From contig WRKR01000036.1 in the NCBI GenBank assembly GCA_009782175.1, forward strand, positions 1 through 32,736: DNA of 32,736 nt, written 5' to 3'. Both the position numbers and the translations under genes were made by a program. How positions within the stretch are numbered: the first letter of the stretch is position 1; each line of letters opens with the position of its first letter. Below the pieces are notes generated by a model that made no database searches, had not been told where the DNA came from, and saw only the letters and a list, made by a program, of their open reading frames with translations. Below are positions 1 through 32,736 of this stretch, in pieces. Source of the stretch: Cystobacterineae bacterium. GTDB taxonomy: Bacteria; Myxococcota; Myxococcia; Myxococcales; Myxococcaceae.

Positions 1-62
1 TGGTGCAGCAAGGAAGAAGCTAGGAAGCAACCGACGATGAGCCCCGCAGGGCCCTCGGAGAG
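1..62. other. Left edge, no gene recognised
   Basis: Short flank outside the left repeat copy. It has a GC-rich self-complementary stretch around 40-56 but no reading frame that I can support. It may be the tail of a feature cut off by the window edge. Confidence 0.3.
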
Positions 63-348
63 TGGCTTTTTTTGGTTACTTTTTTTGTCCAGACAAAAAA
101 AGTGACTCGCCGGGAGGCGAAAACTCCCCCCGCTGAAAGCGAAAAAACCCTTCGCCGGAGGCGACACTCCCCTCCCCCGGAGGGGAAAAACAAAACCACC
201 CCCACAAAAAAACTTTTTCCTTTGAAAATAGCCGGGCCGCAGGCCCACTCCCCCCCCGAAGGGAAAAAAACAAAACCAAAAGCCAAAAACCCTTCGCCGG
301 AGGCGACAAAAAAACCCTATTTAAAATGCCCGCCGCCAGGCGAAAAAC
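63..348. repeat. Hairpin-modular repeat, left copy (inverted relative to 32565-32736)
   Basis: The stretch is a chain of small hairpins joined by A/T- and C-rich runs. A 32-bp near-perfect palindrome lies at 75-106 (15-base arms around CA, one G-T mismatch). It is followed by small stems such as TCGCCGGGAGGCGA, CGCTGAAAGCG and TTCGCCGGAGGCGA; the last recurs near 292-305. A CGCCGCCAGGCG element lies near 331-342. The reverse complement of 32565-32736 matches nearly base for base from 63 to about 170 and again around 318-348. The left copy carries roughly 100 bp of extra modules in between. Open frames across it are repeat-driven and not credible genes. It ends 11 bp from the tRNA 3' end. Confidence 0.85.
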
Positions 349-359
349 AAAAAAGAAAA

Positions 360-432
<73 letters not shown>

Positions 433-440
433 ATAAACGC

Positions 441-470
441 CTCTTACTGGGTTTTATTTTCACCTGTCAA
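441..470 (-). promoter_or_regulatory. Putative sigma-70 promoter of tRNA-Asn
   Basis: On the minus strand a perfect -35 TTGACA (465-470) is followed after 18 bp by a weak -10 TAAGAG (441-446). This lies 8 bp before the mature tRNA 5' end. Position and -35 quality support it; the -10 is poor. Confidence 0.5.
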
Positions 471-723
471 TGCTTATTCTCCATGCCTTCATTTTAAGAG
501 CCCCTGCAGCGGATATGGCCTCTCTTATACAGGGCTTTGCTATATGCCAAACAGAGGAGGACTTTCCCATAAAGCGCAGGCCTAAGAGTTTGGTTGACCT
601 TTGCAAAGCAACTGTTTAAGGCCCCATATACGCCATCTCAAAAAAAGAAGCTAAGGGGGAAAGCCTGTGAGGAGAGAGAGGGCGTATGAGAGCAACACCG
701 CAGCGGGTAATGAGGGAGAAAGC
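471..723. other. Intergenic region upstream of ldcA
   Basis: No convincing gene. It separates the minus-strand tRNA from plus-strand ldcA and should hold the ldcA promoter. TTGACC at 594-599 is the best -35 I see, with only weak -10 candidates downstream. An alternative ldcA start at 667 would shorten this gap but has a poorer context than the one at 724. Confidence 0.4.
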
Positions 724-1626
724 ATGGCCGTGCCTTTTTTGTGTCCAAAACCTTTGCGTCCAGGCGACGCCATTGCTGTTGTAGCTCCCTCCGGTGTGGT
801 GGAGCCTGCCCATTTTGAGGCGGGCATGAGGTTTTTGCAACGCCGCTATGTTGTGCGCTGGACACATGGGCTGCTCTCCCAAACAGGTTATTTGGCCGGC
901 AGCGACGAGCGCCGCCTCAAAGAGTTGCAAAACGCCATTGATAGCGACGATATTAAAGCCATTTTTGCTGTGCGCGGCGGCTATGGCGCCATGCGCCTGC
1001 TCTCCAAACTCCAACTCCAGGGCCGCAAACCCAAATGGCTGGTTGGCTTCTCGGATGTGACGGCCTTGCACGCCCTGTGGCAGTGCATGGGCTGGCAAAG
1101 CTTGCACGGCCCCGTGGTGACACAAATGGGTATACTCCACCCGGAAGACTTGCAAACCATGCTGGACGCCCTCGAAAAAAATACCGGCAACCACTGCCTC
1201 CTCGGTACACGCTGCCTCGTGCCCGGCACCGCCTCAGGCCCCCTCCTGGGAGGAAACCTCTCCGTATTCAGCCGCCTCATTGGTACACCCTATATGCCGG
1301 ATACGCGGGGAGCTATTTTGCTTTTGGAGGACAATGGCGAAGCCCCCTACCGCATTGACAGAATGTGGACGCACTTGCGCCTGGCCGGTACCTTGGAAAA
1401 ATTGGCCGGCATTGTTTTGGGAGAGTTTTTTCAGCACGACAGAAAAAACGCGGACCAGGACTGCCTGGCCGTTTTGGACAGCCTGGCCTCAGAAACGGGG
1501 ATCCCCTGCGTTTCAGGCTTTTCCATTGGCCACGGCGCACGCAATATAGCCGTGCGCCTGGGAAGCCAGGCACGCCTCTCCGCAGGCAGCCTGCGCCTGA
1601 CATGCCTGAACGGAGAGACCGAGTGA
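724..1626 (+). CDS. ldcA: LD-carboxypeptidase (peptidase family S66), LdcA-like
   Basis: Predicted cytoplasmic serine peptidase of 300 aa. The family removes the terminal D-Ala from murein tetrapeptides during cell-wall recycling. The S66 triad is visible: Ser110 in VGFSDVTALH, Glu202 in LLLEDNGEAPYR and His270 in SIGHGARN. The N-terminal RPGDAIAVVAPSG and the RGGYGAMRLL segment are also typical. No signal peptide is seen. I chose the ATG at 724 because GAGGGAGA lies just upstream; an in-frame ATG at 667 adds 19 charged residues unlike the family start. The stop overlaps the next gene's GTG, so the two are probably translationally coupled. With mpl nearby this looks like a muropeptide-recycling group. 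Confidence 0.93.
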   Translation: MAVPFLCPKPLRPGDAIAVVAPSGVVEPAHFEAGMRFLQRRYVVRWTHGLLSQTGYLAGSDERRLKELQNAIDSDDIKAIFAVRGGYGAMRLLSKLQLQGRKPKWLVGFSDVTALHALWQCMGWQSLHGPVVTQMGILHPEDLQTMLDALEKNTGNHCLLGTRCLVPGTASGPLLGGNLSVFSRLIGTPYMPDTRGAILLLEDNGEAPYRIDRMWTHLRLAGTLEKLAGIVLGEFFQHDRKNADQDCLAVLDSLASETGIPCVSGFSIGHGARNIAVRLGSQARLSAGSLRLTCLNGETE

Positions 1627-2741
1627 AAACACCCGCGGCCCTCCTTGAGGAGGCCGTGCATACACATGCCTTCGAGGCCTACAGAGCTGAGGTTTGGCAC
1701 CGTGGAAAACCACGCCTCTCCCTGGGCAATGTCCACAAAAATACTTTTTTTGACCTGGCCTCCCTCACCAAAGTGCTCAGCACAACAGCTTGCTTTTTTG
1801 CCCTCTGGCAACAAAACCAACTCTCCCCTTCCATGCCTCTGCATAGCCTGCTGCCCCAAGCCCCCAAAGGCATTGCCTTGGACGACCTCCTCTTCCACCG
1901 CGCAGGCTTTGTGGCCCATATGCCTTTGTTTGTTGAAAGCTTCCAAAAATTCCCCATGCTGGCACAAGCCAACTGCCCACCCAATATGGTTGCCCAGGCA
2001 CGCGAAACATGCCTCTCCCACCTCTTCCAAACCCTGCCAGTGGAATTGCCGGGCATAACCAGCCGCTATTCCGATGTTGGCTTTATGTGGCTGGCACAAG
2101 CCCTCCAAAACCATAGCCAATGCCCCCTGGAGGCCTTGTTTGAAAAACTCGTCGCCCGCCCCCTGGGCCTCAAAGCACATTTTAGGGCGCTGGACCTAGC
2201 CAAACCCCAATGGCTTAGCTCCCCACGCACTGGATATTTCCGCCCCAGGCCCCCAGCACCAGGCCAAGAGGGACTTTGGCACCTCCCCTTATTCCCCTCA
2301 GCCCCAGGTACGGTGGATGATGACAATGCCTTCGCCCTGGGCGGCATAGCAGGCCATGCAGGCCTCTTCGCCAGAGCAGAAGACGTGGCACGCTTCGGCC
2401 AAGCCCTCTTGGATGGCTATTGGAAAATTCCCCTCAGCAAAGCTTGGCATGTGGATGGCCAAACCCCTCACAGTACACGGGCCATGGGCTTTGATAGGCC
2501 CAGCCCCGAAGGCTCCTCCGCAGGCCGCTTTTTCGGCAAAGGCCCCAAAGGAGCCGTGGGGCACCTGGGTTTTGTGGGTACCAGCCTCTGGGTGGACTTG
2601 GACGAGGAGGTGGTGGCCGTGCTTTTAAGCAACCGCACCGCATGGGGCAGGCATAACCTCCAAATAAAACAGCTGCGCCCACAATTCCACAATGCCGTCT
2701 GGCATGCACTGGGCCTCACCACAACCCTAAGCGAAGCATAA
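1623..2741 (+). CDS. Serine hydrolase, beta-lactamase/class C family
   Basis: A 372-aa protein of the serine beta-lactamase-like family (PBP4*/AmpC/EstB fold). The nucleophile motif SLTK is at about residues 47-50, preceded by TFFDLAS. The second motif is YSDVGF near 149-154, in the place of Y-x-N. The third motif is GHLGFVGTS near 313-321. I see no secretion signal, which would place it in the cytoplasm with LdcA and Mpl. I chose the GTG at 1623: it overlaps the ldcA stop as GTGA, and GGAGAG lies upstream. The longer open frame before it merely overlaps ldcA. The substrate cannot be read from sequence. Context suggests a murein peptide or amide, but an esterase is possible. Confidence 0.85.
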   Translation: MKTPAALLEEAVHTHAFEAYRAEVWHRGKPRLSLGNVHKNTFFDLASLTKVLSTTACFFALWQQNQLSPSMPLHSLLPQAPKGIALDDLLFHRAGFVAHMPLFVESFQKFPMLAQANCPPNMVAQARETCLSHLFQTLPVELPGITSRYSDVGFMWLAQALQNHSQCPLEALFEKLVARPLGLKAHFRALDLAKPQWLSSPRTGYFRPRPPAPGQEGLWHLPLFPSAPGTVDDDNAFALGGIAGHAGLFARAEDVARFGQALLDGYWKIPLSKAWHVDGQTPHSTRAMGFDRPSPEGSSAGRFFGKGPKGAVGHLGFVGTSLWVDLDEEVVAVLLSNRTAWGRHNLQIKQLRPQFHNAVWHALGLTTTLSEA

Positions 2742-2806
2742 AGCCCCGCCTTGCCTTTTGCCCTCAGACAAGGCCGCTCCATGCTGGCAAAATGAAAGTG
2801 CACAGT

Positions 2807-2967
2807 ACAAAATACACAGAACACAGAACACAGCACACAGCACACGGTACAAAGCACAAAGCACAAAGCACAAAGTACAAAGTACAAAGTACAAAGCACA
2901 TAGAACATAGAACATAGAACATAGAACACAGAACACAGCACACAGAACACAGCACACAGCACAAACA
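2807..2967. repeat. Heptanucleotide tandem repeat, about 23 units
   Basis: Unbroken array of 7-bp units with consensus ACANAGN in the 239-bp gap before mpl. Units run in blocks: ACACAGA/C, one ACACGGT, ACAAAGC/T (seven), ACATAGA (four), then ACACAGA/C again. Block-wise variants suggest slippage and local homogenisation. The minus-strand frames through it encode only Cys/Leu/Val repeats and I reject them as genes. It ends 13 bp before the mpl ATG, so copy number would change the spacing between mpl and any upstream promoter. Confidence 0.95.
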
Positions 2968-2980
2968 CGGGTGCACCAAC

Positions 2981-4441
2981 ATGAGTGAAGAGACAAGCAA
3001 TGGAAATGTAGTGCAAAGCCTGCCCGCACACGCGCGCCGCTTGCACCTTCTGGGCATAGGGGGCACCGGCATGGGTACCCTCGCATGCATGCTGAAAGAG
3101 AGTGGCTTTGAAATAACAGGCAGCGACCAAAACCTCTATCCCCCCATGAGCCTTGTGCTGGAGAAGGCCGATATTCCCCTCTTTATGCCCTATGCCGCAA
3201 AAAATGTGGAAAACGCCAAGCCGGATTTGGTGGTGGTGGGCAATGTCATCCGCAAAGAAAACCCCGAGGCCGCAGCCGTGCGCGCGCTTGGCCTCCCCCA
3301 AATGTCCATGCCGGCCTTGCTGTGGGAGGTGTTTTTAAAACACAAGCACGTCATCTGCGTCGCCGGTACCCATGGCAAAACCACCACGGCCATGTGGCTC
3401 GCTCATGTGCTGAAATCCGCCGGCAAAAAACCCAGTTGGTTGGTGGGCGGCGTCAACGCCGAAGACGGCAAAGGCTATGGCCTGGGAGAGGGCGAGCTTT
3501 TTGTTATTGAGGGGGATGAATATGACACGGCCTATTTCGACAAAGGCCCCAAATTTTTTCACTATGGCCCCCAAACATTGCTGCTGACCAGCGTGGAATA
3601 CGACCATGCCGATATTTATGCCGATATGCAGGCCTATGAGTCCGCGTTTTTCCGCCTCACACAAAACATGCCCTCCCATGGCTATATGGCCACAAGCCAA
3701 AACTACCCCAATGCCGTCCGCATGGCTTTGGCCGCCCCCTGCCGCGCAGAAACCTATGCCTCAAGGCCTACCAACCCGGCCGCGGATTATGGCCCCCTCC
3801 ACCTGCGCTATACACCCACGGGAGTTGAGCTTGAGGTTGAAAAAAAAGGCCGCCTCCTGGGGACTTTTGCCCTCCCCCTCTTTGGCCTGCAAAATGTGGA
3901 AAATGCCCTGGGCATTATAGCCGTCGGACAAAGCCTGGGCCTCTCTGTGCAAGCCCTGCAAACAGGCCTCCAAAGCTTCCAGGGCATATGGCGAAGGCAA
4001 GAGACAAGCACCACCCCAAGGGGCATTCTCCTCATAGATGACTTTGCACACCACCCCACAGCCGTGCGAGAAACCGTGCAGAGCGTTGCAGAACGCTTTT
4101 GCGGCCGCCGCCTGTGGGCCCTGTTTGAGCCGCGAAGCAATACCTCCAGGCGAAAACTCCACCAGGAAGACTATGCACAGGCCTTTGAGAAGGCCTCACA
4201 CGTGCGCATTAAAAAGCCCCTGCCCCATGACAAAATTTTAAGCGAAGAAGCCCTGGACGTGCAACAACTGGCCAAGGCCCTGCGCCAACAAGGCAAAAAC
4301 GCACAAGTGGTAGAGCATGTGGACAGCCTCGTTGAAGAGCTGGCCACCCAAACCCAGAGCGGAGATGTGGTGCTGTGCATGTCCAACGGAAACTTCGACG
4401 GCCTTAAGGCCAAACTTTTAAAACAATTTGAAAGGGAATAG
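2981..4441 (+). CDS. mpl: UDP-N-acetylmuramate:L-alanyl-gamma-D-glutamyl-meso-diaminopimelate ligase
   Basis: A 486-aa Mur ligase. The family reattaches recycled murein tripeptide to UDP-MurNAc using ATP in the cytoplasm. The N-terminal UDP-binding motif is LLGIGGTGMG (23-32). The P-loop is GTHGKTT (129-135). The Mpl-type signature VIEGDEYDTAYFDKGPKFF distinguishes it from MurC, and a Mur ligase C-terminal domain follows with DDFAHHPTAV and LFEPRSNTSRR. Full length for the family. The ATG at 2981 has only a weak GGGTG upstream. It lies in the same direction as ldcA and the serine hydrolase, separated by the heptad repeat, so it may be co-transcribed or have its own promoter. Confidence 0.97.
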   Translation: MSEETSNGNVVQSLPAHARRLHLLGIGGTGMGTLACMLKESGFEITGSDQNLYPPMSLVLEKADIPLFMPYAAKNVENAKPDLVVVGNVIRKENPEAAAVRALGLPQMSMPALLWEVFLKHKHVICVAGTHGKTTTAMWLAHVLKSAGKKPSWLVGGVNAEDGKGYGLGEGELFVIEGDEYDTAYFDKGPKFFHYGPQTLLLTSVEYDHADIYADMQAYESAFFRLTQNMPSHGYMATSQNYPNAVRMALAAPCRAETYASRPTNPAADYGPLHLRYTPTGVELEVEKKGRLLGTFALPLFGLQNVENALGIIAVGQSLGLSVQALQTGLQSFQGIWRRQETSTTPRGILLIDDFAHHPTAVRETVQSVAERFCGRRLWALFEPRSNTSRRKLHQEDYAQAFEKASHVRIKKPLPHDKILSEEALDVQQLAKALRQQGKNAQVVEHVDSLVEELATQTQSGDVVLCMSNGNFDGLKAKLLKQFERE

Positions 4442-4456
4442 GCAAAACAAGAAAAG

Positions 4457-4489
4457 TGGGCTGGGGCTGGGGCTGGGGCTGGGGCTGGG
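4457..4489. repeat. GGGGCT tandem repeat (about five units)
   Basis: Five G-runs of three or four bases separated by CT lie just after the mpl stop on the plus strand. This could form a G-quadruplex on the plus strand or in mpl mRNA. It is non-coding. Confidence 0.85.
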
Positions 4490-4568
4490 CAAAACATATA
4501 GCAATGTCCAGGCTTTGAAACATTATCTCGCACTCTAAGCTGGTTTTATGGAAAAAGAGGATAGCCCT

Positions 4569-5102
4569 ATGCCGACGCCCCCCCTGAAGCAGCTGGCTCA
4601 CCCCAACACGGAAGCCACGCGCAAAGGCCTGCCCACAGAGCGGGTTTTTGTCGCCCTGGGCTCTAACTTGGGCAAACGCCAAGCCTGGCTCCGCTTTGCC
4701 TTGGCCGCCTTTGAGGCAGAGCCCTGCTTGCGCCTTGTGGCCTATTCCCCCCTCCTTGAAACCCAAGCCGTGGTTTTGCCTGGACAAATGCCTGCCCCCC
4801 CCTATTTGAATGCGGTGGCCGAGTTGCGCTGCACTTTCTCCCCATTGGAATTGTTGGCCTTTTTGCTGTCCCTGGAAGCAAGGGCTGGACGAAAGCGCCA
4901 CAAGCGCTGGGAGGCGAGGACTTTGGATTTGGATATTTTGTCTTTTGGGCAGCGTCAAATGCGTTGCCCAAGGCTGGTGGTACCACACCCACGCTTGTAT
5001 GTGAGGACATTTGTTTTGTTTCCGTGGGCTTATATTGCCCCTTGGCTGAGGCTTCCGGGAGAGAAGCTGACCATTTGGGAGCTTTGTTCGCGCTTGGCTT
5101 GA
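4569..5102 (+). CDS. folK: 2-amino-4-hydroxy-6-hydroxymethyldihydropteridine pyrophosphokinase
   Basis: HPPK of folate synthesis, about 177 aa. It transfers pyrophosphate from ATP to hydroxymethyldihydropterin. Visible features are the start strand FVALGSNLG, the ATP and Mg-binding segment RTLDLDILSFG preceded by KRWEA, and VPHPRLYVRTFVLFP near the C-terminus. I chose the ATG at 4569 because AGAGG lies about 10 bp upstream; the ATG at 4548 in the same frame has no good ribosome site. The first 25 residues are a non-conserved extension. The next folate gene in the window, folB, is 22 kb away, so the pathway is scattered. Confidence 0.93.
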   Translation: MPTPPLKQLAHPNTEATRKGLPTERVFVALGSNLGKRQAWLRFALAAFEAEPCLRLVAYSPLLETQAVVLPGQMPAPPYLNAVAELRCTFSPLELLAFLLSLEARAGRKRHKRWEARTLDLDILSFGQRQMRCPRLVVPHPRLYVRTFVLFPWAYIAPWLRLPGEKLTIWELCSRLA

Positions 5103-5193
5103 CTTTCATTTTGTTGTTGTATAGGGAGGCTTCTCCTTGCGGGCAGAAAAGCCCCTGTGGTTTTTTAAAGGACAAAGCTTAGAGGACAAAGCG

Positions 5194-5502
5194 ATGTATG
5201 CAGTCATTCGAACGGGCGGAAAACAATACCGGGTTGCGGAAGGGGCTGTTTTTCAGGTGGAGAAAATTGAAGGTGAAATAGGCGCTGAAATCAGCTTTGA
5301 GGAGGTGCTCATGCTGAGCGACGCCTCCGGCTACCGCGTGGGCAAGCCTTGCCTTGAGGGTGTGTCGGTGAAAGCCGTCATTCTCCGCCAGGACAAGGCC
5401 CCCAAGGTTTTGCATTTTCGCAAAGAAAAAGAGGGTTGGACGCGCCGCCGAGGCCACCGCCAACTTTTTTCTGAAATTAAAATTGTTTCCATTGCCGCTT
5501 AG
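5194..5502 (+). CDS. rplU: 50S ribosomal protein L21
   Basis: A 102-aa ribosomal protein of normal length. It starts MYAVIRTGGKQYRVAEG and ends with the usual basic block near WTRRRGHRQLF. The ATG at 5194 has AGAGGA seven bases upstream. The 91-bp leader after folK has a short hairpin (GGGC/GCCC near 5144-5157) followed by a T-run, which may be a weak terminator or an L21 leader element. It forms the conserved rplU-rpmA-obgE order. Confidence 0.98.
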   Translation: MYAVIRTGGKQYRVAEGAVFQVEKIEGEIGAEISFEEVLMLSDASGYRVGKPCLEGVSVKAVILRQDKAPKVLHFRKEKEGWTRRRGHRQLFSEIKIVSIAA

Positions 5503-5519
5503 GCATGTGAGGAGGAATT

Positions 5520-5783
5520 GTGGCACACAAAAAAGGACAAGGCTCTTCTCGCAACGGACGAGACTCGAATGCCCAGCGCCGCGGCGTCAAAGTATATGGC
5601 GGCCAAACCGTTTCCGCAGGCTCCATTCTCGTGCGTCAAGTGGGGACGGTTATACACCCGGGCACCAATGTTAAACTGGGCAGGGATTTTACGCTGTTTG
5701 CAACCACCGACGGCATTGTAAAATATGAAATGAAGAAAGACAGAAAACACGTTTCTGTCTACCCGAAAACGGCACAGGCTTGA
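5520..5783 (+). CDS. rpmA: 50S ribosomal protein L27
   Basis: An 87-aa ribosomal protein beginning [19 protein letters not shown], with the typical [19 protein letters not shown] segment. It starts with GTG at 5520, decided by GAGGAGG six bases upstream and by the conserved N-terminus. There is no N-terminal extension to cleave, unlike in Firmicutes. It sits 17 bp after rplU, and a strong terminator follows. Confidence 0.98.
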
Positions 5784-5800
5784 GGCTTAGCGGTGCCTTG

Positions 5801-5840
5801 AAAAAAAAGTCGACTCCCGTTTTTGGAGCCGGCTTTTTTT
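5801..5840. terminator. Bidirectional intrinsic terminator after rpmA
   Basis: A run of eight A leads into arm GTCGACTCC (5809-5817), loop CGTTTTT, arm GGAGCCGGC (5825-5833) and seven T (5834-5840). One pair is mismatched and one is G-U. It ends only 15 bp before the obgE ATG, so it can end the ribosomal transcript or act as an attenuator for obgE. Confidence 0.85.
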
Positions 5841-5855
5841 ATTGAAGGTGCTTCC

Positions 5856-6899
5856 ATGAAGTTTGTTGATGAGGTGAAAATCCGCATAAAAGCCGGCGAT
5901 GGCGGCGACGGCGCGGTCGCATTCCGCAGAGAAAAATTCATCGAAAAAGGGGGCCCCTCCGGCGGCGACGGCGGTGACGGCGGAAGCATTGTTTTCCGCG
6001 TAGACCCGAGGATGAGCACCCTCTTGGACTATCGCTTTTTAAGCCAACACCAGGCCAAATCCGGCGGAAACGGCATGGGGAGTGACTGCAACGGGAAAAA
6101 AGGGGAAACCCTGGTTTTGCGTGTCCCCCCGGGGACACTCATCAAAGATGCGGACAACGGCCATTTGCTTGGGGACTTGTCCACACCACAGGCAGAGTTG
6201 CTGGTTGCACGCGGAGGCAAAGGAGGGCGCGGCAACATGCATTTTGCAACCTCCACAAGGCAGACGCCGCGTTTTGCCGAAGAAGGAAAGCCCGGCGAAG
6301 AGAGAAATTTGTGTTTGGAACTTAAATTGCTGGCCGACGTGGGCATTGTCGGCTTTCCCAATGTGGGGAAGAGTTTGCTTATTTCCAAAATTTCCCGCTC
6401 CACCCCCAAGGTGGCGGACTACCCTTTCACCACTTTGGTACCCAACCTGGGGGTGGTGGCCTATAAAAACCATTTGTCCTTTGTGGTGGCCGACATTCCA
6501 GGCTTGGTTGAAGGAGCCAGCGAAGGCATAGGCTTGGGCCTGAGGTTTTTAAAACACGTGGAGAGGTGCAAAGTACTCATCCACCTGCTGGATGCTTCAG
6601 GCCATGCGGAAGGCCGAAACATGGAAGCGGACTATGGCGTGCTTTGCGGGGAGCTCAAAAAATTCAGCCCAAGCCTTGCCAAAAAACCTCAGCTGCTGGT
6701 TGCCAACAAAGTGGACATTCCAACAGCGAAGGAGGCCTATGCCGCCTTTGCCAAGCACATGAAGAAAAAACGAAAACATGTTTTTCCCATGTCAGCACTC
6801 ACCGGAGAAGGCATTGGCGCCGTGGTGGATGCCGCAGCACAAAAGCTGTTTTCAAAACCCACGGCCACCCCCAAACGCGCCAAAAAAGAGAGAGGCTAA
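5856..6899 (+). CDS. obgE: GTPase Obg (CgtA), ribosome assembly and stress GTPase
   Basis: A 347-aa GTPase associated with the 50S subunit. The glycine-rich Obg domain spans about residues 1-158, with GDGGDGAVAFRREKFIEKGGP and GGKGGRGN. The G domain follows: G1 GFPNVGKS (166-173), G3 DIPGL and G4 NKVD. The Lys/Arg-rich tail is short, so the C-terminal domain found in some Obg proteins is reduced. The ATG at 5856 is set by the conserved MKFVDEVKI start with GAAGG upstream. Because a terminator lies just before it, expression depends on read-through or on a promoter overlapping the 3' end of rpmA. Confidence 0.97.
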   Translation: MKFVDEVKIRIKAGDGGDGAVAFRREKFIEKGGPSGGDGGDGGSIVFRVDPRMSTLLDYRFLSQHQAKSGGNGMGSDCNGKKGETLVLRVPPGTLIKDADNGHLLGDLSTPQAELLVARGGKGGRGNMHFATSTRQTPRFAEEGKPGEERNLCLELKLLADVGIVGFPNVGKSLLISKISRSTPKVADYPFTTLVPNLGVVAYKNHLSFVVADIPGLVEGASEGIGLGLRFLKHVERCKVLIHLLDASGHAEGRNMEADYGVLCGELKKFSPSLAKKPQLLVANKVDIPTAKEAYAAFAKHMKKKRKHVFPMSALTGEGIGAVVDAAAQKLFSKPTATPKRAKKERG

Positions 6900-6900
6900 A

Positions 6901-7548
6901 ATGCCCCTGCGAGGTTTAGAGGCAGCCACACTGCTGCTGGATGAGCGCAAAAGGCGTGTAGAAAAAGCCGTGGAGCTGCGCACACGCACGCTCACCGTTG
7001 TTATTGAAGCTGTGGATGACTGGTTTAATGTGGCCGCCGTGCTGCGCTCCTGCGAGGGGCTTGGAATACAAGAGTTGCATGTTGTCCACCCCCACCCGAG
7101 CATGCAATGGAATAAGGCCATAACACAAGGCTGCCAAAAGTGGATGGATGTTTTTTGTTATGAGAGTTTCCATGCCTGCAAAGAGGCTTTGAAAGCACGC
7201 GGCTTTCGCATTCTGGCCTCCTCCTTCGCCGCAGGGCCTTCTGCCTCACTTTATAACTTAAGCTTTCAGGAGAAGACGGCTTTGGTTTTTGGCAATGAGC
7301 ATTCCGGGGTTTCGCCTGTGGCCCTCAAGGCCGCAGACGGCCATTTTTGGATCCCCATGAATGGCTTCTCTCAAAGCCTCAACGTTTCTGCTGCAGTATG
7401 CGCCAGCTTGGTTTATGCATTGGGCTGGCGGCACAACCACCTTGGGCATGTGGGTGACTTAAGTGAAGAAGAAAAAAAACTCCTTCGAGAGCGGTTTTCC
7501 ATGCTCTCCCTCAAGCAATACAAAAAATTGTTTCACTCAAAACCATAA
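6901..7548 (+). CDS. SpoU/TrmH-family RNA 2'-O-methyltransferase
   Basis: A 215-aa SPOUT methyltransferase using S-adenosylmethionine. All three family motifs are present: NVAAVLRSCEGLGI (motif 1, catalytic Arg), ALVFGNEHSGVS (motif 2) and IPMNGFSQSLNVSAAV (motif 3). Length and the Leu/Lys-rich C-terminus fit TrmH (tRNA Gm18), but the target nucleotide cannot be proven here. The ATG at 6901 lies one base after the obgE stop, with GAGAGAGG upstream, so the two are probably co-translated. The longer frame upstream only overlaps obgE. Confidence 0.9.
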   Translation: MPLRGLEAATLLLDERKRRVEKAVELRTRTLTVVIEAVDDWFNVAAVLRSCEGLGIQELHVVHPHPSMQWNKAITQGCQKWMDVFCYESFHACKEALKARGFRILASSFAAGPSASLYNLSFQEKTALVFGNEHSGVSPVALKAADGHFWIPMNGFSQSLNVSAAVCASLVYALGWRHNHLGHVGDLSEEEKKLLRERFSMLSLKQYKKLFHSKP

Positions 7549-7588
7549 ATTTTTATGGAGAAGGCATGCTGAAAACTGCGGAGGTTTT

Positions 7589-8326
7589 ATGAAGAGGTTT
7601 TTTGGCCTGTGTTTTTTGTTGGCTTTGGCGCCACTGCCCACCTTGGCACAAGAGAAGGCACGGGAGAAGGCAGCAGGCAAGGCACCAGAAAAGGCACCAG
7701 AAAAGGCACCCGGCAAGGCGCAAGAGAAAAAGGAAACGCTCACGCAACTGGTGGATAGGGTGCAGGCGTTTTATGAGAAGACTCAGGATTTTTCTGCCCA
7801 ATTTGAGCAGCGCTACCACTATAAAATGTTTGACAGGACTCAAGTTTCCCAAGGGCGCGTCATCTTCAAAAAACCTGCACTCATGCGCTGGGACTATGAG
7901 AAACCAACGCAACGCAGTTTTCTCATTTCCGACAACCAAGTGCTTGCCTTGGATATTGCCGCGTTGACATTGACGAAGACGAGCATTGACACAGACAAAC
8001 TCTCCGCAGCCGTCACCTTTTTGTGGGGAAAAGGGAAACTCAAGGAGGAATTCCACATTGCCTATGCACAGTGCAAAGGCTGCGAAGAAGTCCGCCTGGA
8101 GCTGACGCCAAAAAAGGAAGAGCCGCGTTTCCAAAAACTCTTTCTCGATGTGGATGCCAAAACAGCTCAGGTGAAGCAAAGCACTGTTGTAGACCCGGAC
8201 GGCAGTGAAAACCGCATCCGCTTTCTCAACTGGAAAGAAAACCAAAATTTAAAACAAGAAGCCTTCAAGCTGTCCGTCCCCGAGGGAATACAATTTTTGG
8301 ACATGACAAAAATGCCGGGGACATGA
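7589..8326 (+). CDS. lolA: Outer-membrane lipoprotein carrier protein LolA
   Basis: A 245-aa periplasmic chaperone that carries lipoproteins from LolCDE to the outer membrane. It has a signal peptide (MKRFFGLCFLLALAPLPTLA). A low-complexity Lys/Ala/Pro/Glu linker follows (residues about 22-50), built from 12-bp repeats, and then a LolA domain: LVDRVQAFYEKTQDFSAQFEQ, then GRVIFKKPALMRWDYEKP, then LDIAALTLT. The linker is unusual for LolA and may act as a spacer or be slippage-derived. The ATG at 7589 has GGAGG five bases upstream. No LolB is in the window. Confidence 0.92.
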   Translation: MKRFFGLCFLLALAPLPTLAQEKAREKAAGKAPEKAPEKAPGKAQEKKETLTQLVDRVQAFYEKTQDFSAQFEQRYHYKMFDRTQVSQGRVIFKKPALMRWDYEKPTQRSFLISDNQVLALDIAALTLTKTSIDTDKLSAAVTFLWGKGKLKEEFHIAYAQCKGCEEVRLELTPKKEEPRFQKLFLDVDAKTAQVKQSTVVDPDGSENRIRFLNWKENQNLKQEAFKLSVPEGIQFLDMTKMPGT

Positions 8327-8393
8327 AGCTTGGGCTCTCCCAGGCCTTAAACCTCATTTGTGTTTTAGTGCTGAGAAGTTTTTGGAAAAAGCC

Positions 8394-9311
8394 ATGAAGC
8401 ATTTGCTTGCCCTTGCTTGCCTATGTTGGGCTTGCAGCCACCTCTCCCCCCAAGAGGCCAAAAGAGAAAGCTTGCTTTCCACAGAGCTGGAGTTGTGGAC
8501 AGATGGAGAAATGTTGTTTGCATGGGGCTTGGCAGAAGGGCGCAAAGCACGGGTTTTGTTTTCTTCCACAGCGTTGGGAAACACGTTGACGGAAAACTGC
8601 CTCCAACATTCCGCGCAACACATGGGAAGTGTTTTAACGGCTGACGGCAAAGAGCACGAGGTGGTCAGGTTGACCCGTTGGAGCCTGGCAGGCAAAACAT
8701 GGGGTGACATAGAGGTGGCTTTGCTAAAACCGAAAAAAGCTCTGGCCCCTTTGCCTTCAAAAACATGGAGACTGCATGATGGTTTGGTTTTGGAAGAGGA
8801 CGAGCCTCCCTGCATTTTGGTGCTGAGCGTGCAACAAATGCCTGAGGTGCACATGGAGTTTGAAAGAGGACGTTTGCGTTTTGGGCCTGTGGATTTTGTT
8901 GCACAAGGAAAGCGCATCCCTTTTGCGGAGCACCCCCATTGGGGAATTCCTTTCATACAAACCATGGTTTTGCTCCATGAAAAAAAAATTCCCCTGCGCC
9001 TGGTTTTGGAAACCAGCCAATGGCCAAGCCATGTGCGAAAAACGGCTGCCCCAAGGCAGGACATGCCTCAAAAACAACTTGCATGGGAGAAACTGTGGCT
9101 CTCTCCAGAGACGGCTTTGCCACCCGGAAACTTTGAGATTAAAAACTCAACCCCACATTGGCCTTGGGCAGAAGGAAGCCTCGGCATGAAAGCCTTTGAG
9201 TGCTGCAAACTCCTCTGGTCCCCCAGACAAGGAACAGCAACGCTGCAATGGCTTCCAGAAAAACCCCTGGAGGCAACACCCAACGACACAACGTCCGACC
9301 GCAACCTCTAG
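8394..9311 (+). CDS. Predicted lipoprotein with two degenerate retropepsin-like units
   Basis: 305 aa. The N-terminus MKHLLALACLCWACS looks like a lipoprotein signal, though no lipobox is perfect. The rest looks like two tandem retropepsin-type units. Unit 1 has ARVLFSSTALGNTLTENC where V-L-x-D-T-G-A-S is expected, and later LVLSVQQMPEVHMEFERGRL, matching the G-(I/L)-L-G-x-D-F...RGRL element. Unit 2 has LRLVLETSQWPSHV and later GSLGMKAFECCKLLWSPRQG. The catalytic Asp is absent from both (S-S-T and E-T-S), so proteolysis is not expected. The fold is my inference from motif spacing; the start is chosen for the signal peptide, with a weak GGA upstream. It follows lolA by 67 bp. Confidence 0.6.
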   Translation: MKHLLALACLCWACSHLSPQEAKRESLLSTELELWTDGEMLFAWGLAEGRKARVLFSSTALGNTLTENCLQHSAQHMGSVLTADGKEHEVVRLTRWSLAGKTWGDIEVALLKPKKALAPLPSKTWRLHDGLVLEEDEPPCILVLSVQQMPEVHMEFERGRLRFGPVDFVAQGKRIPFAEHPHWGIPFIQTMVLLHEKKIPLRLVLETSQWPSHVRKTAAPRQDMPQKQLAWEKLWLSPETALPPGNFEIKNSTPHWPWAEGSLGMKAFECCKLLWSPRQGTATLQWLPEKPLEATPNDTTSDRNL

Positions 9312-9341
9312 CCTGGTTTTACTTAGAACTGATTTGATTCT

Positions 9342-9469
9342 CCAGACCGGTTTCAATTTGACATGAGGTCGAGGCGGACGAGGCTTTTGTGAGGGGAGTG
9401 CACTTAAGTGCATGACCCGAACAAAAACGAGTCCAACGAAGAGATCATGTCAAAGTGGAAGCGGTCTAG
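9342..9469. repeat. 128-bp imperfect palindrome between convergent genes
   Basis: The two 64-bp arms meet at 9405/9406. The centre is a perfect 14-bp palindrome, TGCACTTAAGTGCA (9399-9412). The outer parts also match: AGACCG near both ends and TTTGACATGA (9357-9366) facing TCATGTCAAA (9445-9454). The middle of the arms is only partly complementary. The right end includes the lysR stop codon. It can form a long hairpin on either strand, so it may terminate both genes. A small palindromic mobile repeat is the alternative. Confidence 0.75.
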
Positions 9470-10380
9470 CCACTCAGTGGGGGGCGACTGTTTTCTTGTG
9501 TGGCAACAGCTTGAAAGGTGTCGAGCACAGCCTGCGTAGAGCGCGCCAAAAACTTGCCCTTGCGCAGCAGAATGCCAATGGTTCTGGTGAATGTTCCTTC
9601 GACGAAATGCTTTGCCATCAGCGTTTTGAGTGCAAGCTCATGACGCACGGAAGCAATGGGGACAATGGCAATGCCCAACCCCAGCTCTACGCCGCGTTTA
9701 ATGGCTTCAATGTTGTCCATTTCCATGGTGGGCATGAGGCTGAGTTGGTAGTCCCTCAAAATTTTGTCAACGCCCTTCCGCGTAGGCGTTTCCCTCTCAA
9801 AAGCCAAAAAAGGCAAGCCTACAAGTTGAGACAAGTGGACTTTGGCCAAGGAGGCCAAGGGGTGCTGAGGAGGGCAAATCAGCACCAAGTCGTCTTTTCG
9901 GAATTCAACAATGTCAATGCCTGCACGGGACTGGGGATAGGCAACAAGGCCCAAGTCGGCTGCGCCCGAGAGAATATCGTCATAAACCTGGTCGTTGCGC
10001 TGATAGTTGAGACGCAAGTTGACTTTGGGGTGGGTCTGCAAAAGGTGGCGCTGAATGTTTTGAAGCTCATGCAAGCCCACCGAATAAATGCTGGAGACAA
10101 TGGTTGTCCCCGAAGCCTCAGAAGCCTGCTCTTGAATTTCCTGCTCCACCTCACTGAAGCGGATGAGAATTTCTTTGCAGCCGCGAAACAGCCGCTCCCC
10201 TGCAGGCGTTGGTGTGACTTGTCGCGCACTTCGCGACAACAAGCGCTGCTCATAGCGGGTTTCTAAAGCTCGAATCTGCTGGCTGACTGCAGACTGGGTA
10301 ACATGGTTTAACTGCGCCGCTCTCGAGAAAGAGCCTGTTTCTACAACATCACAAAACATTTTCAGTGACTCTAGTTGCAT
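9466..10380 (-). CDS. LysR-family transcriptional regulator
   Basis: A 304-aa regulator. The N-terminal winged helix spans about 1-60 (MQLESLKMFCDVVETGSFSR, then AAQLNHVTQSAVSQQIRALE). An effector-binding domain of the periplasmic-binding type follows from about 90 to 290. The effector-domain segments FRKDDLVLICPPQHPLA and GLGIAIVPI are typical. The inducer is unknown; the overall look is nearest CysB/CysL-like members. The ATG has GGAGGCG upstream on the minus strand. Its upstream gap is 175 bp with a promoter-like pair, and the targets may lie elsewhere because no divergent partner is adjacent. Confidence 0.93.
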   Translation of the reverse strand: MQLESLKMFCDVVETGSFSRAAQLNHVTQSAVSQQIRALETRYEQRLLSRSARQVTPTPAGERLFRGCKEILIRFSEVEQEIQEQASEASGTTIVSSIYSVGLHELQNIQRHLLQTHPKVNLRLNYQRNDQVYDDILSGAADLGLVAYPQSRAGIDIVEFRKDDLVLICPPQHPLASLAKVHLSQLVGLPFLAFERETPTRKGVDKILRDYQLSLMPTMEMDNIEAIKRGVELGLGIAIVPIASVRHELALKTLMAKHFVEGTFTRTIGILLRKGKFLARSTQAVLDTFQAVATQENSRPPLSG

Positions 10381-10415
10381 GCTTCCGCCTCCGGTGAGTC
10401 AATGTGCTGCCTTTC

Positions 10416-10443
10416 AATATGTTATTAGATTTTTTTCTTTCAA
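10416..10443 (-). promoter_or_regulatory. Putative lysR promoter
   Basis: On the minus strand TTGAAA (10438-10443) is followed after 16 bp by CATATT (10416-10421), in the AT-rich gap before lysR. This matches sigma-70 consensus reasonably well. The neighbouring T/A-rich sequence could also hold a LysR box. Confidence 0.4.
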
Positions 10444-10555
10444 GAGCCCAAATAGCACAAAACATAATTTTGTTCAGCTTTTGAGCAGTTTTATTGCCAC
10501 GGTGAAAAAAATGGCTGAAACAACAAGCAAGCTAAGCGGTTTAGCAACCCCAAAA

Positions 10556-13500
10556 TTAGTATTGTTGGCGCAAAAAGTTTATTTCCTCTTCAAGCATTTT
10601 TTTGCTGGGGGCCAAAGGCTCCAATTGGAGGTAGCTTTTGAAAGCCCCAATGGCCTCTTGTTTGCGCCCCAACTCCTTGAAGGCCCAACCAAGGTTGAGC
10701 AAAACAGAGGGGTTGTCATGAAATTGCTCTAAGGACTTTTGATACCACCGGATGGCCTGGGCATAATGGCCAGCCTCAAAAGAGGCATTGCCTAACTTCA
10801 CCAGGGTTTGGAGCTTGTCAGGGCTTTGTTGCAAGAGGCGCTGAAGCATGGCAATGGCTTGCTTCCACTGTGTTAACTCGAGGAGACAGTCTGCGGCTCC
10901 ACGCAGTGCCTCTGTGTTGTTGGGCTCCATGGCCAAGGCCTTTTCAAACAGGGGCAGGGCGCTTCTAAAGCGATAACGCTCCTGGTAATAGCGCCCCAAC
11001 AACAAGTGGGCTTCAATGTTGTGAGGGTGTTGAGCCACAAGCTGTTTGAGGAGTGTAGCCGCCGCCTGGGAGTGTCGCATGGACATGAGTGCGCGGCTTT
11101 GCGCAAGGGCATAAAGGGGGTTTTTCTTGTCGGCCTCAGCAGCCTTTTGGAAGTGGTTTTGGGCTTTTTTAAAATCCCCCTGCATTTCAAAAAACAAGCC
11201 ACTCAAATGGTTGACGGTAGCCAGGGAGGGGTTGAGGTGTCGGGCACGCTCCAGCGCTTCACCGGCAGCGCTTAGGTTTTTGTCCTCCAGGGCCATTTGG
11301 GCTTTGCTCAGCCAAAACTCCAAGCGGTAGCCGTTTTTCCTCAAAGCCCACTCCAGCTTTTTAAGCGCCTCCTCTTTGTTCCCCTCATTCCACAAAAGGT
11401 GGGACCAAAGCCATGCACCTTCAGGGCTGCGAGGGTTGAAGGCCTGTATTTTTTCTACATGGCTTTGAAGGCTTGCTAAGTCCCCCTCTGCCAGAGCAAT
11501 GCTCCCCAAACCCGTCAAGGCCGGAAGGTCGTTGGGTTGCACAAGCAATGCTTGTGCATAGGCCTCTTTGGCTTTGGGGAGGTTGTTGGTTTCCTGAAAC
11601 AAAGCACCCAGGGCACCCCAAAGTGCAGCCGCCTCCAAAGGCTCCAAGGCTTGCTGCGGCGCCTTGGCCGCAGCCGAAAGCTTGGCCAGCCTTTTTTCTA
11701 AAAAACTTTGTGCCGCCAAAAACTGCCCCAGCCTTTGGTGGAGGGCAGCCCACTGCAACATGGCCTCTACATGGTGAGGCTCCACCACGAGGGCTTTTTC
11801 CGTAAGGGCCAACGCAGCCTCCCATTGTCCAAGCCACTGGAAAACCTCCGCGCAAAACAACCACAAGCCGACATTTTCCGGCTCTTTTTCCAGCAACCCT
11901 CGGGCAAAGCTTTCAGCCTCCGCTGCCTTGCTGCCCAGCAAAAGCGTTTGTATATATTGTTTGGCCAACTTCAAATTTTCAGGTTTTTTTTTCACCTCCT
12001 CTGCCAAGAGGGCGGCGGCCCTTGGGGGGTTTCCCGTGGCGACAAAGAGTTGGGCCATATATTCCGCAAAAAGGCCGCTGCCCCCTTTGAGTTTTTCTAA
12101 AGTTAAAGCGGCCTCCGGATATAAGCCCAACTCCAACTGGGCATGGGCAAGCAACTCCCATGCGCGCATGGCCATGCTTTCATGCAAGGGGGCACTCTCC
12201 CAAACACTCAGCTGCTTCAGCGCCTTTTCAGGCCTGTTGGCCTCAAGCCATGCCTTGGCAATATCCAAATCCATTTCAGCCTGCCAAGGGGGGTGAGGGT
12301 GGACACGCGCCTTCATATAATACTCCGCAGCCAAAGCGGGCTTTTCCATGGCAAGCGCAATGTCCCCAAGGGTTTTTTGACGCCTAAACTCTGGCATTTG
12401 TGGCGAGTGCTGAAGCAACTCAACGGCCTTCTCAAACGCGCCCTGCTTTAAATAAGCCATGGACAACAGCCAAACGCTTTCCATGTCTGCTTCAGGCAAG
12501 GCGGCCAAGGCCTCAATGGCCTGCGCTATTTCCTCCGGCGTTGGCGAGAGCAAAGCAAGAGCGGCTTTGGTTTTTGGAAACTCCGCGGAGTGGGTTGCCT
12601 CTTTGAGCAAACGCTCCATGAGGGCCAGCGCTTTGTCAAGCCCCTCGGGCTTCTCTCCAAGCAAGGCCAGGCTAAAGAGGCTTCGGCACCAAAGCAACAT
12701 TTGCTCCACACTGCCTCGGGAAAGTACCTCAAAATGGGCAGCCACCTCAGAGAGCGCCTGGCGGGAGCCTTCTTCAAGCTTGGCCTGCATTTCTCCAGGG
12801 CTTTGCAGGGGTGGCAAAACGGGAGCGACCATGGGCTGCGGTGCCCTCAACAGCAAACGGGGGTGCACAAAATACAGGGCAACACCCAAACCCAGAAGGC
12901 CCACCCCCAGCACAATGCCCAGGGTTTTCAGGCGCGAGGTTTTGGTTTTGGGTTTGGGTTTGGCTTTTTCCACGGAAACAGGGGAAGGTTTAAGCACCAA
13001 AGGAGAAGCCAAAGCAGCTGCTTTAGCAACAGGGGCAGGCACAGGAGCTTTGGGGGTTACACGCATCCGCTCCGTAGGCCTTGCGGCAGAAGCCGAGGGT
13101 TCCTGCACAGCATGGAGGGTGTCCACCCCAGGTGAGGAAGGGGAGGCCGCTTCCATGGCAGAGGCCTTCTGCGCAAGAGAGTAGGTGGCACATGCCTCAA
13201 AAGGGCAGGCCTCGGAATAAGTCTCTCCCAGGCCAGGGAGGGTATGCTTGCTGCTTTGCGCAGAAGGAGCAAGGCCCTGGGCACCCATGGAGGCCGTTTG
13301 TGGAGCCGGTTTTTTGAAAAAACTCAGCTGCACCGTTGGGGCGTCCAAAGGCAACTCTTCAACACTTTCCACATGCTTTGCGGAAAAACCTTCGGGGAGA
13401 GTCTGCACCTCTCCACCTTCCAAGGTTGAAGGGGCTTGCACAGCGGAGACACCACTTTCCACAAAAGAGGACAAAGAGGTGGGTGTGGAATAGACAGGGC

Positions 13501-13735
13501 GCTCCCCCACAGAGGCCACAGAGGCCACAGAGGCCTCAGAGGCCTCAGAGGCCTGGACAGAAGAGGCACCGCTTTCCTCCGCAGGGGCCAGCGGAAGCGT
13601 AGGCGAGGAAGCCGACAAAGGGGGAGCTGAAAAAACTTGCCCACATTGTGGGCAGAGAATGTGAGCGCCTTGAGGAGAAATTTTGTCCTGGGCCACGCCA
13701 AGCTTGGCAAAACAAGAGGGGCAAATAAGCTGCAT
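10556..13735 (-). CDS. Zinc-ribbon, single-TM, TPR-repeat protein
   Basis: About 1059 aa. It starts with an MJ0042-type zinc ribbon (C5-x2-C8 and C28-x2-C31). A low-complexity Ala/Pro/Ser linker to about residue 265 includes a 9-bp repeat tract at 13510-13553. One membrane helix lies near 270-290 (GIVLGVGLLGLGVALYFVH). About 740 residues of tandem TPR-like helices follow and would lie in the periplasm. An in-frame GTG at 13768 adds 11 residues; I prefer the ATG at 13735 because zinc ribbons of this kind start at the protein terminus, although its ribosome site is weak. It is transcribed divergently from the kinase operon. The role is unknown; a scaffold for envelope or signalling assemblies is likely. 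Confidence 0.85.
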   Translation of the reverse strand: MQLICPSCFAKLGVAQDKISPQGAHILCPQCGQVFSAPPLSASSPTLPLAPAEESGASSVQASEASEASVASVASVGERPVYSTPTSLSSFVESGVSAVQAPSTLEGGEVQTLPEGFSAKHVESVEELPLDAPTVQLSFFKKPAPQTASMGAQGLAPSAQSSKHTLPGLGETYSEACPFEACATYSLAQKASAMEAASPSSPGVDTLHAVQEPSASAARPTERMRVTPKAPVPAPVAKAAALASPLVLKPSPVSVEKAKPKPKTKTSRLKTLGIVLGVGLLGLGVALYFVHPRLLLRAPQPMVAPVLPPLQSPGEMQAKLEEGSRQALSEVAAHFEVLSRGSVEQMLLWCRSLFSLALLGEKPEGLDKALALMERLLKEATHSAEFPKTKAALALLSPTPEEIAQAIEALAALPEADMESVWLLSMAYLKQGAFEKAVELLQHSPQMPEFRRQKTLGDIALAMEKPALAAEYYMKARVHPHPPWQAEMDLDIAKAWLEANRPEKALKQLSVWESAPLHESMAMRAWELLAHAQLELGLYPEAALTLEKLKGGSGLFAEYMAQLFVATGNPPRAAALLAEEVKKKPENLKLAKQYIQTLLLGSKAAEAESFARGLLEKEPENVGLWLFCAEVFQWLGQWEAALALTEKALVVEPHHVEAMLQWAALHQRLGQFLAAQSFLEKRLAKLSAAAKAPQQALEPLEAAALWGALGALFQETNNLPKAKEAYAQALLVQPNDLPALTGLGSIALAEGDLASLQSHVEKIQAFNPRSPEGAWLWSHLLWNEGNKEEALKKLEWALRKNGYRLEFWLSKAQMALEDKNLSAAGEALERARHLNPSLATVNHLSGLFFEMQGDFKKAQNHFQKAAEADKKNPLYALAQSRALMSMRHSQAAATLLKQLVAQHPHNIEAHLLLGRYYQERYRFRSALPLFEKALAMEPNNTEALRGAADCLLELTQWKQAIAMLQRLLQQSPDKLQTLVKLGNASFEAGHYAQAIRWYQKSLEQFHDNPSVLLNLGWAFKELGRKQEAIGAFKSYLQLEPLAPSKKMLEEEINFLRQQY

Positions 13736-13868
13736 ACTATATTTATGGCTAGCGTCCTCCAGGGACACTCACCAGCCAACTTGCAAAAAAACCCGGAAAG
13801 AAAGGTGCAAAAGCCCTGCAACCCCCCACAAGCCATTAAAAAAAACACGCCTATAAACTCCCTTTGCT

Positions 13869-13883
13869 ATGACGGGTTGTCAT
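13869..13883. promoter_or_regulatory. Operator-like dyad in the divergent TPR/kinase intergenic region
   Basis: A perfect inverted repeat ATGAC-GGGTT-GTCAT lies in the 202-bp gap between two divergent genes, next to promoter-like sequence (TTGCTA at 13864-13869, TACATT at 13886-13891). It could bind a dimeric regulator. A 5-bp half-site could occur by chance. Confidence 0.3.
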
Positions 13884-13937
13884 GCTACATTGTATACGCA
13901 GAGGGCCTGTTCTCCTCGGGGTTTATATGGTGCGCCA

Positions 13938-15530
13938 ATGGCACTTGCTTCAGTTGGCACTCTTGAAAATTACCGGCTTGTCCAACTGCTTGCGCAGGGG
14001 GGAATGGGAGAGGTTTATCTCGCATGCCGAGAGGGCCCTGAAGGTTTTCTCAAGGAAGTGGTTATTAAGTGCATGCTCAAACACCTGGCGGAAGACCAGG
14101 GTTTTGTAGAGTTGTTTTTAAATGAGGCCAGGCTGGCCGTTTTGCTGCAACACCCCAACATTGTCCAAACCCTGGAGCTGAACCGGGCCGGGGACAGCTG
14201 GTTTATTGTTATGGAGCATGTGCGCGGACGCTCCTTAAAGTCTTGCATTCGCCGCGCCAAAAAAAATTGCAGGCAAATTCCAAAAAACATTGCGGTGTGG
14301 CTTATTGCAGAGGCCTTGCAAGGCCTGCATTTTGCCCACAACCTCGCGGATGGCGCAGGGCGCCCCTTGGGCATTTTGCACCGCGATGTTTCTCCGGACA
14401 ACTTGCTGCTCAGCTGGGATGGTGCCGTCAAGCTGGTGGACTTTGGCATTTCCAAAGCCAGGTTTAGAGTTGTCAACTTGCCCACAGGTGGGCCGAAGGG
14501 GAAATTCCCCTATATGGCACCTGAATATTTTGTGGGCGACAACGCCTTGGATGTGCGCTCTGACGTCTATTCCATGGGCGTAACCCTGCATGAGTTGCTG
14601 ACTTTGGAGCTGCCCAACTGCGTCCCCAGAGACAGAAAAAACGTCTCCCAACCGAGAATACACTATCAACCGCGAGCGGAACTCCCTGAGGAGCTCAACA
14701 CCATCCTCTCTAAAGCCCTAAACCCCAACCCCGCCGAGCGCTGGGGCTCCGCCGCGGAAATGGCAGAGGCCCTCATTAAAAGCCTCGTCGCCAAAGGACA
14801 AAGCGTGCACGCCTCCACTGTGAGCGCATGGATGAGGGATTTTTGGGATTTGGGGCCGGATGAAACATTTTCCGAGTTTTCAGAGTGGGAAGCACCTGCC
14901 GAGCTTTCTTCCCTTCAGTCCGAAAGCGGAGGCATTGTCGGCACAGAGGTGCTGTCAGCTCCCGAAACCATTGCAAAAAAAGCCCTGGCATTGCAGCCCA
15001 TTCCCCGCAGGCGTACCCCTAAGCAAAACCTCCTGCAAGGCCTGGCCACGGCCGCCTGCTTTATAAGCATAGCCCTCCTCTATTGGGCTCTTATTTCCCC
15101 TAACAAGGAGGCTCCTTCCCCTGCACTCTCTCTCTCCTTGGTGCCTCAACCCCCCGCCGCCATGGCCTCTCTCCCTTCCGTGTCCGTGGACTTTGAGCAC
15201 CCTCAACACCCTGCCCCGGAGAGCATTGCAGAAAAACCCATTGCCGAAAAACACCCTGAAAAAAAACCGCCTGAAACCAAAACACCTGAGCCCAAAAACA
15301 TGGGCCTCGTGCATATAAAAGCCCCTCCCAATACCATTGTACGCCACAAAGGCAAACGCCTGGGGAAAACACCCATGAGGAGGCCCCTGCAACTGCCCGC
15401 AGGCAAAGTGCGGCTACACATGCAAAACAAAGCCCTGGGCATTTCCAACACCTACCACCTGCGCATAGAGCCAGGAAAAGAGGTGGTGCTGCAGGTGAAA
15501 ACACCCAAGGCCCATATACGCCAACCCTGA
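13938..15530 (+). CDS. Hanks-type Ser/Thr protein kinase with TM segment and PEGA domain
   Basis: 530 aa. The kinase domain spans about residues 12-295: Gly loop AQGGMGEVYLA, Lys44 in VVIK, catalytic loop HRDVSPDN (148-155), DFG (168-170) and activation-segment end YMAPEYF. All key catalytic residues are present, so it should be active. A Pro/Ser-rich linker, one membrane helix (near 15040-15100) and a C-terminal PEGA domain follow, the last containing GLVHIKAPPNTIVRHKGKRLG. Topology should be cytoplasmic kinase and periplasmic PEGA. The start at 13938 is by domain position; an ATG at 13869 is possible. The stop lies 7 bp before the regulator gene, so it is the first gene of a four-gene operon. 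Confidence 0.92.
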   Translation: MALASVGTLENYRLVQLLAQGGMGEVYLACREGPEGFLKEVVIKCMLKHLAEDQGFVELFLNEARLAVLLQHPNIVQTLELNRAGDSWFIVMEHVRGRSLKSCIRRAKKNCRQIPKNIAVWLIAEALQGLHFAHNLADGAGRPLGILHRDVSPDNLLLSWDGAVKLVDFGISKARFRVVNLPTGGPKGKFPYMAPEYFVGDNALDVRSDVYSMGVTLHELLTLELPNCVPRDRKNVSQPRIHYQPRAELPEELNTILSKALNPNPAERWGSAAEMAEALIKSLVAKGQSVHASTVSAWMRDFWDLGPDETFSEFSEWEAPAELSSLQSESGGIVGTEVLSAPETIAKKALALQPIPRRRTPKQNLLQGLATAACFISIALLYWALISPNKEAPSPALSLSLVPQPPAAMASLPSVSVDFEHPQHPAPESIAEKPIAEKHPEKKPPETKTPEPKNMGLVHIKAPPNTIVRHKGKRLGKTPMRRPLQLPAGKVRLHMQNKALGISNTYHLRIEPGKEVVLQVKTPKAHIRQP

Positions 15531-15537
15531 GGAAACT

Positions 15538-17007
15538 TTGGAAAAACTTGCCGCGCGGCAGCGTTATTTTCTGCAGGTGGTTGCTCGAGAAGAGGCCGGC
15601 TTTGTGCCCCTGCACATGGGAAAGCCTCTGGCATGGAGTGAGCAACGCCCACTGCATTTGGGTTTTTTCCAGAAACCCTCCTTCGCACAACTGCTGTTTG
15701 CCGCCAAAGAGACGGGCGTTTGGGTGGAGCGCATTCCCCATACGCAAAGCTTTTTCCTCAATGACATACAAATAAAACAGGGCGCGTGGATGAGGCTGGG
15801 AGATGAAATACGCCTGGGGACAACACGCCTGCTGCTGCTGGGAGAAGCCACAGCCCCACAGCCCGGCCCGAGGATGATTCAACCCGCAGAGCTGGAAGAG
15901 CGCCTCCACGAGGCGCTCTGCTCAACCCACCCCGACCAAAGGCCCATGCTTTTTTTGGTTTCCGCACCCCACCTCAACAGCCCTGCACGCCTCTCCTTCC
16001 AAAAACGCCTCATGCGAGAGGTTTTCTCCTGGCAACTCCCCGTTTTTTGGGCAAGCCTGGCCTTGGATTTGTTGGCCTGCGTTATGCCCGCAGCACCCAT
16101 GGGCCCGTGGAAAACATGGAAACAAAGGCTGACAGAAACAGCCGGCAAACAGGCACGCCTCGCATGGGTTTGCTTCCCCGAAGAGGGCATGTCCGCAGCG
16201 GCTTTGCTGGAGAGCGCCTGGATAAAGCTTGGCAAAGTGGAGGCACGCATAGAGCCTGTTTTGGAAAATGCCAGCACCATACGCCTGGTGGGCATGCTCA
16301 GCGAGTTGCGCAAAACCCCCGGGCCCCTGCTGGTGTTGGGAGAAGAAGGCCAGGGGCGTGCCTGGCTGCTTTCCTTCTGGTTTGAAGGTGCCCCCTATGC
16401 AGAATACCAGGCCCTGGAGCTTTTGGAGAAAACACCCCCCAACACGGCCTTTATGGTCCGCTCCTTTGACAAACTCCCCCCAGAGCGCCAACAGTTTTTG
16501 CTCACCCAAGCCAAGGCAGGCAAATTCCGCCTCGGAGCAACCGCCACCCCCCCTTTTGAGGAGGCCAAACATTTCCCCTGGGTATTCCGCATTCCACCCC
16601 TCGCACAGCGCCCAGAGGACATTTGGCCTCTGGCTCAAACCGTGGTGGCCTCCGTTAAACGAAAGACAAACCGCCCCCGGCTTTGTTTGGCCAAACCCTT
16701 AAAAGAGTGCCTGGAGCGCTATGCCTTCCCCAAAGGCGTGCGAGAGTTGAAAAACCTGGTGGTGCAAGCCGCAGTGGCCTCCTTGCGCGACGAGGTCGGC
16801 AAAGAAGCATTGCCGCCCGTGTTAACGGTGGATGAGTTGCCCGGAGGCTATGAGGAGCAGATGGCAGCTGCGGAATACCGTATTTTGCTGGAAAGCTTGG
16901 CGCGCGTGCGCTGGAATGTGTCTGCCGCCGCCAAACGCCTCGGCATCCCCCGGAGGACACTCATATTCCGCATGGCCAAACTGGGCTTCCAAAGGCCCAA
17001 CAACTAA
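15538..17007 (+). CDS. Degenerate FHA / AAA+ / Fis-HTH regulator (bEBP relative)
   Basis: 489 aa. Residues about 30-102 resemble an FHA domain (FFLNDIQIKQGAWMRLGDEI). The centre resembles the AAA+ domain of sigma-54 activators: GEEGQGR at 268-274 in the Walker A position, RPEDI at 358-362 and VRELKN at 401-406. Residues 445-484 form a Fis-type HTH (NVSAAAKRLGIPRRTLIFRM). The Walker A Lys is replaced by Arg and no GAFTGA loop is visible, so classic sigma-54 remodelling is unlikely. It starts with TTG at 15538; GAGGAAA overlaps the kinase stop. FHA domains bind phospho-Thr, so it is a natural target or reader of the kinase just upstream. Confidence 0.8.
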   Translation: MEKLAARQRYFLQVVAREEAGFVPLHMGKPLAWSEQRPLHLGFFQKPSFAQLLFAAKETGVWVERIPHTQSFFLNDIQIKQGAWMRLGDEIRLGTTRLLLLGEATAPQPGPRMIQPAELEERLHEALCSTHPDQRPMLFLVSAPHLNSPARLSFQKRLMREVFSWQLPVFWASLALDLLACVMPAAPMGPWKTWKQRLTETAGKQARLAWVCFPEEGMSAAALLESAWIKLGKVEARIEPVLENASTIRLVGMLSELRKTPGPLLVLGEEGQGRAWLLSFWFEGAPYAEYQALELLEKTPPNTAFMVRSFDKLPPERQQFLLTQAKAGKFRLGATATPPFEEAKHFPWVFRIPPLAQRPEDIWPLAQTVVASVKRKTNRPRLCLAKPLKECLERYAFPKGVRELKNLVVQAAVASLRDEVGKEALPPVLTVDELPGGYEEQMAAAEYRILLESLARVRWNVSAAAKRLGIPRRTLIFRMAKLGFQRPNN

Positions 17008-17049
17008 TTCCCTTGGCCCACAGGCCAACACAAGGCATACCCTCACTCC

Positions 17050-18015
17050 ATGCTTCAGCTTTTGCGCCTGCTCACCCAACTCCAACCACGGTTTTGCCCT
17101 ACCCCCAACGCCCCCTTTGAGGCGTTTGCTCAGTGGTGCATAGGCCAAGGCCTGGGGCCCCTGGTCGGCTATAACCTGGAATATGCCCTGCCCCAACTGC
17201 CGGCCCCTCGCTTAACCAAAGACAGGTTGCTGTCGGTTTTTAAGGGGACTTTGGCCGACAACACGGGGCACCTCCTTGGCCTCAAAAATGCCCTGCAACC
17301 CCTGCAAGGCCGAAAACTGCTGCTCTTTGACGCTTTCAGCTTGGCCGAAGCCCTCTACCCCCATGTGGGGTTCAGGCCCCTCACAGAAGCTTCCTTGCTG
17401 GTTGCAAAGGAGGACGTGGAGGGCTTTTCGGGTTATTTGTATGCCCGGGGTTATACCGAGGAAATAGCCCTTCCCCATGCCGCTTGTGGCCTCTCCAATG
17501 GCTATAGCACCCTGGGCCTGTTCCACCACTTGCCCGGCGCACCCTGGGCCCCGCTCCCCCTGTTGCTCCAACAAGCCTTGCCCAAAGCTGTGTTTGGGCC
17601 CTCCGTGTTTTCCCTGGGGCTTGAAGAGGGGTTGCTTGCACTGTGCGCCTGCCAATATGCTAAGGCCTATGCAGGCCCGTGGATAGAGTGGGTTGACATG
17701 CGTGAAATATTCCTCTCTTCAACCCTGGAGGCACAAAGCCTCAAAGCCAAAGCCAAGCAGTGGGGCATTGCACATGCCTTGTTTGCCTCGCTGGCTGTGC
17801 TGGGGCGGCTGTTTGGCGTGGAGGTGCAGGCCTTCCAGCCTGCCGTGCCGGCCCCCTGGGAGGGCCTTGTCAGCCACTGGGCCGAGGCTTTTGTGGCTTT
17901 GCCGGAGGCCATGGCTCAGGGCAGACATGCTGTGGCCCAGGAGGAAGAGAGGCAAGCCTTTGAGGCCATGGCCTCAAAAGCCCCCATGGAGTTGCCAACA
18001 ACAGAAAGAGAATAA
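17050..18015 (+). CDS. Nucleotidyltransferase-like protein, probably inactive
   Basis: 321 aa. The region of residues 88-135 resembles the uncharacterised nucleotidyltransferase family (NTP_transf_5 type): LLLFDAFSLAEALYPHVGF followed by RPLTEASLLVAKEDVEGF. Family members read roughly KG...Y...R-x-x-D-x-D-L-L-V here. This protein has T-E-A-S-L-L-V, so the metal-binding Asp pair is missing. A later EWVDMREIFLS also resembles family members. There is no signal peptide. It begins 42 bp after the regulator and ends 3 bp before the TPR gene. The family call is inferred from weak similarity and could be wrong. Confidence 0.5.
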   Translation: MLQLLRLLTQLQPRFCPTPNAPFEAFAQWCIGQGLGPLVGYNLEYALPQLPAPRLTKDRLLSVFKGTLADNTGHLLGLKNALQPLQGRKLLLFDAFSLAEALYPHVGFRPLTEASLLVAKEDVEGFSGYLYARGYTEEIALPHAACGLSNGYSTLGLFHHLPGAPWAPLPLLLQQALPKAVFGPSVFSLGLEEGLLALCACQYAKAYAGPWIEWVDMREIFLSSTLEAQSLKAKAKQWGIAHALFASLAVLGRLFGVEVQAFQPAVPAPWEGLVSHWAEAFVALPEAMAQGRHAVAQEEERQAFEAMASKAPMELPTTERE

Positions 18016-18018
18016 GCC

Positions 18019-19197
18019 ATGTGCCCCCATTTCATTCTATGGACCATAACCGCTTTTGGGTTGCAAATGCCGCCTGAGCACCCCCCCCTTATGCAAAAGC
18101 AGGCAGAAGGCCTCCCAGGCCAGGCGCAAATGCCCCCTGGGCACCCTCCTCTGGAAGGCCAGGCCCCAAGGCCCCGCTTTGCTGATTTGCCGGACACCAT
18201 TCAACGTTTGGATGAGACAGAGGGCTTAAGGGAGGCGGCCAAAACTTTTGAAGTAGCGGCTGACATTGCCTCTCAATATGCACAGGCCAACCGCATTGAG
18301 GAAGCGGCTTTTTATTTTGGGCAGGCCTGGGAGAAAACAGCAGAGCTGCGGGAGCTTTTTTTAAAACTGCCAAAACTGAAAGCGGACTCCACCTGCGAGG
18401 AGGTTAACGCGGGCAAGGAGTTGGAGTTGGAGTTGGCCAAAGCCAAAGCGCAAAAGCCACAGGCCAAGCAAGCGGCCTGTGTGCATATACTCATGCCCCG
18501 GGTGCTGGAAACAGGAAAGCAATTGGCATTGTTCCAAGTGCTTTCCAAAAACCTAGAGGGTGCCAAAAAAACCTGGGAGGTTTTGTTGGCCTTGGACAAT
18601 GGTTCCGGGAATGGCTCCGGGGAAGCCTCTTATGCCCTGGGGGTTTTGTTGTTGGAAACAGAAGGAGACAACATGGCCTCCTTGCAGCGCGCGCAAAAGC
18701 TTTTGCAAAGTGCTGTGAGGGGAAAGCCCTCAGCCAAGGCTTTTTTGGCGCGTGTGGAGGCTGCATTGGAGGCGGGTGGCAACTCCAAAATAAAGCGCTC
18801 GCGCTCCGCGCCCTTTAAGCCTTCTGGGTTGAGTTTTTCCTTGGCAAGCACGCCGGTGTTGAGCGAGGAGCAAACCGTGGAAGAGGCTGAAACCCTTTTG
18901 GCGCAGCGGCGCTATGAGGAGGCCCTTGGCCGCTATTTAAAGCTGGTTGACAGCAACCAGCGCTCAGCGCGCATGGAGGCGGGCATGGCTTTCGCGTTGG
19001 CGAAAATGGGCAAGCAGAAGGAAATGGCTGAGCGCATGTGGCAAAATGCCGAGCAAAACCCTGAGGCCTTGGATGCTTTGGCCCAAACGTTGAAAGCCAA
19101 AGGAGAAGAAGAAGGTGCGCGGTGGCTTTGGGAAAAGCTTTTGACGCACCCCCGTTTTGGCGCTGTGGCCAAAGAGAGGCTCTCCCCCTCTAAATGA
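18019..19197 (+). CDS. TPR-containing protein with N-terminal HPP motifs
   Basis: 392 aa. A short hydrophobic N-terminus (MCPHFILWTITAFGLQ) could be a secretion signal. Two near-copies follow, MPPEHPPL and MPPGHPPL, and then helical repeats of TPR type (for example AETLLAQRRYEEALGRYLKLV). An ELELELA tract is encoded by a 6-bp repeat at 18418-18437. It is the last gene of the kinase operon, starting 3 bp after the previous stop. Its 3' end overlaps convergent kdsD by 8 bp. Related MPxGHPP stretches are known to me from deltaproteobacterial TPR proteins, but no specific function can be given. Confidence 0.8.
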   Translation: MCPHFILWTITAFGLQMPPEHPPLMQKQAEGLPGQAQMPPGHPPLEGQAPRPRFADLPDTIQRLDETEGLREAAKTFEVAADIASQYAQANRIEEAAFYFGQAWEKTAELRELFLKLPKLKADSTCEEVNAGKELELELAKAKAQKPQAKQAACVHILMPRVLETGKQLALFQVLSKNLEGAKKTWEVLLALDNGSGNGSGEASYALGVLLLETEGDNMASLQRAQKLLQSAVRGKPSAKAFLARVEAALEAGGNSKIKRSRSAPFKPSGLSFSLASTPVLSEEQTVEEAETLLAQRRYEEALGRYLKLVDSNQRSARMEAGMAFALAKMGKQKEMAERMWQNAEQNPEALDALAQTLKAKGEEEGARWLWEKLLTHPRFGAVAKERLSPSK

Positions 19198-20170
19198 GGC
19201 GAGTGGCCAGCAAATCCTGAATGTCCAGGAGGCCAATGGCTTTTCCCTGCTCATCCACAACGGGCAGCTGGTCCACCTGGTATTGTTGCATGCGTCCGGC
19301 AGCGGACATGGCCAACTCATGGGCATAGGTGCAGCGGGGTTGTTTTTGCATAAACTGGCCAATGGGGGCATGGAGGTTAAGCTGTTGGTTTTGGATGAGG
19401 CGCCGCAAATCCCCATCCGTAAAAATACCGACGAGTTTGTTTTCAGCACTCACCACATTGGTTGCGCCGGGTTTCCCGGGGGTTTGCGTCATAACAATAA
19501 TGGCCTCTGAGAGAGGAGCCTTCTCATGTACCAGGGGGTTGGAAGGGCCCTGGCGCATAAACTCGCCCACACGCATAACGGAGCGTCCGAGGGCGCCGGC
19601 TGGGTGGAGGAGGGCATATTTTTCAGGCGTCATTTCTCTCTCTCTGGCGAGGGCGAGGGCGAGGGCATCCGCCATGGCATGCAAGGCGACGGAGCTGGCC
19701 GTAGGCACAAGGCCCATGGGGCAGGCCTCACCAATGGGGCCAATTTCAATGAGGGTGCTGGCTTGTTTTGCCAAGGGGGATTGAGCGTTCCCCGTGAGGA
19801 CAATGAGGGGCATTTTCAGCCGCTTAAAAGCCGGCAGGAGGCGCACAATTTCCTCTGTGGCCCCCGAGTTGGACAACACCACCCCCACATCCCCCGGGGC
19901 AATGCGGCCAATGTCCCCATGGGCAGCCTCCGCCGGGTGCAAGAAGAAAGAAGGAATGCCGACGGAGGCCAAAGTGGCAGACAGCTTTTGGGCAATAAAG
20001 CCGGGCTTGCCCATGCCCATGGTTACAATATGCCCACGGCACTGCAGCATATGCGCGACGGCTTCCTCAAAGCTGCCATTCAGCTTCTCACACAAGGCGA
20101 GAATGGCAGCTGCTTCAGTTTCAAAAACGGTTTTGGCAAAACAAAGCATAGCGTTTTGAGGAGGGGACAT
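19190..20170 (-). CDS. kdsD: D-arabinose 5-phosphate isomerase (KdsD/KpsF family)
   Basis: 326 aa. It converts ribulose 5-phosphate to arabinose 5-phosphate, the first step to Kdo of lipopolysaccharide. A SIS domain (about 30-190) is followed by two CBS domains. Active-site elements are visible: GMGK, HPAEAAHGDIG, SNSGATEEI, GEACPMGLVPT and LHPAGALG. The usual GMGKSGHI reads GMGKPGFI here, a small departure. I chose the ATG at 20170 for family length; the open frame extends upstream to 20323 but that part is not family-like. A GAGGGC repeat at 19648-19666 encodes an Ala-Leu tract. Other Kdo genes are not in the window. Confidence 0.93.
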   Translation of the reverse strand: MSPPQNAMLCFAKTVFETEAAAILALCEKLNGSFEEAVAHMLQCRGHIVTMGMGKPGFIAQKLSATLASVGIPSFFLHPAEAAHGDIGRIAPGDVGVVLSNSGATEEIVRLLPAFKRLKMPLIVLTGNAQSPLAKQASTLIEIGPIGEACPMGLVPTASSVALHAMADALALALAREREMTPEKYALLHPAGALGRSVMRVGEFMRQGPSNPLVHEKAPLSEAIIVMTQTPGKPGATNVVSAENKLVGIFTDGDLRRLIQNQQLNLHAPIGQFMQKQPRCTYAHELAMSAAGRMQQYQVDQLPVVDEQGKAIGLLDIQDLLATRLI

Positions 20171-20308
20171 GGCCTCAACTCTATAGCGCCTTAGGCGGGC
20201 TTTAAAAAAGCGTTTTGTCTTCACCCTCCCCGGGTAAAGGACGAAGGCAAGCTTTAGCAAGCGGGCAACCCCATTGAAGGTTTTTTTGGGGAGGGCCTCA
20301 CGCATGCC

Positions 20309-20337
20309 TTGACAAGGCCTCAAGGCAAGGCTTATGT
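20309..20337 (+). promoter_or_regulatory. Putative promoter of the cobalamin operon
   Basis: A perfect TTGACA (20309-20314) is followed after 17-18 bp by TTATGT/TATGTG, just before the riboswitch aptamer. Position is ideal; the -10 is weak. Confidence 0.45.
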
Positions 20338-20339
20338 GG

Positions 20340-20522
20340 GGTGGCCTTTAAGTCCCATGGAGGGTCTCAAAAGGGAAGCCGGTGGAAATCCGGCGCGGTC
20401 CCGCCACTGTAACCAAGCCGGCCCAAAGCCGGGCGGGGGCTATTTGTTGTGCCACTGCGCCCACCGGGTGCGGGAAGGCATTAGCCCCCCGCTGTTGTGC
20501 TTGGAAGCCAGGAAACCTGCTT
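20340..20522 (+). ncRNA. Cobalamin riboswitch (B12 box leader)
   Basis: The hallmark core is present: AAAAGGGAAGCCGGTGGAAA near 20370-20389, then GCGGTCCCGCCACTGTAA (about 20395-20412). The closing GCCAGGAAACCTGC lies near 20507-20520. Stem P6-type CCGG pairings are visible between these. It sits directly ahead of a TonB-dependent receptor gene, as expected for B12 uptake. Ends are approximate to about 15 bases. Adenosylcobalamin or another cobalamin binding should lower expression of the three-gene operon downstream. Confidence 0.93.
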
Positions 20523-20550
20523 AGGGGTGCGCCCAAAGCGCTCCAGCCTT

Positions 20551-20569
20551 CTCTCTTCGCGGAAGAGAG
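20551..20569 (+). promoter_or_regulatory. Hairpin between riboswitch and btuB ribosome site
   Basis: Perfect 8-bp stem CTCTCTTC/GAAGAGAG with a GCG loop. It ends just before the AGAGGG ribosome site (20571-20576) and no T-run follows. It is therefore not a terminator and is more likely part of a translational expression platform; the CTCTCT arm could pair with the AGAGGG instead. Confidence 0.6.
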
Positions 20570-20579
20570 CAGAGGGCAT

Positions 20580-22604
20580 ATGTATTGGTGGGTTGTTGCC
20601 ATTTTAGCAAGGCCAATGTCTCCGGAAGCGGCAGAAGCGGCACCGCTGCGGGAGGCACAGCCCCAGCAGGCCATAACGGAGCTTTCCCCTGTCAGCGTGC
20701 CTTTGCCCCCGTTGGATTTTTCTGCCCTCGAGGGGGACAGTGCGGCTTCCTCCCGCAGTGTGGCGGTTTCTCCCTCTGTGCAAGAGGCGGGGCAGGCGAG
20801 GGAGCTTTTGTCCAAAACCGCAGGGGTACAGGTTTCAGAAAGCGGTGGCATGGGGCAGCTGCAGCGCTTGTCCGTGCGCGGAAGCGCCGGCAATGCCGTC
20901 GCCGTGCTGGTGGACGGCATGTCCTGGGGCCGCAGCGGCGAAAGTGTGGATTTGGCATTTTTGCCCATGGCCTTGCTGGAGTCGGCAACGCTGGTACGTG
21001 GGGCGGCGGCAACGCGTTTTGGCCCGGGGGCCATGGCCGGGGCGCTGCTGTTTGGGCTTGCCAAAAAAAACGAGGAGCGCCTCTTTGTAGAGCTTTTGGG
21101 TGGAAGCTTTAGCAGTATACGCGGGGTGGTGGGAGGCACGGGGAAGGCGGGGCCGGGACAGCTCAGCGCCTGGGTGGGAGCCATGCACAGCGACGGCGTC
21201 TTCCGCTTCCGCTTTAACCCCACACCCAACCTCCCCAGGGAGAGCTTTGTCTTCCAAAAACGCCGAAACAACGACGCCGACAAAGTGGACGCCATGCTGC
21301 ACTATGCCCTGCCCATTGGCCCGTGGCAGCTGGAGGCATGGACGCAGATGGGCTTCCACAAACGCGGCCTGGCAGGCGCCGTCGAAAACCCAAGCCCCAC
21401 CACCAGGCAGAAGAGCGAAAGCCTGCGCGCCTTGCTGCGTGCAGAAGGCCCGTTGGGAAAAAACTTCACCCTCAAACTCTCCGGCGCCACACAGTTTGGA
21501 CACATGCTGCTTTCGGGCGGCGGCTTCGCCGAGGGGCTTAAGCAGCGCGAAAGCAACACGGACTTTGCCTCGGACTTCAGTTGGAGAAGAGGGCCTCATG
21601 TCGTATTTGCACAAGGCAACTTTCGTCATGAGGGCCTTGTGTCCTCCCAGGCTTTTGTCTCCCGGGCTCCTGAAAAAAGCACGGCAGAGCGCTTCAGCTT
21701 TGGCGGAATGTTGGGTGGCGAGGCCTGGCTGCTTGCAGAAAAATGGGCCCTCAACGGGCTTTTTCGCATGGACAAAGCGGCGCAATTTTCAAGCCCCTCG
21801 GCCAAGCTGGGAAGCCTTTGGCTTCTGCCCTGGGGCTTTGCGCTCTCGGGCAATGCGGGCAGAAGCTTTCGCATTCCGAGTTTCTTCGAGTTATATATAG
21901 AGCAGGGGCTGGTGCGGCCCAACCCCGAGCTTTTGGCCGAAAGCGCCTGGTCCTTCGACGTGGGCCCTTCCTGGGAAAATGAAAAGGCACGCGTGTCGCT
22001 AAGCTATTTTTGGAGCCGCTTTGAAAACCTCATTGCGTGGGAATATTGGCCGCCCTTCGCCCTCAAACCCTTCAACCTCGGCAGAGCCCACACCCATGGC
22101 CTGGAGTTGGAGGCCTCCTTTGCGCCCTGGCCCTGGTTGCAGATGGAAGGGGCTTATACGTGGCTGAAAAGCAAAAACCTCCAGAGCGACCTGCGCTATG
22201 AGGGAAAGCCTCTGCCCTATCGCCCCACACACCAGCTGTTTGCACGCCTTGAGGCCGGCCCCCCATGGCTGTCGGGTTTTGTGGAGTGTCATGTCCAATC
22301 CTCACAAACCCGAAACAGCTTTGGCAACTTAAGCTGGCCCGCGCGCAGCCTTATGAATGCAGGACTCAAAAGCCAGTTGTTTAAAAACCCCAAACTGCAA
22401 CTCTCTCTCACTTTTAAAAACCTGCTGAATGTGCACACCCAGGACATGTCGGGCTATCCACTGCCGCCCCTGGGCATTTTCTTTGGCCTCTCTTTCAACC
22501 TCGACAAGGCAGCGCCACTTGCCTCTTCGCCTTTTGCTGCTTCGCCACTTCCACCGCCCTCTCTCTTTCCTCAAACACCTCACCTTTCCTTGGAGAATTT
22601 ATGA
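20580..22604 (+). CDS. btuB: TonB-dependent outer-membrane receptor, BtuB type (cobalamin)
   Basis: 674 aa. The N-terminal plug domain shows RELLSKTAGVQVSESG, RLSVRGSAGNAVAVLVDGM and ATLVRGAAATRFGPGAMAG. A 22-strand-type beta barrel follows with RSFRIPSFFELY, a strand typical of the family, and FKNLLNVHTQDMSGYPLP near the end. Substrate assignment rests on the riboswitch and the BtuF-like gene. The start at 20580 has AGAGGG upstream; the signal peptide is short and lacks a clear basic N-region. The expected last strand GLSFNL is followed by about 35 extra Pro/Ser-rich residues, unusual because barrels normally end with an aromatic residue. No clear TonB box was identified. Confidence 0.9.
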   Translation: MYWWVVAILARPMSPEAAEAAPLREAQPQQAITELSPVSVPLPPLDFSALEGDSAASSRSVAVSPSVQEAGQARELLSKTAGVQVSESGGMGQLQRLSVRGSAGNAVAVLVDGMSWGRSGESVDLAFLPMALLESATLVRGAAATRFGPGAMAGALLFGLAKKNEERLFVELLGGSFSSIRGVVGGTGKAGPGQLSAWVGAMHSDGVFRFRFNPTPNLPRESFVFQKRRNNDADKVDAMLHYALPIGPWQLEAWTQMGFHKRGLAGAVENPSPTTRQKSESLRALLRAEGPLGKNFTLKLSGATQFGHMLLSGGGFAEGLKQRESNTDFASDFSWRRGPHVVFAQGNFRHEGLVSSQAFVSRAPEKSTAERFSFGGMLGGEAWLLAEKWALNGLFRMDKAAQFSSPSAKLGSLWLLPWGFALSGNAGRSFRIPSFFELYIEQGLVRPNPELLAESAWSFDVGPSWENEKARVSLSYFWSRFENLIAWEYWPPFALKPFNLGRAHTHGLELEASFAPWPWLQMEGAYTWLKSKNLQSDLRYEGKPLPYRPTHQLFARLEAGPPWLSGFVECHVQSSQTRNSFGNLSWPARSLMNAGLKSQLFKNPKLQLSLTFKNLLNVHTQDMSGYPLPPLGIFFGLSFNLDKAAPLASSPFAASPLPPPSLFPQTPHLSLENL

Positions 22605-23863
22605 AGCTTCAACCCTACCTCCGCTGTAGCTGCCTCGGCCTCCTCGCCTTCCTCTTCGCCTGCAACAATGCCCCCTCAACCCCCCTCGTCTGCCCACCAG
22701 ATGCCGTGCAGTGCGGCAACCATTGCGCACTCCTCGAAAGCGACGTGGACCACTGCGGAGGCTGCAACCAGGCCTGCAATGCAAACCAACGCTGCGTGGA
22801 CAACCAATGCAGAGAAGTCCACTGCGAAGAAGAAAGCCACCTCTATGCCGCTTGCTTCCAAACAGGGCAAGTTTCCGTCCTCTCTACCTGTACCCAAAGC
22901 CGCTTCCACATGGCACTCGTGGGGGACAGGCCTCAGGCCATAAACGGCATGGGAGAGGTTTTGCTGGTTGCTGACGACGGCACGGAGCAGCTGTTGCGCC
23001 TTAACCCCCAAAGCCTTGAGCCCATAGGAGAGGCCGTCAGCATAGGGCAAACACCCATACATGTTTCGGCAGACGGCACCCATGCCTATGTCATCAACGC
23101 CGGAAGCCATACGCTGCAGGTGGTGGAGGGGGGCAGCTGGCAAACCATTGCAGAGTTGCCTTTCGGTGACAACACCTCGCCTCAGGCCTTCGCCCTCGTG
23201 GGCAAGCAGGGCTTTGTGCCACTCTATGGCAACCTGGTGACAGGGGAAACCAGCGCAGGCCAAAAGCTTGTCCGCATTAACCTTGAAAACCCCGCCGCCC
23301 CCGTGCGCGCAGGTGAAGTTGACTTCTCAAGCCTCTCCATTCCCCACTATGAGGGAATGGCACCCCTCCCCCTGCCCTATGACGTGCTGCACCACCAGGG
23401 CGCTCTCTATGTGGCCCTCAACAACCTCAATGCGTATTATATGCCGGCAGGCCCCGGCCTCATTGCCAAGGTGGACCCTCAAACCCTCGCGACCTCCCTC
23501 CTCTCCCTGGGGGACACTTGCACCAACGTCTCCTCCCTGGCCTCCAATGGAAAGCTGCTCGCCGCCAGCTGCGCGGGAGACTGGGGAATGAGCCCCGGCA
23601 TTGCAGGCGTGGCCCTCATTATAAATGAGGAGGTGAAAACATGGCCTGCGCCCCCCAGCTTTTCCGCGGGCGCCATGGCTTTTTCAGGCGACATGTTGTG
23701 GGTGGCCAATGCCAACGGCGGAGACGTCTATGTGTTTTCAACAAAAGAGGGAGGCCTGCATTTGCTTCGCGGAGAAGGCGGCAGCGAGGGGGAGGCCATT
23801 GCAACGTGTCCACCAGGCCCCACGGGGTATACGACCGTACAATCCCTGTGGCTAAAACCATGA
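22601..23863 (+). CDS. Cys-rich, beta-propeller lipoprotein; candidate BtuG-like B12 uptake component
   Basis: 420 aa. A lipoprotein signal ends at Cys21 (lipobox-like LFAC). Residues 31-70 carry eight Cys in a compact module (HCGGCNQACN in the middle), likely disulfide-bonded. Residues about 90-420 form beta-propeller blades of YncE style, for example GQTPIHVSADGTHAYVINAG and PYDVLHHQGALYVALNNLN. The ATG overlaps the btuB stop as ATGA with TTGGAGA upstream, and its own stop overlaps the next start the same way. It should therefore be made in step with BtuB and BtuF. BtuG of Bacteroides is a surface propeller lipoprotein that binds B12 and partners BtuB; the likeness here is inferred from fold and position only. 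Confidence 0.75.
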   Translation: MKLQPYLRCSCLGLLAFLFACNNAPSTPLVCPPDAVQCGNHCALLESDVDHCGGCNQACNANQRCVDNQCREVHCEEESHLYAACFQTGQVSVLSTCTQSRFHMALVGDRPQAINGMGEVLLVADDGTEQLLRLNPQSLEPIGEAVSIGQTPIHVSADGTHAYVINAGSHTLQVVEGGSWQTIAELPFGDNTSPQAFALVGKQGFVPLYGNLVTGETSAGQKLVRINLENPAAPVRAGEVDFSSLSIPHYEGMAPLPLPYDVLHHQGALYVALNNLNAYYMPAGPGLIAKVDPQTLATSLLSLGDTCTNVSSLASNGKLLAASCAGDWGMSPGIAGVALIINEEVKTWPAPPSFSAGAMAFSGDMLWVANANGGDVYVFSTKEGGLHLLRGEGGSEGEAIATCPPGPTGYTTVQSLWLKP

Positions 23864-24693
23864 CGGGCTTTCTCATTGCATGCTGCCTGCTGCTTTCCCC
23901 AGGCACTGTCGACAGCCTGGGGCCTGCCCCCAAGGCCCCCGTGCAGCGCATTGCAAGCCTTGCACCTTCCCTGACGCAGGCCGTTATTTTTTTGGGGGCC
24001 CAAAACAAACTGGTGGCCATTTCTCGTTTTGACGAGCAGCCCTCTTTGCAACATTTGCCCAGGGCCGGAGGGTTTTCAGACGTGGCCGTGGAAACCCTCC
24101 TCAAGCTTCGGCCTGACGTTGTTTTGGCACCCAAAGCGCCTGGCAATGAGGCCTCTGTACGGCGGCTCGCTGCGCAGGGCATTCCCATTTTGGCCTTCTC
24201 CCTCACCACCACCCAAGACGTGTGCCAGGCCATGGCTCGCTTGGGAGAGCTTTTGGAAGCCCGCGACAAAGCCCAGGCGTGGCTCTCCGCCTTCGAGGAG
24301 TTGCGCCAAAAACTGAAAACCGCCACACCTCAAAAACGCCCACGCGTCCTTTTGCTTGTGGGGCTTTCTCCTCTTGTCGCCGCGGGCCCCGGCAGCTTCG
24401 CCGACGAGCTCATTGCAGAGGCCGGAGGACACAACATTGTCCAACGCGCTCCCACCCCATTCCCTGTGGTTTCCCTGGAAAGCATTTTCAGGCACAAGCC
24501 TGACATTGTCATCAACCTGGCCGAATTCCACGAGGGCAAAAGCCAACTCCAAAACCTGCCCGGGCTTCGCAACGCCCGGTGGATAAGCGCCCCCAACAAG
24601 GACTTGCTTCAACCCGGACCTGCTTTGCTCTCCGCCTTGCTTCAGTTGGCCTCATGGTTTGACAACCCACATGTAAGCCTCTCTGCTCACTGA
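23860..24693 (+). CDS. btuF: Periplasmic cobalamin-binding protein, BtuF type
   Basis: 277 aa ABC-transporter binding protein of the BtuF/FepB-like class III family. It has a hydrophobic leader (TGFLIACCLLLSPGTVDS), then RIASLAPSLTQAVIFLG and LLKLRPDVVLAPK, typical of the N-lobe. The C-lobe shows ADELIAEAGGHNIV, VSLESIFRHKPDIVINL and the usual small C-terminal helix. It should receive B12 from BtuB and pass it to BtuCD, but no permease or ATPase gene is in the window. The ATGA overlap with the upstream gene sets the start at 23860. The leader contains LIAC, so a lipid anchor cannot be excluded. No clear terminator follows in the 207-bp gap to malQ. Confidence 0.88.
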   Translation: MTGFLIACCLLLSPGTVDSLGPAPKAPVQRIASLAPSLTQAVIFLGAQNKLVAISRFDEQPSLQHLPRAGGFSDVAVETLLKLRPDVVLAPKAPGNEASVRRLAAQGIPILAFSLTTTQDVCQAMARLGELLEARDKAQAWLSAFEELRQKLKTATPQKRPRVLLLVGLSPLVAAGPGSFADELIAEAGGHNIVQRAPTPFPVVSLESIFRHKPDIVINLAEFHEGKSQLQNLPGLRNARWISAPNKDLLQPGPALLSALLQLASWFDNPHVSLSAH

Positions 24694-24900
24694 GCCTGCG
24701 CTCTTCAGGGGCCAGCATTCCGCTCGAGAAAAACAAAATTTCCCTCTCTCTCCCCAGACAGGGTTCTAAGGCTTGAAGGCCTCTACAAAAAGCCTCTTTG
24801 CATTGCTTGACAAAACCCTGGGCAAGTGAGAACGGCCAGGTTAGGTTTTCTCTTTTTCTTCGTCATTTCGCCATTTTTTCATTCCACCATTTTGACTCCT

Positions 24901-26412
24901 ATGTATTCCCGACGCTCTGGCGTGTTAATGCCTCTCTTTTCCCTGCGGACAAAGGCCGATGGGGGAGTGGGGGATTTTGGTGCCGCTTTGCTTTTTTTGG
25001 ACACCCTGGCAAAAGCCAAGCAACGCATGTGGATGTTGCTTCCGCTCTTGCCTACGGTGCCTAACGACCCGAGCCCCTACTCTACCCTCGGAGCTTTTGG
25101 GCTTAACCCCCTCTTTATTGACATATCCGCCTTGCCTGCAGCCTTGCCGCACAGCCATGCAGCGTTGCCTTTGCTGGAAGAGGCCAAAACCAGCCCCCAC
25201 ATTCTCTATGCACAGGTTTATAAACTCAAAGAGGCTGCCCTCCATAGAGCATGGCTTTATTTCTGCAGCCATGCCGGCGTCGAAGAAAAAACCGCCTTCT
25301 CTCTGTTTTGCCAACAACAAGCCAGCTGGCTTGAAGACTTGGCCCTTTTCACCGCCTTGGCTTTGGAGCAAAAAAAACCCTGGTGGAAATGGCGAGCCCC
25401 CCTGGCCACACGCCAAAGCCCCGCCTTGGCTGAAGCGCGCAGCCGCCTTTGGGCACAGCGTCATTTCTTCATGTGGAAGCAATGGGTGGCCCATGTGCAA
25501 TGGGCAAAAATAAAAGCCAAAGCCGAAACACTGGGCATTCTCTTGTGCGGGGATGAGCCTTTTATTGTCGCTCACAACAGCTGCGATGCATGGGTCCATC
25601 CGGAGTTGTTTTTGCGCAACGGAAACCTTGGGGCTCCTCCGGATGACTTTTCTTCTGAAGGCCAGGACTGGGGCTTGCCTTATTTTGATTTTGAAGTCCA
25701 ACAGGCCACCGGCTATGCATGGATGCGAGAGCGCGGACGCTATGCCTCGCTGCTCTTCCACCTTAAACGCGTGGACCATGCCGTGGGTTATTTTCGCCAA
25801 TGGGTGAGGTTGGACAACATGGCGCATGGGCAATTCATTCCACCTGAAGAAGACAAACAAGCCCGCTTCGGCAGACAAAATTTTGAGGTGCTTTCAGAGG
25901 GAAAAATTATTGCGGAAGACTTGGGCGTCATCCCCCACTTTGCTCGCCATTGCCTGGAGGAAATGGGAATTTTGGGCTATAGAGTGATGCGCTGGGCACG
26001 CTATGATGGTTGCTACCAAAACCCGCACCACTATCCAGAAGCCTCCATCGTAACCACCGGAACCCATGATACAGAAAGCCTCAAAACATTCTGGCAAACA
26101 TGCCAACACTGGGAGAGGCAGGCCATGGTTTCAGGCATTCCCGAGTTGCACCACCACTCCGCAGCTCCTGAATTTTCTCCCGCTTTGCACGGCGCACTCA
26201 TTCAAGCCGCGCTCAATGCCCAAAGCCGCTATTGCACCTTTCCATGGTTTGATATTTTCGCCCAGGAAACCCGCATCAACACCCCGGGGACTGTGGGCAT
26301 CCACAATTGGACTTGCAAAATGGAGCACAACATTGAGGAGCTGGAGGGTGATGAAAATATACGAAAAACCCTGGAGTGGTTTGGGATGCTGACGCAAGCC
26401 GCCGGACGCTAG
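24901..26412 (+). CDS. malQ: 4-alpha-glucanotransferase (amylomaltase, GH77)
   Basis: 503 aa. It transfers alpha-1,4-glucan segments in maltodextrin or glycogen metabolism. Family marks are SGVLMPLFSLRTK near the start, SPYSTLGAFGLNPLFID, the nucleophile region KRVDHAVGYF, the acid/base region AEDLGVIP and GTHDTES. A C-terminal TPGTVGIHNWTCKM is also typical. I chose the ATG at 24901 because family members begin with this SGVLxPLFSL segment. A GTG at 24826 in the same frame would add a hydrophobic, signal-like stretch that does not suit a cytoplasmic enzyme, and neither start has a strong ribosome site. It stands alone; no other glycogen genes are nearby. A strong terminator follows. Confidence 0.93.
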   Translation: MYSRRSGVLMPLFSLRTKADGGVGDFGAALLFLDTLAKAKQRMWMLLPLLPTVPNDPSPYSTLGAFGLNPLFIDISALPAALPHSHAALPLLEEAKTSPHILYAQVYKLKEAALHRAWLYFCSHAGVEEKTAFSLFCQQQASWLEDLALFTALALEQKKPWWKWRAPLATRQSPALAEARSRLWAQRHFFMWKQWVAHVQWAKIKAKAETLGILLCGDEPFIVAHNSCDAWVHPELFLRNGNLGAPPDDFSSEGQDWGLPYFDFEVQQATGYAWMRERGRYASLLFHLKRVDHAVGYFRQWVRLDNMAHGQFIPPEEDKQARFGRQNFEVLSEGKIIAEDLGVIPHFARHCLEEMGILGYRVMRWARYDGCYQNPHHYPEASIVTTGTHDTESLKTFWQTCQHWERQAMVSGIPELHHHSAAPEFSPALHGALIQAALNAQSRYCTFPWFDIFAQETRINTPGTVGIHNWTCKMEHNIEELEGDENIRKTLEWFGMLTQAAGR

Positions 26413-26460
26413 AGCGGTTTCAACCCAAAGCAGCTGACACCGCTAACAACCGCCAACAAC

Positions 26461-26491
26461 AAAAACCGCCCGGCGAACCAGGCGGTTTTTT
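26461..26491. terminator. Intrinsic terminator, bidirectional
   Basis: Stem AAAACCGCC/GGCGGTTTT around a 10-base loop (26471-26480), with A-run before and T-run after. It lies between malQ (plus) and the convergent zinc-finger gene (minus) and can serve both. Confidence 0.92.
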
Positions 26492-26546
26492 GTATGGCCA
26501 CATTCCCTGGAAACGACGCAAAGGAAACCGTGTATTGCCGAAATAC

Positions 26547-26987
26547 CTATTCCCCCTCCTGCACTCTGGACTCTGCCAAAGCCCGCGCACCTGCACGCCC
26601 GCGCGGCAACAGCACATCCTCTATGGAGCTTGGGCTGGCATGCTCCACCCAGCTGCTGGGCAAACGACCTGTACGCGCCAGCATGCGAAATTTTTGATAG
26701 TGGGCCGCGCAATAACCCTTGCTGCGCGCCGCACGGTGGCATGTTATAATGGCGCAATTTCGCCCATTCTCAGAAGCCTTGTCCGCACCTCGTGTTTGCG
26801 TCTTCTGCTTGCGCGGCCGGCCAACGAGGCCACGCTTAATGTTGAGGCCAGGTCCTCCAAACAAACTGGCAAGTTTATGCACCACACCCGCTTGGGCCTC
26901 TAAAGCGCGCGTCGCTCGCTCCAAAGGCTCCAAACGCTTGTCCATCTCCGCTTGAATCAATTGACGTAGGGCTTTCTCAATAGACAT
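26547..26987 (-). CDS. Small protein with a C-x4-C-x9-C-x2-H finger, likely nucleic-acid binding
   Basis: 146 aa. An N-terminal coiled-coil-like helix (MSIEKALRQLIQAEMDKRLE onward) is followed by a basic, Gly-rich hinge with GRPRKQK, reminiscent of an AT-hook. A finger CAIITCHRAARSKGYCAAHY and an Arg-rich tail follow. I recall similar proteins in myxobacteria, where they are uncharacterised. The start at 26987 has GGGGAG upstream on the minus strand; the frame extends 13 codons further without support. The upstream region is AT-rich with hairpins. The predicted role is DNA- or RNA-binding regulation, an inference from the motifs. Confidence 0.75.
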   Translation of the reverse strand: MSIEKALRQLIQAEMDKRLEPLERATRALEAQAGVVHKLASLFGGPGLNIKRGLVGRPRKQKTQTRGADKASENGRNCAIITCHRAARSKGYCAAHYQKFRMLARTGRLPSSWVEHASPSSIEDVLLPRGRAGARALAESRVQEGE

Positions 26988-27324
26988 GCATACTCCCCAT
27001 TGTGTTTCTCTTAAGTCAAAAAACACAGAATTTGATTTTTATTAAAAAGTTGTTTTAAAAAAACAACCAGACATACCCTTTCCCAAATACCGCACAACGG
27101 AATGCAAACAAAAATATAAAGAAAATGAAAAGAAATATTTATCCCTGTTTGCATCTGAATACAAGAGAAAGTTTTTGGTTTCAATCCCTCGCGAAAAACT
27201 TTTTCCATAACGGCTTGCCACGACTTCGTCAACAACGGCCAGCCATTTTTTTAAATACCATATTCTACACAAACTGTTTTTTTGCAGGTTTTGGAAAAAA
27301 ACAGCACAAGTGCACCCAGGGGGG
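26988..27324. other. AT-rich intergenic region with hairpins upstream of the zinc-finger gene
   Basis: No gene is supported. The base composition is clearly more AT-rich than the rest of the window. It carries two hairpins: a terminator-like one at 27041-27067 and a 12-bp stem GAGAAAGTTTTT/AAAAACTTTTTC at 27165-27205 with a 17-base loop and one G-T pair. It should contain the promoter of the minus-strand zinc-finger gene. A small RNA is possible. Confidence 0.5.
27041..27067 (-). terminator. AT-rich terminator-like hairpin (minus strand)
   Basis: On the minus strand, perfect stem GTTGTTTT/AAAACAAC with a TTT loop is followed by TTTTTAAT. It would stop transcripts coming from folB before the zinc-finger gene. 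The stem is AT-rich, so strength is uncertain. Confidence 0.5.
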
Positions 27325-27675
27325 CTAGCGCGTCCAAACAACGCTGCAATGGCCTATTTTGCCGCCAATGGGTGGGTGTTTCTTTGAAACCTTCACAGTC
27401 ACTTTTTGAATGCCTTCCAATTCCGCATAGAGTGCACAAAGAATTTTCTCACACAGGTGCTCGAGCAACCGAGAAGGTTTCTCCATCTCCCTTTTCACAA
27501 TGCTATAAACATGTTGGTAGTTGATGGTGTCTTCCAGCCTGTCGCTTTGGGCTGCTTTGCTTAAGTCCGCTTCCATGCGCAAGTCCACGCGAAACACATT
27601 GCCAATGGTTTGCTCCTCGGGAAAGCAACCATGGCGAGCAAAAAACTCCATGTCCTCAAGCTCAATTATTCCCAT
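27325..27675 (-). CDS. folB: Dihydroneopterin aldolase
   Basis: 116 aa, normal length. It cleaves dihydroneopterin to hydroxymethyldihydropterin, the substrate of FolK. Family features are FFARHGCFPEEQTIGNVFRV near the start, TINYQHVYSIV, LLEHLCEKI and the C-terminal VKVSKKHPPIGG with the conserved Lys. I chose the ATG at 27675 for the family start; its ribosome site is weak (AGTGAAAA). An open frame continues 46 codons upstream through a Ser/Glu/Lys repeat tract, so a longer form cannot be excluded. It is transcribed divergently from dcd. Confidence 0.92.
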   Translation of the reverse strand: MGIIELEDMEFFARHGCFPEEQTIGNVFRVDLRMEADLSKAAQSDRLEDTINYQHVYSIVKREMEKPSRLLEHLCEKILCALYAELEGIQKVTVKVSKKHPPIGGKIGHCSVVWTR

Positions 27676-27680
27676 TTTTT

Positions 27681-27710
27681 CACTTTTGCTTTCACTTTTG
27701 CTTTCACTTT
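27681..27710. repeat. 12-bp direct repeat upstream of folB
   Basis: CACTTTTGCTTT occurs twice in tandem plus a half unit, immediately before the folB start. It would encode Ser-Glu-Ser-Lys repeats if translation began further upstream. Length changes would alter the folB leader. Confidence 0.8.
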
Positions 27711-27963
27711 GTCTCAATGGCCCTGGCTGAGGGGGTTGTCTGGGCCAAGCTTTTATGCCAATGGCGGCTGAAAATATATTGTTAGTCATTCCACAGTTGT
27801 TTTTTATCAGCACCGCCTTGGGGCCTTTCCTTCTTTTTGGGCCTTTCTCCTGGGTGGAAACCGGTGCTGGCCCTAAGTTGTGGCACCGGGTTGAGCAAAT
27901 GGGTTATGGCAATGGCTGGAGAGTATGCCATACTTCGGCGCCTCAACCACCCAGGAGCAAAAT

Positions 27964-28530
27964 GTGAGCATCAAGTGCGACGAATGGATTCGGAGAATGG
28001 TCGCGGAGCGAAGGATGATAGAGCCGTTTGAGCCTCACTTGCTTCGCACCTCCGGAAAACAAAAACTCATCTCCTATGGCACTTCCAGCTATGGGTATGA
28101 TGTGCGTTGTGCCAACGAGTTTAAGGTATTCACCAACATCAACAGCACCATTGTGGACCCCAAGGTGTTTGATGTGCGCAGTTTTGTCGATGTTTGTGCC
28201 AGTGAATGCATTATTCCCCCCAACTCTTTTGCTTTGGCGCGCACGGTTGAATATTTCCGCATTCCGCGCGATGTGCTGGTCATTTGCCTGGGCAAGTCCA
28301 CCTATGCGCGTTGTGGCATAATAGTGAATGTTACGCCTTTGGAGCCTGAATGGGAGGGCCACGTCACCTTGGAATTTTCAAATACGACGCCATTGCCTGC
28401 GCGCATTTATGCGGATGAAGGGGTGGCGCAGCTGCTTTTTTTCCAAGCGGATGAAATATGCAAAACCAGCTATAGAGATAGGCAAGGCAAATACCAAGGG
28501 CAAACAGGTGTTACCTTGCCGAAGACATAG
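27964..28530 (+). CDS. dcd: dCTP deaminase
   Basis: 188 aa, matching the family length. It deaminates dCTP to dUTP for thymidylate synthesis. Visible features are [18 protein letters not shown], the catalytic segment [14 protein letters not shown] and [12 protein letters not shown]. The start is GTG at 27964, set by AGGAG eight bases upstream and the family N-terminus ([11 protein letters not shown]). Its last 20 bp overlap the convergent histidine-kinase gene. The 288-bp gap to folB holds the 12-bp repeat and presumably divergent promoters, none of which I can place firmly. Confidence 0.96.
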
Positions 28531-30631
28531 CCGCGCCCGCAAAAGGCACGGAGCGAAAACGGCCCGAGGCAATTTTTTCAAGCAAAGTCTCCAGCCGCGA
28601 AAACTCAACGGGCTTTGACAAATAAGCGTCCATGCCCGCCTCAAAGCAGCGCCTGTCATCCCCCGCCATGGCATTGGCCGTCAGCGCAACAATGGGCAGG
28701 CGTCGTTTTGTACCTCTTTCTTCCATGCGAATGCGTTGTGCAGCCTCAAAGCCATCCATCTCCGGCATCTGTATATCCATCAACACCATATCCATCTCCT
28801 CTTTGCGCAGCACCTCAAGCGCACGCGCACCGGTGCCGACATGCACAACCTCATGCCCCAGCTTCTCCAGCAAACGCCGCATGAGCAAGGTGTTCACCTC
28901 ATTGTCTTCCGCCAACAAAATACGCAATTTTCGAGGAATAACCCAGGCAAGCGGAGCCGGTGTTGGCTCCGCCTGGGGAGGGGGAGCTTTCAGCAAAAAC
29001 CTCCTCAAATCCACAGGGCTGACCGGTTTGAGCAAGACACGCGAAATGCCTGCCTCTTTGAGCTCTTTCTCCAAAGGCACTTTAGAAGAAGGAAAAGCCA
29101 GCAATGCACATGCGCGGACTTTCCCTGAGGCAACCAAAGTTTTGGCCAGCTCCAGGCGGTCTTCCGCCTCATCTAAGTCTATAAGCGCAACATCCACCAC
29201 CGCCTCGCTTTGCTTTATCTGCTCCACGCTGCCGCTCAATATTTGAGCGCCCATACTCTCTATTTGGCGACAAAGCACTTGTCGGCTGCGCGGGTGCTCG
29301 CAAAGCAACAACACTTTAACATCCGTCGCCAAACAGGCCGCATCCACCGTCTCCCCGCTTTTCACCTTCGGCATGTGGGCCTCAAAATGAAAAGTGGAGC
29401 CCTGCATTTCATCGCTTTTAAACCACACATCCCCCTGCATCAGCGTCGCCAGCTGTTTGACAATGGTTAAACCCAAGCCTGTACCATTGTGCTGGCGAAC
29501 GCTGGAAGCATCCACCTGGTGGAAAGCATCAAACACATGGGGTTGTTTGCTCAGAGGAATTCCAGGGCCTGTGTCCCTCACCGTCAAATGCAAACGCTCT
29601 GTACCCTCATAACCCACCACCACATCCACCTCACCTTGCGAGGTAAACTTAATGGCATTGCCCACCAGGTTAATAAAAACCTGCCGGAAACGCGACACAT
29701 CCCCCATAATATAGAGAGGTACTTCAGGCATAATGTCGACGAAGAAGGCCAAGTTTTTTTCAGCCGCACGTGTTGCAAGCATATGCGCGGCATTGGAAAC
29801 CACCTCTTCTACGCCAAAAGGCGCATTCTCCAGCTGCAGCTTCCCTGCCTCTATGCGAGAAACATCCAAAATATCGCTAATAACCTGGGACAAAGCCTTT
29901 CCTGAAGAAGCAATGGTACGCAGGTATTCTATTTGCTCCTCGGAGAGAGAGTCCCCACCTCTCAAAGCCAGCTCCACCATCCCCAACATGCCATTGAGGG
30001 GGGTACGTATTTCATGGGACATGTTGGCCAGGAATTGGGATTTGGCTTTGCTTGCGCTCAGCGCGCTGTCTCGCGCTTCTGCCAGGCGCCTTTCCGCCAA
30101 CTCGTTGGAGGTGGCCAAAAACCAAACACGGTTAAAAGTATCAAAAGCAACAGCCGCATAAAAAATAATGGCCAAGTTGTGGCGTACTTCAGGCTCTATA
30201 AAAGGCTCCCACAGCACCAGCTGCACAGCCACAAAATATAAAGCCAAAAGCACCATTGGCGCCAACAACATCCAAACCCGCCGGCGCCTCTCATGAGGGA
30301 GCGCACATATAAACGCCAAAGGAATTTGCCCTATTAACCCAATTTGTACATGCGTCTCATGGCCCAACACCATGGCCGTCACGCAAATGGTACATGTGGA
30401 CATGACGAAAAAGCCCACACGCGCTTGCTCCTGCATCCCCTTGTTAAACAAAGCCAGCCAAGCCACATTGCCCAGGGCGACGACAGACATCATCAACGCC
30501 ACCCCCCACTGTTTGCAAAACCAAAGCACCACAATGCTCAGCATCAACGCTGAAGTGCTGGCCACAATGGAGTTGAAAACCACCCGGTGGCGACGCTTTG
30601 AGCTTTCTTCAAAATCTCCCTGCTCTAACAT
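28511..30631 (-). CDS. Membrane-bound hybrid histidine kinase with two receiver domains, the first degenerate
   Basis: 706 aa. Residues about 15-170 contain several membrane helices and no large periplasmic sensor domain. A HisKA domain follows with His206 in [10 protein letters not shown]. The HATPase domain shows [18 protein letters not shown] and [12 protein letters not shown]. The next segment (about 430-550, [15 protein letters not shown] to LLKPVSP) looks like a receiver that has lost the acidic pair. A complete receiver ends the protein: LLAEDNEVN, phospho-acceptor in [12 protein letters not shown] and YLSKPV. No response regulator or HPt gene is adjacent, so the output is unknown. The start ATG has a modest ATAGAG site. 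It overlaps dcd at its 3' end. Confidence 0.94.
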
Positions 30632-30748
30632 CTCTATTTTCTAGCGGCCCCCTTGGGTTGGCGCGACTTTTTGCTACGCTCCCTCTCAAAGCGCGCCTTA
30701 AGGCCTCTGGGGGAAAAGGGAGAGCGTGCCCGGCCATAACAGTGCTTT

Positions 30749-30774
30749 CCTCTAACTCTCCAACATGTTAGAGG
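30749..30774 (+). promoter_or_regulatory. Hairpin covering the atpH ribosome site
   Basis: Perfect 8-bp inverted repeat CCTCTAAC/GTTAGAGG (30749-30756 and 30767-30774) with a 10-base loop. The right arm contains the GAGG that serves as the atpH ribosome site, eight bases before the ATG. Folding would hide it. Confidence 0.55.
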
Positions 30775-30781
30775 GCATGGC

Positions 30782-31321
30782 ATGTGGACTATTTCCGTTT
30801 CGCGACGTTGGGCGCGCGCGCTCCTGAGTTTGGTTGACAAGGAGGTGGACGCGGCCATTTTGCAACTGGAGGCTTTCTCTAGGGCATTTGCGGGGACGCC
30901 AGGGCTTTCCGAGTTGCTTAAAAACCCCCACTTCTCCCGCAGCCAGCAAGAGCTTTTCATAGAAAGCCTTCTGCCCAGGGTTTCGGGCCTCAACCCTTAT
31001 GTTGCTCATTTTATGCGGCTTTTGGCCAGGCGTGGCCGTTTGGTGCTTTTGGACAGCATCATCCGCATTTTGCACGGCCTGGCGGATGCCCGGCAAAACC
31101 GCATGCGCGGAAAGCTTTCCTCGGCCCGTCCCTTGCTGCCCTCACAAGCCAAAGCTCTACAGCAAGCCCTTGAGGAGCAAACCCAAAAAGCCCTGCTGCT
31201 TGAAACCGTGGTGGACAGCTCCCTCATTGGCGGCGTTTCCATTCAAGTGGGCAATATGCTTTTTGACGGCTCCCTCAAAGGCCAGCTTGAAAGCCTCCGC
31301 AAGCGCTTGCTTGTGCGCTGA
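30782..31321 (+). CDS. atpH: ATP synthase F1 subunit delta
   Basis: 179 aa stator subunit linking F1 to the b-subunit stalk. Typical features are the N-terminal SRRWARALLSLVD, LLKNPHFSRSQQ and the C-terminal SLIGGVSIQVGNMLFDGSLKGQLESLRKRLL. Length is normal. It usually heads or sits within atpHAGDC, but here a convergent gene starts its 3' end 13 bp after atpH and no other atp gene is in the window. It is therefore isolated from the rest of the operon. A hairpin covers its ribosome site. Upstream on the other strand is the hybrid kinase gene. Confidence 0.93.
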   Translation: MWTISVSRRWARALLSLVDKEVDAAILQLEAFSRAFAGTPGLSELLKNPHFSRSQQELFIESLLPRVSGLNPYVAHFMRLLARRGRLVLLDSIIRILHGLADARQNRMRGKLSSARPLLPSQAKALQQALEEQTQKALLLETVVDSSLIGGVSIQVGNMLFDGSLKGQLESLRKRLLVR

Positions 31322-31334
31322 GTTTCCGCCCCCC

Positions 31335-31799
31335 TCATTCCAATGGGCTTTTCCCATATAAAAGTGTCGTTTTTTTGGGCCTGGGCTCTTCTGTAGTTGA
31401 GGGGGAAATGGGAGTTGAAATGGAAGTTGAAGCTGAAGCCTCAACTGAAGCCGTGGTTGAAACCACCATGGAAGCTTGAGCATGCGCTGCCTTTGGCTCC
31501 CACAAGTTTTGGAAGAGCTGCTCCAACTCTTTGGCGTGTTGCGTTTCTTCAACAATGGCGTTGTCTACAAACTCGGCCAAAGCCATTAAGTGTAGCGTTG
31601 CTTCAGGTTGCCCTCTGTCGGCAAAGCGTATTGTTTCTTCCAGCTTCCTCCCTATTTTTTCTACATAGTGCTCGCCGGGTATTTCGGCCAAAGCTTCAAA
31701 CTTTTCTCTTAACAAAGCAGCACCCTCAAAGCCTCTATTTTGGAGGCGCCTTAACATGCCTATGATGGCTTCCACTTTTTCATTCTCAGTTTTGTGCAT
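31335..31799 (-). CDS. Small protein of unknown function with repetitive Ser/Thr/Ala tail
   Basis: 154 aa, not recognised. Residues 1-105 are predicted helical and charged (for example GMLRRLQNRGFEGAALLREK). The tail from about 110 is low complexity, rich in Ser, Thr, Val and Ala, coded by imperfect 6-bp repeats near 31405-31465. It ends in a basic KKTTLLYGKSP. No signal peptide or membrane helix. AGAGGG precedes the ATG. It lies 21 bp downstream of the next gene on the minus strand, so the two form an operon. Confidence 0.7.
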   Translation of the reverse strand: MHKTENEKVEAIIGMLRRLQNRGFEGAALLREKFEALAEIPGEHYVEKIGRKLEETIRFADRGQPEATLHLMALAEFVDNAIVEETQHAKELEQLFQNLWEPKAAHAQASMVVSTTASVEASASTSISTPISPSTTEEPRPKKTTLLYGKSPLE

Positions 31800-31820
31800 G
31801 ACGCCCTCTGAAAAAAAGTT

Positions 31821-32243
31821 TCAACTCCAGTGAGAGGATCGCCTCAAAACTTCTGCCACTCCCCACGGCTTAAATTTGCTCAAGCGTTCTGTGAGCCCGG
31901 CCCACATGGCGTCCATTTTCTCTTTGGGTATTTCCGTGTTTTTTTTGTGGGCTGCCTCAAGCGCTTTGAGAAAGCTCATCAGCTCGTCGCTGAAAACCGC
32001 CAAATACTTCTTGAGGCCAGGGTGGCCTTGCATGGCGTCCAAGCTGGCCTCGGCAACCAAAGCAGCCATGCTGTGCAAATGGTTTTTTCCCTCGGGCAGC
32101 TGAATTATATGCATCGCCTGGACATAAATGCTCGCCGCATCCCAATAGCCGCGTATACGCAGCTCAATAAGCTGTTGCTCCAGGGTTTCCACAACCTGCC
32201 CTTCCTCAACGTTGAGAATTGCCCCTGCTTTTTTTTCACTCAT
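31821..32243 (-). CDS. Small helical protein of unknown function
   Basis: 140 aa, not recognised. Mostly alpha-helical and charged, with no signal peptide or membrane segment: LEQQLIELRIRGYWDAASIY, HSMAALVAEASLDAM, FLKALEAAHKKNTEIP. A strong AGGAGG lies upstream of the ATG, and the start at 32243 is well supported. It is the first gene of a two-gene minus-strand operon with 31335-31799. Its promoter should lie in the non-coding region to the right. Confidence 0.75.
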   Translation of the reverse strand: MSEKKAGAILNVEEGQVVETLEQQLIELRIRGYWDAASIYVQAMHIIQLPEGKNHLHSMAALVAEASLDAMQGHPGLKKYLAVFSDELMSFLKALEAAHKKNTEIPKEKMDAMWAGLTERLSKFKPWGVAEVLRRSSHWS

Positions 32244-32329
32244 AAAAGCCTCCTCCCTCTCTCTTCAAAAACGTCGAACAGCAATGCTGCTCTCCGAGGG
32301 AGAAGCTGGGCGTTTGGGGAGCCAAATTT
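32244..32329. other. Intergenic leader of the two-gene minus-strand operon
   Basis: Leader and likely promoter region of the 32243 gene. A small perfect dyad CAGCA-A-TGCTG lies near 32279-32289. No gene. Confidence 0.4.
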
Positions 32330-32486
32330 ATGGCGGCCCAAACGAGTTCTAAAACCGGAATATTCAGAGACCGGCAACCTTTCGGTTCCCGCATGGGCCG
32401 CCATCCACTGGAGGCCGTCAGAGCGAGAAAATGCTGCGCTACTCAGAGTGCTTTCTCGTCTTCTGAATATTTAATGGGTTTAGAAG
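32330..32486. ncRNA. Candidate structured RNA or palindromic element, strand unknown
   Basis: Strong nested complementarity. An outer stem pairs TTCTAAAACC (32347-32356) with GGTTTAGAA (32477-32485, one bulge). A 10-bp perfect stem pairs AATATTCAGA (32359-32368) with TCTGAATATT (32462-32471). Inside are small hairpins: AACC-TTTC-GGTT near 32377-32388, GGCC..GGCC near 32397-32418 and GCGAGAAA/TTTCTCG near 32423-32459. A competing perfect 11-bp pairing is ATGGCGGCCCA (32330-32340) with TGGGCCGCCAT (32394-32404). No known RNA class was recognised. Confidence 0.5.
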
Positions 32487-32564
32487 CCCAGCCGCACCCT
32501 TTTCGCGCAGCAAGAGGAATATAGCATTCTTTGTTTGTTTGAGGAAGCAAAATATTTCAGAACT

Positions 32565-32736
32565 GTTTTTTCGCCTGGCGGCGGGCAATTTAAATGAGGG
32601 GGGTTTTTGTTTTTTCCCTTCCAGGGGGGAGTGTCGCCTCCGGCGAAGGGTTTTTTTCGCTTTCAGCGAGGGGAGGTTTCGCCTCCCGGCGAGTCACTTT
32701 TTTTGTCTGGACAAAAAAAGTAACCAAAAAAAGCCA
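32565..32736. repeat. Hairpin-modular repeat, right copy (inverted relative to 63-348)
   Basis: Reverse-complement match of the left copy. The 32-bp palindrome is at 32693-32724, and the GCCTCCGGCGAAGGG, CGCTTTCAGCG and CGCCTGGCGGCG modules are in the same relative order. It is shorter than the left copy and runs to the window edge, so the true end is unseen. Between about 32487 and 32564 there is only AT-rich non-coding sequence. Confidence 0.85.

Follow-up and report, generated by a model that had tools for sequence, protein, structure and literature searches.

Our analysis points to a BtuG-like B12-capture partner of the outer membrane receptor BtuB in the Myxococcota, a phylum in which none has been reported. 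The candidate is a lipoprotein encoded by the middle gene of a three-gene operon headed by a cobalamin riboswitch, on a 32,736-nucleotide stretch of DNA (contig WRKR01000036.1, positions 1 to 32,736, hereafter called the window) from a Cystobacterineae bacterium. The organism belongs to the Myxococcaceae, close to the myxobacteria-like lineage guessed in the initial annotation. A link between this lipoprotein and B12 uptake is very likely, and the full capture-and-hand-over mechanism of the BtuG type, with corrinoid binding, docking on BtuB, and surface exposure as its predicted elements, is on balance probable. BtuG has been described as exclusive to Bacteroidetes after human gut bacteria were surveyed by BLASTP (PMC6143338), and the only literature we found joining BtuG with Myxococcota was a study of DUF4465, which lists the phylum for another B12-binding domain. 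If the reading is correct, a phylum-wide propeller partner of BtuB would make B12-capture lipoproteins a more general solution and would assign a role to a large gene family that has no name so far, and descent versus convergence could be tested in cultured Myxococcus and Archangium.

The operon begins with a cobalamin riboswitch aptamer (RF00174) at positions 20333 to 20538 of the forward strand, on which the other features of the operon also lie. It scored 84.9 bits with cmscan (E = 9e-20), passing the gathering score of 31.5. Folding of the RNA from 20516 to 20600 gave a hairpin at 20546 to 20577 that sequesters the likely Shine-Dalgarno sequence AGAGGG immediately 5' of the btuB ATG. Its folding energy is unexceptional (z = -1.15), and it is also kept in a duplicated leader ahead of a BtuH-domain gene (see below). 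Since the likely ribosome-binding site of btuB is paired in this candidate expression platform, translational control is suggested, and the hairpin probably acts on the translation of btuB.

The first gene, from the ATG at 20580 to the TGA at 22604, codes for a TonB-dependent outer membrane receptor of 674 amino acids with plug and barrel domains (PF00593, 1.4e-29; PF07715, 3.4e-15). It misses the cut-off of the BtuB model TIGR01779 (77.6 bits versus 599.7); we call it BtuB-like because of the riboswitch, the accompanying btuF gene, and its best solved relatives in the PDB, which are E. coli BtuB. The second gene (22601 to 23863) encodes the BtuG-like propeller lipoprotein of 420 amino acids, recognized from its translation, its structure model, and its conserved adjacency to btuB. 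The third (23860 to 24693) encodes a BtuF-like periplasmic binding protein of 277 amino acids, predicted to bind corrinoids, which is far above the cut-off of PF01497 (5.7e-26) and below the curated one of the BtuF model NF002894 (5.5e-24; 84.7 bits versus 234). Both junctions, at 22601 between btuB and the lipoprotein gene and at 23860 between the latter and btuF, consist of an ATGA overlap, so the riboswitch followed by three overlapping genes, as first annotated, was confirmed.

The propeller gene is old and phylum-wide rather than a private oddity. The full lipoprotein was matched in 39 of 40 near relatives, some of the distant matches covering the Cys-rich module alone. A propeller-only profile found matches at 1e-10 in 130 of the 147 genomes of the class, and a broader profile at 1e-8 in 157 of 195 genomes sampled across the phylum, so the gene is neither local nor recently transferred. 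Recent transfer from Bacteroidota in particular was considered and rejected, since the gene occurs all across the class and its divergence is graded.

For linkage, we examined loci from 80 genomes. Their selection followed profile score and contig but took in weak matches at the class level and, with five genomes, family f11, which lies outside the class. In 79 of them the propeller gene is immediately preceded by a btuB-like gene in the same orientation, and the match in the 80th starts at a contig end. Where sequence beyond the propeller gene was available (77 genomes), btuF follows closely in 52, and family f11 keeps the same order of btuB, propeller gene, and btuF. Among 20 control loci of propellers similar to 6-phosphogluconolactonase (Pgl), neither btuB nor btuF was found nearby. 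Chance adjacency was therefore rejected (79/80 loci against 0/20 controls), and the repetition of the whole arrangement in dozens of genomes likewise excludes it. The homologs thus sit practically always beside btuB, as the proposed functional pairing had implied. A riboswitch precedes btuB in 37 of 42 related loci that have upstream sequence (12 of 14 named loci, 12 of 14 at the order level, and 13 of 14 additional ones at the family level); the named exceptions are L040, from Myxococcus eversor, with none, and L039, with one about 2.4 kb away. Cultured carriers of the propeller gene include M. eversor itself and M. qinghaiensis. Two propeller genes surround one btuB in a congeneric relative (L044:173-4784).

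Sequence searches with the lipoprotein matched propeller repeats weakly and, beyond those, only the Cys-rich module. The AlphaFold2 model of the mature protein, built with a 21-sequence alignment, has a mean pLDDT of 91.3 and a pTM of 0.86, and together with structural matches to seven-bladed proteins it places a seven-bladed beta-propeller domain at 22838 to 23860. The YncE-like repeats that the initial annotation had read from the sequence are thus borne out by the modeled fold, including the predicted number of blades. In a Foldseek search of the PDB, the first match was BtuG3 (BT2095) with cyanocobalamin (2.8e-14), and all but one of ranks 3 to 15 were structures of BtuG1, BtuG2, or BtuG3, the Bacteroides uniformis homolog 3dsm being counted as BtuG. 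Structural alignments with BtuG gave 12 to 15% identity. With VIA-align, seven-bladed propellers matched overall at Z scores of 28 to 36, with BtuG at about 30 and several other propellers higher, at 31 to 36; several 6-phosphogluconolactonases and one archaeal propeller of the YVTN type reached 32 to 36. As several propellers other than BtuG outrank it, the fold match is not specific to BtuG, and the modeled fold is that of a seven-bladed YVTN-type propeller in general. Cysteines 85, 307, 324, and 403 of the propeller are invariant in the class-wide alignment. One homolog appears circularly permuted: within a single reading frame, the match to the C-terminal profile half clearly comes before that to the N-terminal half (L106:4400-5599); partial matches suggest the same for the propellers of L105, L110, L113, and L114.

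The relation to BtuG was also approached through sequence profiles, using for comparison BtuG sequences of Bacteroidota drawn from plasmid annotations and further database entries. The curated BtuG model PF16819 did not match the window protein. When the class was scanned with this model, other loci matched, with no btuB-adjacent propeller gene among the places listed and none in the window's own genome. Membership in PF16819 was accordingly rejected, and of the initial proposal of a BtuG-like protein outside Bacteroidetes, the likeness stands (fold, lipoprotein nature, btuB adjacency, and riboswitch), without membership in the family. Profile-profile comparison gave a probability of 97.9% for BtuG (score 99.8) and 96.3% for Pgl (74.6), a modest difference. 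Against the PDB, the class-wide profile matched first an archaeal YVTN protein (8e-20) and second the BtuG1 and BtuG2 chains 8ptf and 8ptd (2.2e-10), with E. coli YncE weaker (4.5e-5). With single BtuG sequences, just 2 of 7 scored clearly above YncE and Pgl. E. coli YncE, tried as a seed for a control family, retrieved nothing in the class at 1e-10; hence, the profile control consists of Pgl-like propellers only. The predicted isoelectric points are acidic in both groups (4.1 to 5.2 in the myxobacterial propellers and 4.5 to 4.6 in three Bacteroidota BtuG sequences). From these comparisons we conclude that BtuG is among the nearest solved relatives; a shared BtuG ancestor, over and above kinship within the general propeller superfamily, is conjectural. 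We therefore describe the lipoprotein as BtuG-like, either very divergent or convergent, a term that denotes likeness and not family membership.

Two accounts of its origin were weighed, both compatible with the capture mechanism. The protein could be a true, very divergent BtuG ortholog that shares its descent with that of Bacteroidota instead of deriving from an independent YVTN recruitment, to which we give somewhat less than an even chance. The profile-profile probability and the PDB matches to BtuG1/2 argue for it, as do the shared genomic partner, btuB, and the shared mode of regulation; against it, PF16819 recognizes neither the window protein nor the btuB-adjacent propeller genes of the class, Pgl gives a similar if weaker profile signal, and gene order varies, the BtuG-type gene being 5' of btuB in one record and 3' in two others as well as here. 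More tentatively still, Myxococcota might own an ancient B12-capture lipoprotein family, in which an independently recruited YVTN propeller, carried on a disulfide-rich stalk and circularly permuted in some members, would bind corrinoids and cap BtuB in convergence with Bacteroidota BtuG.

As for function, in Bacteroides, BtuG holds corrinoids in the central pocket of its propeller and forms a lid on BtuB (PMC10404256). Operon linkage, lipid anchor, propeller, and acidic charge make roles of this type a good fit for the myxobacterial protein. The surface-anchored propeller would catch corrinoids in its central pocket and hand them to BtuB, through which they would cross the outer membrane to be taken up by BtuF in the periplasm; the Cys-rich segment would serve as a disulfide-stabilized stalk joining lipid anchor and propeller, and cobalamin would repress the uptake operon via the riboswitch. 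It seems unlikely that the lipoprotein faces the periplasm instead, as a relay or scaffold passing B12 from BtuB to BtuF and with no part in capture outside the cell. Many outer membrane lipoproteins, the propeller protein BamB included, do face the periplasm, and in most loci the propeller gene sits between btuB and btuF; nevertheless, E. coli manages with BtuB and BtuF alone, a stalk rich in disulfides, with as many as five modules, suits an exposed protein, and the first structural match is a BtuG. We regard as quite improbable that the protein is an enzyme modifying corrinoids before or during uptake, for instance by upper-ligand removal or ring opening. Related propellers do include lactonases and virginiamycin B lyase, the best VIA-align matches include 6-phosphogluconolactonase-type propellers, and Pfam families of the SGL and lactonase kinds are hit; however, the hits are scattered (at most 3 of 22 members for any such family), so that no enzyme family is matched consistently, and invariance is limited to Cys, Pro, and Gly, among which no catalytic set is evident.

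Compared with BtuG1/2/3 of Bacteroides thetaiotaomicron (PF16819/DUF5074; PMC6143338, PMC10404256), the myxobacterial protein is likewise an acidic lipoprotein with a seven-bladed propeller, whose gene adjoins btuB at a locus headed by a cobalamin riboswitch, but it falls outside PF16819, carries a variable Cys-rich stalk and conserved propeller cysteines, and has a predicted B12 binding and BtuB complex. E. coli YncE is also a YVTN propeller encoded beside a TonB-dependent receptor gene, as yncE adjoins pqqU, the PQQ receptor gene (L145:1-3369). There, however, receptor and ligand differ, the genes are divergent, and there is no riboswitch operon. The BtuB/BtuF system of E. coli is alike in receptor type, binding-protein type, and cobalamin riboswitch control but lacks a propeller lipoprotein partner.

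The lipoprotein starts with a signal peptide (22601 to 22663) ending in the lipobox LFAC, with Cys21 as the predicted lipidated residue, and lipobox-type N termini were also seen in most class-level homologs inspected. It is followed by a module (22691 to 22810) with eight cysteines within residues 31 to 70 (C31, C38, C42, C52, C55, C59, C65, and C70), so both the lipoprotein assignment and the eight-Cys module of the initial annotation hold. The module resembles the MXAN_6577-like Cys-rich family (NF041328, 6.5e-10) and Stig1 (PF04885, 1.3e-4), under both curated cut-offs; the NF041328 score for one module is 39.1 bits against a cut-off of 100, a resemblance only. Its copy number among propeller homologs ranges from 0 to 5, and several order-level homologs (L105, L106, L110, L113, and L114) have just a lipoprotein-like start and the propeller. 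The module is reused elsewhere in the window genome, including in a BtuH-domain lipoprotein, and the single match among viral contigs (39 query residues) is confined to this Cys-rich part. The added N terminus singled out at first is thus present, but it is not distinctive; being generic and variable in number, the module is probably a myxobacterial linker and not part of the B12 mechanism.

The window genome (2.7 Mb, of good completeness) has no match to the CobS family, yet it encodes a MetH-like protein and one further protein that carries a B12-binding domain, so imported B12 should be needed. It also has one BtuC-like permease and two cobalamin riboswitches, and the organism looks like a B12 user reliant on uptake. 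Two members of its genus (L044 and L045) correspond to the public metagenome-assembled genomes (MAGs) Co191P4bin16 and Emb289P3bin65. A study of MAGs from termite guts that lists five Myxococcaceae (PMC7024585) uses these codes for the hosts Cornitermes sp. and Embiratermes neotenicus, from which we infer a termite-gut source for the window organism.

The second cobalamin riboswitch of this genome lies with its gene on a contig other than the window (L053:1521-3228; contig C1:61020-62727). The lipoprotein encoded by this gene (L053:1891-3228) combines a pair of Cys modules with one PKD and one BtuH domain, the latter matching the BtuG1/BtuH fusion 8blw_B (3.9e-47) and 7biz_A (1.8e-40). No full-length match to it was found in 60 relatives, two of the same genus included. 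It shares the BtuH domain with BtuH of Bacteroides (PMC8941943) but adds the two myxobacterial Cys modules, and the domain was probably acquired from Bacteroidota. Positions 20345 to 20630 of the window and 1533 to 1816 of L053 are 84% identical over 287 bp, spanning the riboswitch, the expression platform, and the first codons; the BtuH-domain gene thus seems to have been put under B12 control when the btuB leader was duplicated. Genes for TonB receptors and for BtuG/BtuH of the Bacteroides type also occur in records L141 to L144, submitted as bacteriophage scaffolds from the human gut and marked unverified, which are probably bacterial DNA. Elsewhere in the window, the heptamer ACACAGC is repeated in tandem in about 21 copies (2801 to 2965).
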